Assembly (NCBI RefSeq): GCF_020564625.1
Contig: NZ_JAJBZT010000003.1
Coordinates: 62,001-126,000 of the forward strand
Direction of reading: 5' to 3'
Origin: Leeia speluncae
Lineage (GTDB): Bacteria; Pseudomonadota; Gammaproteobacteria; Burkholderiales; Leeiaceae
Length of the DNA stretch: 64,000 nucleotides
The translations under genes and the position numbers were made by a program. The number at the start of each line of letters is the position of its first letter. Within the stretch, counting starts at the first letter, position 1. The notes under the pieces were generated by a model, which had not been told where the DNA came from, did no database searches, and saw nothing but the letters and a program-made list of their open reading frames with translations. This document shows, piece after piece, positions 1 to 64,000 of this stretch.

Positions 1-875
1 GCAGGAACAGCAATGTATGAGGCGCTACTGGCTAAGACCACCAATAAGATCGTATTACCGACTTCAAGCCCTAGCGTATGCGCTAATACCAAAGCAAGCA
101 ATGCATGTACGAGCGGGGCGATGATCGCATAGACAATGACTAACGCCGATTGCTGACGTAGGCTTGGCCAATTTTTAGCAACCTGCATGCCCATGTCTAA
201 CAAGAAGAATGCCAACATACCTTTGAATAGATCAACAGAGAATGGGTGCATCATCTGCTGACCCGCTTCGCCGGTGATAATCCCAATTAACATAGCTCCA
301 AGCAGCAACAACTGAGCACCATCGGTAAAAGATTCGTGCAGCAATTTACCAAGTGGCATGGAAGGCATACCGCCACCAGTTAGACTTAATTGACCATTCC
401 CCGATACCATTGCCGAACCTGCTGTATTCGCCATCCGGATTTTGTTGGCCATTAGCACCGCAATAATAATGGCTGGTGATTCCATTAACGCCATCGATGC
501 GGCCATGTGTCCGCCAAACACAATACCTTGGTTTTCTAAGTATTGCGTAGTGGTAATAAACGTTACCGCACTCACTGAACCATAGGTTGCCGCGACGGAT
601 ATTGCGTCTAGCGAAGGCATCATCCGGCGTAAGATTTCAAAGTCGAGCAATGGAATCACTACTGCTAGCAAGATGGCTGCAAACAAACTGGCTGAGACGG
701 CGCCAGTAATGCCGCTGGCTGCAAGCGCAAACCCGCCTTTTAAACCAAGTGCCATTAATAAGTACAAACTCAGAAAACGAGAGATGGCCGGCGGAATTTC
801 CAGATTCGATTTAAGTAACCCTGCTGCAATACCAAAAATAAAAAAGAGGATCGAAGGGTCGAGTAAGGTGTGCAT
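1..875 (-). CDS. SbtA-like sodium-dependent bicarbonate permease (partial, C-terminus cut)
   Basis: The reading frame runs off the left edge, leaving about 291 residues. It starts at an ATG preceded by AAGGAG with 8-nt spacing. The protein is very hydrophobic. It opens MHTLLDPSILFFIFGIAAGL and shows two sets of membrane spans around a polar loop rich in Gly/Met at about residues 165-180, the layout of the DUF897/SbtA Na+-dependent bicarbonate transporter family. The divergent neighbour is a CbbR-like LysR regulator, which fits control by inorganic carbon status. The substrate is assigned from the family only; no transport residues were checked. Confidence 0.8.
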   Translation of the reverse strand, partial: MHTLLDPSILFFIFGIAAGLLKSNLEIPPAISRFLSLYLLMALGLKGGFALAASGITGAVSASLFAAILLAVVIPLLDFEILRRMMPSLDAISVAATYGSVSAVTFITTTQYLENQGIVFGGHMAASMALMESPAIIIAVLMANKIRMANTAGSAMVSGNGQLSLTGGGMPSMPLGKLLHESFTDGAQLLLLGAMLIGIITGEAGQQMMHPFSVDLFKGMLAFFLLDMGMQVAKNWPSLRQQSALVIVYAIIAPLVHALLALVLAHTLGLEVGNTILLVVLASSASYIAVP

Positions 876-965
876 TTATTATCTCCTTTGCATGCGACGC
901 ATCTTACTCAATTGGTAAAATAAGTTAAAATCGATTTATTCACTACTTATCATAGAGTTTTATCT
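876..965. promoter_or_regulatory. Divergent promoter region between permease and LysR gene
   Basis: This 90-bp AT-rich spacer separates two divergent genes, the usual place for a LysR-type operator. Around 922-945 there are loosely symmetric AATAA/TTATT arms. A LysR box cannot be defined with confidence by eye. Confidence 0.35.
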
Positions 966-1853
966 ATGCATGCCACTTTTCGACAATTACGGCTTTTTCT
1001 TGCACTGGCAGAACACGGCAGTATTAGTGCCGCTGCTAATGCTTGCCACGTCACCCAACCCACCGCTTCCATGCAGCTAAAAGAGCTGGCTGATAGCATT
1101 GGTTCGCCGCTGTATGAAGTCATCGGGAAAAAGGTTTTTCTCACCCACGCAGGCAAAGCCCTTGCACAAACCGCGAGAAATATTGCCAATGAATGGGCCT
1201 CTTATGAGCAGCTAATTTCAGCGCAGCATGGGCTAACACAAGGTAAATTAAAAATTGCGATTGTGAGTACGGCAAAGTACTTTGTGCCAAAACTGCTAGG
1301 CGAATTTTTTAACCAATATCCAGATATTGATCTCTCATTAGAAATTCATAACCGCGCGAGGGTGATTGAACGGCTTCGAGAGAACTTAGATGATCTGTAT
1401 GTAATGACCACACCACCGTCTGATATAGACGTAGTGCAAGAAGAATTTTTAAATAACCCTTTAGAAATCATTGCCTCTGCACGCCACCCACTCGCCGGGC
1501 AAGCCCATATTCCGTTGTCGGAATTAGTGAATGAGCGATTTATCTTACGGGAGAAAGGCTCTGGCACCCGTATGTATTGCAACGCCTATTTTGAGACTCA
1601 CCAGTTTTTCCCTGAAGTACGCTTAGAACTAGGAAGTAATGAGGCGATTAAACAAGCAGTTTCTGCTGGGCTAGGATTATCAGTCATTTCCCATCATGCA
1701 TTGGGTGAGCATTATGTGGATGAATCATTAGCGGTATTAGATGTGGTAGATTTTCCAATTGCTTCAAAATGGTATGTGGTGCATTTAAAAGGGAAACGTT
1801 TAAGCCCTATTGCGGAAGTATTCAGGGAGTATTTGTTAAGTAAGCGGCACTAA
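966..1853 (+). CDS. LysR-family transcriptional regulator, CbbR-like
   Basis: The 295-residue protein has an N-terminal winged helix-turn-helix (about residues 3-62, with AAANACHVTQPTASMQLKEL) and a LysR substrate-binding domain from about residue 90 to 290. Its length is typical. The helix-turn-helix and effector-domain style resembles CbbR/CmpR regulators of carbon fixation and bicarbonate uptake, and the gene is divergent from an SbtA-like permease. It therefore probably regulates that permease and itself. No RuBisCO or carboxysome genes lie in the window, so its wider regulon is unknown. Confidence 0.85.
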   Translation: MHATFRQLRLFLALAEHGSISAAANACHVTQPTASMQLKELADSIGSPLYEVIGKKVFLTHAGKALAQTARNIANEWASYEQLISAQHGLTQGKLKIAIVSTAKYFVPKLLGEFFNQYPDIDLSLEIHNRARVIERLRENLDDLYVMTTPPSDIDVVQEEFLNNPLEIIASARHPLAGQAHIPLSELVNERFILREKGSGTRMYCNAYFETHQFFPEVRLELGSNEAIKQAVSAGLGLSVISHHALGEHYVDESLAVLDVVDFPIASKWYVVHLKGKRLSPIAEVFREYLLSKRH

Positions 1854-1943
1854 TTGTAAACCGCCCACAAAAAAATTAGCTTTTTAAAAAAGACCAACTA
1901 CACTTCATTACATGACAATTGATTAGCTTATATTTGAGGAATA

Positions 1944-2786
1944 ATGGCGCATAAAATAGGTGATTTCCTTGTTCTAAAGAATACAAATGATCAATCTCCT
2001 ATTCTGGATGATGAACAAAGAAGAAGTGCGCGTTTATTTCGATATATGTCTGTGCTTTGCACAGGGTTAATGATATTCACATCTGCGTGCCATGCCCTTA
2101 GCTTGCAATTATTTACGGAAGACTCCCCGCCCTACAACTATATGGATCATGGGGAGTTTCACGGGATTTCAGTAGATAAAATAAAAAGTGCCTTAGATCA
2201 ACTTCAAATTTCCTACCAAATCAAGCAACTTCCATGGGCCAGAGCGCTTCTAGAAACACAAAGAACACCCAATAGTTGCTTATTTTCCACGTCAAAAACA
2301 CCAGATCGACTCAACGCATTTAAATGGATTGGCCCCATTAGTTACAATTTATGGGTGCTTTATAGCCGGAATGATTTTTCTGGCAACCTGCTGACCTTAG
2401 AAGATGCAAGACCATACACGATTGGTACCTACAATGCCGACGCAAGAGACTTCTATCTAAAAAGCCACGGTTTTAAAGTCGATACTGCCGCGCATGATGA
2501 ACAAAATCCTGCGAAACTAGTCGCAAAACGCATCGATCTTTGGGCTACCAGCCCTTTTAAAGCGCAAAGGTTGCTAAGGGAGCAATCTCTAGTAGGCAGC
2601 CTAGTTCCTAAACTCACCTTCAATAAAGAAGACCTTTACCTAGCTTGCCACCTTCAGCTGCCCGACCAAATGCTACAACGCATTCAAGCAATGCTTTTGC
2701 AAGACGCAGCGAAAGGCATCCATCGCAAAATTGATGCTAGCTACCAGCTTCCTCCTGTTCCTACTCATTTAACACTCAATAAGTAA
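1944..2786 (+). CDS. Periplasmic solute-binding protein, SBP_bac_3-like
   Basis: The 280-residue product resembles family 3 (amino-acid type) solute-binding proteins, with LSLQLFTEDSPPYNYMD at the start of lobe 1. The ATG at 1944 has a good GAGGA ribosome site. The hydrophobic export signal begins only near residue 35 (MSVLCTGLMIFTSACHA), so either the signal has an unusually long N-region or translation starts at the in-frame ATG at 2046, which lacks a clear ribosome site. No permease or ATPase of this class adjoins it. Such stand-alone family members are often sensory or orphan receptors. The ligand is unknown. Confidence 0.65.
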   Translation: MAHKIGDFLVLKNTNDQSPILDDEQRRSARLFRYMSVLCTGLMIFTSACHALSLQLFTEDSPPYNYMDHGEFHGISVDKIKSALDQLQISYQIKQLPWARALLETQRTPNSCLFSTSKTPDRLNAFKWIGPISYNLWVLYSRNDFSGNLLTLEDARPYTIGTYNADARDFYLKSHGFKVDTAAHDEQNPAKLVAKRIDLWATSPFKAQRLLREQSLVGSLVPKLTFNKEDLYLACHLQLPDQMLQRIQAMLLQDAAKGIHRKIDASYQLPPVPTHLTLNK

Positions 2787-2832
2787 TCCCGCTTTTGTCA
2801 GTCGAAATTAGAATAGTGACATCGTTATTATT

Positions 2833-2854
2833 CGTTATATAATTTTATACATAT
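2833..2854 (+). promoter_or_regulatory. Candidate ModE operator upstream of modA
   Basis: CGTTATAT, a 6-nt spacer, then ATACATAT lies 24 bp before the modA start. The left half matches the E. coli ModE half-site CGTTATAT exactly; the right half is imperfect. A further CGTTATT lies at 2823 and an ATAACG at 2861. ModE is encoded in the same operon, so molybdate-dependent autorepression is the expected logic. Confidence 0.5.
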
Positions 2855-2877
2855 CCGAGAATAACGAAGGATTCACT

Positions 2878-3633
2878 ATGCTGCGCTCGCTGTCGAAAAT
2901 TGTTTTATCCGCATCCATCCTATCGCTTTCTGTAGCAAGCCACGCCGAAGAACTTACCGTTTCTGCCGCAGCCAGCCTGACCAATGCCTTTAAGCAAATT
3001 GCTCAGGCATTTGAAAGTAGCCATCCGAACGACAAAATCCAATTTAACTTTGCGGCATCTGATGTGTTGGTTCAGCAAATTAGCCAAGGGGCGCCAGTGG
3101 ATGTGCTTGCGACGGCGGATGAAGATTCGATGGATAAAGCCGCAAGCAAGCAGTTAATCGATAAAACAAGCCGTGTGCAGTTTGCGGGCAATAGCCTTGT
3201 CCTCATTACACCAGTGGATACCAAAGTAGCGATCAAATCTTTAACAGAGTTGAATAATGCCAACGTTCAGAAGATTGCCGTTGGCAACCCAGCAAGCGTG
3301 CCCGCTGGCAGATATACAAAAGATGGTTTAAGTAAATTGAAGCTCTGGGCAACGGTAGAGCCGAAAGCTGTTTACGCCCAATCGGTACGCCAAGCCTTAG
3401 ACTATGTAGCCAGAAGTGAAGTGGAAGCCGGTTTTGTATATGGCACGGATGCGCTGATTATGAAAGACAAGGTGAAAGTGGTACTTCGTGTCCCGCTAGA
3501 TGAAAGCATCACCTACCCTACTGCGATTGTTAGTGCATCTACCCACAAAAAACTCGCAGGGGACTTTGTTCGCTTCTTGCAATCGGCAGAAGGACAGTCT
3601 ATTTTAGGACGCTTTGGTTTTACCAAGCCCTAA
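2878..3633 (+). CDS. modA: Molybdate ABC transporter, periplasmic binding protein ModA
   Basis: The 251-residue product begins with a Sec signal (about residues 1-23, ending ASHA) and continues ELTVSAAASLTNAFKQIA, the ModA signature that binds the oxyanion through Ser and backbone amides. The ORF has the usual ModA length. An AAGG ribosome site precedes the ATG. It is the first gene of modABC-modE, with modB starting 9 bp after its stop. It captures molybdate (or tungstate) in the periplasm and delivers it to ModBC. Confidence 0.95.
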   Translation: MLRSLSKIVLSASILSLSVASHAEELTVSAAASLTNAFKQIAQAFESSHPNDKIQFNFAASDVLVQQISQGAPVDVLATADEDSMDKAASKQLIDKTSRVQFAGNSLVLITPVDTKVAIKSLTELNNANVQKIAVGNPASVPAGRYTKDGLSKLKLWATVEPKAVYAQSVRQALDYVARSEVEAGFVYGTDALIMKDKVKVVLRVPLDESITYPTAIVSASTHKKLAGDFVRFLQSAEGQSILGRFGFTKP

Positions 3634-3642
3634 CCATACACC

Positions 3643-4323
3643 ATGAGTAATATCTGGACCCCATTATTACTATCGTTAAAAGTAGCCGGCTGGGCCACGC
3701 TGATTAATTTAATCTTAGGCGTGGCAGCTGGGTATTTATTAGCGCGGGTTCGTTTTATTGGCAGAGACCTTCTCGATACAATTGCCACCTTACCCTTAGT
3801 TCTCCCACCCACAATCTTGGGCTACTACTTACTGGTAATCATAGGCAAAAAAGGCTGGCTAGGTAGCTGGTTAGATGGATTGGGCATTCGCCTCATCTTT
3901 ACCTGGCAAGGCGCGGTGATTGCAGCGAGCCTAGTCGCATTCCCCTTGGTGTTTAAAGCGGCCAGAACAGCCTTCGAGACGATTGATCCGCAATTTGAAG
4001 AAGCAGCTAGTGTGCTAGGACTCAACAAATGGCAAACATTTACCCGCGTTAGCCTGCCACTGGCATGGCGCGGTATTTTGGCTGGTACATTACTTTCTTT
4101 TGCCCGAGCAATGGGCGAGTTTGGCGCAACTCTGATGGTTGCAGGGAGTATTCCCGGCAAAACACAAACCTTATCGATCGCAGTATATGAAGCCGTGCAA
4201 GCAGGCGAAGACCAACTAGCCAATCAGCTCGTCATGATCACTTCGCTAGTTTGTATCATTGTCCTTTGGGGGGCGAACCGCCTTTTACCAGGGCATCACG
4301 CAAGGCAATTTCCCCGTGCTTAA
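3643..4323 (+). CDS. modB: Molybdate ABC transporter permease ModB
   Basis: The 226-residue inner-membrane protein has about five hydrophobic spans. It carries the cytoplasmic coupling loop EEAASVLGLNKWQTFTRVSLP (EAA motif, near residue 124), which docks onto ModC. Length and motif are typical of ModB. It lies directly after modA, and its stop overlaps the start of modC by 8 nt, so the two are probably translationally coupled. Confidence 0.95.
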   Translation: MSNIWTPLLLSLKVAGWATLINLILGVAAGYLLARVRFIGRDLLDTIATLPLVLPPTILGYYLLVIIGKKGWLGSWLDGLGIRLIFTWQGAVIAASLVAFPLVFKAARTAFETIDPQFEEAASVLGLNKWQTFTRVSLPLAWRGILAGTLLSFARAMGEFGATLMVAGSIPGKTQTLSIAVYEAVQAGEDQLANQLVMITSLVCIIVLWGANRLLPGHHARQFPRA

Positions 4324-4978
4324 AGTGCAATTCAAAAAAACACTACGCAGCGGAAAAGAGAGTTTCACGCTATCTGCCGCTTTCCAAACCTCAGCAGACC
4401 GAATCGTCTTATTTGGCGCATCTGGTGCAGGGAAATCACAAACATTGCGTGCGATCGCTGGCTTAACCAAGCCAGATGAAGGATGCATTCAATTTAAAGA
4501 ACAAACGTGGTTTGATCATTCCAACTTTATCGACTTGGCTCCTCCCAAAAGAAAAGTGGGGTTTCTGTTCCAAGATTACGCTTTATTCCCCCATTTAACG
4601 GTATCGCAGAATATTGCGTTTGGCTTAACAAAGACAAGCGTTAACCCCAGCAAAAAAACGATTCTGCCTGAAGTGGCCACATGGTTAGATAGGCTAAATA
4701 TTACTAACCTAGCCCATCTGCTTCCTAGTGCGTTATCTGGTGGGCAGCGTCAACGTGTGGCACTTGCCCGCACCTTAATTACATCACCACAACTACTCTT
4801 ACTAGACGAACCCTTCGCTGCAGTCGACGCGGGGTTGCGTCAGCAAATGCGTCAAGTGATTAGCGAACTACAGCAGTCACTCAACATTCCACTCATCATG
4901 ATTACGCATGATCCAGAAGATCGTGATTATTTTGGCGAGCGAATTATTCATTGCGAGCAAGGCTATATTCATGGCTGA
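4316..4978 (+). CDS. modC: Molybdate ABC transporter ATP-binding protein ModC, short form
   Basis: The protein has Walker A (GASGAGKS), Q-loop, signature LSGGQRQRVALA, Walker B LLLLDEPFAAVD and the switch His in MITHDPED. I chose the GTG at 4316, which overlaps the modB stop as GTGCTTAA; the upstream ATG at 4259 would overlap modB by 65 nt. The product is then about 220 residues, far shorter than E. coli ModC (about 350), because it ends straight after the ATPase domain and lacks the C-terminal Mop/TOBE domain. The overlapping downstream modE carries two Mop domains. Confidence 0.9.
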   Translation: MLKVQFKKTLRSGKESFTLSAAFQTSADRIVLFGASGAGKSQTLRAIAGLTKPDEGCIQFKEQTWFDHSNFIDLAPPKRKVGFLFQDYALFPHLTVSQNIAFGLTKTSVNPSKKTILPEVATWLDRLNITNLAHLLPSALSGGQRQRVALARTLITSPQLLLLDEPFAAVDAGLRQQMRQVISELQQSLNIPLIMITHDPEDRDYFGERIIHCEQGYIHG

Positions 4979-5780
4979 ACATTCTTCATTCACCGTTGAA
5001 AGTGAACTCTCTCTCTCAATCAACGGGCAATTGCTGGGTGGCAAAAACCGTATCGCCCTACTGTCTGCCATTGCTGCAGAAGGATCTATTAGCAAAGCGG
5101 CTAAACGAATTGGGCTAAGCTACAAAGGCGCATGGGATGCAGTCGACACCATGAATAATCTGGTGGGTGAACAGCTTGTTGAGAAAATGACAGGGGGCAA
5201 AGGGGGCGGAGGGACGCGGCTAACACCGCGTGGCGAATTGCTGGTGCTGCAATACGAACAACTCTGCCACGCCCAAAAAGCATTTTTAAATCAATTTAAT
5301 ACCGAGAATAACGCCACGACGTTACCCGTTAATCTCTTTCAGCAACTCAATCTAAAAACCTCGGCCAGAAACCAATTTGTCGGCACCGTAGAGCAGATAC
5401 AAAAAGGCGCGGTCAATGATGAGATCACGATTTTACTTGCCGGTAATCAACCATTAATTGCCACGATTACACATGAAAGCACCGAAGCATTAGGGCTAGC
5501 AGTGGGGACATCTGTCATTGCGCTGATTAAATCTTCATCCATCCTGTTAGCCGATGCTTTACCAGGTATTCGACTCTCTGCCAGAAACCAGTTCAAAGGG
5601 GAAATTGAGCGAATCACCCAAGGCGCGGTAAATAGTGAAGTCACGCTATCGCTCCCTGGTGGGCTAACCATTGCAGCCATTATTACCGAAGAAAGCCGAG
5701 AGGCACTTCATCTAGCCATTGGGCAACCAGCGATCGCCTTATTTAAAGCATCAAGCGTGATTCTGGGTGTATTTGATTAA
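4971..5780 (+). CDS. modE: Molybdate-responsive regulator ModE, with two Mop domains
   Basis: Starting at the ATG at 4971 (overlapping the modC stop as ATGGCTGA) gives 269 residues. The N-terminal winged helix (SISKAAKRIGLSYKGAWDAV, then GGKGGGGTRLTPRG) is ModE-specific. Two Mop/TOBE repeats follow, each carrying SARNQF and an E(S)xEAL motif; they bind molybdate and trigger DNA binding. The operon position suggests autoregulation. An upstream in-frame ATG at 4908 lies inside modC and is unlikely to be used. Confidence 0.93.
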   Translation: MAEHSSFTVESELSLSINGQLLGGKNRIALLSAIAAEGSISKAAKRIGLSYKGAWDAVDTMNNLVGEQLVEKMTGGKGGGGTRLTPRGELLVLQYEQLCHAQKAFLNQFNTENNATTLPVNLFQQLNLKTSARNQFVGTVEQIQKGAVNDEITILLAGNQPLIATITHESTEALGLAVGTSVIALIKSSSILLADALPGIRLSARNQFKGEIERITQGAVNSEVTLSLPGGLTIAAIITEESREALHLAIGQPAIALFKASSVILGVFD

Positions 5781-5789
5781 ACCGACCGA

Positions 5790-5821
5790 CTAATCTTTGA
5801 TGATTAGCCACATCAAAGATT
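5790..5821 (+). repeat. Inverted repeat after modE, possible weak terminator
   Basis: AATCTTTGATG (5792-5802) and CATCAAAGATT (5811-5821) form an 11-bp perfect stem with an 8-nt loop. No long T-run follows. A competing hairpin, CTAATC (5790-5795) with GATTAG (5802-5807), uses the same left arm. Confidence 0.45.
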
Positions 5822-5865
5822 GCTGAATCTACCTCTCACCCTTTATGATGAACCATTGATTTGCA

Positions 5866-6627
5866 ATGGTCTTCTTCATGCCGTTTGCGTACTCCCGAAA
5901 ACTCACTGGCAATCTTCGCTCGAAAGAGGGCAACCGACATCTAGGGTTTATTCTCGCATTTGTCGCGGGCTTGATTAACGCCGGTGGTTTTTTGGCTGTT
6001 CACCAATACACATCACACATGACCGGTATTGTGTCTGCGATGGCAGATCATCTTGCCCTTGGCATGTATGGCTTGGTTTTTGCAGGTGTTGGCGCGCTCC
6101 TTTCTTTTCTATTAGGCGCGGCGAGTACTGCTGTGATGATCAACTATGCTAGACGCCACCATCAACTGACCGAGTTCGCCTTTCCCCTCTTGGTAGAAGC
6201 AGTATTATTGCTGGTGTTCGGACTACTTGGGGCGCAACTCTCTACCATCCACGGGTTTTATCTACCCATTACCGTGATGCTACTTTGCTTCATTATGGGT
6301 TTACAAAATGCGGTGATCACCAAAATATCGAAGGCGGAAATTCGTACCACGCATATCACCGGGATCATCACCGATATCGGGATTGAACTTGGCAAACTCT
6401 TTTACTGGAATCGTCACAAAGAATGGGCAGAGCCGCTAGTGGATGCGAATCATGATCGGCTAAAAGTATTGTGTTCACTTGCCGGGTTATTTTTTTCGGG
6501 TGGCGTTGTTGGTGCGCTCGGTTTTCATTACATGGGTTACCTCACTACTCTACCTATTGCGGCTGTCCTTCTCTTTTTGGCGATCGCCCCTACCATCGAT
6601 GCGTGGAAAGACTGGCGACAAAAATAG
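5866..6627 (+). CDS. YoaK-family (DUF1275) membrane protein
   Basis: The 253-residue protein has about six membrane spans and the DUF1275 hallmark FVAGLINAGGFLAV followed by the THITG motif (TTHITGIITDIGIELG). This family is widespread and of unknown function; transport has been suggested for relatives. The start could also be the ATG four codons later (5878). It sits alone between modE and the pirin gene, with no clear operon partner. Confidence 0.85.
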   Translation: MVFFMPFAYSRKLTGNLRSKEGNRHLGFILAFVAGLINAGGFLAVHQYTSHMTGIVSAMADHLALGMYGLVFAGVGALLSFLLGAASTAVMINYARRHHQLTEFAFPLLVEAVLLLVFGLLGAQLSTIHGFYLPITVMLLCFIMGLQNAVITKISKAEIRTTHITGIITDIGIELGKLFYWNRHKEWAEPLVDANHDRLKVLCSLAGLFFSGGVVGALGFHYMGYLTTLPIAAVLLFLAIAPTIDAWKDWRQK

Positions 6628-6736
6628 CGCACCATCCGTTCAAAGATTCTGACTGCGTCTATCAGAAAATCTAGACCAACTCTTTTGGTAGGATTGATAT
6701 GATCAACATTCATTTACAAGAAAGTTGAGCCAACCT

Positions 6737-7468
6737 ATGTCTACTACCGAATTCGAACACCGCCCAGCGAATGAACGCGGCATTGCCGACTTTGGCTGGT
6801 TGCATAGTAAACACACCTTCTCTTTTGGACACTATCGCGACTTAAACCAGCGTGGCTTTTCTGATCTATTAGTCATCAATGACGATACCGTGCATGGTGG
6901 TGGTGGCTTTCCTACGCACCCACATCGTGACATGGAAATTTTTTCTTACGTATTATCTGGTGCATTGGCGCACAAAGATTCGATGGGAAATGGCTCGGTG
7001 ATTGTGCCGGGTGACGTGCAGATGATGAGTGCAGGCACAGGCATTCGCCATAGCGAATACAACCATTCCGACACTGCAGACGTACACTTCCTACAAATTT
7101 GGATTGTGCCGAATCAAGAAAGCGTGACGCCCCGTTACCAACAAGTTAACTTTTCAGTAGCGGAAAAACGCGGCAAGCTGCGCACCATTATTTCGCCAGA
7201 AGGGGAAAATGGATCGCTTTCTGTTTATCAAGATGCGAAGGTACTGGCAGGTCTATTTGATGGAGATGAATCCGCCACTTACCAACCAGAAGGCGATCGC
7301 CATGTGTATATTCATGTTGCACAAGGGGAAGTAACCGTGAATGGCAACCGAATGGTGGAAGGCGATGGCGCACGGTTACGCCATGCAGAAGTAGTAGAAC
7401 TTAGCCAAGGCAAAGGCGCTGAAGTGTTATTATTTGATCTTCGACCTAACGAATATCCAAGCTTCTAA
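6737..7468 (+). CDS. Pirin-family bicupin protein (YhhW-like)
   Basis: The protein has about 243 residues from the ATG at 6737; a TTG four codons upstream is possible. The N-terminal cupin carries the pirin signature FPTHPHRDMEIFSYVLSG and the metal-binding His of IRHSEYN. The C-terminal cupin-like domain follows from about residue 150. Relatives such as E. coli YhhW show quercetin 2,3-dioxygenase activity in vitro, but the physiological role is unclear and pirins are often redox- or stress-linked. The next gene starts inside its stop codon (TAATG), implying coupled translation. Confidence 0.88.
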   Translation: MSTTEFEHRPANERGIADFGWLHSKHTFSFGHYRDLNQRGFSDLLVINDDTVHGGGGFPTHPHRDMEIFSYVLSGALAHKDSMGNGSVIVPGDVQMMSAGTGIRHSEYNHSDTADVHFLQIWIVPNQESVTPRYQQVNFSVAEKRGKLRTIISPEGENGSLSVYQDAKVLAGLFDGDESATYQPEGDRHVYIHVAQGEVTVNGNRMVEGDGARLRHAEVVELSQGKGAEVLLFDLRPNEYPSF

Positions 7469-7833
7469 TGACCAACGCCAACCCAGTGACGATTGAAACC
7501 ATCATCCAAAGACTAAGAGATTTTGCCAGCGAGCGGGACTGGGACCAGTTCCACTCGCCCAAAAACCTCGCCATGGCACTAACGGTAGAAGCCGCAGAAC
7601 TGCAAGAAATCTTCCAGTGGCTAACGCCAGAAGAAGCCGCCCACTTAGACCCCGCCCAGCACCAGCACGCCGCAGAAGAAATCGCGGACGTATTACTCTA
7701 CCTACTGCGTTTGTCCGACAAATTAGGGATTGATGTGTTGGATGCTGCCGTTAGCAAAATGGCAAAAAATGCGCTGAAATATCCGGTAGAGATGGCCAAG
7801 GGAAGTCATAAGAAGGCGTTGGGCGCGGAGTAA
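7468..7833 (+). CDS. MazG-like nucleotide pyrophosphohydrolase (dCTPase/RS21-C6 type)
   Basis: The 121-residue all-helical protein has the metal-binding pairs Glu41/Glu44 (EAAE) and Glu71/Asp74 (EIADVLLYLLRLSDKLGID) of single-domain MazG-like enzymes. These hydrolyse non-canonical or excess (d)NTPs to monophosphates as house-cleaning. It is translationally coupled to the pirin gene by a 1-nt overlap. The exact nucleotide preference cannot be read from sequence. Confidence 0.88.
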   Translation: MTNANPVTIETIIQRLRDFASERDWDQFHSPKNLAMALTVEAAELQEIFQWLTPEEAAHLDPAQHQHAAEEIADVLLYLLRLSDKLGIDVLDAAVSKMAKNALKYPVEMAKGSHKKALGAE

Positions 7834-7910
7834 CTCCTAATCTTAAATTTTAAATATGAATTTCACTTTTAAAGAGATACATATTTTTTCTTGAGAAAAG
7901 AACACAATTA

Positions 7911-8693
7911 ATGCTTTGCCGTCTCTGCAACACCGCTGGAAAATTTTCCAAGTCTCACATTATTCCAGAAGCTTTTTGGAGAGAGTTACGCATTGGAAAT
8001 GAAGCACCAATTCTAATTTCATCTCATGAAAACACCTACCCAAAACGTAGACCGATTGGAGTCTATGATTCCTCAATTCTTTGTGAAAAATGTGAGTCTA
8101 CATTTAATGATTTGGATAGCTACGGCATTGATATCCTTTTAAACAAACGCCACACATACTTTGAAGAGATATCTAGAAAAAATACAATTGAAGTAGGTTG
8201 GCATTCTAGTACGATAGACAACCACAAGCTGCTTGCATTTTTAGTCAGTATTTTGTGGAGAGCGTCGGTCTCATCAGATGAATTTTACGCAAAGGTCCAA
8301 CTTGGCCCTTTAGAAGAACTAGCCCGTCAAGTTGTTCTAAACCCAGAGTCAGAAATCCCTAGCATTTTTGATGCAGTTCTCTCTATTTGGAGAGATGACG
8401 AAATCAAAACAAGCCTTAAAAAGGCGATCATGGACCCATTTAAGGAAAAATGGGAGGGTGTAACTGCCTATCGTTTCTATCTCGGTAATATTGTTGCATA
8501 CATAAAAGCGGATCAACGAAACTTTCCAGAAAAATTCAGAAAATTTTCAATAAAAAAAGCTAAAACAACTTATCTAATTGCTCGCTCTTATGGAGAAAGT
8601 CATGATTTTGAAGCGCTTCATGAGACAGCAGCTAAATCTCATCAACACCAGTTCGCGAGAGATCTCTCAAAGAATTCCCTAAACCCTTCTTAG
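7911..8693 (+). CDS. HNH-like zinc-binding protein of unknown function
   Basis: The 260-residue protein begins MLCRLCNTAGKFSKSHIIPE and later has CEKC. Cys3/Cys6 and Cys58/Cys61 can form a zinc knuckle, and His16 followed by IIPE resembles the start of a treble-clef/HNH nuclease motif. The rest is helical with no recognised domain. Base composition is AT-richer than the flanking genes, and the ribosome site is weak. It may be a horizontally acquired nuclease or a nucleic-acid-binding protein. I do not recognise a named family with confidence. Confidence 0.6.
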   Translation: MLCRLCNTAGKFSKSHIIPEAFWRELRIGNEAPILISSHENTYPKRRPIGVYDSSILCEKCESTFNDLDSYGIDILLNKRHTYFEEISRKNTIEVGWHSSTIDNHKLLAFLVSILWRASVSSDEFYAKVQLGPLEELARQVVLNPESEIPSIFDAVLSIWRDDEIKTSLKKAIMDPFKEKWEGVTAYRFYLGNIVAYIKADQRNFPEKFRKFSIKKAKTTYLIARSYGESHDFEALHETAAKSHQHQFARDLSKNSLNPS

Positions 8694-8706
8694 ACGTTAT
8701 TTAATC

Positions 8707-9006
8707 TTAAGCATACGAGGCACACCACCCCATTGCTTTGACGGTTTGCCCTGTGAAAATGCCGCATTCGCCTTGGTCTGGCTGACCATCAATTGGCGAG
8801 TACAATTGGCAAACTTCGCAGCGCTGGCCTTTTTTGTAGTTTGGGATACTGGCAAGATCAACTTGGTTAATGTCTGCAATGTAATGCACTGTTTTTGCAA
8901 GCTCGCTGTTTTCATCAACCAAGGTTGGAGCGGCAAAAGCAGACTTTCCCAAAAGCGTTAGCGCAGCACAGGGCACTGCCAAGCCAATAAATTTTCTTCT
9001 GTCCAT
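8707..9006 (-). CDS. High-potential iron-sulfur protein (HiPIP)
   Basis: The 99-residue protein has a Tat-type signal (MDRRKFIGLA, ending SAFA near residue 25). It then has four cysteines, Cys63, Cys66, Cys81 and Cys95, in the HiPIP arrangement CxxC...GECGIF...GWCASY, which holds a [4Fe-4S] cluster. HiPIPs are periplasmic one-electron carriers, usually between a bc1 complex (a petABC set lies 43 kb away in this window) and terminal reductases or oxidases. The gene follows purL on the same strand but is separated from it by a terminator. Confidence 0.93.
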   Translation of the reverse strand: MDRRKFIGLAVPCAALTLLGKSAFAAPTLVDENSELAKTVHYIADINQVDLASIPNYKKGQRCEVCQLYSPIDGQPDQGECGIFTGQTVKAMGWCASYA

Positions 9007-9026
9007 TTTCTTTATTCCTTAGCAAT

Positions 9027-9054
9027 AAAAAATGGCATCCAAAGATGCCATTTT
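9027..9054 (-). terminator. Rho-independent terminator after purL
   Basis: On the minus strand an 11-bp stem (AAAATGGCATC with GATGCCATTTT) around a 4-nt loop is followed by a T-run. It lies between the purL stop and the HiPIP start. Confidence 0.85.
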
Positions 9055-9067
9055 CTGTTCTACCGAC

Positions 9068-12000
9068 TTAACCTAACCACTTACGTGCGTTATGGAACAT
9101 GGTTAGCCATGGGCCTTCGTCTGTCCATTCTGCAGGGTGCCAAGAGAAGTTCACCCCTTTCATGGTGCGCTCTGGGTGAGGCATCATGATCGTAAAGCGG
9201 CCATCTGGCGTTGTCACACCGGCAATCCCATTTGGAGAACCATTCGGGTTGTGCGGGTAAACGTCGGTTGGCAAGCCTTTGCTATCTACATATTGCAATG
9301 CAGTTAAACCTGCGTTTGCCGTTTGGTCACCCTCTTGGCGGAACCAAGCACGGCCTTCACCGTGAGAAACCACCATTGGTAAACGGCTACCAGCCATGCC
9401 TTGCAAGAAGATAGATGGGCTATTTGCCACTTCAGCCATCACCAAACGTGCTTCGTATTGCTCTGACGCGTTACGCACAAATTTTGGCCAGTTGTTTGCA
9501 CCCGGGATCAGTTCAAACAAGTTACTCATCATCTGGCAACCGTTACACACGCCAAGTGCAAAGCTGTCTGAACGCGCAAAGAACGCAGCAAATTCGTCAC
9601 GGGCACGTGCATTGAACAAGATAGACTTCGCCCAACCTTCACCCGCACCTAGAACGTCACCGTAAGAGAATCCACCACATGCCACTACACCAGCGAAGTC
9701 TTTCAGGCTAATACGGCCTTCGATCACATCGCTCATGTGTACGTCGACAGACTGGAAGCCTGCGGTATCAAACGCGGCGGCCATTTCTAGCTGACCGTTC
9801 ACACCTTGCTCACGCAAGATGGCCATTTTTGGTTTAGCACCAGAGCTAACAAATGGCGCAGCCAATGGGTATGTCACTTCTGCATACAAGCCACGGTCAG
9901 CTGTGTCGGTAATGCGAGCACGTTCTTGATCTGCGCAAACAGGGTTGTCACGCAGGCGCTGAATACGATAAGAAGTTTCAGACCAAGCAAGTTGCAGGTC
10001 TGCACGGGTTTCGTCTAGCAACACTTGGTCGCCTTGTTTCACCATTAGACGATCACTCGTATTTACCGCAGCCAAGTGGCTAGCAATGTCTGCTACACCG
10101 TTAATGGCCAAGATCGCTTGTACTTTCGCCAAGTCTGCTTGACGAACTTGCAGTACCGCACCCAACTCTTCGTTAAATAGCGCAGCCAATACATTGGCGT
10201 CTGCAGGCAGTTCAACGGTCGCTCCCAAGCGGCTAGCAAACATCATTTCCGCTACAGCAGCTAATGCACCACCGTCTGAACGATCGTGATAAGCCTGAAC
10301 CAAACCATCTGCGTTTAGTTGCTGCACGGCATTGAAGAAGCCTTTTAGTAGATCGGTGCTATCAACGTCTGGCGCTTCATTACCTACTTGTTTGTATACT
10401 TGCGCTAGTGCAGAGCCGCCCAAACGTGCTTTGCCGTTACCCAAATCTAGCAATAGCAATACGCTATCTTCACCTGCTTTTAGTTCTGGGGTTAAGGTCT
10501 TGCGCACATCGGTTGCTGGAGCAAATGCAGAGATGATCAGAGACAGTGGAGAGGTAACGGCTTTTGCTTCGCCATTTTCATTCCATACGGTCTTCATCGA
10601 TAGTGAATCCTTACCCACCGGGATGCTAATACCCAGTGCAGGACAAATCTCCATACCGACGGTTTTCACGGTATCAAACAAATTAGCATCTTCACCAGGG
10701 TGGCCAGCAGCAGCCATCCAGTTAGCAGATAGTTTGATATCGCCTAATTTTGCGATTGGTGCAGCCGCAATGTTGGTCAACGCTTCACCAATTGCCATAC
10801 GGCCAGAGGCTGGTGCATCGATCAATGCCACAGGGGTACGCTCACCCATGGCCATTGCTTCGCCTAGCCAAGTTTTGTAACCCATCATGGTCACGGCAAC
10901 GTCTGCTACCGGCACTTGCCATGGGCCAACCAACTGGTCACGTGCAGTCAAACCACCCACGGTACGGTCACCGATGGTAATCAGGAACGATTTGTCAGCA
11001 ACCGCTGGCAAACGCAAGACACGGTAAACCGCTTCTTTTAAGGTAACGCCATCAAAATTCAGGGCTGGCAACTCACGCGCCACACGTTTTACGTCACGTG
11101 TCATGCGGGGTGGCTTACCTAGCAATACATCCATTTCCATATCAACAGCTGGCGTGCCTAGTAGGCTATCTTCTACTTTGAGCTGTTTTTCGGCCGTTGC
11201 GTGGCCAATTACGGCAAATGGGCAACGCTCACGTTCGGCAAAGCCACGGAATAATTCAAGTGAATCTGGATGAATCGCTAATACATAGCGTTCTTGCGAT
11301 TCGTTACACCAAATTTCTTTTGGTGCCATCGCTTTTTCTTCGATCTGAATATCACGCAGTTGGAACACCGCACCGCGCTCAGAACCGTGAGCCAATTCTG
11401 GCATCGCATTAGAGATACCACCTGCACCCACGTCATGGATACTTAGGATTGGGTTGTTGTCACCCAACTGCCAGCAACGGTCGATCACTTCTTGTGCACG
11501 ACGTTGCATTTCCGGGTTGCCACGCTGTACCGAATCGAAGTCTAGGTTGGCTGCGTTTGAACCTGTGTCCATCGAAGACGCGGCGCCACCACCCAAACCA
11601 ATTAACATACCTGGCCCACCCAATTGGATCAGCAAGGCACCTGGAATCACTTCTTTCTTGAACGAGTGACGGTCATCGATATTACCCATACCGCCAGCAA
11701 TCATAATTGGCTTGTGGTAACCACGGCGTTCGCCATCCACGGTTTCTTCGAAGGTACGGAAGTAACCTGCCAAGTTCGGACGGCCAAATTCGTTATTGAA
11801 CGCTGCAGCACCAATCGGGCCATCAATCATGATCTGTAGCGGGGTAACGATACGGTCTGGCTTGCCATAACCTTCTTCGCTACCTTCAACCACTTCCCAA
11901 GGCTGTACAGCATCTGGCAAGTTCAGGTTAGAAACAGTAAAACCACACAAACCAGACTTTGGCTTAGAACCGATACCGGTTGCGCCTTCGTCACGAATCT

Positions 12001-12952
12001 CACCACCAGAACCCGTCGCCGCGCCCGGGAATGGAGAAATCGCGGTTGGGTGGTTGTGGGTTTCCACTTTCATCAGAATGTGGGTAGTGTCTTTTGAGTA
12101 GCCGTACTCGGTACCCTGTGGGTAGAAGCGCTCAATCTCTGCCCCTTCAATCACAGAAGAGTTGTCAGAGTAAGCGACCACAGTGCCTTCCGGGCTGGTT
12201 TTGTGGGTATTACGAATCATGCCGAATAGTGACAATGGCTGCTTTTCGCCATCCACAATAAAGTCGGCATTGAAAATCTTGTGACGGCAGTGCTCAGAGT
12301 TTGCCTGTGCAAACATCATCAGCTCGACGTCGGTCGGGTTACGCTGAATGCGTACGTAGTTTTCTAGTAGGTAATCTACTTCGTCTTCCGACAAGGCCAA
12401 GCCCATGTCGCGGTTGGCTTTTACCAAAGCATCGCGGCCGCCGGTTAGTACGTCTACCGATTCTAGGCTACGTGGAGACTGGTGAACAAACAAGCCTGCA
12501 GCGTCGCTCATCTCACGCACAACGGTTTCTGTCATGCGGTCGTGGATGAGGTCGTAAACCACTTTCAGTACGTCATCGCTGGCAGGTGTGCCATCTGCAT
12601 TGCTCACGTAGTAAGCAATGCCGCGCTCGATACGCGCAACATTTTCTAAACCACAATGTTTAGCAATGTCGGTCGCTTTAGAAGACCAAGGAGAAATCGT
12701 ACCAAAACGTGGCAAGACCAATAATAGGCTACCCGTTGCCTCACCGGCAGGTTTGAATTCATCGTAAGTCAATAGCTTTTGCAAAGTCGCCAATGCATCA
12801 GCAGACAATTCGCCTTCGTGTTCAATAATGTGCACCCAAGTGGTTTGGATACGAGGAACAGCAGGCAATTTGCCGGCGAGCGAATCAGCCAATTTAGCTA
12901 GGCGGAAATCGGAAAGCGCTTGAGCGCCGAACAGCGGGGTAATCTGAGGCAT
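9068..12952 (-). CDS. purL: Phosphoribosylformylglycinamidine synthase PurL (large form)
   Basis: Purine synthesis: it converts FGAR plus glutamine and ATP to FGAM. I chose the ATG at 12952 ([18 protein letters not shown]), giving 1294 residues like E. coli PurL; the frame stays open to 13093, and an ATG at 12991 is an alternative. The order is an N-terminal PurS-like domain, two AIRS-type ATPase halves (with [16 protein letters not shown] and [13 protein letters not shown]), and a C-terminal class I glutamine amidotransferase. The amidotransferase has the nucleophile Cys in LGVCNGCQ and the His-Glu pair in [11 protein letters not shown]. It stands alone. Confidence 0.97.
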
Positions 12953-13153
12953 GCGGACACCAGAAACAGGTTGAAGACCGATTAGAAACATACGCGTCAA
13001 AATGACGACAGATGGCGCGAATGATACCCGAAAACCACTGATTTTTCGAGCAAAATCAGCACACTCTACGTATTCTGCCGCATAAAGACCCACGAAAGCG
13101 AATCACTTTTCCGCTACAATCGGATGTTTACCCAATTTGTCTGATGACACGAG

Positions 13154-13816
13154 ATGGATCTTACGAACACACAAACCTTACCCGCCTTATTTTTTGTCGG
13201 CTTACTAGGCGGCGTGCATTGCGTTGGAATGTGTGGCGCATTAGTCACTGCATTTGGGATTAGTGATTTTGGCCCAAAAAGCACCACTCGCCTACTCACC
13301 CTGAACGTAGGCAGAATGTTTACCTACAGCCTACTTGGCGCCGTCGCGGGTTTAGTCGGGCATGGGTTTAGCCAGTTGTTTGCCATCCCGGTGGCGCTCT
13401 ATATTTTTGCGCAAATCATGTTAATTGGGCTGGGACTTTATTTGGCAGGGTGGCGTTCGTTCATTCCGTATATCGAGCAATATGGCAAAGCGGGCTGGCA
13501 ATCTTTACAGCCAATTTTGGGCAAAGTGATCCCACCTAAAACCGGCAAGCAAACGCTTTTTGCGGGGATGATTTGGGGTTTTATCCCATGCGGCTTGGTC
13601 TATAGCGCACTGAGTAGCGCTTTACTATCCGGTAATCCGATTGAGGGAGGACTGGCGATGCTCGCATTTTGGCTGGGCACCTTGCCTAATTTGCTAGTGA
13701 TTGGACGCTTCTCTTTTGTGCTGCGCAAATGGATGCAGAACACAATGGTGAAAAAGGCGGCGGGTGTTCTGGTCTGCTTATTGGGCGTGTACGGGCTTAG
13801 TCACCTTTGGTTTTAA
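13154..13816 (+). CDS. TauE/SafE-UreH-like (DsbD_2) membrane protein
   Basis: The 220-residue protein has about six membrane spans. It has the motif GGVHCVGMCGALVTAFG at residues 19-35 and a second proline-cysteine motif GFIPCGLVYSALSSAL, both typical of the sulfite-exporter/UreH/DsbD_2 family. Several members sit beside cytochrome oxidase assembly genes and are proposed to move copper or reducing equivalents. Here the neighbours, purL and a PilZ-like gene, give no hint. The function is uncertain. Confidence 0.82.
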   Translation: MDLTNTQTLPALFFVGLLGGVHCVGMCGALVTAFGISDFGPKSTTRLLTLNVGRMFTYSLLGAVAGLVGHGFSQLFAIPVALYIFAQIMLIGLGLYLAGWRSFIPYIEQYGKAGWQSLQPILGKVIPPKTGKQTLFAGMIWGFIPCGLVYSALSSALLSGNPIEGGLAMLAFWLGTLPNLLVIGRFSFVLRKWMQNTMVKKAAGVLVCLLGVYGLSHLWF

Positions 13817-13937
13817 AACCACGGAAATTTTTCTTTTTTTCAAAAAAGAGTGCATTTCAGTAATGAGAATGCTTTGCAAATACGCTTTTTTGATACATCC
13901 TTGACGTATTAAATACATCACGCGGGAAATTCACACA

Positions 13938-13962
13938 CATTCGTGAATGAGGCACATATAAT
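13938..13962 (+). promoter_or_regulatory. Possible promoter and operator of the PilZ-like gene
   Basis: A perfect -10 box TATAAT lies at 13957-13962, 68 bp before the start. Just upstream is the inverted repeat CATTC-GT-GAATG (13938-13949), in the -35 zone, where no good -35 hexamer is visible. This fits an activator or repressor site, but that is inference. Confidence 0.35.
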
Positions 13963-14029
13963 GTCCCAATTCAGTTGCATGCTCGCTACTGTTTACATAG
14001 GCTAAGCACACAACAATAAAGAACATGGA

Positions 14030-15592
14030 ATGCTAGACAAGTTAAAAGCCTTTTCTAAAAACCTGAATCCGCTCAATAAAGCGCTTGAAACGGCCATGGG
14101 AATAAAAACCATGCCGTCTGCGGCAGCGGTCAGCTTTTTCAACGAATGGCTACCTCAACAAGAAGCAATCCTTGCTAGCCCAGACAAGCTACAGTCGCTA
14201 ATGAGTACGGCAGAGCCCATCTGCAAACAACACTTCATCGAACTGTCGACAGAATTAATGAAAGGACAGTTAACCAAGTTACGTGTTCAACTGTTCTCGT
14301 CTTCTCTTACTCCCTTTACCGAAATGCTTTTCCAAGCCCATTTAAGATGTGTTCAGGGTTACAAAAGCAGTTTGTTATCAATGGGGGGAGATGCGGTTTC
14401 TCCACATGCCGGTTTAATTGCCTGGGGCACACGAAAACTTCAGCTAGAGTTTGTGACGACCCACCAAGCAAAGCAGATGAAGTGGACCGAGGTATATAGC
14501 TGCGCACCACTTATTCTGCAAAACAAGCTACCAACAGCATCACTCTCTGCTGCGAAAATTGAGCTAGCTCACTTCTGCCTATTAGCAACGGGGTTGGTCT
14601 CGGAACTAGAAGTAAGACGAATTGAGATTGTGAACCGCCTAGCGAGAATGCTTGCGCCATTCTTAATTTTCACACCGCAAAGAAGCAATGGTTTGTGTTA
14701 CTTGCTCTCTCCTTCTTTAGAGCAACCGCCTGCATTAATTAAACCAGAAGACATTCTCACGGAAGCGCAACTAGAAAACGCTGTTTTTCTAGATATTAAT
14801 CGTGTGCTAGATGAACTCCGCGCCTTAGAGCACATGATTGGTCAGCAAGAAACGTTGCCCACCAAACTCAACTATGACAATACACTGCATGTAACAGAGG
14901 TGTTCGTTACCATTCGTCAGTTAAGAGACAAATGGATGGGCAAGGTAAATACGCGTCGCCATGATCGGCGCCAATTAGACCGTGCAGCACTCATTGCATA
15001 TGAGTTCCCTGCCATTCGCCGCAAAGTAGCAGGTACAGAAGAAAAGAATAGCTTAGCTAGCCGCGCATTTGCCATGGGCTTAGACGATGGTCGGATTATC
15101 GACATTAGCCAAAGCGGTGTCGGGATTACCATCCGTGCGGCACCGTGGGCTAAAGTGGGCTTGGCCGTTAGCATTCAGATTGAAGGAAGTGCCCGTTGGG
15201 TAGTCGGCATTATTCGCCGAATTACTGCCCAAGAAGCAGAAAGCAGCATGTTGCTGGGGATAGAGATTTTATCGCTCACCCCGGAATCAGTCCGATTGGT
15301 GGAAGCAGCCAAAATGTCGGTGTGGGAAACCACCACCAATGTGGCTGCGTTCGAGAACATTTTTGGGGTTTGGATTCCACCAAGCGCTCAGAGTCATCAG
15401 CAAGCGATGATTCTACTAGAGCAAAAACAAGTCTCCATCGGCAAATCTTACGGGATTTATTACAAAGGCCAAAAGAGTAAGATTCGCATTAAAGACTTGG
15501 TAGAAATGGGTGACAACTTCTTCCGGTACGATGTAGATATTGAGGCTACTGAAAGTGGTAAAGCAGAATCGAACCAGCAACTAGACTTCTAA
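14030..15592 (+). CDS. Large protein with C-terminal PilZ-like domain
   Basis: The 520-residue soluble protein has a helical N-terminal two-thirds without a recognised domain. The C-terminal part has RRHDRRQLDR (residues 309-318) and DISQSGVGI (358-366). These match the RxxxR and D/NxSxxG elements of PilZ domains, which bind cyclic di-GMP. The two elements are unusually far apart (about 45 residues). A further tail of about 100 residues follows. It may be a c-di-GMP effector of motility or surface behaviour. The gene is monocistronic with a strong terminator. Confidence 0.6.
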   Translation: MLDKLKAFSKNLNPLNKALETAMGIKTMPSAAAVSFFNEWLPQQEAILASPDKLQSLMSTAEPICKQHFIELSTELMKGQLTKLRVQLFSSSLTPFTEMLFQAHLRCVQGYKSSLLSMGGDAVSPHAGLIAWGTRKLQLEFVTTHQAKQMKWTEVYSCAPLILQNKLPTASLSAAKIELAHFCLLATGLVSELEVRRIEIVNRLARMLAPFLIFTPQRSNGLCYLLSPSLEQPPALIKPEDILTEAQLENAVFLDINRVLDELRALEHMIGQQETLPTKLNYDNTLHVTEVFVTIRQLRDKWMGKVNTRRHDRRQLDRAALIAYEFPAIRRKVAGTEEKNSLASRAFAMGLDDGRIIDISQSGVGITIRAAPWAKVGLAVSIQIEGSARWVVGIIRRITAQEAESSMLLGIEILSLTPESVRLVEAAKMSVWETTTNVAAFENIFGVWIPPSAQSHQQAMILLEQKQVSIGKSYGIYYKGQKSKIRIKDLVEMGDNFFRYDVDIEATESGKAESNQQLDF

Positions 15593-15610
15593 ATGGCTGA
15601 TTTACAAATA

Positions 15611-15640
15611 AAAAATAGGCACCTTGAGTGCCTATTTTTT
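15611..15640 (+). terminator. Bidirectional rho-independent terminator
   Basis: AAAAATAGGCAC and GTGCCTATTTTT form a 12-bp stem around CTTGA, with T-runs in both directions. It serves the PilZ-like gene and the convergent NadM-Nudix gene. Confidence 0.9.
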
Positions 15641-15666
15641 ATTTGCGAACGTACCAGCGAAATGCC

Positions 15667-16719
15667 TTAAATCTGCCCTAAGAACCAGTTCACAATATAG
15701 AAGTGGTCTTCAAACAACTCGCTCTCCATCCTTGAAAAGTGAGACAACGGCACCCAACTCGCTTTGTCTGCGTCATCGCTGCCCTTCACTTTCGGAAGCC
15801 CTTCTTGCGTTGGTGCTAGCTCGAAAAGGAAAGCATGAGTAATGGTTCTACCACGCAGGCTACGCTCCGGATGATCAAACACGCGCGAAGTCCGGATAGA
15901 ACCAGCCAAGACGGGCTCTGGTACTTTTAGACGCGTTTCTTCACGTAATTCGCGAATCACACCGTCTTTAAGCCGCTCGTGCTGTTCTACAAACCCACCG
16001 GGCAACGCCCACAAGCCTTTACCCGGCTGCGCACGGCGGCGCACCAATAAAATATGGCCTGAGTGAATCACGACCGCATCTACCGTCACAAACGTCGGCG
16101 GATAAGGGGCTGCACGCCACGCGGCTTTATATTGGTGAATAAACCGGTATTCGGAGGCGAGGTTGTCGTAGGCAGGCGTTTGCTGAAAATCCTGCAAATA
16201 CGATAGTACCGGTGGCGGAATCAAGGTCTCGAACGGGGCAAAACACTCTCCCCCTTCAAAGAAAGCATGGCGAATGGCATTGGCGTTCGGGCCGGGTACT
16301 TCGTCAGTACTAATACGTTTCCATTGAGGGAAGAAGTCCAGATACCCGGTATCCAAACCAAGCTGAGAACCAATCATCCCGATCCGGAAGCTCGCTGGTC
16401 GACTACCCAAACTGGCGGTATCCACTGCAATCACCTTGTCTACCGCGTTTTGTACTTCGGTCACCCATTGCTGATCGTTATACATCCGATCAGACACACC
16501 GACGCAATACACACGGTTTTGCTGTTCCGCCGTTAGGCAAGCACGAAGCATGGATTCGCGCTCTTCAACCGACCAAGGCAGTTCGTAGCTTTTCGAGCGA
16601 CGTGCCGAACCGCAGACCACAATCAGCTTATCGGCCAACTCCAACGCTTTTTGCACGGTAGCTAAATGACCAACGTGAAATGGCTGAAACCGGCCAATAT
16701 AGATAATGTAATCGAGCAT
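15667..16719 (-). CDS. Bifunctional NMN adenylyltransferase / Nudix hydrolase
   Basis: The 350-residue protein has two domains. The first is an N-terminal nucleotidyltransferase with GRFQPFHVGH (residues 9-18). The second is a C-terminal Nudix domain from about residue 205 with the full box GGFVEQHERLKDG...RELREET. This is the NadM-Nudix fusion known from Synechocystis slr0787 and Francisella: NMN plus ATP gives NAD, and the Nudix half hydrolyses ADP-ribose. It starts 2 nt after the nadA stop, so the two form an NAD operon joining de novo synthesis and recycling. Confidence 0.93.
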   Translation of the reverse strand: MLDYIIYIGRFQPFHVGHLATVQKALELADKLIVVCGSARRSKSYELPWSVEERESMLRACLTAEQQNRVYCVGVSDRMYNDQQWVTEVQNAVDKVIAVDTASLGSRPASFRIGMIGSQLGLDTGYLDFFPQWKRISTDEVPGPNANAIRHAFFEGGECFAPFETLIPPPVLSYLQDFQQTPAYDNLASEYRFIHQYKAAWRAAPYPPTFVTVDAVVIHSGHILLVRRRAQPGKGLWALPGGFVEQHERLKDGVIRELREETRLKVPEPVLAGSIRTSRVFDHPERSLRGRTITHAFLFELAPTQEGLPKVKGSDDADKASWVPLSHFSRMESELFEDHFYIVNWFLGQI

Positions 16720-16721
16720 GC

Positions 16722-17681
16722 TTACGCAGGCACCGCTTCTTTGACCACTACCGGTGCTGCATTTAGTTTGTAGTGTTGTTCAGAGAAAGCTAGCATGCGT
16801 TCGATTGGCAGACGAGCCGCTTCGATCGCTGCAGGTGTCAGGTAATCGATCTCGATACCGTGACCAGCTTGCGCGCGTTTGACTGCTTCGATGGTATTTA
16901 GCTTCATGTACGGGCACTGGTTACACTGGCAACCCGCGTAGATTGGTGCTTGGCGAATATCCAATTCTGGACGAGCCAACTTCATGTTGTACAAGATGCC
17001 ATCTTCGGTCGCGACAAAGATCACGCTATTTGGTGCTTTATCGAACGCTTTTACCCAGTTGAGCATACCAGAGGTAGAGCCAACATAATCTGCCTGTTGC
17101 AATACTGGCAATGGGCTTTCTGGGTGGGCAATTAGGTAAGATGGCAAATCACCTACGCTAGCGAAGCCTTCATCTAACGCTTGCTGGTTGAATTTGTCGT
17201 GTACTTCGCACACGGCAGACCATAACGGCATATCGTAACCGTATTGGAAGTTTAGGTACGCGCCCATGTTGCGGTCTGGCGAGAAAATCACTTTTTTACC
17301 CTCTGCGTACAGATGGGCAATGATGTCGTCCACATTGCGGCTGGTCACAATCCAGTCTGACAGTGCTTTGTGTTCGGCAGAAGAATTAATATAAGACACA
17401 TGCACGTGATCTGGATGCGCTTCGCGCCAAGCTTTTAGCGCAGTCACATCGGTTTGTTCGACCAGTGAGCAGGTAGATCCACGATCCGGCAATATCACGG
17501 TCGCGTTTGGATTCAAAATTTTGGCAGTTTCTGCCATGAAGCGCACGCCAGCAAACACGATAATATCGGCTTCGGCATCGCGAGCAAACAGGGAAAGTTC
17601 AAGACTATCACCCACCTTATCCGCCATTTGCTGGATTTCAGGGGTGGTGTAGTAATGGGCAAGTGTAACAACCTTGGCCAT
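16722..17681 (-). CDS. nadA: Quinolinate synthase NadA
   Basis: NadA condenses iminoaspartate with dihydroxyacetone phosphate to quinolinate using a [4Fe-4S] cluster. I chose the ATG at 17681 because AGGAGG stands 7 nt before it; the frame extends 26 codons further without a ribosome site. This gives 319 residues. The substrate motifs AHYYTTPEIQQMADKVGDSLEL and SPDRNMGAYL are clear. The cluster cysteines are expected at STCSL, the SAVCEVH region and AGCQCNQCPYM. No nadB or nadC lies nearby. Confidence 0.95.
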   Translation of the reverse strand: MAKVVTLAHYYTTPEIQQMADKVGDSLELSLFARDAEADIIVFAGVRFMAETAKILNPNATVILPDRGSTCSLVEQTDVTALKAWREAHPDHVHVSYINSSAEHKALSDWIVTSRNVDDIIAHLYAEGKKVIFSPDRNMGAYLNFQYGYDMPLWSAVCEVHDKFNQQALDEGFASVGDLPSYLIAHPESPLPVLQQADYVGSTSGMLNWVKAFDKAPNSVIFVATEDGILYNMKLARPELDIRQAPIYAGCQCNQCPYMKLNTIEAVKRAQAGHGIEIDYLTPAAIEAARLPIERMLAFSEQHYKLNAAPVVVKEAVPA

Positions 17682-17842
17682 AGGAGTTCCTCCTACGAAT
17701 ATGAGCAGCCCGTCTCTCGGACTACCAGTATCTATGAGCAAATTGTCAGTGCAACGCACCGTTTTCGTTTTGCAGCCTACGTCTACGACGGAATCCCCGC
17801 CTCTTTAAACTGCGATTCGTATTTTGCTACAAGGTTTGGTGG

Positions 17843-17896
17843 TTGCCAATATGGTGTAAGCGGTTGTGTGCGGAAAATGCAACGGAATATTGGCAA
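17843..17896. repeat. 10-bp inverted repeat in the nadA/efflux intergenic region
   Basis: TTGCCAATAT (17843-17852) and ATATTGGCAA (17887-17896) are perfect inverted copies, 34 nt apart. They lie in the 318-bp divergent spacer (17682-17999). The spacer holds no gene that I can see; its other recognisable element is the FNR box at 17915. The repeat may be a paired operator for an unknown regulator. Confidence 0.45.
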
Positions 17897-17914
17897 TGCA
17901 ATATTTACCCCTAC

Positions 17915-17928
17915 TTGATGTGCATCAA
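17915..17928 (+). promoter_or_regulatory. Perfect FNR/ANR box
   Basis: TTGATGTGCATCAA matches the TTGAT-N4-ATCAA consensus exactly. Its centre is 78.5 bp before the HlyD-like start. A TATAAA at 17947-17952 is a plausible -10, so a class II activated promoter for the efflux operon under low oxygen is likely. Confidence 0.7.
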
Positions 17929-17999
17929 GCGTGATTGCTTGGTCCCTATAAATAAGGCGCGCATAATGACGTGGTCAACTATCTACCTTGTGATGTCTG

Positions 18000-18977
18000 A
18001 TGCTTAGCACTTTCAAAAATACCGCACTGGCGAACCTAATCATCCTTAGTGGTGTGTTCCTCGTTGCCTGCCAACAACAAGAACAAAACTCCATAACTGG
18101 TTACATTGAGGGGGATTACACCTATTTATCTACGGCCTCTTCTGGATTTGTTTCTGAAGCGCCCGTGTCTCGCGGGCAGGCGGTGATAGCTGGGCAGCCG
18201 CTATTTAAGGTAGATACGGCTCCAGAAGATGAAGGTTTGGCGCAGGCGAATGCGCAGGTGGATGCAGCGAAGAATCAGGTCAAGAATTTGCAGGCGGCCA
18301 AGCGTGAAACGGAAATTGCGGCGTTGATGGCTAATTTGACATCTGCGAAAGCCGCGTTGCAGTTGGCAGAGATTGAATACAAGCGTCAGTCTAGTTTGCT
18401 TAGTCAGAAATTTGTTTCTGCTTCTGTTGTTGATGCTGCAAAGAGTAATCGCGATCAGGCAAAAGCGACAGTGAGTGCTTTACAGGCACAAATAGCAACT
18501 TACCGCTCCCCCATTGGTAGAACCGGAGAAGTAGGGGCGGCAACGGCGAATGTTTCTTCAGCCGAGTCGGTAGTTCGTCAAAAGGCGTGGTTAGTGGCGC
18601 ACCAGTCGGCCACTGCGCCTCAAAACGGTTTGGTGAGTGAGGTGTTTTATCAGCCCGGCGAATGGGTGAATGCGGGTTCTCCGGTTGTACGCTTTTTGGC
18701 AGATAACAAGCGGTTAATTCGATTCTATATTCCGGAAGCTCTACGAACAAAGTATCAGACGGGCCAAGTGATTTCTGTAACTTGTGATGGGTGTGGCCAG
18801 CCGATTTCTGCGACCGTACGTTTTATTTCTGCATCCGCAGAATATACGCCCCCCGTGATTTACAGCGAACAAAGCCGGTCTCGATTGGTGTTTCGGGCGG
18901 AGGCAACGATTTCTGGTAATCGCACCGCTTTACCATTAGGTTTGCCGGTTAGCATCAAAGCGGCAAACCATGAGTGA
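18000..18977 (+). CDS. HlyD/YbhG-family periplasmic adaptor, lipoprotein-like
   Basis: The 325-residue membrane fusion protein has a lipobox-like signal (VFLVAC, Cys24). A biotinyl-lipoyl half (GYIEGDYTYLSTASSGFVSEAPVSRGQAV) is followed by a long Ala/Gln-rich coiled-coil hairpin (about residues 75-170), the second lipoyl half and a beta-barrel. It resembles E. coli YbhG. It heads an overlapping three-gene operon, so it should link the inner-membrane ABC exporter to an outer-membrane channel. No outer-membrane factor is encoded here. The FNR box upstream suggests oxygen control. Confidence 0.88.
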   Translation: MLSTFKNTALANLIILSGVFLVACQQQEQNSITGYIEGDYTYLSTASSGFVSEAPVSRGQAVIAGQPLFKVDTAPEDEGLAQANAQVDAAKNQVKNLQAAKRETEIAALMANLTSAKAALQLAEIEYKRQSSLLSQKFVSASVVDAAKSNRDQAKATVSALQAQIATYRSPIGRTGEVGAATANVSSAESVVRQKAWLVAHQSATAPQNGLVSEVFYQPGEWVNAGSPVVRFLADNKRLIRFYIPEALRTKYQTGQVISVTCDGCGQPISATVRFISASAEYTPPVIYSEQSRSRLVFRAEATISGNRTALPLGLPVSIKAANHE

Positions 18978-19899
18978 CCATGAACTCATCATTGATGTAC
19001 AGGGGCTGAATAAACGGTTTGGTGATCGGCATGTCGTTAAAGATCTTACCCTGCAAGTAGAAAAAGGTCAGATTTACGGTTTTCTGGGGCCAAATGGCAG
19101 TGGAAAAACCACCTCTATCCGAATGCTATGTGGCCTGCTGACACCGGATAGCGGGCAAGGTCATTGCCTGGGACTGGATGTGATTCAGCAAAGTGCAGAA
19201 ATTAAGCGCCAAGTAGGTTACATGACGCAGAAGTTCTCGCTGTGGGAAGACTTGAGTATTCGCGAGAATCTGGAGTTTGTAGGGAGATTGTTTGAAGTTC
19301 GCCAACGCAGACAGAAAGTAGATGAAACCCTAGAAACGCTAGGGCTGACCAGCCGCCAGCACCAGCTAGCCGGCACATTATCTGGCGGATGGAAGCAACG
19401 TTTGGCCTTGGCATCTTGCCTGCTGCACTCACCCAAGTTACTGCTATTAGATGAACCCACGGCAGGGGTAGACCCGCAAGCCAGGCGGGAGTTCTGGGAA
19501 GAAATACACCGATTATCAGCAGAAGGCATCACGGTACTGGTGTCGACCCACTATATGGATGAAGCAGAGCGGTGCCACCGCTTGGCTTACATTGCCTATG
19601 GTGATTTATTAGAGACTGGCACCGTGGCAGAAATTTTAGCTCGGCAGCAGCTTTGTACTTGGCAGATTCATGGCGCGCTATCGCCCGAAGCTATTTTGCA
19701 ACTGAAGCAACATCCAAATGTAGAACACGTCACCAGCTTTGGTAATGCGCTGCATGTGAGTGGGAAAGATGCGGATCAGCTTGGCATGCTACTCGCGCCA
19801 TTCACACACCTGCCAGATATTCGTATTGAGCCAATACAACCCACGTTGGAAGATGCCTTTATCCATCTCATGAAGTCTAGTCAGGGAGGGAAAGCATGA
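18970..19899 (+). CDS. ABC exporter ATP-binding protein, YbhF-like single domain
   Basis: The 309-residue ATPase has Walker A GPNGSGKTT, Q-loop, signature LSGGWKQRLALA, Walker B LLLLDEPTAGVD and the switch His in VSTHYMDEAERC. It overlaps the adaptor gene by 8 nt and the permease by 4 nt. E. coli YbhF has two ATPase halves, while this protein has one, so it presumably works as a homodimer with the permease. The substrate is probably a hydrophobic drug or lipid-like compound, but nothing in the sequence fixes it. Confidence 0.92.
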   Translation: MSDHELIIDVQGLNKRFGDRHVVKDLTLQVEKGQIYGFLGPNGSGKTTSIRMLCGLLTPDSGQGHCLGLDVIQQSAEIKRQVGYMTQKFSLWEDLSIRENLEFVGRLFEVRQRRQKVDETLETLGLTSRQHQLAGTLSGGWKQRLALASCLLHSPKLLLLDEPTAGVDPQARREFWEEIHRLSAEGITVLVSTHYMDEAERCHRLAYIAYGDLLETGTVAEILARQQLCTWQIHGALSPEAILQLKQHPNVEHVTSFGNALHVSGKDADQLGMLLAPFTHLPDIRIEPIQPTLEDAFIHLMKSSQGGKA

Positions 19900-21014
19900 A
19901 GTTTTCTTTCCAGCGCTGGCTAGGGATTCTGATTAAAGAGTTTATCCAGCTTCGGCGCGATAAGCTCACCTTTGGCATGGTCATTGGTATTCCGATTATT
20001 CAGTTATTACTGTTTGGATTTGCGATTAATTCAGACCCCAAGCACTTACCAACCGTCTCGGTGGTGGCAGAACCTGGCCCGATGAGCCGTAGCTACTTAG
20101 CGGCGATTTCGCAGAGTGGGTACTTTGATCTAAAAGGGGATGTATCCCCAAAAGAAGCAGAACGCCTACTAGCAAGTGGGGAAGCACAGTTTGCGATTCA
20201 TTTTCCGGTGGGTTTCGAAAAAGACTTAATTCGCGGCAAAACACCCAGTATTTTAGTAGAAACCGACGCGACCGACCCGATGGCTATTGGCGGTGCGACC
20301 TCGGTACTCAATAAGTTAGGTGCTGATGTATTAGCGCCAGACCTACCCGGCAGACGGCTGACCAGCGCACCGCTATTAGAATTACGCTTACATCGACGAT
20401 ACAACGCCGAAGGCATTACCGCCTATAACGTGGTGCCCGGTTTATGCGGGGTGATTCTCACCATGACGATGGTGATGATGACGTCTCTTGCCATGACGCG
20501 TGAACGCGAGAGGGGGACATTCGAGAATTTACTTGCCACCCCTGCTACCCCGCTAGAAGTCATGACCGGCAAGATTATCCCGTATGTGCTGATTGGTTTA
20601 GTGCAAGTCACTCTCATTTTACTGGCGGCGTATTGGTTATTTCATGTGCCAATGGTGGGGAATCTGGTGTTGCTATATGCAGTGATTTTGCTATTTATTT
20701 GCGCCAATTTAACGCTAGGCATTACCTTTAGCTCGCTAGCACGAAACCAGCTGCAAGCCATGCAGATGACTTTCTTCTTTTTTCTGCCATCCATGCTGCT
20801 ATCTGGCTTTATGTTTCCGTTTCGGGGGATGCCAGAATGGGCGCAATGGGTGGGGAACTTACTTCCCCTTACCCACTTTCTGATCTTGGTACGCGGTATT
20901 TTGCTAAAAGGTAATGAGTTGGCGCTCCTGTGGGGTCACATTTGGCCCATCGTTGCCTTTATGGTGGTGATCATGTTGCTGGGGTTAAAAACCTACCGCA
21001 AAACCTTAGACTAG
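19896..21014 (+). CDS. ABC-2 type exporter permease, YbhS/YbhR-like
   Basis: The 372-residue protein has an N-terminal span, a large periplasmic domain (about residues 50-170) and five C-terminal spans with the ABC-2 motif MTREREKGT-like MTRERERGTFENLLATPATP. Only one permease gene is present, against the YbhS/YbhR pair in E. coli, so a homodimer is expected. Its start overlaps the ATPase stop (ATGA), and its stop overlaps the convergent AbrB-family gene by 4 nt. Confidence 0.92.
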   Translation: MKFSFQRWLGILIKEFIQLRRDKLTFGMVIGIPIIQLLLFGFAINSDPKHLPTVSVVAEPGPMSRSYLAAISQSGYFDLKGDVSPKEAERLLASGEAQFAIHFPVGFEKDLIRGKTPSILVETDATDPMAIGGATSVLNKLGADVLAPDLPGRRLTSAPLLELRLHRRYNAEGITAYNVVPGLCGVILTMTMVMMTSLAMTRERERGTFENLLATPATPLEVMTGKIIPYVLIGLVQVTLILLAAYWLFHVPMVGNLVLLYAVILLFICANLTLGITFSSLARNQLQAMQMTFFFFLPSMLLSGFMFPFRGMPEWAQWVGNLLPLTHFLILVRGILLKGNELALLWGHIWPIVAFMVVIMLLGLKTYRKTLD

Positions 21015-22051
21015 CCGCGACGATTACACCAACGCAAATACAAGTAATACAGAGGTTGTGAACACACCAGCAAAAACACCAGCCTTGCCAACTGGCTAGC
21101 GGTAATGTAGGCCACGCCTAAGTGCAGATTGCGGGCAGTTAGGCACATCTCTGCCAACCCACCAGGTGCAGTTGCCAAAATGGCCGTCGGCACAGACACA
21201 TGGTGCCACCATGCCAACAACAGCCCAAAAGCCAGAAGCAGCAATTGGGATAAGATAATTGCGGCCATGATCCGTTTGGCGATTTGCCGAATCTGCGAAA
21301 ACATTCCTTGGCGGAATCGACAACCTAGCGCCGAGCCAATTAGCCATTGCCCCATGTTCACAACTTCATGTGGAACGGCAGACAGCGGCAAACCGTTAGC
21401 AGTCAGAACAACCGACATTAATAGCGGCCCAAACAACCAAGCATTGGGTAATTTGGCTTTGCTACATAGCCAGCCTGCTATAACTCCGATGATGGTGAGT
21501 AATGCAATCCCACTCGCGCTAAAGGTTAAATGAAGCGGTTGATAGGTATCTGCGCCACTCGCGCCAGAAAGTACCATACCAATGGGCACAGTAGACACTA
21601 CTAATACGACCCGAATCGTATGGCAAAGTGCGATGATGGCTGGCTCGCCGCCATGACGCGCCCCCAAAACCGCCATTTCGGCAGCACCACCGGGTAACAT
21701 CGCAAAAAAGGCAGTTGCCCTCGTCAAGTGGGGCAAGAGCAACCGCATCGAAAGTAAACCCACGGATAAAGCCGCCAAACAATTCAGCAACAACCAGATG
21801 GCATCGTTCGCCATGGCGTGTATGACAGGCGAAGTAAAGTAATGCCCCAACGCCAAGCCAATCACCAGCTGCCCTGCTTGCCGCCCCCCTTCTACGACAG
21901 CGGTTTTTACCCCTCTCATCCCTAATAAAGCGGTAATGAGTAGTGGCCCAAGCATCCAGGGCAGTGGTATGTGCAAATGTTCAGCGACAGCACCAGCCAA
22001 CAGGCTAGTGACTGTCGTGAGTAATAATGGTTTTATTGCGGAAATAGCCAT
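21011..22051 (-). CDS. AbrB-family (COG3180) inner-membrane protein
   Basis: The 346-residue protein is almost wholly membrane-embedded and shows an internal duplication: each half has a HIPLPWMLGPLL-like or NAWLFGPLLMS motif and an LPGGAAEMAVLG or APGGLAEMCLTA motif. This is the AbrB/YgbA-type membrane family, often mislabelled as a transcription regulator, and of unknown function. Its start overlaps the upstream ABC ATPase gene by 19 nt, so it belongs to that importer operon and may take part in the same uptake or export. Confidence 0.85.
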   Translation of the reverse strand: MAISAIKPLLLTTVTSLLAGAVAEHLHIPLPWMLGPLLITALLGMRGVKTAVVEGGRQAGQLVIGLALGHYFTSPVIHAMANDAIWLLLNCLAALSVGLLSMRLLLPHLTRATAFFAMLPGGAAEMAVLGARHGGEPAIIALCHTIRVVLVVSTVPIGMVLSGASGADTYQPLHLTFSASGIALLTIIGVIAGWLCSKAKLPNAWLFGPLLMSVVLTANGLPLSAVPHEVVNMGQWLIGSALGCRFRQGMFSQIRQIAKRIMAAIILSQLLLLAFGLLLAWWHHVSVPTAILATAPGGLAEMCLTARNLHLGVAYITASQLARLVFLLVCSQPLYYLYLRWCNRRG

Positions 22052-23121
22052 AGCGCATCGGTTGGCAATGAAACTTGATGCTGACCAGCACTCAATGGCT
22101 CGGGGCCAAACGCACGCAAACGTAGATGATCATTCCCTGCTTTGACATGGAACAGATGCTCCCAGCGGTCGCCCAAGAACATAGAGGTAATATGATCTGC
22201 CGTTAGCGCGTTATCGTTACCACCAGTCACCACTTTTTCTAAGCGAATCAGCGCGGTACATTGGCTACCGGCGCTCATCTCGCCTTTTAGAACGCCTTGT
22301 AATTGCGTGCCGGCAATTTCCACCACGGCCTTCCTACCTTCGACTGTTTTCACGCTGGCCGGCAGATGGTTGTTGCTCCCCATAAAATCTGCGGTATAAA
22401 GCGATTGCGGCGTGGAGTACAGCTCGGCAGGAGAACCCGCTTGCTCGATGCGACCATCTTTTAATAGCAAAATCCGGTCAGACATCGCCATCGCTTCGGT
22501 TTGATCATGCGTCACCACCAGCGCCGACAAGCCCATGGTTACGATCAATTCGCGCAACCAAGCTCGCGCTTCTTCGCGTAACTTGGCGTCCAGGTTAGAG
22601 AGTGGCTCGTCCAACAAAATCACCGGCGGGTTGTAGACCAACGCACGCGCAATCGCGACACGCTGCTGCTGACCACCAGATAATTGATGCGGATAACGCT
22701 CTGCCAAGTGCCCAAGCCCTAAGTTCTTTAGCGCTTGGCTAACACGGTCTTTTATCTCTGCTGCATTCACTTTCCGCAATGTCAGGCCATAGGCCACGTT
22801 ATCGAATACAGTACGATGCGGCCACAAGGCGTAGCTCTGGAATACCAAGCCCAAATTACGCTTTTCAACCGCTAGTTCAAAATCGCGACTACCGTCAAAT
22901 AAGGTGCTACTACCCAGTTTGATTTCGCCTTGAGAAGGATGCTCTAAGCCTGCCACTGCACGTAGCAAAGTGGTTTTCCCACTACCGGATGCGCCTAACA
23001 ACGCAACCACTTCGCCCGGTGCCAAATTAAACGACACGCCTTTTAAGATTGGATTGTCGCCATATTGAAGATGCAAGTTATTTACAGAGAGATGCAGGCT
23101 CTCTTTTGCAGGATTACTCAT
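22033..23121 (-). CDS. ABC importer ATP-binding protein, FbpC/AfuC-like
   Basis: The 362-residue ATPase has Walker A GASGSGKTT, signature LSGGQQQRVAIA, Walker B ILLDEPLSNLD and switch VVTHDQTEAMAM. A C-terminal TOBE-type regulatory region runs from about residue 245. The family includes Fe3+ (FbpC), phosphosugar (AfuC), 2-aminoethylphosphonate and polyamine importers. It overlaps the permease gene by 8 nt, so it is the ATPase of the same transporter. Confidence 0.9.
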   Translation of the reverse strand: MSNPAKESLHLSVNNLHLQYGDNPILKGVSFNLAPGEVVALLGASGSGKTTLLRAVAGLEHPSQGEIKLGSSTLFDGSRDFELAVEKRNLGLVFQSYALWPHRTVFDNVAYGLTLRKVNAAEIKDRVSQALKNLGLGHLAERYPHQLSGGQQQRVAIARALVYNPPVILLDEPLSNLDAKLREEARAWLRELIVTMGLSALVVTHDQTEAMAMSDRILLLKDGRIEQAGSPAELYSTPQSLYTADFMGSNNHLPASVKTVEGRKAVVEIAGTQLQGVLKGEMSAGSQCTALIRLEKVVTGGNDNALTADHITSMFLGDRWEHLFHVKAGNDHLRLRAFGPEPLSAGQHQVSLPTDALWLFPQ

Positions 23122-24796
23122 GTAGATTCACTCCAAACTTCAATGCAATGGCCAATCCAATGGCGACCAGTGCGACGTTAATCAGGGAAAGTGCAGCCAC
23201 AATGTCTACCGCACCTGCGGCCCATAGTGACACCAGCATCGAACCGATCACTTCGGTTCCAGGAGATAAGAGGTACACGCCGGTGGAGTATTCACGCTCG
23301 AAAATCATGAACATCAACACCCAGCTAGATAGCAAGCCAAACTTAATCAGCGGGATGGTCACGTCGCGGCTAGTGCGGCCGGCCGATGCACCCAAAGTTC
23401 GAGCACTTTCTTCTAGTTCTGGCGCAACTTGCAACAAGGCACTAGAAATCAGACGCATCCCATATGCTAACCACACCACGGTGTAGGCCAGCCAGACGCT
23501 AATTAAGGTGCTGCGAAGCTCTTTTAGGCCAGGCACAAACAAGAACACCCACAAGAAAGCCAAACCAGCCAACAAGCCAGGTACCGCACGAGGGATTAAC
23601 ACCAGATAATCGACAATACGGGTTAAACCATCTTGTTTGCGATGCGATGCTAGGCCAATCGCGGTATACGCCATCACAGCCACCGCGCCACCAATCACCC
23701 CGATTAAGACACTATTGAGCACCGAGCGAAGCAGGTTTGGCTGATTCCAGATTTCTGCAAACGCATGCAAGGTAAAGGCTTCAGAGAACGTCACGCCTTC
23801 GCCCCAGAAGCTAACAAAGGCACGGAAAGTAATCCCGCTGAGAGGCACCACCACAGTCACAAACAACCACATTGTCACTAGTGCAAACGCGGCCCAACGC
23901 CAGTTGCCTAATGGCAAGCGTTTTTGACGGGTAACTTTGCCTTTGACGGCGATATAACGGTTGGCACTACGCAGCAAATAACGTTGCAACAACACCAGCG
24001 GAAAGGTCACACAGATCAAGCAAACGGCCACCGCAGCCATCAAGTGATAGCTAGGAATACCTAATTTGTTTGTTAATTTGTACAGGTAAGACGCCAACAC
24101 CAAGTGGCCTTCCGGATCGCCCAAAATCAATGGCAAACCAAAAATTTCGAAGCCCAAGAAGAACACCAATACCCCTGCGTATAGCAGTGATGGCGATACC
24201 ATTGGCAAGCTAATTCGTCTTGCTACTTCAAATGGGCTAGCACCCGATACGCGCGCCGCTTCTTCTACATCCGAACCCAGATTTTTCAGCGCAGAGCTAG
24301 CATATAGATACACATGAGGTACATGGGTTAGCCCGGCAATCACCGCAATACTACCAACGGAATAGATATTCCAAGGGATCACACCAAACAGTTGCTGGAA
24401 CCACAAGGAATAAAATCCGACCGGCCCGGTGGCCACTACATAACCAAACCCCAGCACGAACGGAGACACAAACACTGGTACCATCACCATCAGTTCAATA
24501 GCACGTCGGCACGGTAGATCAGTACGCGCGAGCAAGAAAGCCAACGCCCCACCTAACGGCACTGCAATTGCCAGCATGGTTACCGCAATAATGATGGTGT
24601 TTTTCAATGCGCTCCAAAAATCCGGATCATCGAAAATAAAACGATACGCATCCAAGCCATACGCGTGATTCGGCATAAAGAAAGGCGCATCTAATCCACT
24701 TTGCCAAACCACCAAACCAATCGGCATCAGAATGGCGGTCAGCATGATGAGCACCACCGTCATACGGGGTAGCCCATATCTTGCCAAGATATTCAT
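23114..24796 (-). CDS. ABC importer permease, fused FbpB/AfuB-like
   Basis: The 560-residue protein has about twelve membrane spans and two EAA coupling loops, EEAARVSGASPFEVARRISLP (first half) and EESARTLGASAGRTSRDVTIP (second half), so two permease domains are fused in one chain as in FbpB. AAGGA precedes its ATG. It lies between the binding protein and the ATPase. Confidence 0.92.
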   Translation of the reverse strand: MNILARYGLPRMTVVLIMLTAILMPIGLVVWQSGLDAPFFMPNHAYGLDAYRFIFDDPDFWSALKNTIIIAVTMLAIAVPLGGALAFLLARTDLPCRRAIELMVMVPVFVSPFVLGFGYVVATGPVGFYSLWFQQLFGVIPWNIYSVGSIAVIAGLTHVPHVYLYASSALKNLGSDVEEAARVSGASPFEVARRISLPMVSPSLLYAGVLVFFLGFEIFGLPLILGDPEGHLVLASYLYKLTNKLGIPSYHLMAAVAVCLICVTFPLVLLQRYLLRSANRYIAVKGKVTRQKRLPLGNWRWAAFALVTMWLFVTVVVPLSGITFRAFVSFWGEGVTFSEAFTLHAFAEIWNQPNLLRSVLNSVLIGVIGGAVAVMAYTAIGLASHRKQDGLTRIVDYLVLIPRAVPGLLAGLAFLWVFLFVPGLKELRSTLISVWLAYTVVWLAYGMRLISSALLQVAPELEESARTLGASAGRTSRDVTIPLIKFGLLSSWVLMFMIFEREYSTGVYLLSPGTEVIGSMLVSLWAAGAVDIVAALSLINVALVAIGLAIALKFGVNLHE

Positions 24797-24874
24797 TACG
24801 GCATCCTTTCAGACAACACGATCCCATGTGCCTGAACTAACAGGACACCCAGCATCGATTGACAGAGGGAAAAC

Positions 24875-24893
24875 GCCCTCCTCTTCGGAGGGC
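24875..24893 (-). terminator. Stem-loop between binding-protein and permease genes
   Basis: GCCCTCC and GGAGGGC form a 7-bp GC stem with a 5-nt loop. On the minus strand it is followed by GTTTTCCC, a poor T-run. It probably acts as an attenuator or mRNA 3'-end protector, raising binding-protein levels above permease levels. Confidence 0.6.
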
Positions 24894-24906
24894 AGGACTC
24901 AGGAAA

Positions 24907-25998
24907 TTAGCGGCCTAGCGCTTTTTTCCATTGCTTGATGAAATCCAGACGTTTTGCTTGGTCTAGATAAGTGAGAAGGCCAGGGCCAACCGCAACAGGT
25001 TTTAGCGCACCGCCCAATACACGGCCTAGATAATCACCAGAAGCTTCACCTGGGATATCTTTGCGTACAGAGTACAAATCGGCAGAGGTTGCCAGAATGG
25101 ATTGTCCACGGCGAGACAATACGTAATCCGTCCACAACTTAGCAGCATTTGGCGATTTAGCCGTTTTAGAAATAAACATGAGGCGAGAGATCACCAAAGA
25201 GTAATCCGTCGGCATCACAAAACCGATGTTAGGGTCTTTCTTCGCACGGGTAATCGCGTAAGAGCCCAAGATGTTATAACCGATCAAGTTCTCGCCAGAG
25301 GAGATACGCTCCATCATCCCGCCGGTAGAGGATTGCAATTTCACATCCACCGTACCAAATGCCTTGGCCAGATTCCAGAAGCCTGGGTTTACTTTGGCGT
25401 CTTGGGTAATAAACAAGAAGCCCGTACCGGATTTCTCGATATCATAAGTAGTGACTTTACCTTTGTACTTGGCGGTGTTCTTGTTTAGCAAGTTCACAAG
25501 ATCTGCGTGAGTTTTGGGTACTTCAGCGGTAGGAACTAAACGCTTGTTGTACACAATAGAGATTGGCTCGTATGTTGTACCAAATACTTCATCACGCCAG
25601 TGCGCCCAATCCGGGATGTTTTTCACTTCAGGCGAGGTGTATTTCATGGCATAGCCATCGTTTACTAACTTCACCTGCAAGTCCATTGCAGAACTCCACA
25701 ATACATCGGCAGAAGAGCCACCCGCAGCAGTTTCGCTGATATAGCGGTTGTAAAGTTCGGTTGAGTTCACATCGTTGTATTCGAGCTTGATGCCAGGGTA
25801 GGCTTTTTGGAAGTCTTGCAACAATGGTTGCATCAAGGCGGTATCGGTCGTTGAATAAACCACTAGTTTGCCTTCCTTCATCGCACCATCAATCACCGCT
25901 TGGTAATTAGACGGATAGCCAGCAGGCGCTGCTGCAAATGCGCTAGTCAAAGGAAGGGTAGCCAGCACGGCCAATAAAAGGCGACGTTTCTGATTCAT
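24907..25998 (-). CDS. ABC importer periplasmic binding protein, FbpA/AfuA-like
   Basis: The protein has 363 residues from the ATG at 25998, which GGAG precedes by 8 nt. A Sec signal (MNQKRRLLLAVLATLPLTSAFA) is followed by EGKLVVYSTTD, the lobe-1 start of the FbpA/AfuA cluster. Relatives bind Fe3+, hexose phosphates, phosphoglycerate or other anions. The canonical Tyr-Tyr iron pair of FbpA is not obvious near the C-terminus. A divergent TctDE-like two-component system points to an organic-anion or phosphorylated-sugar substrate rather than iron, but this is inference. Confidence 0.85.
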   Translation of the reverse strand: MNQKRRLLLAVLATLPLTSAFAAAPAGYPSNYQAVIDGAMKEGKLVVYSTTDTALMQPLLQDFQKAYPGIKLEYNDVNSTELYNRYISETAAGGSSADVLWSSAMDLQVKLVNDGYAMKYTSPEVKNIPDWAHWRDEVFGTTYEPISIVYNKRLVPTAEVPKTHADLVNLLNKNTAKYKGKVTTYDIEKSGTGFLFITQDAKVNPGFWNLAKAFGTVDVKLQSSTGGMMERISSGENLIGYNILGSYAITRAKKDPNIGFVMPTDYSLVISRLMFISKTAKSPNAAKLWTDYVLSRRGQSILATSADLYSVRKDIPGEASGDYLGRVLGGALKPVAVGPGLLTYLDQAKRLDFIKQWKKALGR

Positions 25999-26145
25999 TT
26001 CAAGTATCTCCAATTTTAGTGTCTATTTTTTTGTTGTTTACCGATACATTTTTTTGCAGACAATGTTCGGTTAGTGCTGGCATGATAAAAAAAGCAATCT
26101 TTCAACTACCTTTCATTCATCAAAGTTTTTTTGTAAGGTGATTTT

Positions 26146-26820
26146 ATGCGCCTCTTGCTCGTAGAAGACAACCCAGAACTTGCCGCATCGCTAAAGCGCG
26201 CGCTTACAGATGCCCGCTTTGCGGTTGATCTTGTCTTAGATGGTTTAGCCGCAGATGCCGCCTTGCAAAGAGACGATTACGCCATTTTGGTGCTAGATGT
26301 TTCGCTACCCAGATTATCAGGGTGGGAGGTACTCTCCCGCTTACGCAAACGCGGCAGCAAACTGCCTGTGCTAATTCTTACCGCCCACGGCAGCGTGGAA
26401 GATCGCGTGAAAGGGCTAAACTTGGGTGCGGATGATTACTTGGCCAAACCATTTGATTTAACTGAATTAGAAGCCCGTTTACGCGCGCTACTTAGAAGAT
26501 CGAACGGCGCTCCGTCAGCAGATATTCAGTGTGGTGATCTCACCTACGATAGTAACCAACGCCGTTTCAGCTTAGGGGTAGACCATATCGCCTTACCACC
26601 AAGGGAGCATGCGATTTTAGAAGTTTTGCTGCTAAAAACCGGCAAGACCGTCAGCAAGGATCAGTTACTAGAACAAATTTGCAATTTTGACGATACCGTT
26701 AGCCTAGAAGCCATCGACATTTACATTCATCGACTACGCAAAAAACTAGAAAACGCCAACGTTCAAATTGTCACGCTACGTGGCTTAGGCTATTTGCTAG
26801 AGCAAAAAAATAATGGTTAA
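26146..26820 (+). CDS. OmpR-family response regulator, TctD/QseB-like
   Basis: The 224-residue protein has a receiver domain (acidic pair Glu7/Asp8, phosphoacceptor Asp51 in VLDVSLP, Lys in YLAKPFD) and an OmpR/PhoB winged helix from about residue 125 (VSLEAIDIYIHRLRKKLE). It overlaps the kinase gene by 8 nt and is divergent from the Fbp/Afu-type transporter, which is its likely target. Confidence 0.93.
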   Translation: MRLLLVEDNPELAASLKRALTDARFAVDLVLDGLAADAALQRDDYAILVLDVSLPRLSGWEVLSRLRKRGSKLPVLILTAHGSVEDRVKGLNLGADDYLAKPFDLTELEARLRALLRRSNGAPSADIQCGDLTYDSNQRRFSLGVDHIALPPREHAILEVLLLKTGKTVSKDQLLEQICNFDDTVSLEAIDIYIHRLRKKLENANVQIVTLRGLGYLLEQKNNG

Positions 26821-28204
26821 GCTCGTCCGAAGCTTACGCGGTCAACTACTCATGTGGTTGATGATTCCGCTCGGCCTCTTGCTTGGTTTTAATATTTGGC
26901 AAACTATCGATGCCTCCAAAGAGCTCGCTAATGTCGCCTATGATCGAACCTTACAGGCCTCGGTTCGGACCATTGCCGAACGCGTCACGATTGATGAAAC
27001 CGGCGTACATGTCGATATTCCTGCCGCTGCACTAGAAATGTTCGAATCCCAGTTCCAAGATCGCGTCTACTACAGCGTCACCCTCAACACAGGCAAGCAA
27101 CTAACAGGCTATGCCAACCTACCCTCCCCCCCTAAAACCATTCGCCCCACTCCGCAGTCCCCCATTATTTTCTTTGATGCCATCTATCGAGGAGAGGAAG
27201 TCCGATTTGCTGTTTTTCAACGCCCATTATTTGCGGGTAAGCACATGGTCGCCACCGTACAAGTGGGTGAAACGCTTAGCTCGCGTACCGCCCTTGCGAA
27301 TCAAATTGTCTGGGATGCGGTGCGTGATCAACTCTGGATGATGGCGTTAGCGGCCTTCTTCGTCGCTATCGGGATACACCGCGGATTACAACCGCTCCTG
27401 CGGCTGCGCGACAAAATCCAACGTCGGGAAGAAGGCGAACTTTATCCATTTAACGAAGAAAAAGTACAATCTGAACTCAAACCACTGGTAGGTAGCCTTA
27501 ACCAAACCATGCGTCGTCTACAGTCCGAGCTCGACGCACGGCAACGTTTCATTGCCGATGCTTCTCATCAGCTTCGCACCCCACTCACCTTACTGTATAC
27601 CCAAGCAGAACTTGCCCTACGCGCCACAGAGCCCGCCAGCATGCAAGCATCGCTCATCGAGTTACACCAAAGCACCAAGCAAACCGTGCGGCTCGCCAAT
27701 CAGCTATTGTCTTTATCTCGTGCCGAGCCAGACAGCGTGCAACATTTAGAATTCACCCCGCTAGATCTCACCACCTTTGCCAGAGAACTCACCGCCGAAT
27801 TTGCAACAGCGGCCAGAAGCAAACAGATTGACCTAGGATTTGAAGGGGACGAGACGGCCAGTATTGAAGGCAACTCGCTACTCTTACACGAGATGATTTC
27901 AAACCTGTTGGATAACGCCATCCATTACACGCCCAACCGTGGCTTAGTCACCGTGGCAGTCAAAGTCGATCCTTACCATATCTTGCTGCAAGTCTCCGAT
28001 AGTGGGCCAGGTATTCCCGCATCAGAAAGAGAAAGGGTATTCGAGCGCTTTTATCGCATCCTAGGGACAAAAGAAACCGGCTGCGGACTTGGGCTTGCTA
28101 TTGTCAAAGAATGTGCACAAGCGCACCGCGCAACCATCTCTTTGAGTAAAGCAGAAGAAGGCGGGCTAAAAGTGGCGGTTCGCTTTCCAAAAATAGATGC
28201 CTAG
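26813..28204 (+). CDS. Sensor histidine kinase, TctE-like
   Basis: The 463-residue membrane kinase has an N-terminal span (about residues 10-27), a periplasmic sensor of the TctE type (about 30-165), a second span and a HAMP-like linker (PLLRLRDKIQRREEGELYPF). HisKA has the phospho-His in FIADASHQLRTPLTLL, and HATPase_c has the N-box LLDNAIHYTPN and G-box DSGPGIPASERERVFERF. TctE relatives sense tricarboxylates. It is paired with the upstream regulator by overlap. Confidence 0.93.
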   Translation: MVKLVRSLRGQLLMWLMIPLGLLLGFNIWQTIDASKELANVAYDRTLQASVRTIAERVTIDETGVHVDIPAAALEMFESQFQDRVYYSVTLNTGKQLTGYANLPSPPKTIRPTPQSPIIFFDAIYRGEEVRFAVFQRPLFAGKHMVATVQVGETLSSRTALANQIVWDAVRDQLWMMALAAFFVAIGIHRGLQPLLRLRDKIQRREEGELYPFNEEKVQSELKPLVGSLNQTMRRLQSELDARQRFIADASHQLRTPLTLLYTQAELALRATEPASMQASLIELHQSTKQTVRLANQLLSLSRAEPDSVQHLEFTPLDLTTFARELTAEFATAARSKQIDLGFEGDETASIEGNSLLLHEMISNLLDNAIHYTPNRGLVTVAVKVDPYHILLQVSDSGPGIPASERERVFERFYRILGTKETGCGLGLAIVKECAQAHRATISLSKAEEGGLKVAVRFPKIDA

Positions 28205-28283
28205 CCGCATACGGTTTTTTCAACGTACCAGAGTATCCCCTGCTAAAATCGCCTTTGTTTAAACGCCAGCCAAGAGCACTACC

Positions 28284-29666
28284 ATGGAATTCTTCCCTAT
28301 TTTCATGAAACTGAAGCAACAACCCTGCCTCGTTGTCGGCGGTGGCGAAGTTGCCTTACGAAAAGCGAGCTTACTAGAAGCCGCAGGGGCCATGGTGTGC
28401 ATCGTATCGCCAGAATTACACCCAGAATTACAAGCCAAAGTAGATGCTGGCAATATGCAGCATATCAATGGCTTCTTTGAACCAAGCCAAGTAGAAGGCA
28501 AGCGAATCGTCATTGCAGCCACAGATGATCAAACAGTGAACGAAGCCGTTTATCACGCAGCAGAAGCCAGAAGTATTCCGGTAAACGTGGTCGATCAATC
28601 CGAACTTTGCCGCTTTATCATGCCCGCCATTGTAGATCGCAGCCCACTAATGATCGCCGTCTCGACTGGCGGGGGTGTACCGGTATTAGCCAGACAAATG
28701 CGTACCCGGCTAGAAAGCCTCGTCCCGCATGGTTTTGGTCAATTAGCCAAGCTAGCCAGCGAATTTAGAGTCAAAGCCAAGAGCGCCCTGCCAGACGTTG
28801 GCACTCGTCGCCAATTTTGGGAAGAAGCACTACAAGGCAGCATTGCCGAAAAGGTATTTGCCGGCAAACTGGAAGAAGCCCGCAGAGATTTGGAAGAACA
28901 ACTCAGCACGCCAGACATTGCCCGCTATCAACGCGGCGCGGTATACCTGGTCGGCGGCGGCCCCGGCAACCCCGATCTACTCACCTTCCGCGCCTTGCGC
29001 CTGATGCAAGAAGCGGATGTGGTGTTGTACGATAATCTGGTCGCACCAGCAATTGTGGAATTAGTACGCAGGGATGCAGAACGTATCTATGTTGGCAAAA
29101 AAACCAACCAACACACCCTGCCGCAAGACGACATCAACCAGCTGTTAGTCAAGCTAGCCAAAGAAGGCAAAAAAGTCCTACGTCTAAAAGGCGGTGACCC
29201 CTTCATTTTTGGCCGTGGTGGCGAAGAAATCGAAACCTTGGCAGAAAATGGCATCCCGTTTGAAGTCGTCCCAGGCATCACCTCCGCCGCCGGTGCCTCC
29301 TGCTATGCGGGTATCCCACTCACCCACCGCGACTACGCCCAAGCCTGCACCTTTGTCACCGGCCACCGCCGCGAAGGAGAAGAAGCGCTAGATTGGCCAC
29401 GGCTAGTCCAGAAAAACGAAACCGTGGTGGTGTACATGGGCGTTGGTCAATCCGCCAGCATCTGCCAACAACTCATCCTGCACGGCCGCGACAAAGACAC
29501 CCCTGCCGCCATTGTCGAACAAGCCACTACCGACAATCAGCGCGTCATTACCGGCACGTTAACGACATTACCCGAGCTAATCACCGAAAAAGGCGTCAAA
29601 TCCCCTGCGCTAATTATTATTGGTGATGTGGTGAAACTGCACGATAAACTGGCGTGGAGGGGGTAA
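28284..29666 (+). CDS. cysG: Siroheme synthase CysG
   Basis: The 460-residue trifunctional enzyme has an N-terminal precorrin-2 dehydrogenase/ferrochelatase (NAD-binding VVGGGEVALRKA at residues 17-28, VSTGGGVP near 130). A C-terminal SAM-dependent uroporphyrinogen III methyltransferase starts near residue 215 (VYLVGGGPGNPDLLTFRAL, LRLKGGDPFIFGRGGEE). It makes siroheme for sulfite and nitrite reductases. Length and order are standard. No reductase genes lie next to it. Confidence 0.97.
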   Translation: MEFFPIFMKLKQQPCLVVGGGEVALRKASLLEAAGAMVCIVSPELHPELQAKVDAGNMQHINGFFEPSQVEGKRIVIAATDDQTVNEAVYHAAEARSIPVNVVDQSELCRFIMPAIVDRSPLMIAVSTGGGVPVLARQMRTRLESLVPHGFGQLAKLASEFRVKAKSALPDVGTRRQFWEEALQGSIAEKVFAGKLEEARRDLEEQLSTPDIARYQRGAVYLVGGGPGNPDLLTFRALRLMQEADVVLYDNLVAPAIVELVRRDAERIYVGKKTNQHTLPQDDINQLLVKLAKEGKKVLRLKGGDPFIFGRGGEEIETLAENGIPFEVVPGITSAAGASCYAGIPLTHRDYAQACTFVTGHRREGEEALDWPRLVQKNETVVVYMGVGQSASICQQLILHGRDKDTPAAIVEQATTDNQRVITGTLTTLPELITEKGVKSPALIIIGDVVKLHDKLAWRG

Positions 29667-29748
29667 GCAAGGCATTGCCTGCTAAAACGTCTTCAAATAT
29701 AGATCATGGCAGGTCTGTCAGTCACACCAACTGATCATCAGCGCAACC

Positions 29749-29765
29749 TCACAGGTAAGCTGTGA
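29749..29765. repeat. Short hairpin between cysG and the Imm49-like gene
   Basis: TCACAG-GTAAG-CTGTGA is a perfect 6-bp inverted repeat in the 133-bp convergent spacer. There is no T-run. It could be a weak terminator or a regulator site. Confidence 0.25.
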
Positions 29766-29799
29766 CAGAGATCGTTCCGGTACAATACGACCAAATCGA

Positions 29800-30624
29800 T
29801 CAGAGATTCAGCTCATCCACCCAGTTATTCATAAAATCAAATGGCAACGAATAATGATTCAGCTTTGCACAGTACACCCACTCCAACGGTACTAGCGGTG
29901 TATCTATTTTTAGCGAAAACCCATGAAGTTTGGCAATATTCAATAACACCAATAGCGGTGTACAAATTAAATCTGCGGTAAATCCTCCTTCATAGCTTGC
30001 CGCTTTTTTTAGGTATTTGTTAATCAACATGTCATCAATTATTTTTTGCATACCACTGAAATCAGATTCAGCCAAGGCCTTATAGAAGAAATAGTGATAA
30101 AAATGCTTGTTTATAAAATTATTATTAGGAGGATCATTTATGACGATATTACATAGCTTCTTAAGTGTGCTCCAGTCACCGCGAATCGCAACATAAGGAA
30201 TATATGTCCAAAAATCGATTGATTTATGACTTGCAATCCTATCCGGAAAGAAATATTGATCAATATTATTTGCATACCATTTTACAACTGTTGTTTTTTT
30301 TGATATCAAGGACGGCAAAAGAAATTGAAAATTTATACCATTTGCTTTTCTTTCTTCTTCTATCGATAGTGCCCTAATGAAAAATAAGGATGTTGCAAAA
30401 AAGTAATTCTGTACAGATACAATATCTTTCTCAACAAACCAGGCATAGACGGCTTTTGCAGTGCAATAAGAGCTTAAAAGCCTCATTGAATTGGTAACAG
30501 AACCTGTATTATTAACCACATTATTGATTAAAGAATAGAAGTTACCTTCCTCAAAACCATCAATATGAGATTTCACATGCGCAATTCTCGCAATCGGTTT
30601 CTCGTTCATTTTCTCAAGCGTCAT
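29800..30624 (-). CDS. Putative immunity protein, Imm49-like
   Basis: The protein has about 274 residues from the ATG at 30624 (ATGs or GTGs nearby are alternatives). It is soluble, helix-rich and Lys/Asn-rich. The central and C-terminal parts (EGGFTADLICTPLLVLLNIA and IDTPLVPLEWV) recall Imm49-family immunity proteins of polymorphic toxin systems; this is recognition by pattern and has not been searched. Its neighbours are a CdiI-like gene and a toxin tail, which supports an immunity role. AT-rich composition suggests transfer. Its cognate toxin is absent. Confidence 0.55.
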   Translation of the reverse strand: MTLEKMNEKPIARIAHVKSHIDGFEEGNFYSLINNVVNNTGSVTNSMRLLSSYCTAKAVYAWFVEKDIVSVQNYFFATSLFFIRALSIEEERKANGINFQFLLPSLISKKTTVVKWYANNIDQYFFPDRIASHKSIDFWTYIPYVAIRGDWSTLKKLCNIVINDPPNNNFINKHFYHYFFYKALAESDFSGMQKIIDDMLINKYLKKAASYEGGFTADLICTPLLVLLNIAKLHGFSLKIDTPLVPLEWVYCAKLNHYSLPFDFMNNWVDELNL

Positions 30625-30706
30625 CACTCACTCGCAAAATATAGATCATTACTGCTAGCCACAGACCTTGATTAGAAGTCATATCTGCGCCAAGTTCAAA
30701 ACGCAT
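30614..30706 (-). CDS. Possible 30-residue ORF upstream of the Imm49-like gene
   Basis: A GGGGGG-rich ribosome site precedes an ATG at 30706. It opens a 30-codon frame (MRFELGADMTSNQGLWLAVM...) whose TGA overlaps the start of the Imm49-like gene. It could be a coupling leader peptide or the remnant of a longer immunity gene. I recognise no family. Confidence 0.3.
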   Translation of the reverse strand: MRFELGADMTSNQGLWLAVMIYILRVSDDA

Positions 30707-30757
30707 GACTACCCCCCTGTAAAAACACTATCTTAGTTTGAGGGACCCAATCCACAG

Positions 30758-30868
30758 CTAAGAGCAGCGGCTCAGAGCAAGCCGAAGAGCACTGCCCATT
30801 GCTTCAGGAATGCTTGAAGCTGGAATGACGACATTCACATCTCCATTAATCCCTTCCCAGCCTTCTAA
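30758..30868 (-). pseudogene. Severed C-terminal part of the CdiI-like gene
   Basis: Directly after the TAA at 30869-30871, the same frame continues for 36 codons to a TAG at 30758. It reads LEGWEGINGDVNVVIPASS and ends with ALRLALSRCS. As I remember the family, CdiI-type proteins of about 170 residues end in just such a PA-SS...ALRLAxSRC tail. The continuation restores that length (172 codons including the stop), so the TAA looks like a nonsense mutation. Confidence 0.65.
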
Positions 30869-31276
30869 TTATGCATGGTGCGTGGGGGTAAAAGTAATTA
30901 CATTATTTTTGCTCTCAATGCCCACATTTTTCATACCTTTAAACAGTGCACGTTTTGTCTTGTAACCATGTAATTCCATCAAAGTACTGACCCACACAGG
31001 ATAATTAACTTTGTAATCTCCCAGAGACACATCAAACTCCACGCCGGCTGGAAAAGTAAGCCCTTCTCGAGGGGCAGGGAGCACCCATCGGCTATGGGCC
31101 AGCGTATCTTTCAGCGCTTCACCTAATGCCAGATCACTGGCATCGGGAGGAAATATGTATTGCTTGCCCTTGGGGTCGCGATTAGATCCACCTCGATAGC
31201 CAGAAAAGGTATCCATACAGATAAAATCGGCATTACACACCACTCCCGCCCAATAACCTCTAGTTACTTCATTCAT
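30869..31276 (-). CDS. CdiI-like immunity protein, probably truncated by nonsense codon
   Basis: The 135-residue product begins MNEVTRGYWAGVVCNADFIC and contains SDLALGEALKDTLAHSRW and YGYKTKRALF-like HGYKTKRALFKGMKNVGIES, a pattern I associate with contact-dependent growth inhibition immunity proteins. It ends ...FTPTHHA at an in-frame TAA, after which coding sequence continues (30758-30868). In relatives I recall a Lys at this point, and AAA to TAA is one change. Its ATG overlaps the stop of a toxin tail by ATGA, the classical cdiA-CT/cdiI junction. Whether the shortened protein folds is unknown. Confidence 0.65.
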   Translation of the reverse strand: MNEVTRGYWAGVVCNADFICMDTFSGYRGGSNRDPKGKQYIFPPDASDLALGEALKDTLAHSRWVLPAPREGLTFPAGVEFDVSLGDYKVNYPVWVSTLMELHGYKTKRALFKGMKNVGIESKNNVITFTPTHHA

Positions 31277-31392
31277 TTGATCACCGTAATTTTGACTTTT
31301 ACATCCTTACTTTGCCCGTATTGAATCGCCCTTTTGATTTGCATCCATTGCGATGATGTGCTGTTGTAAGGAATAGCGATAAAATTTTTATG
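31273..31392 (-). pseudogene. C-terminal remnant of a CdiA-type toxin
   Basis: A 39-codon open stretch after a TAG at 31393 reads HKNFIAIPYNSTSSQWMQIK, continues with RAIQYGQSKDVKVKITVIK and ends in TGA overlapping the immunity start. The form (a short beta strand, an amphipathic helix, then a final strand KVKITVIK) is typical of the last residues of CdiA-CT or other polymorphic nuclease toxins. No start codon or upstream toxin sequence remains. Length, position and overlap support a decayed toxin joined to its immunity gene. Confidence 0.6.
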
Positions 31393-31489
31393 CTAATAAT
31401 TTAAAGGCAATAATTTCATTATTAGATGATGCGAAAAGCAAATTTCAACTAAATACTCGTCGCTAAAATTGCCATCTTTTATTTAGTAG

Positions 31490-32488
31490 TTATTTCGCAG
31501 CAGCTTTCAAAGTCTCCAGCGATAGCTCCTCATCGTACATCGGCCAATCTTCTCTGGCGCGCTTGAGTACGCCCTGCATCAAGTCATCGAGAGGGGGAAC
31601 TGCCTGCACTGGCGGTAGCTGATCAAAGGGGGCGGCCATCAATGGATGGTCGAGAATGGGGTTCTCCAAGCCTTCCCATTGTCGCAAACGGAAAAGAAAT
31701 AGAATTTCTACAGGCACCCGTTGCAGATAATTTTCGGTATTAAAGTCGAAGAATTTCTTCAAGGTTTCTTTACCCGAACTATAGGTGTGACGGTCGCATG
31801 CCGCTAGCAAGCATGGCACAAGGTCTTCTGGATTGGGTGTGCGCCAGTGTACAAGCAATGTTTCGTAGATCGGCTCATCATACGCATAGGCGGGCCATTG
31901 GTGATGACAGTCACCCACCCAGTCAGCAAACAGCCGGAGGATAAAAGCCTGTGCCCGGCGATGTTCTTCGCGATATTGTAATGCCAATTGATAATCTCGG
32001 TTCAGTGCGGCATGAGTAAGGTAACCTTGATAAATTGCCTCTTCTTTCCAGCCTATCATGGCCATCACGGCCAACATATGGGCAGCACTTTCCATATTGA
32101 ACATCTTAAGGCTGCGGTTAGCCCTTTCTGTAAGAAGGGAGTTGAAACGATGGTGCCAGAAAACGTTCTGAAGTTGCGACACTTGGTAATAACGTAACCA
32201 GTAGGCTATATGACAGCCCCAATCCTGATAATCAAATACGCGAGCAAGGATGCTGTAGATTTTGGGACAACTAAGCATATCAAAGTCACTGAAAGTCACG
32301 TTATTTCTATTTGGTATATTTTCTGGCGACCGATTTGCATCATTCCTTGTAATATATTCTAGAATATTTGACCGCACCCATTCTTCATATCCATCGATAT
32401 TGGGATTCAATAAAGCTGCAATACTTTTTTGCTTAGGCCACTTGGGGTCTATGCCCAATCGTTCACAACGCTTCATTTCCTGAGTCAT
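31490..32488 (-). CDS. Unrecognised 332-residue helical protein in immunity island
   Basis: The start is placed at the ATG at 32488 (a TTG four codons upstream is possible); neither has a strong ribosome site. The protein is soluble, very rich in Trp, Tyr and Leu and probably all-helical, with no signal or membrane segment. The N-terminus has GIDPKWPKQKSIAALLNPNI and the C-terminus has LDHPLMAAPFDQLPP. I do not recognise the family. Its position next to a toxin tail and two immunity-like genes, together with its AT-rich flanks, suggests another immunity protein. A free-standing gene is equally possible. Confidence 0.6.
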   Translation of the reverse strand: MTQEMKRCERLGIDPKWPKQKSIAALLNPNIDGYEEWVRSNILEYITRNDANRSPENIPNRNNVTFSDFDMLSCPKIYSILARVFDYQDWGCHIAYWLRYYQVSQLQNVFWHHRFNSLLTERANRSLKMFNMESAAHMLAVMAMIGWKEEAIYQGYLTHAALNRDYQLALQYREEHRRAQAFILRLFADWVGDCHHQWPAYAYDEPIYETLLVHWRTPNPEDLVPCLLAACDRHTYSSGKETLKKFFDFNTENYLQRVPVEILFLFRLRQWEGLENPILDHPLMAAPFDQLPPVQAVPPLDDLMQGVLKRAREDWPMYDEELSLETLKAAAK

Positions 32489-32581
32489 CAATTTTTTCAA
32501 CCAAAAAAATTTTCAATAACTTGCTTGAAAATTATGCCATTAGCAACACAATATAGAAACCTTGCCCTATTGAGACCCAAC

Positions 32582-32611
32582 AAAAAAGGATGCACTGGGC
32601 ATCCTTTTTTT
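32582..32611 (-). terminator. Rho-independent terminator after trhP
   Basis: GGATGC and GCATCC form a stem around ACTGG, flanked by A6 and T7, so it can work in both directions. On the minus strand it ends the trhP transcript before the immunity island. Confidence 0.85.
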
Positions 32612-32631
32612 GGGGCGACACGACAGTCAAA

Positions 32632-34029
32632 TTATGCAGAGGTCGTTTCTTCTGTCGCTGGCTGCAGCAATCTCGCCAATAGTGCGCCATTCAGTTCTTC
32701 CGGCAACGGAATACTTACCGCATAACCACTACCAGAAGCCACTTCTACTGGTTGCAAGTTATTCGTATTGCGCATGCTAGTCACTTCGATCACACGGTTG
32801 CCACTTGGGTGAATCACTTCTAGGCGATCGCCCACACCAAAGCGGTTTTTCACATCGATCTTAGCCCAACCATCAACGATATCTAGTACATCGCCCACGT
32901 ACTGGCTGCGGCCAGACTCAGAGTAGCCGCTCATGTAGTTTTGGTAATCTTGGGTGTGATGGCGTTGGTAGAAACCATCGGTATAGCCACGGTTTGCCAA
33001 GCCTTCCAACTCGCCCAATAGCGTTGGGTCGAATGGGCGGCCCGCCATTGCATCATCAATCGCACGGCGGTAAACCTGCGCAGTACGTGCCACGTAGTAA
33101 AGTGACTTGGTACGACCTTCTACTTTTAGCGAGTTCACACCAATTTTCGCCAGACGTTCTACGTGCTCTACCGCGCGTAGGTCTTTACTGTTCATGATGT
33201 AGGTGCCGTGTTCGTCTTCCAGAATCGGCAACAGGCTACCCGGACGATTGGCTTCTTCGATCAGGTAAACATTGTCTGCCATTGGGTGGCGCGGCATATT
33301 ACCTAGGCCAGAGAAAGACTGATCCGCCTCTTCCATCGCCTTGCGGTAATCAAACTTGATGGTTTCCACCGGAATACGCGCGATATCGCCAGTTTCATTT
33401 TCTGCAGCAGGTTGTACGTTGTAATCCCAGCGGCAAGAGTTGGTACAGGTGCCTTGGTTAGGATCGCGGTGGTTAAAGTAACCAGACAACAAGCAACGGC
33501 CAGAGTAGGCAATACATAGTGCCCCGTGTACAAATACTTCTAGTTCCATATCCGGGCAACGCTGACGAATTTCTTCCACTTCGTCTAGGCTCAGTTCGCG
33601 AGACAAAATCACGCGGGTCAGGCCAATTTTTTGCCAGAATTTTACGTCAGCCCAGTTTGTCGCGTTCGCTTGTACGGACAAGTGAATAGGCACTTCTGGC
33701 CATTTTTCACGCACCATCATAATCAAACCAGGATCGGCCATGATCAGCGCATCTGGCTTCATCTCGATGACCGGAGCCATATCGTTTAGATAGGTTTTTA
33801 GTTTGGCGTTGTGCGGGAAAATATTGCTCGCCACAAAGAACAATTTGCCGCGAGCATGCGCGCCATCAATCCCTTGCTTGAGTGTTTCTAATGAAGAAAA
33901 CTCGTTGTTACGTGCGCGCAAGCTGTAGCGAGGCTGGCCGGCATATACCGCATCAGCACCATAATCAAACGCTGCATGCATTTTGGACAAAGAGCCTGCA
34001 GGTAACAAAAGTTCGGGAGAAGCTGCCAT
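32632..34029 (-). CDS. trhP: Peptidase U32-family tRNA hydroxylation protein TrhP (YegQ)
   Basis: The protein has 465 residues from the ATG at 34029; a GTG four codons upstream is possible. The U32 signature ELEVFVHGALCIAYSGRCLLS and later Cys pairs (GTCTNSCRW) are present. The length and C-terminal beta domain match YegQ/TrhP, which with prephenate-derived chemistry installs 5-hydroxyuridine at tRNA position 34. The N-terminal TIM-barrel begins PELLLPAGSLSKMHAAFDYGA. It is monocistronic. Confidence 0.92.
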   Translation of the reverse strand: MAASPELLLPAGSLSKMHAAFDYGADAVYAGQPRYSLRARNNEFSSLETLKQGIDGAHARGKLFFVASNIFPHNAKLKTYLNDMAPVIEMKPDALIMADPGLIMMVREKWPEVPIHLSVQANATNWADVKFWQKIGLTRVILSRELSLDEVEEIRQRCPDMELEVFVHGALCIAYSGRCLLSGYFNHRDPNQGTCTNSCRWDYNVQPAAENETGDIARIPVETIKFDYRKAMEEADQSFSGLGNMPRHPMADNVYLIEEANRPGSLLPILEDEHGTYIMNSKDLRAVEHVERLAKIGVNSLKVEGRTKSLYYVARTAQVYRRAIDDAMAGRPFDPTLLGELEGLANRGYTDGFYQRHHTQDYQNYMSGYSESGRSQYVGDVLDIVDGWAKIDVKNRFGVGDRLEVIHPSGNRVIEVTSMRNTNNLQPVEVASGSGYAVSIPLPEELNGALLARLLQPATEETTSA

Positions 34030-34177
34030 GGTGAATTCCACTAATCAATCTACTAGAGGGAGGCAATTATACAGAAAAATCATTATAAATCAGACCCTTC
34101 TGTGAGTAGGGTTGTTTTTTCTATCGCCTTTTTACCAATGTCTAGGAATCGGCAGGAAAAAATTACAACAGTTTTTC

Positions 34178-34206
34178 TTGCCTAAGGCAGACCAAGCACA
34201 TACAAT
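34178..34206 (+). promoter_or_regulatory. Sigma-70 promoter of the LexA-like gene
   Basis: TTGCCT (34178-34183) and TACAAT (34201-34206), spaced by 17 bp, make a good promoter. The predicted start of transcription is near 34213, inside the operator that follows. This also shows that the coding start must lie downstream, at 34247. Confidence 0.7.
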
Positions 34207-34207
34207 A

Positions 34208-34221
34208 AGAACGAACGTTCT
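34208..34221 (+). promoter_or_regulatory. Palindromic operator AGAAC-N4-GTTCT
   Basis: AGAACGAACGTTCT is a perfect AGAAC/GTTCT palindrome that contains GAAC-N4-GTTC, the form of Gram-positive LexA (DinR) boxes. It overlaps the predicted transcription start of the LexA-like gene, so autorepression is likely. Confidence 0.65.
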
Positions 34222-34246
34222 AAATAAACCGATCATAGGTCTAGCC

Positions 34247-34831
34247 ATGCCACCACCAAACAAAGACAGAGACTATCTGGCGAAGCTGCAAGATTACTAT
34301 GCAGACTTTCGTTGTCTTCCCTCTTACGCCAGCATGGGGCAATTGCTAGGCTTGGCGTCAAAGTCGGCAGTATCTGCCTTGGTCAAACGTTTACAGTTGC
34401 AAGGGTTTCTTGAGACCTCGCCAGATAAAAGACTAGTGCCAACCAAAAGTTTTTTTGGTCGCCCAATGGCGGAAGATGTCGTGCGGGCTGGCTTACCAAG
34501 TGAAGTGCACGATGGCATGCAAGAAGCACTGAATATCGATGAATACCTAATTGATAAACCTTCTGAAACCGTCCTGATTGAAGTAAAAGGCGATTCGATG
34601 ATCGAGGCACATATTCAGGAAGGTGATATTGCGGTGGTGGAAAAGCGCCTGGTCGCTAATCCGGGGGATATTGTCGTCGCGATTGTTGATGGCGAGTTTA
34701 CCCTTAAATACCTGGAAAAAGACGGCATCCACTATCTGCTTCGACCAGGTAATTCTGCCTACCCAGTGATCCGCCCTACACAATCGCTACAAATTTTTGG
34801 GGTGATGGTCGGGCTGATTCGTAAGATGTAA
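34247..34831 (+). CDS. LexA-like S24 repressor/autopeptidase
   Basis: The protein has 194 residues from the ATG at 34247; the frame is open for 45 codons upstream, but that part spans the promoter and operator. The N-terminal winged helix (about 8-60, LPSYASMGQLLGLASKSAVSALVKRL) is LexA-like but divergent. The autocleavage site Ala81-Gly82 (VVRAGLPS), nucleophile Ser117 (GDSM) and general-base Lys154 (FTLKYL) are all present. It should derepress on RecA-ssDNA. It may be a second LexA type controlling its own regulon. Confidence 0.85.
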   Translation: MPPPNKDRDYLAKLQDYYADFRCLPSYASMGQLLGLASKSAVSALVKRLQLQGFLETSPDKRLVPTKSFFGRPMAEDVVRAGLPSEVHDGMQEALNIDEYLIDKPSETVLIEVKGDSMIEAHIQEGDIAVVEKRLVANPGDIVVAIVDGEFTLKYLEKDGIHYLLRPGNSAYPVIRPTQSLQIFGVMVGLIRKM

Positions 34832-34866
34832 TTCACCAATCTCTCTGGTTAAACAACCAAGAAAAC

Positions 34867-34898
34867 AAAAAGCCACTATCGACTGATAGTGGCTTTTT
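34867..34898 (+). terminator. Bidirectional terminator between LexA-like and FTR1 genes
   Basis: AAAAAGCCACTATC and GATAGTGGCTTTTT form a 14-bp perfect stem with a GACT loop and T-runs both ways. Confidence 0.92.
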
Positions 34899-34947
34899 GC
34901 TGAACGTCAATTCAAACTACTCGGTTTTATCTTTTACCAATTAAGGT

Positions 34948-35814
34948 TTAAGCCTTACCTTCAGAAGCCGCTTGGGCTGGCATCATTGGTTTTTTAGTTG
35001 CCGTTTGGTGGCTAGCTTTCTTCAAGAAGAACCAAACCGCAGCCCAATACACGGCATAGAAAATCACTAACATTAGGGAAGGTTGCGCTCTATACCCCGT
35101 TAGTCCTGCCAGTAAGTTTCCAAAGCCTTCTGTATCAGCCAACAAGGCACTGCTATCCCAGATAGGGTCTACCAAAGTAGGTAACCACTCGAAAGACTGC
35201 ATTTTTTCAACACCGGTTACCAGCAAAGAAGCAGCTAGTAATAACAGTAGTGTTTCAGAGAAGCGGAAAAACGCACGCCATGAAAACACTTTGCTACCGG
35301 CTTGTAAGATCCAGAAAGAGAATAAGGCAAGTACAAAACCAGATAAGGCAGACAAGACAAAGTTCACCATATTGGTACCTTCTTGCGCCAAGCCCATGCC
35401 GTACAAGAAGATAACGGTTTCACTTCCCTCACGGGCGACAGCAATCGCCACCAAGGTCAGCATTCCCCACCAATTGGCCGCTTTTGCATTTTCTGCCATG
35501 CCTTCTTCTAGCTCTCGCTTCAAAGTTCGGCCATGCTTACGCATCCAGACCACCATCTGCACAATTAAGGCAGATGCCACTAATACCATGCCCATCTGGA
35601 AATAATCTTGTGCATCACCAGCAAAGAAATCTTGGAAGATCAAAATGGCTGCACCAAGAATCGTCGCAAGGCCTAAGCCCACACCTACGCCGCCCCATAG
35701 ATACTTCATCCCATTTTTTGCATCTGGGTTAGCTCTTAACCAAGCATAGAGAATACCAATCACCAGCATGGCCTCTACGCTTTCACGCCAGACAATAAAA
35801 ATTACCTGTTCCAA
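34948..35814 (-). CDS. FTR1-family high-affinity iron permease (EfeU-like)
   Basis: The 288-residue inner-membrane protein has about seven spans. Two RExxE iron-binding motifs are visible: Arg10-Glu14 (RESVE) in the first span and Arg128-Glu132 (REGSE) in the fourth. FTR1 proteins import ferrous or ferric iron. It lies 30 bp after a cupredoxin gene, and a Fur box stands before that gene, so the pair forms a small iron-regulated uptake operon. EfeB peroxidase and a full EfeO are absent. Confidence 0.92.
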   Translation of the reverse strand: MEQVIFIVWRESVEAMLVIGILYAWLRANPDAKNGMKYLWGGVGVGLGLATILGAAILIFQDFFAGDAQDYFQMGMVLVASALIVQMVVWMRKHGRTLKRELEEGMAENAKAANWWGMLTLVAIAVAREGSETVIFLYGMGLAQEGTNMVNFVLSALSGFVLALFSFWILQAGSKVFSWRAFFRFSETLLLLLAASLLVTGVEKMQSFEWLPTLVDPIWDSSALLADTEGFGNLLAGLTGYRAQPSLMLVIFYAVYWAAVWFFLKKASHQTATKKPMMPAQAASEGKA

Positions 35815-35844
35815 TGATTTCTCCGAAAGTATTCGCTTAGAAAA

Positions 35845-36180
35845 TTACTTAGCAACAATCTTGCCTTGCGCAGTCGGCTGGTTCTCGTGGAATTCATCCA
35901 CAAATTTATATTCGCCCGCTTTTAGCGCTTTAATCGCGATGATGCTAGTCGCGCCTGGCGCGATAACTTTTTCCTTTTTCAGCGGAATGCTTTCAAACTC
36001 GGCAGCCGTTTTGCCACTGTTTTTCACTTCAATTTTGAACGCTTTATCTGCAGGCACTTCTAGTTTTTGAGGGGTAAGTACACCATCTTTAATATCTAGC
36101 TTATAAACCTGAGCATCTTCTGCGTGAGCCACCGCAGCAAGACCAGACAACAACACAGCAACCAGTAATTTTTTCATCAT
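35845..36180 (-). CDS. Periplasmic cupredoxin-domain protein (EfeO-like N-domain)
   Basis: The 111-residue protein has a Sec signal (about residues 1-20, ending AHA) and one cupredoxin-like beta domain (VYKLDIKDGVLTPQKLEVPADKAFKIEVKNSG). It corresponds to the small cupredoxin module of EfeO. It lacks the usual Cys-His-His-Met copper ligands, so it may bind iron through its many Glu and Asp residues or serve as a partner of FTR1. The Fur box 19 bp upstream supports iron control. Confidence 0.85.
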   Translation of the reverse strand: MMKKLLVAVLLSGLAAVAHAEDAQVYKLDIKDGVLTPQKLEVPADKAFKIEVKNSGKTAAEFESIPLKKEKVIAPGATSIIAIKALKAGEYKFVDEFHENQPTAQGKIVAK

Positions 36181-36204
36181 GCAAACCTAATTGATCAAGA
36201 TAAC

Positions 36205-36223
36205 GATTATGATAATTATTATC
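36205..36223 (-). promoter_or_regulatory. Fur box
   Basis: GATTATGATAATTATTATC matches 17 of 19 positions of the Fur consensus GATAATGATAATCATTATC. It lies 25 bp before the cupredoxin start, so iron-dependent repression of the cupredoxin-FTR1 operon is expected. Confidence 0.8.
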
Positions 36224-36367
36224 AATTAAAATCAAAATGTAAAGATATTTTAAAGCACGGCTTCCAACCTTTTTGACCACATACACCGTTCTATCTGTGC
36301 TTTACATGACATATATATAGGATTGAAATACACTGGCATGATTGGTGTTCTGGTTATATGTAATGTA

Positions 36368-36856
36368 ATGAAAAAACAATCTAACTTTTTCCAACCAAAC
36401 ATTATTCTCTTAACCGTCTCGCTCGTAATTACGCTCGGGTTTTGGGGGTGGAGTCATACATTTAACGACACCCTACTTTGGGCGGAAGCGTTTGGTATTG
36501 CCGGTGGTGTACTGATGGTATGGCGATGCTTACTGACTTTGCGCAAACGCCAGATTGGCCTATTGACGATTGCCAATATCGTTGTACTTTCTGTTGCCTT
36601 TGGTGCACTCGCACTCATCCTCAATCGAAACTTTCCGTCTACGCCTACCTTCAAGACGGTACTGACCATTCAATCTATTTCTCATGGGAAAGGTGGCATC
36701 GTGGTGACGCTAACCGATAAGGCAAGCAACACCTACCAAAGCTTTATGCACTTGCCCCCCAACGCCAACGTTGGAGACCAACTTCGAATGACGTTGCAAA
36801 TGGGCGGCCTTGGTTTTCCATTTTATGAGCCAAACAGTCTACAATTACAAAAATAA
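36368..36856 (+). CDS. Small membrane protein of unknown function
   Basis: The start is uncertain: ATG at 36368 (162 residues), ATG at 36338 or TTG at 36323. Two to three hydrophobic spans (about residues 12-30, 38-55 and 60-82 from the 36368 start) are followed by a soluble C-terminal domain of about 75 residues with beta-strand character (TVLTIQSISHGKGGIVVTLTD). It is divergent from the Fur-controlled operon and has its own terminator. I recognise no family. Confidence 0.65.
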   Translation: MKKQSNFFQPNIILLTVSLVITLGFWGWSHTFNDTLLWAEAFGIAGGVLMVWRCLLTLRKRQIGLLTIANIVVLSVAFGALALILNRNFPSTPTFKTVLTIQSISHGKGGIVVTLTDKASNTYQSFMHLPPNANVGDQLRMTLQMGGLGFPFYEPNSLQLQK

Positions 36857-36890
36857 AAAGCCTGCGATGCATTACCATCACAGGCTTTTT
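36855..36890 (+). terminator. Bidirectional terminator
   Basis: AAAAAGCCTG and CAGGCTTTTT form a 10-bp stem around a 16-nt loop. It separates the small membrane protein gene from the convergent hemerythrin gene. Confidence 0.85.
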
Positions 36891-36916
36891 AATTAGCGCT
36901 AGATCTACTTAGCGAA

Positions 36917-37465
36917 TTACGCGACTTGTCTTCTTGCCACCATCTGGCCAGAAATCACTGCTAATTGCGCAGCATTCAGAAGCCTTGCTGCGTGCGGATA
37001 CACAAGCTCCTCTTCCTCTTTCGCATGTTGCAAATAGTTCATTGCAAAACGCGTTGCAACGCCATCATGGTTAAGCGCAATCGAGAAGCCTTCCGACAAC
37101 GCTTTTAGACGCTGACGAACCGCCTGCCAATCGTTATACATACGAGAATGCTCGGCTTCCAATCTTGCCATAGCAGACAAAACAGCGACTTCTTCGCTAT
37201 CCCCCTTAATCGCTTCTTTCAGGGCTGGAAATAAATCTTCTTCCTCATCATGGTGATGAGCAGGTGCAGCCTGATCAAAATAACGCAGAATATTAGCTGC
37301 AGATTGCATCGCGTCCGGGCAATTGCCTTCCAACTCTAAATGACTCACCAAGCGAATCAAGTTCTGGCAAAACTTACGGATGCGACCGTGACAAGCCTCT
37401 AGCATTTCTAGAGGAGTCTCCAAAGAGGGTATTTCTTCATGCAACAGCAATTTGAACTCCTTCAT
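36917..37465 (-). CDS. Hemerythrin-like HHE domain protein
   Basis: The 182-residue helical protein has di-iron ligand motifs at CHGRIRKF (His26), HHHDEEEDLFPAL (about 70-82), AEHSRMYNDW and HAKEEEELVYPHA. Such proteins bind oxygen or NO or repair iron centres. Its start lies 29 nt inside the end of the flavin oxidoreductase gene, with GGAACAGG just before the ATG, so the two are translationally coupled. The FNR-like box upstream of the pair agrees with an oxygen- or NO-related role. Confidence 0.88.
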   Translation of the reverse strand: MKEFKLLLHEEIPSLETPLEMLEACHGRIRKFCQNLIRLVSHLELEGNCPDAMQSAANILRYFDQAAPAHHHDEEEDLFPALKEAIKGDSEEVAVLSAMARLEAEHSRMYNDWQAVRQRLKALSEGFSIALNHDGVATRFAMNYLQHAKEEEELVYPHAARLLNAAQLAVISGQMVARRQVA

Positions 37466-38633
37466 CCTGTTCCAACTGAGGCATTACACCATTCAGCAGG
37501 TAATTAATTAGCTCTCTCACAGGACGAACTGCGTTACCAAATGGCAACGATTCGGATCCTCTGAAGAACAGCCCCTTGCTGATCTCCCCTTTTAATGCTG
37601 CAGCCAGTTGTGAATCGATACAAAACTGACCGATTTTGGCAATCCCATCGCGTAATCCACACGCAGACAAACAATTTAGTCCAGTGGTACAACGAGAGGC
37701 ATCACATTTTGCCTTTGACTGCAGGAAGCTTTCACGCTTCAGATAGTTTTTTAACCATGGTGTTAATACACCGCGAGCAGGCAAACCAGCCACACTCATA
37801 AATTCAACAATATCATCCTTGCCAGCACCCGCTAGCACAGACTTAAAGTTTGGATGCGCATCGCCTTCTTGAGAAACGGCAAACGCAGTGCCTAATTGCA
37901 CACCAGAGGCCCCCCAACGGAACACATCTTGCACTTTGTCGTAACTATTAATCCCACCAGCAACAATCAGTGGGATCTCATTTTCAATGCCCATTTCGCG
38001 GAATAATTCCAGCGTACCTTCTAGCACAACATCAAAATCAAATTTACGATCACCCAAATCATCAATTTTGGCAGCACCTAAGTGGCCACCCGCAAACTTT
38101 GGATGCTCGATCACAATCGCATCTGGCTTACGGCCTTTTTTCATCCATTTTTTCAGCACCAGCGCAATGCCACGTACTTCTGACAAAATCGGAATCAACG
38201 CCACATTCGGGTGATCTGCAGCCATTTCAGGCAAATCAAACGGCAAACCAGCACCCATTACGATTGCATCTGCACCGCTTTCGCAGGCTTGACGAACATA
38301 GCGCGCATGGTCTGCAACCGCCTTCATCACGTTCACCGCAATTAAACCATTACCGCCAGATAATGCTTTTGCCGCTTTAATCTCACGATCTAACGCCGTT
38401 AAATTCGCTTGATTAAGTATTTCTTGGTCCCGTACACGGTGACACATCTCTAACAAATCAGGATGGTGGTGTTTTAAATCCACACTTGCCAATGTACCAA
38501 CAGCCCCTTCTCTCGCAACGCTGCCAGCAAGGCTATGCGCAGACACCCCTACGCCCATACCCCCTTGGACTACCGGCAAAACCGACTTGCCACGTAGGCG
38601 CAACAAAGGGAAAGGAGAACTGATCTGAGACAT
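37437..38633 (-). CDS. Nitronate monooxygenase / FabK-like flavin oxidoreductase with Cys cluster
   Basis: The 398-residue TIM-barrel enzyme has FMN-binding elements VQGGMGVGVS, the HLGAAKI region, VAGGINSYDKVQDVFRWGASGVQLGTAF and the family His (HPKFAGGH). It differs from plain nitronate monooxygenases by a Cys-rich stretch with Cys310, 315, 321, 325 and 338 (KCDASRCTTGLNCLSACG), which could hold an Fe-S cluster. The true substrate is unknown. It is transcribed first in the pair with hemerythrin. Confidence 0.87.
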   Translation of the reverse strand: MSQISSPFPLLRLRGKSVLPVVQGGMGVGVSAHSLAGSVAREGAVGTLASVDLKHHHPDLLEMCHRVRDQEILNQANLTALDREIKAAKALSGGNGLIAVNVMKAVADHARYVRQACESGADAIVMGAGLPFDLPEMAADHPNVALIPILSEVRGIALVLKKWMKKGRKPDAIVIEHPKFAGGHLGAAKIDDLGDRKFDFDVVLEGTLELFREMGIENEIPLIVAGGINSYDKVQDVFRWGASGVQLGTAFAVSQEGDAHPNFKSVLAGAGKDDIVEFMSVAGLPARGVLTPWLKNYLKRESFLQSKAKCDASRCTTGLNCLSACGLRDGIAKIGQFCIDSQLAAALKGEISKGLFFRGSESLPFGNAVRPVRELINYLLNGVMPQLEQDEGVQIAVA

Positions 38634-38705
38634 AAGAGCCTTTCAAAAAGAGTATTTCTAACTAATCATCTTTAATTAGAATGCCAGCAAAACAATTTAA
38701 CTGTA

Positions 38706-38719
38706 TTGAGTTGTATCAA
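38706..38719 (-). promoter_or_regulatory. FNR/ANR-like box
   Basis: On the minus strand TTGATACAACTCAA differs from TTGAT-N4-ATCAA at one position. Its centre is 79.5 bp before the flavin-oxidoreductase start. CATTCT, 22 nt downstream, sits where a class II -10 should be. Confidence 0.5.
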
Positions 38720-38893
38720 AAAAGCAGAATAGACATTCTTCACGAAAGCAAAGAAAGCACAGGCAACCAAGATTTAATGACAAAGATTTACAACATAAAC
38801 ATATAAATCAATTACTTATCAGATGATTGTAACGGACTTAGTTGATAACACAGTATACTAATGGTCAAAAGAACGTCAGTTGGGATATAAAAA

Positions 38894-40303
38894 TTGCAAG
38901 CAATTGTAGCCTTCACCACTATTGTCGGCGCTGCGAATGTACTCACCCAAGCAGCAGAAGTTGCCCCATATTGCCAAGATTGGCGTGGTCGTTACCACGG
39001 TTCTGTTATGGCAGTGATTCGCCCGGCAACCACAGATGAAGTCTCTAAAGTGGTGCAGTATTGCCACGCCAATCATATTTATGTAATCCCGCAAGGTGGA
39101 AACACCGGTCATTGCGGTGGTGCAGCCCCCACCCAACACACGCCAGCCATCATTCTATCTTTAAGCCGGTTAAACCACATTCACTGTATTGATACAGAAA
39201 ACCAAACCATTACCGTTGGCGCTGGTTGTACACTTGGCCAAATCCAGACCATCGCCAGCCAGCATGATCGTCTCTTTCCCCTATCATTAGCGGCAGAAGG
39301 CAGCTGCCAAATTGGCGGCAATTTATCGACCAATGCGGGTGGTGTTCAAGTTTTACGCTATGGCAATATGCGCGACCTTACCTTGGGCTTAGAGGTGGTT
39401 TTGCCAGATGGTAACGTTTTAAACTCACTGAGCGGGTTACGCAAAGACAATACCGGCCTAGATATCAAACAGTTGTTTATTGGTGCAGAAGGCACGCTAG
39501 GTATTATCACAGCCGCAACGCTTAAGTTATTCCCTGCCATCAAACATCAAACCACAGCACTTATCTCACTCGCATCGCCATCCGACGCCGTGCAGCTATT
39601 AAATGCAGCGCAATTGCAATTTGGAGATCGACTCACCGCGTATGAGTTGATCTCTCATATTTGCATGGGCTTAGTCACACAGCACATTCCCGGCGCAAAA
39701 TTACCGCTAAGCGAAACAAATGAGTGGTATGTTTTAATGGAGGTATCAGACACGTGGGAGCACTCCCCGCTTACCGAGATGGTGGAAAGTTTCCTAATGA
39801 ACCAAACTAGCGTGATTGATGCCGTCATCGCCCAAAGTTTGCAACAAACCCAAGCATTGTGGACATTAAGAGAATCTATTTCAGAAGCGCAGAAAAAAGA
39901 TGGGCTATCGATTAAACACGATATTTCTGTACCTACCTCACAGATGGAACACTTTATTCAAGTCACCAGTCGCATCCTACAAGAAGATCAGGCAGATTAT
40001 CGATTACAGATTTTTGGGCATCTGGGAGATGGCAATTTACATTTTAATGTAGGAAAGGCACCCGAAAGCCAATTGGACCTCGTGCCACTGGAAAAGCATA
40101 TTAATCATCTGGTGTACGAACAAGTAAAGCAAGTAAATGGCTCTATTAGTGCAGAGCATGGCATCGGACAATTAAAAAACAACGAACTACCGCGATATGC
40201 AGATCCGGTTAAAATTGCCCTCATGCAACAAATTAAACAGGCACTAGACCCACAAGGCATCATGAATCCCGGCAAGGTTTACCCAAGCTCTTCAGCTAGC
40301 TAA
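38894..40303 (+). CDS. FAD-linked oxidase, GlcD/D-2-hydroxyacid dehydrogenase type
   Basis: The 469-residue flavoprotein has an FAD_binding_4 domain (VIPQGGNTGHCGGAAPT, then EGSCQIGGNLSTNAGGVQVLRYG) and a C-terminal FAD-oxidase domain (HLGDGNLHFNV, EHGIGQLKN, GIMNPGKVYP). It probably oxidises a D-2-hydroxyacid such as D-lactate, glycolate or D-2-hydroxyglutarate. No upstream ATG fits the frame, so the start appears to be TTG at 38894; the first ATG is at residue 39, inside the domain. The stop overlaps the convergent flavoprotein gene by 8 nt. Confidence 0.9.
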   Translation: MQAIVAFTTIVGAANVLTQAAEVAPYCQDWRGRYHGSVMAVIRPATTDEVSKVVQYCHANHIYVIPQGGNTGHCGGAAPTQHTPAIILSLSRLNHIHCIDTENQTITVGAGCTLGQIQTIASQHDRLFPLSLAAEGSCQIGGNLSTNAGGVQVLRYGNMRDLTLGLEVVLPDGNVLNSLSGLRKDNTGLDIKQLFIGAEGTLGIITAATLKLFPAIKHQTTALISLASPSDAVQLLNAAQLQFGDRLTAYELISHICMGLVTQHIPGAKLPLSETNEWYVLMEVSDTWEHSPLTEMVESFLMNQTSVIDAVIAQSLQQTQALWTLRESISEAQKKDGLSIKHDISVPTSQMEHFIQVTSRILQEDQADYRLQIFGHLGDGNLHFNVGKAPESQLDLVPLEKHINHLVYEQVKQVNGSISAEHGIGQLKNNELPRYADPVKIALMQQIKQALDPQGIMNPGKVYPSSSAS

Positions 40304-41900
40304 CGCGACCTAGTATTTTATCGGCCGCACGGTAGCCCCACCAAGCGGCCTCTTCAAACACCGAATAGCCAGATAAATCTGAATGTGCAAAAAGGACTCG
40401 CCCACTTTGTGCGCGAAGCTGCTTCAACCCTTCATTACTTAAAAAACCGGGAGTGGGAGTGGCCATTGCGTGTGCGCGCACGCTAATCTCTGCGCGTGCC
40501 AAACGACGATAAAGTTGATGTTTATCGTAAACCAGCTCTAAATCTACCATTGCTGATGCAAAGAGCTCATCTTCAGTTGCTTCTGCTAACCACTCCCTCG
40601 CTTTTTTCGCGTCATCAAAAGGGAGAGTCCGGTATGCGGTGAACACGGTCTTTTCAGGCCGGTATTGCCGAATCCATTGGTGCGTCGCTACGACATATCC
40701 TAACCCTTCGCTTCCAGAAACGATATTGTCCCAAGCAAGCGTTTCACCAGGCTTCTCTTCTGGAAAATCATCCAAGATAAAGTTAGTCACTAACCAAGGA
40801 GAATGCACCGGCATATGCTGTTTATCATCAAAGCCAAATGCATTTAATGGCAACAGATGCTTCGTCACGTGGAGCGGCATCGCCATCACCACTCGATCGG
40901 ACTCTATTCGATATTTCTCAGTTGGTGTTTGTATATAGACAGCAACGTTTTCACCCTTCAGTTCTACTTTCATTGCCATACCATCTCGCAATTGATGAGG
41001 GGCTAATTTGGCTGCCATCCACGAGGCGGGTTTACCCAATCCCTCAGGCCAAGTCAGTAATCCACCATCAGCAGCATTCGCGGCATGCCCATCACGACCG
41101 GCAAAATAATGAATCCCCGCCCACGCTGAAACATGTTTTAGCCCTGCGCCATAATCATCTCGGCAGGCATAGTCCAAATAGTCGAGTAAATGCGGATGCG
41201 TAAACTGCTGGCTTACTAGCCATTCTTGAAAAGTCAGCTTATCTAAATGATGCCAACGGGTATCAGAAGACAGTTGAGCAATCGGCATATCAAATAACCG
41301 CTTTCCATCCTGCCCCAATTGATTCTTTAGCGAATCAACCAATAGAAAAAAACGTTGAAACTGTTTCTTCGCCTCGTCGGCATTAAGAAATAAGCCCTCC
41401 TGCCAACTCGCAGATTGAGGATCAAATATTCTTTCATCAGGAGAGTGTAAGATCGCCCGTTCATCATAATATGGTGCTTTTCCATAGACATCTTTTTGGC
41501 TAATGCCCATCTCTGCAAGCAACTCTCTCACATGCACCGAGCTTAAAGACGGAAAAGGTAAATAGTGGGCCCCTTTTGGGTATAACATTCCCTCGCCAGC
41601 ATCGCCAAACGCAGCGTTACCATAACGTTCTGGCCCGGTGATTACCACAAAGTCATGAAAACCCGCTTTGTCCAATTGCCAAGCACACGTCAACCCAGCA
41701 ATCCCACTTCCTAAAATCACAACGGGGAGACGTTCTTTTAATGGAAAGTCAGCAGCACGCCAAGGCTCACGCACTTGGTGTCCTTGCTTCATCCCGACTC
41801 GATCCACCGTGATGTCTGGCAACCGTTCTTGCCAACGCCATTTAGCACCAACCGTCCCTAAAGCAGCAGCGCCCAAAAAGAAAAATTGGCGACGATTCAT
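40296..41900 (-). CDS. Tat-exported FAD-dependent amine-oxidase-like protein
   Basis: The protein has 534 residues from the ATG at 41900, which overlaps the stop of the spermidine-synthase-like gene (TAATG). It begins with a twin-arginine signal (MNRRQFFFLGAAALGTVGA) and has the dinucleotide motif VVILGSGIAGLTCAWQLDKAGF at about residues 59-80. The C-terminal FAD-closing segment is GRVLFAHSDLSGYSVFEEAAWWG. The fold is that of flavin amine oxidases or desaturase-like enzymes. Coupling to a polyamine-type synthase suggests an amine or aminopropyl product as substrate; this is inference. Confidence 0.85.
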   Translation of the reverse strand: MNRRQFFFLGAAALGTVGAKWRWQERLPDITVDRVGMKQGHQVREPWRAADFPLKERLPVVILGSGIAGLTCAWQLDKAGFHDFVVITGPERYGNAAFGDAGEGMLYPKGAHYLPFPSLSSVHVRELLAEMGISQKDVYGKAPYYDERAILHSPDERIFDPQSASWQEGLFLNADEAKKQFQRFFLLVDSLKNQLGQDGKRLFDMPIAQLSSDTRWHHLDKLTFQEWLVSQQFTHPHLLDYLDYACRDDYGAGLKHVSAWAGIHYFAGRDGHAANAADGGLLTWPEGLGKPASWMAAKLAPHQLRDGMAMKVELKGENVAVYIQTPTEKYRIESDRVVMAMPLHVTKHLLPLNAFGFDDKQHMPVHSPWLVTNFILDDFPEEKPGETLAWDNIVSGSEGLGYVVATHQWIRQYRPEKTVFTAYRTLPFDDAKKAREWLAEATEDELFASAMVDLELVYDKHQLYRRLARAEISVRAHAMATPTPGFLSNEGLKQLRAQSGRVLFAHSDLSGYSVFEEAAWWGYRAADKILGRVS

Positions 41901-43411
41901 TATCGAATAACCTGATGCCAATCTTGCTCAAAATAATGAACCAAAGATTGATTATCTAACCGGTTAGGAATCATCTTCATCGGTTTCATATCCGCCGGAA
42001 AACTAAACATACGTTTTGTTTCCACAGGGTCTAAGTAGCGCAGTGGAATCGCATACTGATTTGGCGGAACAAAGTCGGCGGTCTTACCCGCCAAGATATA
42101 GCCCCATTCTCCAAAAGAAGGGACATACGTATGGTATGGCCATGTATTCAAGCCCGCCTCTTTTAACGTCGCATCAATACACCAATAAGAACGCGGCGCA
42201 AAATACGGGGAAGTAGACTGCACGACTAAGCGGCCGTGCCAAGCCAAATGCTTTTGCATTAACTCGAACATCGGCACGGAATACAACTTACCCAGTGCAT
42301 AATTAGAAGGATCGGGGAAATCCACAATAATGGCGTCAAACATCTCTGTATTCGACTCCAACCATTGCCCCGCATCTTGATTAAATACTTTTACTCTTGG
42401 ATTCGTCAGTGAATGCTGATTAAGCTTTACCAAACGCTCTGCCGTGCTAAATAACTTTGTCATTTCCGGATCAAGATCCACCAGCACCACTTGTTTAATA
42501 TTTGGGTACTTTAAGATTTCCCGCACAGCTAAACCATCACCGCCACCAAGCACCAACACTCGTTTCGCCCAAGGCTGGCTAGATAACAGCGGATGCACCA
42601 AAGACTCATGATATCGATGCTCATCTTTGGAAGAGAACTGCAAATTTCCATTGATATACAAGCGCAAATCATCTTTCCATTGCGTTACCACTAATCTCTG
42701 GTAGGGGCTCGTATGAGAAAAAATGGTTTCATCGCCAAACAAGCCTTTTTCAGCCCATTTGGTTAATTGATCCGCGGAAACAAACGCAAGAATCAGCCCC
42801 CCGAGAATCACCCCACCGCGCACCCGCTTGGCTGTTACTTGTTTTATCTGCGCCTGAAAACAGTGAGCTGTCCACAACGCAATTAGTACATTAAAAATAC
42901 CAAATAATAATCCAGTACGGATCATGCCTAAATGCGGTGCCAGCACCAGCGGAAAAAGCAAGGAAACCGCCAACGCACCAAGGTAATCAAACGTAAGTAC
43001 TCGGCTAACCAAGTCTTTCAATGCCAGTTGCTGACGATCTAATACCCGCATGACGAGTGGAATCTCCATCCCTACGCCCATCCCAATCAGCAATACTAAC
43101 GCATATAAAACAGAGCGAAATGGTGAAGACAACCACGCGAAAACAGCAAACAGAATTAATGCAGAAATACCGCCAATTAAACCAATCAACAACTCAATAT
43201 CAATAAACCGACTGAGTGCATCTTCATCTTTAATATACTTAGAGCAATGCGAACCTATCCCCATTGCAAATAAATAGCATCCAATGACACTGGAAAACTG
43301 TAAGAGCGAATCCCCTAGCAAGTAGCTAGACATTGCCCCTGCGATTAACTCATACGCCAAGCCACAAGACGCAACAATAAAGACAGAAAAGACTAACAAA
43401 CGATCAAGCAT
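41900..43411 (-). CDS. Membrane-anchored spermidine-synthase-like aminopropyltransferase
   Basis: The 503-residue protein has two parts. About seven or eight membrane spans occupy residues 1-215. A spermidine-synthase-type Rossmann domain follows from about 235 (YQRL 237-240, VLVLGGGDGLAVREIL with the SAM loop at 289-293, VDLDPEM, and catalytic IIVDFPDPSN with Asp364/Asp366). The enzyme would transfer aminopropyl from decarboxylated SAM. It is divergent from the DUF350-SPFH-DUF4178 operon. No speD lies nearby. Confidence 0.9.
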   Translation of the reverse strand: MLDRLLVFSVFIVASCGLAYELIAGAMSSYLLGDSLLQFSSVIGCYLFAMGIGSHCSKYIKDEDALSRFIDIELLIGLIGGISALILFAVFAWLSSPFRSVLYALVLLIGMGVGMEIPLVMRVLDRQQLALKDLVSRVLTFDYLGALAVSLLFPLVLAPHLGMIRTGLLFGIFNVLIALWTAHCFQAQIKQVTAKRVRGGVILGGLILAFVSADQLTKWAEKGLFGDETIFSHTSPYQRLVVTQWKDDLRLYINGNLQFSSKDEHRYHESLVHPLLSSQPWAKRVLVLGGGDGLAVREILKYPNIKQVVLVDLDPEMTKLFSTAERLVKLNQHSLTNPRVKVFNQDAGQWLESNTEMFDAIIVDFPDPSNYALGKLYSVPMFELMQKHLAWHGRLVVQSTSPYFAPRSYWCIDATLKEAGLNTWPYHTYVPSFGEWGYILAGKTADFVPPNQYAIPLRYLDPVETKRMFSFPADMKPMKMIPNRLDNQSLVHYFEQDWHQVIR

Positions 43412-43554
43412 TCAGTAACGGCATCCAACAAATAAGGCAAAATCAACCACGATTCGCGATTAAAGGGCGAAAAAAGTGCGTTGCTGGTTTGCCAAATAAA
43501 AAATAAACCGATAGCATAACCCTAATAACCATATTTCGCACAAGGAAATACAGT
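43412..43554. promoter_or_regulatory. Divergent promoter spacer of the polyamine/SPFH cluster
   Basis: This 143-bp spacer lies between the two divergent arms. AAGGAA at about 43541-43546 is the ribosome site of the DUF350 gene. CAACCACGATTCGCGATTAAAG near 43444-43465 contains a short imperfect repeat (ATTCGCGATTAAAG). No clear operator is seen. Confidence 0.3.
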
Positions 43555-43947
43555 ATGCATCTACCTGGTATTTCAAGTTATCTCGTCTTTTTACTCAGTG
43601 GCTTTGGCCTGTTGCTAGCATTCATGCTCATCTACACAAAAACCACGGTCATTAACGAGTTTCAATTAATCAAAGAAGGCAACATTGCAGCCGCCTTATC
43701 TTTGGCTGGTGCCGTACTAGGCTTTAGCCTCACCTTAGCATCCAGTGCACTACATAGTAATGGCATTGTGCCTTATCTTCTGTGGGCTTCAGTTGCCATG
43801 GTCATCCAACTATTAACCTACCTACTGGTTAGCCGCTGTTTCCCGACCTTAAACACGGAATTAGCCAATAATAACGCTGCCATGGGCCTGTTAGTGGGCA
43901 CCATCTCACTCACCACTGGCATCATTAATGCGGCTTGCCTGTCTTAA
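43555..43947 (+). CDS. DUF350 membrane protein (YjfL-like)
   Basis: The 130-residue protein has four predicted membrane spans. The pattern FQLIKEGNIAAALSLAGAVLGFSLTLASS, repeated in part as NNNAAMGLLVGTISLTTGIINAA, is the DUF350 duplication. DUF350 proteins such as E. coli YjfL are small inner-membrane proteins of unknown function, often near polyamine/ATP-grasp or phage-shock-type genes. It is first in the plus-strand arm of the cluster and has a good AAGGAA ribosome site. Confidence 0.88.
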   Translation: MHLPGISSYLVFLLSGFGLLLAFMLIYTKTTVINEFQLIKEGNIAAALSLAGAVLGFSLTLASSALHSNGIVPYLLWASVAMVIQLLTYLLVSRCFPTLNTELANNNAAMGLLVGTISLTTGIINAACLS

Positions 43948-43994
43948 GTAAGCGTGCCTAGACAACATCGCCCCCATACACAAGAAAGATCAAT

Positions 43995-45026
43995 ATGAGC
44001 ATCGGATCATTTATTAAGAAGCAATTTATTGACATTCTGCATTGGACAGAAGAAGTAGATGGTGTGCTCTCTTGGCGCTATCCGATGCAGGATTTTGAGA
44101 TTCAATACGGAGCAAGCCTCACCGTTAGAGAGTCGCAAATCGCCATTTTTGTGAATGAAGGCAAAATTGCGGATGTATTTGGGCCAGGTACCTACAAGCT
44201 AACCACCCAAACCCTACCTGTACTTACTTACCTGAAAAACTGGGATAAACTTTTTGAATCCCCATTTAAATCAGATGTGTACTTCTTTAGCACCCGACTT
44301 CAATTAGGTCGAAAATGGGGCACACCACAACCGGTCACCATCCGAGACAAAGATTTTGGCATGGTCAGACTACGTGCGTTTGGCATGTATTCTTACAAAT
44401 TGGTGGATGCAGAAAAATTCCACAAAGAGATTAGCGGTACACGAGAAAGCTATTCCAGAGAGGACCTAGAACAACAGCTTCGAAACCTAGTGGTTAGCTC
44501 ATTAACGGCCACCTTAGGTGGTAGTAATGTCCCATTTTTAGACATGGCTGCCAATCAGTTAGAAACTGGCAATCTGGTCAAAGCCAATCTAAGCGCTGCA
44601 TTTGAACAATATGGCTTTGCTTTAGATAACTTTGCCATTGAAAACATCTCCCTACCGGAAGAACTCCAAAAAGCGATCGACACCCGCATCTCCATGGGCA
44701 TGATTGGCAATATGGGCACTTATACTCAATACCAAACCGCACAGGCCATTCCATTAGCAGCACAAAATGAAGGTGGCTTAGCAGGCATGGGAGCAAGCTT
44801 AGGTGCGGGTTTACAAGTGGGCCAGGTGATGGCACAAGCATTACAGCCGAACCTACAACCTACAGCGCCAATGCCAAGTGCATCAGTAGTAGCAGCCCCT
44901 ACCTCACCTACTGAAGACTTAGAAGCTAATTTGCTCAAAATGAAAAGCCTCCTAGATAAGGGCTTAATCACACAAGCAGATTACGATACGGCCAAAGCTG
45001 AAATCCTTAAAAAACTAATCGGGTAA
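43995..45026 (+). CDS. SPFH-domain protein with C-terminal SHOCT motif
   Basis: The 343-residue protein begins with a segment shared with proteins annotated as virion-core-like SPFH (FIKKQFIDILHWTEEVDGVLSWRYPMQDFEIQYGASLTVRESQ). An SPFH/stomatin-like region follows to about residue 215, then an Ala/Gly/Pro-rich linker and a SHOCT helix hairpin (LLKMKSLLDKGLITQADYDTAKAEILKKL) at 310-343. There is no membrane span. SHOCT motifs often guide oligomerisation or membrane recruitment. It lies between DUF350 and DUF4178. Confidence 0.85.
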   Translation: MSIGSFIKKQFIDILHWTEEVDGVLSWRYPMQDFEIQYGASLTVRESQIAIFVNEGKIADVFGPGTYKLTTQTLPVLTYLKNWDKLFESPFKSDVYFFSTRLQLGRKWGTPQPVTIRDKDFGMVRLRAFGMYSYKLVDAEKFHKEISGTRESYSREDLEQQLRNLVVSSLTATLGGSNVPFLDMAANQLETGNLVKANLSAAFEQYGFALDNFAIENISLPEELQKAIDTRISMGMIGNMGTYTQYQTAQAIPLAAQNEGGLAGMGASLGAGLQVGQVMAQALQPNLQPTAPMPSASVVAAPTSPTEDLEANLLKMKSLLDKGLITQADYDTAKAEILKKLIG

Positions 45027-45033
45027 TGGATTA

Positions 45034-46479
45034 ATGTTTCAGACCGCTTGTCCCTCTTGTGGGGCACCCGTTTCATTTCGCTCAGCAACATCCGCGATGG
45101 CAGTATGCGAATATTGTCAAACCACGATATTGCAACATGGTGCTTCAGTCGAAATGGCCGGCAAAATGTCGGCCATTCTAGAGGACTACTCACCAATACA
45201 AATAGGTACAAGTGGCATCTTTAACGGCAATGCCTTCCAAACGATTGGGCGTATTCAGCTTCGATACGAAGATGGCTTCTGGAATGAGTGGTACATCTGG
45301 TTTGATGATGGCACGACAGGCTGGCTATCAGATGCTAGTAATCAGTTTGTCATTACCCTTTCTGATGGCGAAGTAAGCAATCCACCCACCTTTGAATCGC
45401 TCATTCCGGGAAGCATTTTCTCGCACAAACAGTCCTTATTTATTGCTAGCGATGTTCGCACTGCACGCTGCACGTCCGGCGAAGGTGAATTACCGTTTGT
45501 CGTCGCAGAAGGTTGGGAGTTGAAGGCTGCTGATTTTCGCTCCAGAAACCTCTTTCTGACGCTCGATTATAGCGAATCAACCTCGCCAGAATGCTTTGTC
45601 GGTAAGGCCGGATCTGTTGAGGAGTTCAAACTACAGAATTTACGTACAGACGACATCATTGCGGAAAAAGCTGGTCGAATCAAAAATAAACTAAGTAGTC
45701 TTAGTTGCCCGGCTTGCGGTAGTGCTATCCAATTTGTTCCTGGCGTTGCCGCTCAGTTGGTTTGTCCTTCGTGCCAGTCCACGATCGACGCCACACCAGA
45801 ACAAGCGGTGATCCTATCCAAAAAGAAAGCAGAAGCATCGGTCTTTTCGACGCTGAAATTAGGGGATGTTGCCACCATACTTGGCATTAAATACACCTTA
45901 ATTGGCTGCATGCGATGCCTAGAAGTAGGCGAAGAGAATAGCAACTGGTGGGAATACCTACTCTTCCATCCAAGGAAAGGTTTTCTCTGGTTGGTTGAGT
46001 CAGATTCGGGATGGGAACAGGTAAACGTGCTGAACAACTGGCCTGCAAAACAATCAGGCAAAGAAGTGAATTACAACAGCCTAAGTTATCAGCATTTATA
46101 TGACTACCAATCCAAAGTCACATACGCAGCTGGGGCATTTAACTGGCGTGTCAATATTGGAGACACCTCACACATCAGCGATTTTGGTAAAGGTGATCAA
46201 AAGCTAACCCTAGAAAAAACAGAGAATGAGCTATCTTGGAGCTTAGCAAAAAAATTACCGGCTAAAACCGTTGGCGCATGGTTTGGTCAAACGCTAGAAG
46301 AAACGGCCCAATCAACAGAGGACAACTCAGCTGAATTAATAGAAATCGCAAAGGTCTTTTCTTTCCTGTTTGTCATGGCAAACGTTGTACTCCAAGATGA
46401 GCTAGCCATTGGCACCATCATTTTGGGACTCGTACTGCTATGGATCCCTGTGCTATTTGCTAAACTAATAGTGAAGTAA
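45034..46479 (+). CDS. DUF4178 protein with two zinc ribbons
   Basis: The 481-residue protein has an N-terminal zinc ribbon (Cys6/Cys9...Cys25/Cys28), a DUF4178 domain (about 45-190), a second ribbon (Cys225/Cys228...Cys244/Cys247), a second DUF4178-like domain (about 270-420) and two C-terminal membrane spans near 440-478. The ribbon-plus-DUF4178 unit is thus duplicated. The function is unknown. Its start is 7 bp after the SPFH gene, so it is co-transcribed. Confidence 0.87.
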   Translation: MFQTACPSCGAPVSFRSATSAMAVCEYCQTTILQHGASVEMAGKMSAILEDYSPIQIGTSGIFNGNAFQTIGRIQLRYEDGFWNEWYIWFDDGTTGWLSDASNQFVITLSDGEVSNPPTFESLIPGSIFSHKQSLFIASDVRTARCTSGEGELPFVVAEGWELKAADFRSRNLFLTLDYSESTSPECFVGKAGSVEEFKLQNLRTDDIIAEKAGRIKNKLSSLSCPACGSAIQFVPGVAAQLVCPSCQSTIDATPEQAVILSKKKAEASVFSTLKLGDVATILGIKYTLIGCMRCLEVGEENSNWWEYLLFHPRKGFLWLVESDSGWEQVNVLNNWPAKQSGKEVNYNSLSYQHLYDYQSKVTYAAGAFNWRVNIGDTSHISDFGKGDQKLTLEKTENELSWSLAKKLPAKTVGAWFGQTLEETAQSTEDNSAELIEIAKVFSFLFVMANVVLQDELAIGTIILGLVLLWIPVLFAKLIVK

Positions 46480-46481
46480 CG

Positions 46482-46649
46482 ATGACGAAACTGGTTTATA
46501 TTCTTTACGCTATCGCCATTTCTTGCAGCTTGACGCTCTACAACGTCAAAACAAATAACGATCACTCAACCTACAGAAGCTGGGGGCGAAGTGGCAGTAA
46601 CTCAGGCATGTCTAGTGGCGACTGGTATTCGGGTGGACATCACAAATAG
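46482..46649 (+). CDS. 55-residue membrane-anchored Ser/Gly/His-rich protein
   Basis: An ATG lies 2 nt after the DUF4178 stop. The product begins MTKLVYILYAIAISCSLTLY, a single hydrophobic segment that could be a signal anchor. It then has a 35-residue polar tail rich in Ser, Gly, Trp and His, ending WYSGGHHK. The position and coupling make it the fourth gene of the operon. I recognise no family, but the tail recalls small proteins that end such clusters. Confidence 0.65.
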   Translation: MTKLVYILYAIAISCSLTLYNVKTNNDHSTYRSWGRSGSNSGMSSGDWYSGGHHK

Positions 46650-46665
46650 CCCCACGATGCGACGA

Positions 46666-47274
46666 TTAGTGGTGGTGGGTAATCGCCACCACCATGAGTT
46701 GTAGTTGCGACTGACTAACCACGTCCCTATCTCTATTCACCGACTTTGATAGCCCTGTATGGTGAGACATCAACAGACCATGCAAACTATTAAATAAATA
46801 CAGCAATTGATCGGGTAGTTTCTCTGTTGCAACCGCCCTGCCTTCTTGCAAGCGAACCAACAGCAGTCTGGCCAAAGCAACTACTCGTAAAATCTGAAAC
46901 TGTAATAATCTGGCGATGTCAGCCAGTGGTGTTCTCAAAAATGCCCGGTGCCAAAAAGGACGTCGCATAATAAACACATATAGATTAAAGCGGGCATTTA
47001 CAAAAGCTAAATACGCACTTAATACATCCAATAATGAATGATGGGCAGGATTTTTTAATAGCTCGGCTAGTTCGCGATAATATCGCAAGCAGACAAACAG
47101 CATTACTTCGTCTTTTGACTGAAAGCATTTATAGACATTGCCTACAGACATATCTACACGCCTTGCCAAGTCCATCATGGTGAGGTCTTCAGAAGTAGAC
47201 CTCAACATTTCTTGCCAAGCCGCCTCTAAAATATTCTGACGAAATAACACCATATTGCGCTTTGGTCGAACCAT
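46666..47274 (-). CDS. TetR-family transcriptional regulator
   Basis: The 202-residue protein has an N-terminal TetR helix-turn-helix (FRQNILEAAWQEMLRSTSEDLTMMDLARRVDMSVGNVYKCFQSKDEVM, about residues 10-60) and a helical ligand domain rich in Arg and Leu. It is convergent with the polyamine/SPFH operon and divergent from plsY (139-bp spacer). Its target and ligand are unknown; fatty-acid or envelope genes are possible. Confidence 0.88.
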   Translation of the reverse strand: MVRPKRNMVLFRQNILEAAWQEMLRSTSEDLTMMDLARRVDMSVGNVYKCFQSKDEVMLFVCLRYYRELAELLKNPAHHSLLDVLSAYLAFVNARFNLYVFIMRRPFWHRAFLRTPLADIARLLQFQILRVVALARLLLVRLQEGRAVATEKLPDQLLYLFNSLHGLLMSHHTGLSKSVNRDRDVVSQSQLQLMVVAITHHH

Positions 47275-47413
47275 CTAACAGCACACTCCCTGATGAAATA
47301 CCACTTAGATCATTGATAGAAAACAACGAAAGCACTACATTACGTCAATCTACTTTGGTCTACTGCAAAAATCACTTACAATCGACCGTTAGTCTTAGAT
47401 TTTAAGGGATTTT

Positions 47414-48016
47414 ATGATGGCAGCAACCGGGTTTGCGATACTCGCCTATCTAATTGGATCAATTTCTTTTGCGATTATCACCAGCAAATTATTTAAACTA
47501 CCCGACCCACGCTCCTTTGGATCTAAAAACCCCGGCGCCACCAATATGCTGCGCACAGGGAATAAAACCGCTGCAGCGTTAACTCTGCTAGGGGATGCAG
47601 CAAAAGGCTGGTTAGCAGTGTTTATTGCTCAATCTTTTGCAGCCAGCTATCAATTAAATGACGAAGCAATCGCCACAGTCATTCTCGCCACTATTTTAGG
47701 ACATATGTGGCCAGTCTTCTTTAACTTTTATGGTGGTAAGGGTGTTGCTACTGCTTTAGGCATTTTAATCGCCGTGAATCCACCCCTAGGACTCAGTTGC
47801 TTAGGTGTCTGGCTAGTTGTACTTAAAGTCAGTAAGATATCCTCTCTATCTGCGCTTAGTGCAGCCATTTGCGCCCCTATTTTTACCTATATCGCCATCG
47901 GTAACAAACCTCAACTTTATGCAATTGTTGCAGTTTCTTGCCTACTTATTTATCGCCACAAACGAAACATTAAAGATCTGCTTAAAGGCAGCGAAAGCAA
48001 AGTCAGCAAGACATAA
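47414..48016 (+). CDS. plsY: Acyl-phosphate:glycerol-3-phosphate acyltransferase PlsY
   Basis: The 200-residue inner-membrane protein has five spans. The PlsY motifs GSKNPGATNMLRTGNK (residues 36-51) and GHMWPVFFNFYGGKGVATALG (about 96-116) are clear. It transfers the acyl group of acyl-phosphate to glycerol-3-phosphate, the first step of phospholipid synthesis. AAGGGA precedes the start; the second ATG (47417) is an alternative. It is monocistronic with a strong terminator. Confidence 0.97.
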   Translation: MMAATGFAILAYLIGSISFAIITSKLFKLPDPRSFGSKNPGATNMLRTGNKTAAALTLLGDAAKGWLAVFIAQSFAASYQLNDEAIATVILATILGHMWPVFFNFYGGKGVATALGILIAVNPPLGLSCLGVWLVVLKVSKISSLSALSAAICAPIFTYIAIGNKPQLYAIVAVSCLLIYRHKRNIKDLLKGSESKVSKT

Positions 48017-48033
48017 TCCATCAATGTTCAAAT

Positions 48034-48062
48034 AAAAAAGCGCGAATAAATCGCGCTTTTTT
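48034..48062 (+). terminator. Bidirectional terminator between plsY and fimV
   Basis: AAAAAAGCGCGA and TCGCGCTTTTTT form a 12-bp perfect stem with a 5-nt ATAAA loop. It serves both convergent genes. Confidence 0.92.
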
Positions 48063-48095
48063 ATTTCCTAGATAAACTCAGTCAGGCCACCGCCA

Positions 48096-50225
48096 TTATT
48101 TATCTTTTTTAGCGGGGTCATCAGGCAAATCTAGAGACAAATCTAAGTCAATATTCGAATAATCAATCTGCTCAGCAAATACGTCATTTTCTGCATCTAC
48201 ATCAGCCTCTTTTACTTGAGGCGCTAAAGAGATGCCACTAAACTCAAATTCAAGCGCATCCTGAGGGGCTGGTGTTAATTCTACTGCCTCAGGGGTTAGC
48301 TCTACAGGGCTATTCGGGGCGCTAGTTTCTGGCAGTAATACCGGCTCGAAAATGTCTAACACATCCCCATCTTCAACTACCTGACCTTTAGGAGACACGT
48401 CTTCTTGCGCATCATCCGTTAACCAAACAGATTCAAAAGGCAATTCATTTGTATCTACCTGTTTTGTTGCCAGCGGATCGGTATCTAACGACGCAGCTGT
48501 CAGTCCTTCACTGCCTTCATTACTCGCCAAGTCTAAGTCCAACGCAGCATCTAAAGCAGCAATATCATCTTCACTTTGCTTTTGATGCGCAGCAGATGCA
48601 CGTAGTTCATTTTGCATATTTACCACTTGATCCCATAGCGGCAAACCGAATGCAATTTCTTTGAACTGAACCGCCAACGCATCAAACTCATCGACCATTT
48701 GATTTTGCTTGTATACATCAAACAGCATAATCCACAAATCTAGGTGGTATTGGTTTTTGTCGATCTCTTCTTTGAGCAGCGATACAGCATGATCGACCCA
48801 GCCGTGAGCCAAAAACACCTGTGCTTCCTCTACCGCCCAGCGCTCAGAATCCTCAACCAAAATACTACTAGAACGACTTACATCAGCGGTAAAGTCATTT
48901 GAAACATCTTCAACGGCTGGCTTACCAGTTGTTGCATAGTCTGAGTCTAAGGCATCCGCAGGTAGAATGAGGCTTTGAGCGCCAGTAAATCCATCGTCAG
49001 CAACTGGCGGCACATAATCATCAAAGGACCACTCATTAGACTGTTTACGCTGGCGATACACATAATAGCCACCACCAGCCACACCAATAAGCAGTAATCC
49101 ACCAACCATCATCCACCAAAAGTCTGATGGTAATCCGATGTGCCAATTGGAGAATACAGATGTTTGCGAAGCGCTTTCTTCTGATGCGGGTGAGGTAGCG
49201 GCAACCACAGGTCGATTATTTCGAATCGCATCCATTTCTTGATGAACTTGCTTTAATTGTGTCTGCAAGTCAATCAGATAAGATAGCTGATCATCCGAAT
49301 TAATTAACTGTAATTTTTGCTTTAAGGCTTCTTTTTCAGCAGGTGTTAAATTTTTAGTTGATGGTGCAAGCGAATAGGAAAGCTTTAATGAAAAATCATC
49401 ATTGCCCGACTCTGCGGAAGACAACTCTAAACGATCTGTTGGCTGAACATTTTCTGGAGCGACATTTGCAGCAGAGGGAGCTGCAACCACAGGCTTAGAG
49501 ACCGTTTGCGTAGGCGCGGGTTTAGGTGCCTGCGGTTTAATACGCTCTGCTGCTGTTTTTACTTTGACTAAATAAATTCTTCGCCCAGACTCCAACACCT
49601 CATTTGCATTAGCAACATCAGGGTATCTTGAAAGCATTTGCCGAACAAAGGCATCTTGAGCCGCTGGATCATTCGCATAGATGGCTGCTGCAATACTTTG
49701 AAATGTATCCCCATTACGAGCAACACGCAAACGGCCAGGAAAACGTTTATCGGTTGCTTTAACCGAAGGGGTAGCTAGCACTTTCGGCGCTTGAGCAGCC
49801 TCCACAACGGAAGGCGGATCTAGCAATATGGGATATTCACGACTAATCGTGCTAGTGCTATTACAATTTACCGAGATAGCCAAACGAACTAGTGGCTCAT
49901 CGATCCGGTTACTCGTATGAATAACGATATTGCTGATATTTTTGTTTCGTTGAACCGTTAAGCTAGCTTGACGAATATAAGTAGAATCTTGCCGGCCCTC
50001 TTGTAAGAGACGGACACATGCAGCATCTAAAACTTCATCATCTTTTAGTTTGACGGGGATGACCGCAGAAAAGGGGTATCCCAGAGAAGACTTAACTTGG
50101 ATATCTCCAAGTTGTAAAGCAACCACATCCGCGCTCGCAATTGCAGAAACAACAAATACGGCCAACCTCTTTAATAGAGATACCGTTGTCGTATTATTTG
50201 CCTTGGAAGCACGTTCAGTTGCCAT
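48096..50225 (-). CDS. fimV: FimV-family pilus/peptidoglycan-binding protein
   Basis: The 709-residue protein has a signal (about residues 17-36), a FimV N-terminal domain (LQLGDIQVKSSLGYPFSAVIPV), a LysM peptidoglycan-binding domain (about 165-220), a predicted coiled coil near 290-340, a membrane span (WWMMVGGLLLIGVAGGGYYVY) and a long acidic cytoplasmic tail with TPR-like helices and FimV C-terminal motifs. In Pseudomonas and Neisseria, FimV/TspA supports type IV pilus assembly and polar localisation. It is monocistronic. Confidence 0.9.
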   Translation of the reverse strand: MATERASKANNTTTVSLLKRLAVFVVSAIASADVVALQLGDIQVKSSLGYPFSAVIPVKLKDDEVLDAACVRLLQEGRQDSTYIRQASLTVQRNKNISNIVIHTSNRIDEPLVRLAISVNCNSTSTISREYPILLDPPSVVEAAQAPKVLATPSVKATDKRFPGRLRVARNGDTFQSIAAAIYANDPAAQDAFVRQMLSRYPDVANANEVLESGRRIYLVKVKTAAERIKPQAPKPAPTQTVSKPVVAAPSAANVAPENVQPTDRLELSSAESGNDDFSLKLSYSLAPSTKNLTPAEKEALKQKLQLINSDDQLSYLIDLQTQLKQVHQEMDAIRNNRPVVAATSPASEESASQTSVFSNWHIGLPSDFWWMMVGGLLLIGVAGGGYYVYRQRKQSNEWSFDDYVPPVADDGFTGAQSLILPADALDSDYATTGKPAVEDVSNDFTADVSRSSSILVEDSERWAVEEAQVFLAHGWVDHAVSLLKEEIDKNQYHLDLWIMLFDVYKQNQMVDEFDALAVQFKEIAFGLPLWDQVVNMQNELRASAAHQKQSEDDIAALDAALDLDLASNEGSEGLTAASLDTDPLATKQVDTNELPFESVWLTDDAQEDVSPKGQVVEDGDVLDIFEPVLLPETSAPNSPVELTPEAVELTPAPQDALEFEFSGISLAPQVKEADVDAENDVFAEQIDYSNIDLDLSLDLPDDPAKKDK

Positions 50226-50304
50226 TTACCCACAGATATAATTAATCAATGCTGCATTATTAGCGACAAATGCCAGTGATTCAATAGCATTGGTAATATA
50301 AATC

Positions 50305-50317
50305 GATAATTATTATC
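50305..50317 (-). promoter_or_regulatory. Fur-like core motif upstream of fimV
   Basis: GATAATTATTATC resembles the right two-thirds of a Fur box, but the full 19 bp match only about 14 positions. It lies 80 bp before fimV, inside a 312-bp gene-free spacer (50226-50537). The rest of that spacer shows only the tRNA terminator and AT-rich sequence. Confidence 0.25.
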
Positions 50318-50491
50318 AAATTCACGCTACATCAGTTGCGTATTGCGATAATTTCGACCCAATAAAGCATTGAAGCACCATCCCTCTTTTCGTTTTCGCA
50401 ATCTACTGACTAGAGAAGAATGAGAGTACGTTGAAAGAAAGACATTTCATCATTAGATATGACAAAAAGAGCCGAATGACGATATAAAGAT

Positions 50492-50528
50492 AAAAAAAAA
50501 GCCCAGACAAATTGTCTGAGCATTTTTT
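50492..50528 (-). terminator. Terminator downstream of tRNA-Thr
   Basis: CAGACAA and TTGTCTG form a perfect stem flanked by GCC/AGC and long A and T runs. It lies 10 nt beyond the tRNA 3' end. Confidence 0.85.
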
Positions 50529-50537
50529 ATAGTTTGT

Positions 50538-50613
50538 TGGTGCCGGTTAGAGGAATCGAACCACTGACCTTCGCTTTACAAGAGCGCTGCTCTACCTGCT
50601 GAGCTAAACCGGC
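50538..50613 (-). tRNA. tRNA-Thr (UGU anticodon)
   Basis: The 76-nt gene folds as a cloverleaf: acceptor GCCGGTT/AACCGGC, D-arm AGCTCAGCAGGTAGAGC, anticodon loop CTTGTAA with anticodon TGT, and T-loop GTTCGAATC. CCA is encoded. It starts 19 nt after the sspB stop on the same strand, so it is probably transcribed with sspA-sspB as well as, or instead of, from its own promoter. Confidence 0.95.
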
Positions 50614-50632
50614 CTCAAATCAAACTAGAACG

Positions 50633-51034
50633 CTATTTTACTAATCTAAGGCCTGGTTGTAAAGTACTTTTTTCATCTTTTTTATTATTTTCTTCAAAAT
50701 CTGCATTTGGTGTGTCATCGGTGTCATCCACCTCAAACATCATGCCCGTACCAGACTCTCTAGAATAGATCGCTTTAATTCTTGCAACAGGAATATACAA
50801 CTCTTGCGCCACACCACCAAAGCGAGCCGAGAAAGAGATGCTATCGTTATCCATCATTAGACGTTGAACGGCACTAGCGCCAATATTGAGAACAATCTCA
50901 CCCTCTTTGACAAACTGCATAGGAACACGAGTCTGAGCAGAGACTGCAACAACAATATGCGGCGTTTCGCCTTGGTCGCAACACCACTCATGCAAAGCAC
51001 GAATAAAGTATGGAGTAGTTGATAGCATCTTCAA
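50633..51034 (-). CDS. sspB: ClpXP adaptor SspB
   Basis: The 133-residue protein has the SspB core (PYFIRALHEWCCDQGETPHIVV, then FSARFGGVAQELYIPVARIKAIYSRE), a flexible acidic linker (DDTDDTPNADFEENN) and a C-terminal ClpX-docking peptide PGLRLVK like the E. coli XB motif. It carries ssrA-tagged proteins to ClpXP. It follows sspA with a 6-bp gap, the classical sspAB operon. Confidence 0.96.
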   Translation of the reverse strand: MKMLSTTPYFIRALHEWCCDQGETPHIVVAVSAQTRVPMQFVKEGEIVLNIGASAVQRLMMDNDSISFSARFGGVAQELYIPVARIKAIYSRESGTGMMFEVDDTDDTPNADFEENNKKDEKSTLQPGLRLVK

Positions 51035-51040
51035 TCCTAA

Positions 51041-51637
51041 TTATTTTCTCATCGCTTTTTCAGATGCAGTTAGCGAGTCAATAAATGCCTGACGGCTAAA
51101 CAAACGCTCGGCATACTTCAGCACTGGCGCAGCAGATTTTGGCAACTCAATACCATAATGCTCTAAACGCCATAGTAGTGGAGCAATTGCAACGTCTAGC
51201 ATCGAGAACTCTTCACCTAACATAAATTTCTGTTTAGTGAAGATAGGCGCTAACAAAGAAAGTCCGTCACGAATAGATGCTTTCGATTTCTCCGCATCGC
51301 CCTCGCCCTTCTCTAAAGCTTCAACATGGACGAATAATTCTTTCTCAAAACGATACAAGAACAAACGTGCACGTGCGCGCATGATTGGATCAGCAGGCAT
51401 TAATTGAGGATGAGGGAAACGCTCATCAATATACTCATTAATGATATTAGACTCATGCAAGATCAAATCGCGCTCAACCAAGACTGGTACTTGGTTGTAT
51501 GGGTTCATCACTGCTAGATCTTCTGGCTTATTATGGATATCCACATCATTAATCTGAAAGTCCATGCCTTTTTCAAATAAAACGATACGGCAGCGGTGGC
51601 TAAATGGACATGTGGTTCCAGAATATAAAGTCATCAT
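51041..51637 (-). CDS. sspA: Stringent starvation protein A, GST fold
   Basis: The 198-residue protein has a thioredoxin-like N-domain (MTLYSGTTCPFSHRCRIVLFEKGMDF) and a helical GST C-domain. SspA binds RNA polymerase and acts in stationary phase and acid tolerance; it has no glutathione activity. It precedes sspB. An upstream terminator separates it from petC. Confidence 0.96.
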   Translation of the reverse strand: MMTLYSGTTCPFSHRCRIVLFEKGMDFQINDVDIHNKPEDLAVMNPYNQVPVLVERDLILHESNIINEYIDERFPHPQLMPADPIMRARARLFLYRFEKELFVHVEALEKGEGDAEKSKASIRDGLSLLAPIFTKQKFMLGEEFSMLDVAIAPLLWRLEHYGIELPKSAAPVLKYAERLFSRQAFIDSLTASEKAMRK

Positions 51638-51733
51638 AATGAGATAGCTTTCGGAAAAGAACTAAAAAAACATTTTACCAAAAAGCGATAGGCAATATCC
51701 AGAACAAATTCACAAGCCATTGTTTTCAAACAG

Positions 51734-51760
51734 AAAAAAGCCGGTTTTACCGGCTTTTTT
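51734..51760 (-). terminator. Terminator after petC
   Basis: AAAAAAGCCGGT and ACCGGCTTTTTT form a 12-bp perfect stem with a TTT loop. It ends the petABC transcript. Confidence 0.92.
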
Positions 51761-51783
51761 CTTTTTCACATTCAACTTAAATA

Positions 51784-52563
51784 TCAGTGAACTTCTTTCC
51801 AGTAGTCACGTTTTAAGAAGTATACGAATGGCAATAGCAACACACCCAAGAAGAACAGGATCGCATAGCCCATCTGCTCACGCAGATTGCGATGAGGCTC
51901 GCCCATCCATACAAGGTAGTTTACTAGATCACCGACTTTCTGATCATAGTCTGCTGTGTTTGCTTTGCCATCTTTGCCAATACTAGTCAATAAGCCAGGT
52001 TTTACTAGCTCTAGCTTTTCTAGCACTTGCACTGTTTGGCCTTCAGCATTTTTTTCAGCCTTAAAGACTGCGTGCTGCTCGCCTTGTAGTTCCCACAACA
52101 CATGTGGCATACCTACCTTATCGAACACGACGTTGTTCCAGCCCGTAGGACGAGAAGAGTCGCGGTAGAAACTACGCAAGTAGGTGTACAACCAATCAGC
52201 ACCACGCGCACGAGCAATAACAGATAAATCTGGTGGCGTTGCACCAAAGAAACCTTTACCGTCCTTTGGGTTCATTGCCACTTTCATTTGATCAGTTACT
52301 TTCTCGCCAGCAAACAACATATTATCTTTGATTTGCTGATCAGGAATACCAATCTCATTTAGACCGTTAAAACGCATTGCTTGTGCAGAGTGGCAAGACA
52401 AACAGTAGTTAACAAATGTCTGTGCACCACGTTGCAACGATACGTTGTCACGCGTATTAACTTCGAACTTGTCTAGCGCAGGACCACCTTCATTTGCCAT
52501 TGCAAATAGTGGTGTCAGGCAAGCAATCGCAAGCAGTTTTTTAGTTATCGACTTGAATTTCAT
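51784..52563 (-). CDS. petC: Cytochrome c1 subunit of the bc1 complex
   Basis: The protein has 259 residues from the ATG at 52563; AAGGG spaced 12 nt before it lies in the petB-petC gap. A signal peptide ends near AMA (residue 23). The heme motif CLSCH spans Cys54-His58, and a C-terminal anchor (LREQMGYAILFFLGVLLLPFVYFLKRDYWKEVH) is present. It accepts electrons from the Rieske protein in the periplasm and passes them to soluble carriers; a HiPIP is encoded at 8.7 kb. Confidence 0.96.
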   Translation of the reverse strand: MKFKSITKKLLAIACLTPLFAMANEGGPALDKFEVNTRDNVSLQRGAQTFVNYCLSCHSAQAMRFNGLNEIGIPDQQIKDNMLFAGEKVTDQMKVAMNPKDGKGFFGATPPDLSVIARARGADWLYTYLRSFYRDSSRPTGWNNVVFDKVGMPHVLWELQGEQHAVFKAEKNAEGQTVQVLEKLELVKPGLLTSIGKDGKANTADYDQKVGDLVNYLVWMGEPHRNLREQMGYAILFFLGVLLLPFVYFLKRDYWKEVH

Positions 52564-52578
52564 GACTGATTCCATCCC

Positions 52579-53826
52579 TTACATAGTCACACGACTTGGC
52601 ACTGGCTTCACCTTGTCAATCTTGGTATAGAAAGGCATTAGGTAGAAGAAGGCAAAGTAGATCACGCTATAGATACGAGCCAATACAGTACGCTCTGGAG
52701 TTGATGGCAATACACCCAAGTAGCCTAAGCCACAGAATGCAACCACAAACAATGCCAAGGCAATTTTCCAAATCGCACCACGGTAGCGAATTGACTTCAC
52801 TGGACTACGATCTAGCCATGGAAGCAGCGCAAAAGACACAACCGCCAAGCCCATTAGAGCAACGCCAGGGAATTGAGAACCAAACAATGGAGGCACTGCG
52901 CGCAAGATTGCATAGAATGGGGTGAAATACCAAACTGGAGCAATATGTGGAGGTGTCTTCAATGGGTCTGCAGGGAAGAAGTTGTTGTCTTCCAGGAAGT
53001 ATCCACCGCCTGTAGGGAAGAAGAACACAATCGCAGAGAACACAACCAAGAACACCACAACGCCATAAATATCTTTGATGGTGTAGTAAGGGTGGCTGTA
53101 GATTGCATCTAGATACAAACCAGTTTTTGGATCTTTAGGTTGTTTCTTCACTTCAACGCCATCTGGGTTGTTAGAACCCACTTCGTGAAGCGCCATTAAG
53201 TGAGCAGCAACTAAGCCGATCAACACAAGCGGCAATGCAATTACGTGAAGCGCAAAGAAACGGTTCAAGGTAACGTCAGAAACAACGTAATCACCACGAA
53301 TCCAGATTGCTAGGTCAGGACCAATGAATGGCACAGAACCGAACAAGTTAACAATCACCTGAGCGCCCCAGAATGACATCTGTCCCCATGGCAATAGGTA
53401 GCCCATGAAAGCCTCACCCATCAACGCCAAGAAGATCATCACACCGAAGATCCAGATTAATTCGCGCGGTGCTTTGTATGAACCATACAAAAGACCACGG
53501 AACATATGCAAATAAACCACAACAAAGAACATCGATGCGCCAGTTGAGTGCATATAGCGAATAATCCATCCGCCCGGCACGTCACGCATGATGTATTCCA
53601 CTGCATAGAATGCAGTTTGCGCATCTGGCTTGTAGTTCATGGTCAAGAAGATACCGGTTACGATCTGAATAACCAGCACCAATGCAGCCAATGAACCAAA
53701 GTAATACCAGAAGTTGAAGTTTTTAGGCGCAGCGTATTTACCCCACTGCTCTTCCCACATTTTTGTTAGCGGGAAACGTGCGTTCACCCAGCCTAACAAC
53801 GCTTCAGCTTTGTTATTGTTCGACAT
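52579..53826 (-). CDS. petB: Cytochrome b subunit of the bc1 complex
   Basis: The 415-residue inner-membrane protein has about eight spans. Heme ligands are His93/His107 and His194/His209. The quinol-site PEWY-type region reads PVWYFTPFYAILRAVPP, with PVWY replacing PEWY as often seen outside mitochondria. It moves electrons across the membrane in the Q cycle. It follows petA with a 5-bp gap and precedes petC. Confidence 0.96.
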   Translation of the reverse strand: MSNNNKAEALLGWVNARFPLTKMWEEQWGKYAAPKNFNFWYYFGSLAALVLVIQIVTGIFLTMNYKPDAQTAFYAVEYIMRDVPGGWIIRYMHSTGASMFFVVVYLHMFRGLLYGSYKAPRELIWIFGVMIFLALMGEAFMGYLLPWGQMSFWGAQVIVNLFGSVPFIGPDLAIWIRGDYVVSDVTLNRFFALHVIALPLVLIGLVAAHLMALHEVGSNNPDGVEVKKQPKDPKTGLYLDAIYSHPYYTIKDIYGVVVFLVVFSAIVFFFPTGGGYFLEDNNFFPADPLKTPPHIAPVWYFTPFYAILRAVPPLFGSQFPGVALMGLAVVSFALLPWLDRSPVKSIRYRGAIWKIALALFVVAFCGLGYLGVLPSTPERTVLARIYSVIYFAFFYLMPFYTKIDKVKPVPSRVTM

Positions 53827-53831
53827 TTAAA

Positions 53832-54422
53832 TTAAGCTCCCTTACCGTCATCGCCAACTAGCAAGGTAGAGCCAGATAGCTTGTATGGTGGAATTTCAAG
53901 GTTGATTGGTGCAGGAGAACCTGAGAACACTCGACCAGCCAAGTCAAAGCGAGAGCCGTGACATGGACACAAGAAACCGCCCTGCCAATCTGCGCCTAAA
54001 TCAGCTGGGCCGATTTCTTTACGCAAGGTTGGTGAACAGCCCAAGTGCGTACAGACACCTAATGCAACGAAGATCTCTGGTTTAACAGAGCGAAGCTCAT
54101 TCTTTGCATAATCTGGCTGCTGAGGTTGCTCAGACTTTGGATCTGTCAACTTTGCATCCAATGTAGGCAGTGCTGCCAACATTTCTGGTGTGCGATTAAG
54201 CACCCATACAGGTTTACCACGCCATTCAACTACCAGCAATTGACCCGGTTCGATCTTACTGATATCTACTTCCACAGGTGCACCAGCAGCTTTTGCTCGT
54301 GCACTAGGGAACCAACTGGCCACAAAAGGGGTCGCAACCCCAGCTACCGCAGCTCCACCCAGCACACCTGATGCGGTGAGTAGGAACCGGCGTTTTCCAC
54401 TATCAACTACTTGATTGCTCAT
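53832..54422 (-). CDS. petA: Rieske iron-sulfur subunit of the bc1 complex
   Basis: The 196-residue protein has a Tat-like uncleaved anchor ([31 protein letters not shown]). The [2Fe-2S] motifs are CTHLGC (Cys124, His126, Cys129) and CPCHGSRFD (Cys152, Cys154, His155), the standard box I and box II. It is the first gene of petABC, with its promoter presumably in the 105-bp upstream spacer. Confidence 0.96.
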
Positions 54423-54527
54423 CGCTCGTTATCCCGCCATGATCTAAAACTTTTCTATTCTAACGCAAAGCAGAGGCCTTATTAAACCTCTGTCGACCAT
54501 TTTTGCGACAATTTGTCACAAAGTTAA

Positions 54528-55067
54528 TCAATCTCTGCTGCTTTTTCCTGAAACAGGCACCCCTGAACGTAATGCACGAATCGCATCGTTTACGTTATAA
54601 ACGATAATTCGGCCTGGGCAGAAAAAGTCATCATACAAAACATTCAACTGTCTGTTGATGGCCCACTTCTTAAAAAACACCCACTGATTATTTCTTGGTT
54701 CTCGCCATGTTTTACTGCGATCATCACCAATCGCATACAATTTTTGTTCTCGAGTAGAACAGCGCATACCTTCCCGAGTAACGTTTACCGCTCCATTTTC
54801 GCTGACAACTTTTAGCGTGTAATGCATCACGCCATCTTTTGTCCCCTCCAAACTTTTTGCATCAATGTAAAAAGTATTGGTAGTCGCTGAGGTCACAAAA
54901 AAAGGAAGCCACTCACCTGCCTCTGGATACGCAGGCAATGTACTTTTCACTTCTTCCCAAGGGACGTCATCTGGTTGCTCTAAATCAGCCTCATCTTCAG
55001 CATGCAAAGACAAGATGGTGCATGCCGCCAATAATGAAAAGATCCAACGTTTCCAAGCCAACCGCAT
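54528..55067 (-). CDS. CNP1-like family protein
   Basis: The protein has 179 residues from the ATG at 55067, preceded by AAGGAG that overlaps the ychF stop; an ATG five codons upstream overlaps that stop. A signal peptide ends near LHA. The mature part (GEWLPFFVTSATTNTFYIDAKSL, FFKKWAINRQLNVLYDDFFCPGRI) matches the CNP1 family (PF08750) of betaproteobacteria, an exported protein of unknown role. It is coupled to ychF. Confidence 0.85.
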   Translation of the reverse strand: MRLAWKRWIFSLLAACTILSLHAEDEADLEQPDDVPWEEVKSTLPAYPEAGEWLPFFVTSATTNTFYIDAKSLEGTKDGVMHYTLKVVSENGAVNVTREGMRCSTREQKLYAIGDDRSKTWREPRNNQWVFFKKWAINRQLNVLYDDFFCPGRIIVYNVNDAIRALRSGVPVSGKSSRD

Positions 55068-55081
55068 GCACAACTCCTTCA

Positions 55082-56173
55082 TTAGACGTTGAACAAGAAG
55101 TTCATTACGTCACCATCATTAACGATATATTCTTTGCCTTCTGCACGCATTTTTCCGGCTTCTTTAGCGCCTTGCTCACCTTTGAAAGTGATAAAGTCAT
55201 TAAAACTAATGGTTTGCGCACGGATAAAGCCACGCTCGAAATCGGTATGAATCACACCAGCCGCTTGTGGTGCGGTATCGCCAATTCGAATCGTCCAGGC
55301 TCTAACTTCTTTTACACCAGCAGTGAAATAGGTTTGTAGCCCAAGCAACTGGTACGCTGCACGGATCAAGCGATTTAAACCAGGCTCTTCTAGACCTAGC
55401 TCCGCCAAGAAGTCGGCTTTATCGGCATCCTCTAGCTCGGCAATGTCTGCCTCAATGGCGGCACAAACAGCAACCACTGGTGCACCTTCTGACTTAGCAA
55501 GCTCAGCCACACGGTCTAGTAGCGGGTTATTTTTGAAACCATCTTCAGCCACGTTTGCAACGTACATCGCTGGTTTAATCGTTAACAGGCATAGCGGTTT
55601 GATGAGTAATTTTTCTTCATCAGATAGACCGGCCGAACGCGCTGGTTTACCTTCATTTAAATGCGGCAGTAGTTTTTCAAGGATTGCGACTAACTTTTGC
55701 GCATCTTTGTCACCTGACTTTGCTTTTTTGGCATCGCGGTGGATCGTACGCTCCACAGCAGTCAAATCTGCTAGTGCTAGCTCCGTTAGAATAACTTCAA
55801 TATCAGAGATGGGATCAACCTTACCTGCAACGTGAACAATGTTGTCGTCCTCGAAACAGCGCACCACGTTGACGATTGCATCGGTCTCACGAATATTGGC
55901 AAGAAACTGGTTACCCAATCCTTCACCTTTACTTGCACCAGCAACAAGACCTGCAATATCCACAAACTCAACAATTGCAGGCACAACGCGTTGTGGATTA
56001 ATGATGGCAGATAATTGATCTAGACGAGGATCAGGAACTTCAACCACGCCAACGTTTGGCTCGATGGTACAGAACGGGTAGTTAGCCGCTTCGATGCCCG
56101 CTTTCGTTAACGCATTAAAAAGAGTGGATTTACCTACGTTTGGCAGGCCAACAATACCGCATTTCAGACTCAT
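55082..56173 (-). CDS. ychF: Redox-regulated ATPase YchF (OLA1 family)
   Basis: The 363-residue P-loop protein has G1 [14 protein letters not shown] (residues 8-21), switch and DxxG-like [20 protein letters not shown], and a C-terminal TGS domain ([29 protein letters not shown]). It binds ATP rather than GTP and associates with ribosomes in oxidative-stress control. Its length is standard. Confidence 0.97.
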
Positions 56174-56300
56174 AATTAAACCTATACTGAGATCAGATTA
56201 GTTTTCTAAACTTGCTATCTGACAGTTCATCATCACCCATTGTGGGGCGGAGATTTTTCAAATAGCGAGATTGTACACTGCCGAGATTAGGAACCCCAAA

Positions 56301-56329
56301 AAAAAATGGCGAGAACTCTCGCCATTTTT
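56301..56329 (-). terminator. Terminator after the polyamine-type ABC operon
   Basis: AAAAATGGCGAG and CTCGCCATTTTT form a 12-bp perfect stem with an AACT loop. It lies 41 nt after the second permease gene and ends that transcript. Confidence 0.88.
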
Positions 56330-56369
56330 AGTTTTTTACGCAATCAATTAGATGAGAAAAACCTGCTAA

Positions 56370-57191
56370 TTACGCTGACGTTCTCATTTTTTCACTGCGC
56401 CCACGCAACCACTCTAGCGTTAACAGCATCACCACTGAGAAAGCGATCAAGATCGTCGCTACGGCAGCAATCGCTGGGCTAATGTTCTCGCGGATACCGC
56501 CAAACATTTGGCGTGGTAGCGTTACTTGTTGTGGTCCGGCCAAGAATAACGTCACCACCACTTCATCAAACGAGGTAGCAAAGGCAAATAGCGCGCCAGA
56601 AATCACCCCCGGTGCAATTAGCGGCAATGTCACCTTAAAGAAGGTAGTTAAGGGATCTGCACCTAGGCTTGCCGCAGCTCTCGTCAAGTTTCGATTAAAA
56701 CTTTGCAAGGTTGCAGTTACCGTAATAATCACAAATGGAACACCTAGAGCAGCATGAACCAAAATCAGTGATAGGTAGCTATTAGACATACCTAGTGGAG
56801 CAAAGAACAAATAAGTTGCCACACCCACAATCACTACCGGCACTACCATTGGTGAAATCAGGATACTCATTAATAGTGACTTACCGCGGAACTCTGCACG
56901 AGTCAAACCGACAGATGCCATTGTTCCCAATACCATGGCAACAAACGTTGCCGCTGGTGCAATGATCAAACTATTTTTTAGAGAGCGCATCCATTCGGCC
57001 GAGTTAAAAAACTCGGCATACCAACGTAATGACACACCTTGCAGCGGATACACAAGGAATGAACCACCATTAAAAGATAATGGAACAATCACCAAGATTG
57101 GTAGTATTAAAAATAAAACAACTAGTGTACAAAGAACACGGAATCCCCAGTACCAAATCCGTTCAATCGGGGTTGCATAAGGCTGTAACAT
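56370..57191 (-). CDS. ABC importer permease, PotI/PotC-like
   Basis: The 273-residue permease has six spans and the EAA coupling loop RAAASLGADPLTTFFKVTLPLI. It matches polyamine importer permeases (PotC/PotI/SpuH). It is last in the operon, 14 bp after the partner permease. With PotH-like and the ATPase it should form the membrane core. Confidence 0.9.
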   Translation of the reverse strand: MLQPYATPIERIWYWGFRVLCTLVVLFLILPILVIVPLSFNGGSFLVYPLQGVSLRWYAEFFNSAEWMRSLKNSLIIAPAATFVAMVLGTMASVGLTRAEFRGKSLLMSILISPMVVPVVIVGVATYLFFAPLGMSNSYLSLILVHAALGVPFVIITVTATLQSFNRNLTRAAASLGADPLTTFFKVTLPLIAPGVISGALFAFATSFDEVVVTLFLAGPQQVTLPRQMFGGIRENISPAIAAVATILIAFSVVMLLTLEWLRGRSEKMRTSA

Positions 57192-57205
57192 GTTGATTTC
57201 CTTTC

Positions 57206-58468
57206 TTAGCCCAGACGTAGACGGTTAGCACCAACCAACCAGCTATACACAATATATAGAATCAGCGTTGCACCGAATAACAAGCCACCTAGCGCTGTCG
57301 CCATACCCCAGTTAATGGTTGTATTGGTATAGAACGCAACAAAGTAACTCACCATTTGATCATTCGGGCTACCTAACAACGCTGGCGTAATGTAGTAACC
57401 AATCGACATGATGAACACTAGCAAACCACCTGCCGCAACACCTGCGACGGTTTGAGGAAAATAAACTTTCCAGAAAGCTGAGAATGGATGACTTCCCAAT
57501 GAGATCGCTGCACGTAAGTACGTTGGCGAAATTCCTTTCATGACACTGTAAATAGGCAGAATCATGAATGGCATTAAGATATGTACCATGGAGATGTATA
57601 CACCCACACGGTTAAATACCAACTGAAGTGGTTGATCAATAATACCCAAAGAGATTAGGAATGAGTTGATCAGACCGCCAGACTGTAGCAACACGATCCA
57701 AGCGGCAACACGCACTAGTACAGATGTCCAGAATGGTAACAGTACGCAAATCATCAACAAGTTAGATTTGCGTGTTGGTAGCGTTGCCAATAAGTACGCC
57801 ACTGGATATGAGAATACTAGACACAAAATCGTTACCACAAAGCTCATCCACAAGGTACGAGCAAATACATCTAGGTAAATCGCTTGTTCTGGCTCTGCTT
57901 TTACAATCTGTCCTTGCTCATCAACTTTATGATCAAGAGACGCTAACAGATAGTAAGAGGTGTAAGGCGAGGCATTACGACGAATTACTTGCCAGTAAGA
58001 CGGATCGCCCCAACGCTCATCTAGCTCTAGCAATGCCGCTTTCACAGAAGCTGGCTTAGGATCTAGCGGTAATGCACGAGCCGTTTTGTTTACCAAACTG
58101 CGATAGCCAGGTAATTCAGTATTTAGACGCTTGCCTAGATCACCCATGGTTTGGTTATCGTAAGCAATTTGAAGATCTGCAATCAATGACGCATAGACAT
58201 TTTCAGCAGGTAACCCCTTGCCATCCCAAGCAGAAATTGCTGCCGATGTCTTTGGCAAAGCATCATGTACTTCAGGATTGTCTACACTCTTTTTAAGCAT
58301 GGCCACGAGTGGCATGACAAAAACGAGCACTAAAAAGATTGCTAGCGGTGCAATCAGTGCCAGTGACTTAAAACGGTTTAAACGCTCAGCACGATGCAGC
58401 TGAGTTTTTAAAGGTACGCCGTCTACGGTAAGAATGGGTGCGTTTTGCGCAGCATTCGTTGTCATCAT
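57206..58468 (-). CDS. ABC importer permease, PotH/PotB-like, with long periplasmic insert
   Basis: The 420-residue permease is longer than PotH (about 317). The first span is followed by a large polar insert of about 130 residues (residues 58-190, Asp/Lys/Pro-rich, DIEV-type helices such as VKAALLELDERWGDPSYWQV). The rest is standard, with the EAA-type loop LRAAISLGSHPFSAFWKVYFPQ. The insert may interact with the binding proteins. It lies between the second binding protein and PotI-like. Confidence 0.88.
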   Translation of the reverse strand: MMTTNAAQNAPILTVDGVPLKTQLHRAERLNRFKSLALIAPLAIFLVLVFVMPLVAMLKKSVDNPEVHDALPKTSAAISAWDGKGLPAENVYASLIADLQIAYDNQTMGDLGKRLNTELPGYRSLVNKTARALPLDPKPASVKAALLELDERWGDPSYWQVIRRNASPYTSYYLLASLDHKVDEQGQIVKAEPEQAIYLDVFARTLWMSFVVTILCLVFSYPVAYLLATLPTRKSNLLMICVLLPFWTSVLVRVAAWIVLLQSGGLINSFLISLGIIDQPLQLVFNRVGVYISMVHILMPFMILPIYSVMKGISPTYLRAAISLGSHPFSAFWKVYFPQTVAGVAAGGLLVFIMSIGYYITPALLGSPNDQMVSYFVAFYTNTTINWGMATALGGLLFGATLILYIVYSWLVGANRLRLG

Positions 58469-58492
58469 TGAATCTCCAATGCGTTTTGAAAT

Positions 58493-59530
58493 TTACTTCG
58501 CAGCAACCCAGCTGCTAAAACGCTTTTCCAGCTTATCGCCGTAAAGAGCCCAGAACACTACATCGAGTGAAATGCCCTGAACCATGTTGGCAGGCGAAGT
58601 GGGCAAATCCGCCTGAAACTTACTTTTCACTTTCGGAATGGCATCATAAAGCGTTGGACCATAACTCATTGCTTCTGCAAATACCGCTTGGCGCTCAGGC
58701 TTTAGTGCCGATTCCAAGAACTTCAGCGCAGCTTCACGATTTGGACTACCTTTGACAATTGCCCAGCTGTCGAAATCGTAAATAGAGTCATGCCAAACGG
58801 CTTGGATAGGCACACCCTTTTGCTTTGCTAACGCAACGCGTCCGCTATATGCAGTTGATGCACTTACTTGACCTGCCTGCAACCATTGTTGCGGCTGATC
58901 GCCAGCTTCCCACCAAACAATATTTGGTTTTAGTTGCTGTAGTTTTCTAAAGGCCCGGTCCACGCCATCAGCCGTAGAGAGCACTTCATAAATTTGATTT
59001 GGCTTTACGCCATCGGCAAGCAAGGCAAATTCAAGGTTATATTTCGCCCCTTTACGCATACCACGCTTACCTGGAAACTTTTTCACATCCCAGAACTGAG
59101 CCCAGTCTTTCGGCGTATTCGCGCCATTTTTGACGGCAAGCACAGTAGACCAGACAAAAATAGCGGCTCCACAGCGGCTAACAGCACCAGGAACAAACTG
59201 AGTAGCGTTTCCTAGCTTTGTCCAACTAATTTTTTCAAAGACACCCGCTTCACAACCACGTAAAAGCTCAGGAGACTCTACCTCTACTAAATCCCAGCGA
59301 GGACTCCCGGTTTCGTGCGCCTGTTCAATTTGGCTGTAATCACCGTTATAACTAATTGCATCTACCTTAATTTTGGTAGCTGCCTGAAACGGGGTATAAA
59401 AAGCTTTAATCTGAGCCTGCTGGTTAGGGCCGCCAAACGAAACAATCGACAATGGTTCTGCAACCGCAGCATTAAGTAAGATGGAGCTTAGAATAAAACC
59501 ACTTGTTGAAACTGCTTGCCGAAAACTCAT
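58493..59530 (-). CDS. Polyamine-type periplasmic binding protein, second copy
   Basis: The 345-residue protein has a signal (about residues 1-24, ending AVA). It begins PLSIVSFGGPNQQAQIKAFY and shares about half its residues with the upstream copy, including DLVEVESPELLRGCE, FWDVKKFPGKRGMRKGAKYNLE and VVWWEAGDQPQQW-type blocks. These tandem paralogues belong to the PotD/PotF-like group 1 family. It follows a terminator-like hairpin, so it may be expressed less than the first copy. Confidence 0.88.
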   Translation of the reverse strand: MSFRQAVSTSGFILSSILLNAAVAEPLSIVSFGGPNQQAQIKAFYTPFQAATKIKVDAISYNGDYSQIEQAHETGSPRWDLVEVESPELLRGCEAGVFEKISWTKLGNATQFVPGAVSRCGAAIFVWSTVLAVKNGANTPKDWAQFWDVKKFPGKRGMRKGAKYNLEFALLADGVKPNQIYEVLSTADGVDRAFRKLQQLKPNIVWWEAGDQPQQWLQAGQVSASTAYSGRVALAKQKGVPIQAVWHDSIYDFDSWAIVKGSPNREAALKFLESALKPERQAVFAEAMSYGPTLYDAIPKVKSKFQADLPTSPANMVQGISLDVVFWALYGDKLEKRFSSWVAAK

Positions 59531-59549
59531 TTAGAAAACCCTTCCAGAG

Positions 59550-59577
59550 AAAAAACCGCCCTCCCTTAGGAGGGCGG
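59550..59577 (-). terminator. Terminator/attenuator between the tandem binding-protein genes
   Basis: CCGCCCTCC and GGAGGGCGG form a 9-bp GC-rich stem with a CTTA loop. On the minus strand a T6 run follows. It stands between the first and second binding-protein genes and should reduce downstream expression. Confidence 0.82.
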
Positions 59578-59604
59578 GATTGCAATCGCAATCAGAGGGG
59601 AAGC

Positions 59605-60642
59605 TTATTTAGAAGCCCATGCGTTAAAGCGTTGCTCTAAAGACTCGCCATAATCTGCCCAGAACACGGTATCAACGCCAACTGCGTTTTTGATGTTCTT
59701 AGGAGAGGTTGGCAAATCAGCAGCAACTGCTGGTGCTAACAAAGCCACGGCTTTCTTGTTAGAAGGACCGTAAGAGATGTTTTCAGAGTAAGTCTTCTGG
59801 TTAGCTGGTTGGCTCGCAAATCCGATGAATTTCAATGCATCTTCTTTGTTAGGTGTACCTTTTGGAATTGCCCAGTAGTCGAAGTCGTACAAGCTGCCTG
59901 CCCAAACCACTTTCAGGTTTTTACCTTCTTTAGCTGCAGCAGAAATACGGCCGTTATAAGCAGAGCTCATTACTACGTCGCCTGAAGCCAAGAATTGTGG
60001 AGGCTGAGCACCAGCTTCCCACCATTGGATGTTCGCTTTTAATTGGTCAAGCTTTTTGAATGCACGATCCACACCTTTTGGTGTAGCCAATACTTTGTAT
60101 ACGTCTTTTGGTGCAACGCCATCAGCCATCAAAGCGATTTCAAGGGTGTACTTAGCACCTTTACGAAGACCGCGTTTACCTGGGTACTTTTTCACATCCC
60201 AGAAGTCTTTCCATGAAGTAGGAGCAGCTTTTAGCTTGTCTGCGTTGTATGCCAAAGCAGTCGACCAAACAAACACACCTACTCCACATTGCTGAACAGC
60301 ACCTGGTACGAAGTCTGCTTTGTTACCGATTTTTGAGTAGTCTAGTTTTTCGAATAGACCTTCATCACAACCACGTGCTAGTTCTGGAGATTCAACTTCA
60401 ACCACATCCCAAGACACGCTTTTTGTATCGACCATGGCTTTGATTTTAGCCATTTCGCCGTTGTACTCAGAAGCTACAACATTGATGCCTTTTGCCTTGA
60501 TTGGGCCGTAGTATGCTTTCTCTTGAGCAGTTTTGTTTGCACCACCGAAAGAAATCACGGTCAGATCTTTTGCAGAAGCTGACATTGCAACCATTGCTAA
60601 TGTGGCAGCAATTACCACTGGCTTGATACTTACTTTACTCAT
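59605..60642 (-). CDS. Polyamine-type periplasmic binding protein, first copy
   Basis: The 345-residue protein has a signal ending SASA (about residue 24), then KDLTVISFGGANKTAQEKAYY. Conserved blocks include DVVEVESPELARGCDEG, FWDVKKYPGKRGLRKGAKYTLE and QWWEAGAQPPQF. It belongs to the PotD/PotF-like family. It is the second gene of the operon after the ATPase. The ligand is probably a polyamine or a related cation. Confidence 0.9.
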   Translation of the reverse strand: MSKVSIKPVVIAATLAMVAMSASAKDLTVISFGGANKTAQEKAYYGPIKAKGINVVASEYNGEMAKIKAMVDTKSVSWDVVEVESPELARGCDEGLFEKLDYSKIGNKADFVPGAVQQCGVGVFVWSTALAYNADKLKAAPTSWKDFWDVKKYPGKRGLRKGAKYTLEIALMADGVAPKDVYKVLATPKGVDRAFKKLDQLKANIQWWEAGAQPPQFLASGDVVMSSAYNGRISAAAKEGKNLKVVWAGSLYDFDYWAIPKGTPNKEDALKFIGFASQPANQKTYSENISYGPSNKKAVALLAPAVAADLPTSPKNIKNAVGVDTVFWADYGESLEQRFNAWASK

Positions 60643-60708
60643 TTACTCGCTCCTCGCTCTAAAAGGGTTGCGTTTGCAAAAAAAACAACTACTTCAGAAA
60701 CCATCCAA

Positions 60709-61806
60709 TTACAGTGGGTCTAGTGCTCTTGCGTGCTCTACAGACCAACCGATAGGAACTATGTCACCGACTTTCAGATTGTCATCTAGCTGAGCAATCG
60801 GCATCTTGACGATGAAATCAGGCTCTCCGCACACTTCCATGCGAATACGAACATGATCACCAAGATAGATAAATTCGCAGATACGTCCATTAAAACGGTT
60901 TGCACATGTTTCGCTATCTGCGTTGAACATAATGCGTTCTGGACGAATAGAAATAGAGACTGGCTGACCAACATCACCGACATTGATCTTATTGGCGTGA
61001 ACGACTTCGCCATGGGTCAGGCGTACTTGGCAGCTTGATCCATCGACGCTTTGCAACACACCGCTTAAACGGTTGTTTTCGCCAATAAAGTTTGCAACAA
61101 ATGAACTGGTAGGTGCTTCGTACAGAGCACGTGGACCATCAATCTGTTGGATATCACCGTTGTTAAACACAGCTACACGGTCAGACATTGTCAACGCTTC
61201 ACTTTGATCATGGGTAACGTACACAACAGTTACACCCAACTTTTCGTGAATGTGTTTGATTTCCATCTGCATGTGTTCACGCAATTGCTTGTCTAGCGCG
61301 CCCAATGGCTCGTCCATCAGGACCAATTGAGGCTCAAACACTAGTGCGCGAGCTAGCGCTACACGCTGCTGCTGACCACCAGACATTTGCGCTGGGTAGC
61401 GATTAGCAAACTTTTCCAACTGAACCATTGCTAATGCTTTTTTAACTTTTTCATCGACTGTCGCTGCGTCTAGCTTACGAACCTTCAATGGGAAGGCTAA
61501 GTTTTCGCCAACAGTTAAATGAGGGAACAGCGCATAGTTCTGGAAAACCATACCGATGTTACGTTTGTGAGGCGGCACATTGTTCAGTGTCTTTTCACCT
61601 AAACGAATTTCACCAGCAGTTGGTGTTTCAAAACCTGCAAGCATCATCAAACTGGTGGTTTTACCGGAACCAGATGGGCCTAACAGAGTCAAAAACTCAC
61701 CGCGGCGAATATCCAGATTTAAGCTTTTTACGATTAAGCTTTCGCCATCGTAACTTTTCTGAACATTGCGAAAACTGACAAGGATGTCTTTTGAAGTATC
61801 GGACAT
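60709..61806 (-). CDS. ABC importer ATP-binding protein, PotA/PotG-like
   Basis: The 365-residue ATPase has Walker A GPSGSGKTT, signature MSGGQQQRVALA, Walker B LVLMDEPLGALD and switch YVTHDQSEALTM, and a C-terminal TOBE domain (about 285-350, RPERIMFNADSE and FIYLGDHVRIRME) typical of PotA/PotG. It is first in the operon and lies 136 bp after a two-component regulator gene. Confidence 0.92.
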   Translation of the reverse strand: MSDTSKDILVSFRNVQKSYDGESLIVKSLNLDIRRGEFLTLLGPSGSGKTTSLMMLAGFETPTAGEIRLGEKTLNNVPPHKRNIGMVFQNYALFPHLTVGENLAFPLKVRKLDAATVDEKVKKALAMVQLEKFANRYPAQMSGGQQQRVALARALVFEPQLVLMDEPLGALDKQLREHMQMEIKHIHEKLGVTVVYVTHDQSEALTMSDRVAVFNNGDIQQIDGPRALYEAPTSSFVANFIGENNRLSGVLQSVDGSSCQVRLTHGEVVHANKINVGDVGQPVSISIRPERIMFNADSETCANRFNGRICEFIYLGDHVRIRMEVCGEPDFIVKMPIAQLDDNLKVGDIVPIGWSVEHARALDPL

Positions 61807-61942
61807 GATTGATCCATCCGGTTGATAATGGATCGTATGATGCGCTGATTACTGGATTTGCAATATCATCCAGCACGGATTTTTACCTAAGAATATAGCT
61901 GACGTACCTGTAGGATTTTCCCTACAGGGACAAGGGATTTAC

Positions 61943-62575
61943 TTACTTGAATAATTGATTCTGCAGTGCATAACGCACCAATTCGGCATTAGAAGTCACG
62001 CCTAATTTTTGCATTAATCGTACCTTATGTGTGCTGACTGTTTTAGCACTAATGACCAGTTGCTCTGCGATATCATTTAGATGCGCGCCTTTAACCAACC
62101 GTTCAAACACCTGCAATTCTCGTTCAGATAACGATGCATGCGCAGGACGATCCCCTGATAAACCAACCTCAAATACCAAGCGATCGGCAAGATCTGGCTC
62201 AATATATCTTCCACCAGCCGCCACCTTACGAATTGCCGCCACCAACAATGCTGGGTCACTATCTTTCGTTGTATAGCCAGATGCGCCATTCTTTAATGCC
62301 CGTGCGGCAATTTGCGCTTCATTGTGCATGGAAAGCATCAAAATAGAAGGCGGCGTAGGCAAAGCCTTCACTTTGGGGATCAACTCTACCCCGTTACAAT
62401 CCGGCATCGAGATATCTAACAATAAGACATCCGCCGCCAACTGCTTCACACGCTCCATCACCTCTTGGCCATTTGTCGCTTCACCGACAACCGTTAAATC
62501 GGGAGCAAGGCTAATCAATTGCTTTAAACCTTCTCGTACAATTTTATGATCATCTGCCACAATGACTTTAATCAT
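61943..62575 (-). CDS. NarL/FixJ-family response regulator
   Basis: The 210-residue protein has a receiver domain (VIVADDHKIVREGL, phosphoacceptor Asp54 in LLLDISMPDCNG, Lys of the TTKDSDPALL region) and a LuxR-type helix-turn-helix (LSERELQVFERLVKGAHLNDIAEQLVISAKTVSTHKVRLM). It overlaps its kinase gene by 4 nt. It may control the adjacent polyamine-type operon. Confidence 0.93.
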   Translation of the reverse strand: MIKVIVADDHKIVREGLKQLISLAPDLTVVGEATNGQEVMERVKQLAADVLLLDISMPDCNGVELIPKVKALPTPPSILMLSMHNEAQIAARALKNGASGYTTKDSDPALLVAAIRKVAAGGRYIEPDLADRLVFEVGLSGDRPAHASLSERELQVFERLVKGAHLNDIAEQLVISAKTVSTHKVRLMQKLGVTSNAELVRYALQNQLFK

Positions 62576-64000
62576 GATGTGCGTACTTTCTCTTTCATTG
62601 GAACTTGAATAAGCAAAACAGTTCCGTGGTACAGACGAGAATCAATAGTGAATTCTCCGCCAATCATTTCAATACGTTCTCGTATGCCAATCAATCCAAA
62701 AGATCGCTCTTCTTTTGATTGGTGAATATCAAAACCTTTGCCATCATCTGCAATGGTAAGAATTAACACCTCATCACGCATGACGAGGTCAATCCTAACA
62801 CTTCCTGCATCTGCATGCCTTGCAACATTCGTTAGTGCTTCTTGCACTACTCGAAATAATGCAGTCGATTCCATCTCGTCTAAAAATGGCACATCGTCTG
62901 CAATAGTCACGGCAACGGGCAATCCAAACCTTGCTTCAAAACGCCTTGCATACCAATCTAAAGCAGCCGCCAACCCTAAATCCAGCACTGGGGGGCGTAA
63001 GGCAGAAGCAACATCCCTCACCATCTTAATCGTTTGGTCGATTAACTTTTTCATCCCAGTTAAGCGCTCTTGAAGCGCTGGATGATTCGCTGCAAATGAC
63101 AGTTCACAAAGCGAGGTTTCTAGCTTTAAAGCGGTTAGCACTTGCCCTAGTTCATCGTGTACTTCGCGTGCAATTTTCGCCTTCTCTTCCTCACGCACAC
63201 TTTCTAAGTGAACTGACAATTCTCTTAATCGCTCGCCAGTAGCCAAAAGGGATAGTTCATTTTGTTTATTATTGGTGATATCCCATAAGATACCGTCCCA
63301 CACAACCGTGCCGGATTCGAGACGACGAATTTCGGCTTTCAAGTCCACCCAGAAAACGGTCTGGTCTCGACGAATAATTCTGCCCTGCCAATGCCAATCG
63401 GCCAGGCGATCTCGCGCCATACGCCAACTTCGCTCAAATGAAGTTCGATCTTCATCGTGGATAAGCAATGAAAACTCTAAATCTTTATTTAGAATTTCCG
63501 CAGGAGCATAACCAAGCAATAAGCTACTGCCATCAGAGAGGTAGGTTAAGTTAACCTCTTCACTAATCAAGGATCTTTCCAACTGAAAAACCACACCAGG
63601 AACATTCGATGCAATCCCTTTAAATCGGGCTTCACTTTGCCTTAATGCCTTTTCAATCCGCAATCGCTCTGTAATGTCAGTCATGAAGCAAACAATATAT
63701 TCGCTTTCTGCCCATGCCAAATAACTCGCGGTCACTTCAACGGCTACCCGTCCACCATTTCTTTTTTCCAACACCCCTTCAAATGTTGCCGATTGGCGTG
63801 AGCGTAGGTCGTGCCAAAAGTCCAACCAGCTATCCACCGTAAATTGCGGCATGACTTGTTGAAGTCTTAATCGGACTAACTCTAGCGAGGTATATTCAAT
63901 AAGTTTGGCCGCAGCTTGGTTAGCATACTGAATTCGACCATCCCAATTAACTTGAAATACTCCAACGGTCGAATGATCTACTGTGAACTGCGTTTGAGAT
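62572..64000 (-). CDS. PAS sensor histidine kinase, HisKA_3 type (partial at N-terminus)
   Basis: The frame is open to the right edge, so the N-terminus is missing; an internal ATG at 63852 is not the true start because a PAS domain is already under way before it (VGVFQVNWDGRIQYANQAAA). Two PAS/PAC domains are visible, then a HisKA_3 dimerisation domain with phospho-His in AREVHDELGQVLTALK and a HATPase_c with the N-box ALTNVARHADA and G-box DDGKGFDIHQ. It pairs with the NarL-type regulator by overlap. Confidence 0.92.
   Translation of the reverse strand, partial: SQTQFTVDHSTVGVFQVNWDGRIQYANQAAAKLIEYTSLELVRLRLQQVMPQFTVDSWLDFWHDLRSRQSATFEGVLEKRNGGRVAVEVTASYLAWAESEYIVCFMTDITERLRIEKALRQSEARFKGIASNVPGVVFQLERSLISEEVNLTYLSDGSSLLLGYAPAEILNKDLEFSLLIHDEDRTSFERSWRMARDRLADWHWQGRIIRRDQTVFWVDLKAEIRRLESGTVVWDGILWDITNNKQNELSLLATGERLRELSVHLESVREEEKAKIAREVHDELGQVLTALKLETSLCELSFAANHPALQERLTGMKKLIDQTIKMVRDVASALRPPVLDLGLAAALDWYARRFEARFGLPVAVTIADDVPFLDEMESTALFRVVQEALTNVARHADAGSVRIDLVMRDEVLILTIADDGKGFDIHQSKEERSFGLIGIRERIEMIGGEFTIDSRLYHGTVLLIQVPMKEKVRTS

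Follow-up and report, generated by a model that had tools for sequence, protein, structure and literature searches.

Operons that encode a seven-transmembrane (7-TM) spermine-synthase-like protein together with DUF350 and DUF4178 proteins were described by Ravi et al. 2024 (PMC11237479), with a variant that adds a Band-7-SHOCT protein, an AdoMet decarboxylase and a polyamine oxidase. Those authors link such operons, as a proposal, to membrane dynamics, to polyamine level or to the aminopropylation of other substrates. A second group of clusters, exemplified by yjfI-yjfC and ygiB-ygiC of Escherichia coli, contains ATP-grasp enzymes: RefSeq names YjfC and YgiC peptide--spermidine ligase, a naming that traces to Pederick et al. 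2023 (cited in PMC12568646). The neighbours of these enzymes, YjfM and YgiB, end in GG, and we infer that they are the ligase substrates. The likeness between the E. coli clusters and the one described here lies in DUF350 (yjfL), a membrane-anchored protein with a Gly/Ser-rich tail, a polyamine-linked enzyme and a PspA-type partner.

Here we analyse a locus of Leeia speluncae that shares with the Band-7-SHOCT variant of Ravi et al. the synthase, DUF350, DUF4178, Band-7-SHOCT and oxidase families. Whereas that variant has the AdoMet decarboxylase in its operon, the Leeia locus has no local speD; compared with the neighbourhoods in the same study, it also lacks the PspA/CesT pair, and its SPFH protein lacks extra TM segments. 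The first-pass annotation of this DNA had presented the locus as a candidate undescribed system with a small peptide as an extra. The set of genes is real and co-conserved; its novelty does not stand, as the neighbourhood is already in Ravi et al. 2024, nor does the secondary place given to the peptide. What is already known is the gene set, and what is new is the strict C-terminal lysine of the peptide, the most informative conservation in the cluster. The peptide is not discussed by Ravi et al., in whose main text the word 'lysine' is absent, and in the literature searched we found no description of the strict C-terminal lysine and no use of the term aminopropyllysine.

A divergent six-gene locus in Leeia speluncae

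The window is a 64,000-nt stretch of the Leeia speluncae contig NZ_JAJBZT010000003.1, and positions below are window coordinates. The six genes lie in two divergent arms, 143 nt apart:

40296..41900, minus strand: Tat-exported FAD protein with a polyamine-oxidase fold, proposed tip editor (Amino_oxidase; twin-arginine R3; AF2 fold)
41900..43411, minus strand: 7-TM domain (residues 2-211) and C-terminal spermidine-synthase domain (about 227-503), proposed writer (NF002956; AF2; fold match)
43412..43554, no strand: divergent intergenic region (ORF coordinates)
43555..43947, plus strand: DUF350 membrane protein (PF03994, 112.6 bits)
43995..45026, plus strand: SPFH/Band-7 protein with C-terminal SHOCT (PF13421, 260 bits; SHOCT, 26.8 bits)
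45034..46479, plus strand: two zinc ribbon-DUF4178 units and a C-terminal membrane segment (PF13785 in two stretches, 84.2 bits; hydropathy)
46482..46649, plus strand: 55-aa membrane peptide with a Gly/Ser-rich tail ending ...YSGGHHK, proposed acceptor (position; Lys-ending homologues)
46644..46646, plus strand: terminal-lysine codon of the 55-aa peptide, proposed modification site (last codon before the stop)

All six open reading frames of the first-pass annotation are real and have the coordinates it claimed, and the tight spacing it described was reproduced (a 1-nt overlap, and gaps of 7 and 2 nt). Its family assignments were borne out by profile searches, which returned Amino_oxidase, Spermine_synth, DUF350, Band_7_1 and two DUF4178 matches; the SHOCT match of the SPFH protein falls marginally under the cut-off (26.8 versus 27 bits). 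The flavoprotein has an alternative TTG start at 41921 on the minus strand. No family matched the 55-aa ORF in profile searches, NCBIfam included, and PspA had no match among the six window proteins; a PspA-like cluster occurs in gamma-type sister loci. An envelope-stress role for the cluster is suggested by its context.

Across genomes, the neighbourhood is conserved far above chance expectation, in keeping with the co-conservation that had been put forward. A scan with the synthase alignment gave at least 581 relatives, of which the best 80 were retained, and about 35 betaproteobacterial loci have the same divergent layout. In the operon of most relatives, speD is the usual seventh gene, 3′ of the peptide.

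On the side of the flavoprotein, the interval 36917-40303 holds an overlapping pair, a hemerythrin-domain gene and a nitronate monooxygenase-like gene, and beside them a GlcD-type FAD-linked oxidase that is convergent with the flavoprotein and overlaps its 3′ end by 8 nt. Control by sigma-54, which has been reported for the bac operon of P. aeruginosa, was considered and rejected: the intergenic region 43412-43554 has no site at two or fewer mismatches, and the number of sigma-54-like matches at this threshold across the window barely exceeds chance. Anti-phage defence was rejected too, with no credible PADLOC match; the single match, to the synthase, spans only the methyltransferase-like fold.

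A strict C-terminal lysine on diverse tails

Defining a tail gene as any small membrane ORF that starts -10 to +65 nt from the DUF4178 stop, we found one in 60 of 66 loci with a terminal lysine in all 60, counts that, like the other tail counts given here, come from related sequences within clades and are not independent events. Each of the six loci missed by the position rule also has a small Lys-ended ORF. The 58 distinct peptides found by position end in HK (47) or GK (11); a terminal Lys was found in 4.5%, and a GK or HK end in 0.6%, of the other recurrent ORFs of the same loci (n = 621). The body of the tail differs wholly by clade, from Gly/Ser-rich in Burkholderiales to NPGAYRS...RYFGGK in Acidobacteria, while the final lysine is constant, and alphaproteobacterial tails fit the pattern (GPSHK in Novosphingobium, ESGK in Ensifer).

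The same ending is found on other carriers. Operons without the peptide have a lipoprotein that ends in the same way, from families of 240-510 aa (12 members) and 193-215 aa (3 members), and blastp between the bodies of these two families gave no match at 1e-3. In the seven Bacteroidota loci examined once the Lys-end pattern had been noted, the tail is a peptide ending FYHK in one, a lipoprotein ending FGK in four and part of a fused DUF4178 protein ending SGSHK in another; the last locus has a GG tail. In some synthase loci, no tail gene was found nearby. In the tail evidence, more weight lies on how the ending recurs from clade to clade and from one carrier family to another than on the counts; a strict C-terminus can also reflect recognition instead of modification.

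A Bacteroidota DUF4178 protein (L164, genome G403, 10195-11589) has three predicted TM segments and ends ...VSGSHK, the tail being apparently fused; no separate peptide gene was seen in this locus.

Tail ends beside ATP-grasp ligases

The E. coli clusters use an ATP-grasp ligase and a tail ending in GG, whereas the window cluster has an aminopropyltransferase and a tail ending in HK. The Leeia speluncae genome has no PF03738 match, that is, no GSP_synth ATP-grasp enzyme, and the window tail, which ends HHK, lacks the GG-type ending of the YjfC/YgiC systems. Among 31 distinct tails beside ATP-grasp ligases in the sampled genomes, chosen by eye as Gly/Ser-rich with unrelated upstream ORFs left out, there is no terminal Lys, and the last residue is Gly or Ser in 30. 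The Bacteroidota locus with the GG tail has both enzymes: next to the synthase, it encodes an ATP-grasp enzyme resembling glutathionylspermidine synthetase (E = 1e-75), as well as SpeD. With Lys beside the synthase and Gly/Ser beside the ATP-grasp ligase, the tail terminus tracks the type of enzyme, as would be expected if the terminus were the site of action.

Several further arrangements were seen on the ligase side. In L165 (G465, Bacteroidota), an operon at 6120-8242 encodes SpeD, a GSP_synth ligase and a TM protein ending ...RSYGG and is divergent to a membrane synthase, which places both polyamine branches within a single locus. In the Bacteroidota loci L185 and L187, a DUF350-like membrane protein precedes weak GSP_synth genes and no tail gene was seen, perhaps a third arrangement. 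An SRGGFG-like internal motif recurs 10-25 residues before the C-terminus of ligase-side tails (L170-L218) and may be a recognition element.

The membrane synthase and its aminopropyl donor

The synthase matches NF002956, polyamine aminopropyltransferase, over residues 3-501 at 683 bits (cut-off 472). In its AF2 model (pLDDT 88.5), seven TM helices are followed by a short linker helix and then by a spermidine-synthase fold, so that of the 'seven-to-eight-span anchor' first described, the membrane anchor stands and the eighth span does not. The synthase domain matches the fold of 1uir (E = 1e-16), and its likeness to soluble spermidine and triamine/agmatine aminopropyltransferases (1uir, 1inl) covers the fold, the donor site and the catalytic aspartates. 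Residues Q238, Q258, D292, D364 and D367 are invariant and align with the donor-binding and catalytic positions of solved enzymes. Where enzymes of the 1uir/1inl type have an acceptor-side loop, however, the membrane synthase has a shorter loop, PSFGEWG, as well as the 7-TM domain. In the literature on the mycobacterial homologue Rv2601, we found no functional test.

The even-numbered loops of the membrane domain carry a mean of 9.9 Lys/Arg and the odd-numbered loops 2.4, with even exceeding odd in 46 of 46 sequences, and the same loop-charge pattern is found in divergent gamma-type proteins. By the positive-inside rule, this charge would put the N-terminus inside and the synthase domain outside, and we predict that the domain is extracytoplasmic; dcSAM (decarboxylated SAM), a cytosolic donor, would then have to cross the membrane to reach the outer face. 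The lipoprotein tails are extracytoplasmic, as, probably, is the fused DUF4178 tail, and the small peptides have a weak charge bias. Where the lipoprotein tails lie speaks weakly for an outside synthase domain, since ATP-using ligases likewise pair with lipoproteins. All catalytic parts may thus lie on the outer face of the membrane.

The only speD of Leeia speluncae is in an operon with a soluble speE on contig C1; speD adjacency is absent in the closest congener and present in another. Among 148 Bacteroidota genomes, SpeD is found in 8 of 8 with the membrane synthase versus 25 of 140 without it (Fisher p = 2.9e-6). For five of these eight genomes, speD belongs to the cluster and the membrane synthase is the sole credible aminopropyltransferase (other PF01564 matches are weak). 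The remaining three encode SpeD at another site, within an ORF that has a Spermine_synth match as well, an arrangement resembling that of the window genome. The membrane synthase very probably uses dcSAM.

Two more proteins are encoded in the soluble speE-speD operon (L035, 7146-9477 of contig C1). One, of 233 aa, has a C-terminal TM segment but matches nothing in Pfam; the other, of 190 aa, probably has a signal peptide and matches DUF4178 below the threshold (E = 7e-4), which hints at a second link between DUF4178 and polyamines.

The exported flavoprotein

The flavoprotein matches Amino_oxidase at 51.7 bits (cut-off 19.8). The Tat export signal claimed for it is upheld by its homologues: R3 of the twin-arginine motif is invariant in 28, and the strict pattern occurs in 49 of 62 sequences. 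Its AF2 model (pLDDT 91.3) is most similar to putrescine oxidase, at Z 28.5 and rmsd 3.5 over 424 residues; the P. aeruginosa spermidine dehydrogenase SpdH (Z about 26) and monoamine oxidases follow closely. These matches are near-tied, and the fold by itself gives no substrate. Although the fold is common to Pseudomonas aeruginosa SpdH and Rhodococcus putrescine oxidase, identity to the flavoprotein is only 14-18%. Enzymes of the MAO/PAO type have a conserved Lys near flavin N5, and in the 28-sequence alignment no Lys column reaches 90% conservation. We rejected a canonical polyamine oxidase on this ground: the fold agrees, but the conserved Lys is missing. The flavoprotein is itself missing from several lineages.

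A proposed protein polyamine-tipping system

We propose, at a probability of roughly 45%, that the cluster is a protein polyamine-tipping system in which a dcSAM-dependent synthase writes on the terminal lysine of the peptide and the flavoprotein edits. SpeD, here encoded elsewhere, would make dcSAM, from which the 7-TM synthase would move the aminopropyl group onto the lysine that ends the membrane-anchored Gly/Ser-rich tail. The aminobutyl side chain of this lysine would be a built-in putrescine mimic, and its aminopropylation would yield N-epsilon-(3-aminopropyl)lysine, a spermidine bound to protein. In the periplasm, the Tat-exported flavoprotein would oxidise or take off the tip, while the SPFH-SHOCT, DUF350 and DUF4178 proteins would form a membrane scaffold that organises the complex. 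The analysis itself shows the gene set, the folds, the strict terminal Lys and how it follows enzyme type, the co-occurrence with speD and the Tat signal; what we infer in this scheme is which acceptor is used and what product results, that the synthase domain lies outside, what the oxidase acts on and which physiological role the system has. The order of events suggested in the first-pass annotation, a membrane enzyme making an aminopropylated product on which a periplasmic oxidase acts, is the direction favoured by the operonic speD of relatives and by the oxidase fold.

Gly-aminopropyl-lysine is closely similar to Gly-spermidine, which the sister ligase is expected to produce, and a polyamine-tipped membrane tail would thus be the outcome of either branch. 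Like deoxyhypusine on eIF5A, the proposed product would be a polyamine-extended lysine. In deoxyhypusine, however, spermidine donates an aminobutyl group to eIF5A, whereas the proposal has an aminopropyl group passing from dcSAM to the C-terminal lysine of a membrane tail. More tentatively, the system would represent a new post-translational modification, in which a membrane-embedded dcSAM transferase at the outer face of the inner membrane adds an aminopropyl group to the lysine that ends an anchored peptide or lipoprotein tail, and a periplasmic flavoenzyme edits it.

Other readings of the cluster

In the main rival to polyamine tipping, the 7-TM domain holds the acceptor that the synthase aminopropylates, either a lipid of the membrane or a small molecule other than a polyamine; the Lys peptide goes unmodified and serves docking or stability, as a tag that DUF4178, SPFH or the synthase recognises. 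The TM part is indeed conserved like the catalytic part (0.68 versus 0.70) and has invariant polar residues, recognition by itself could fix a C-terminus, and Ravi et al. 2024 (PMC11237479) commit to no substrate. This reading nevertheless fails to predict that tails end in Gly or Ser by ATP-grasp ligases and in Lys by the synthase, or that the same end appears on unrelated carriers, and we regard it as rather unlikely, if a serious contender.

A simpler enzymology, an ordinary membrane-tethered spermidine synthase that possibly exports its product to a flavoprotein acting as a periplasmic polyamine oxidase, is in line with the NF002956 annotation, the intact catalytic residues and the nearest folds of the flavoprotein, putrescine oxidase and spermidine dehydrogenase. 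It is improbable given that the genome already has a separate soluble SpeE-SpeD operon and that related membrane fusions reportedly do not complement a spermidine synthase mutant, and it leaves the tail unexplained. The tail is addressed directly, and with slightly lower probability still, by a reading that makes the peptide a structural or sensor subunit whose HK/GK end binds a metal or cofactor. HK ends on 47 of the 58 distinct peptides, the zinc ribbons of the adjoining DUF4178 protein and the description of DUF1190 as a metal-chelating lipoprotein by Ravi et al. (PMC11237479) point that way, but in whole clades and in lipoproteins Gly replaces His and the Lys is retained.

Implications

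Membrane spermidine-synthase-like proteins occur in hundreds of genomes from several phyla (at least 581 relatives), and the terminal-lysine rule gives a concrete, one-residue acceptor candidate for these synthases. If the polyamine-tipping proposal is true, it would account for the presence of polyamine genes next to PspA, SPFH and DUF350, would imply a dcSAM-using enzyme at the outer side of the membrane and would provide a bacterial counterpart of deoxyhypusine. Together with the ATP-grasp ligase clusters, these loci would then form a two-branched family of protein polyamine-tipping systems.
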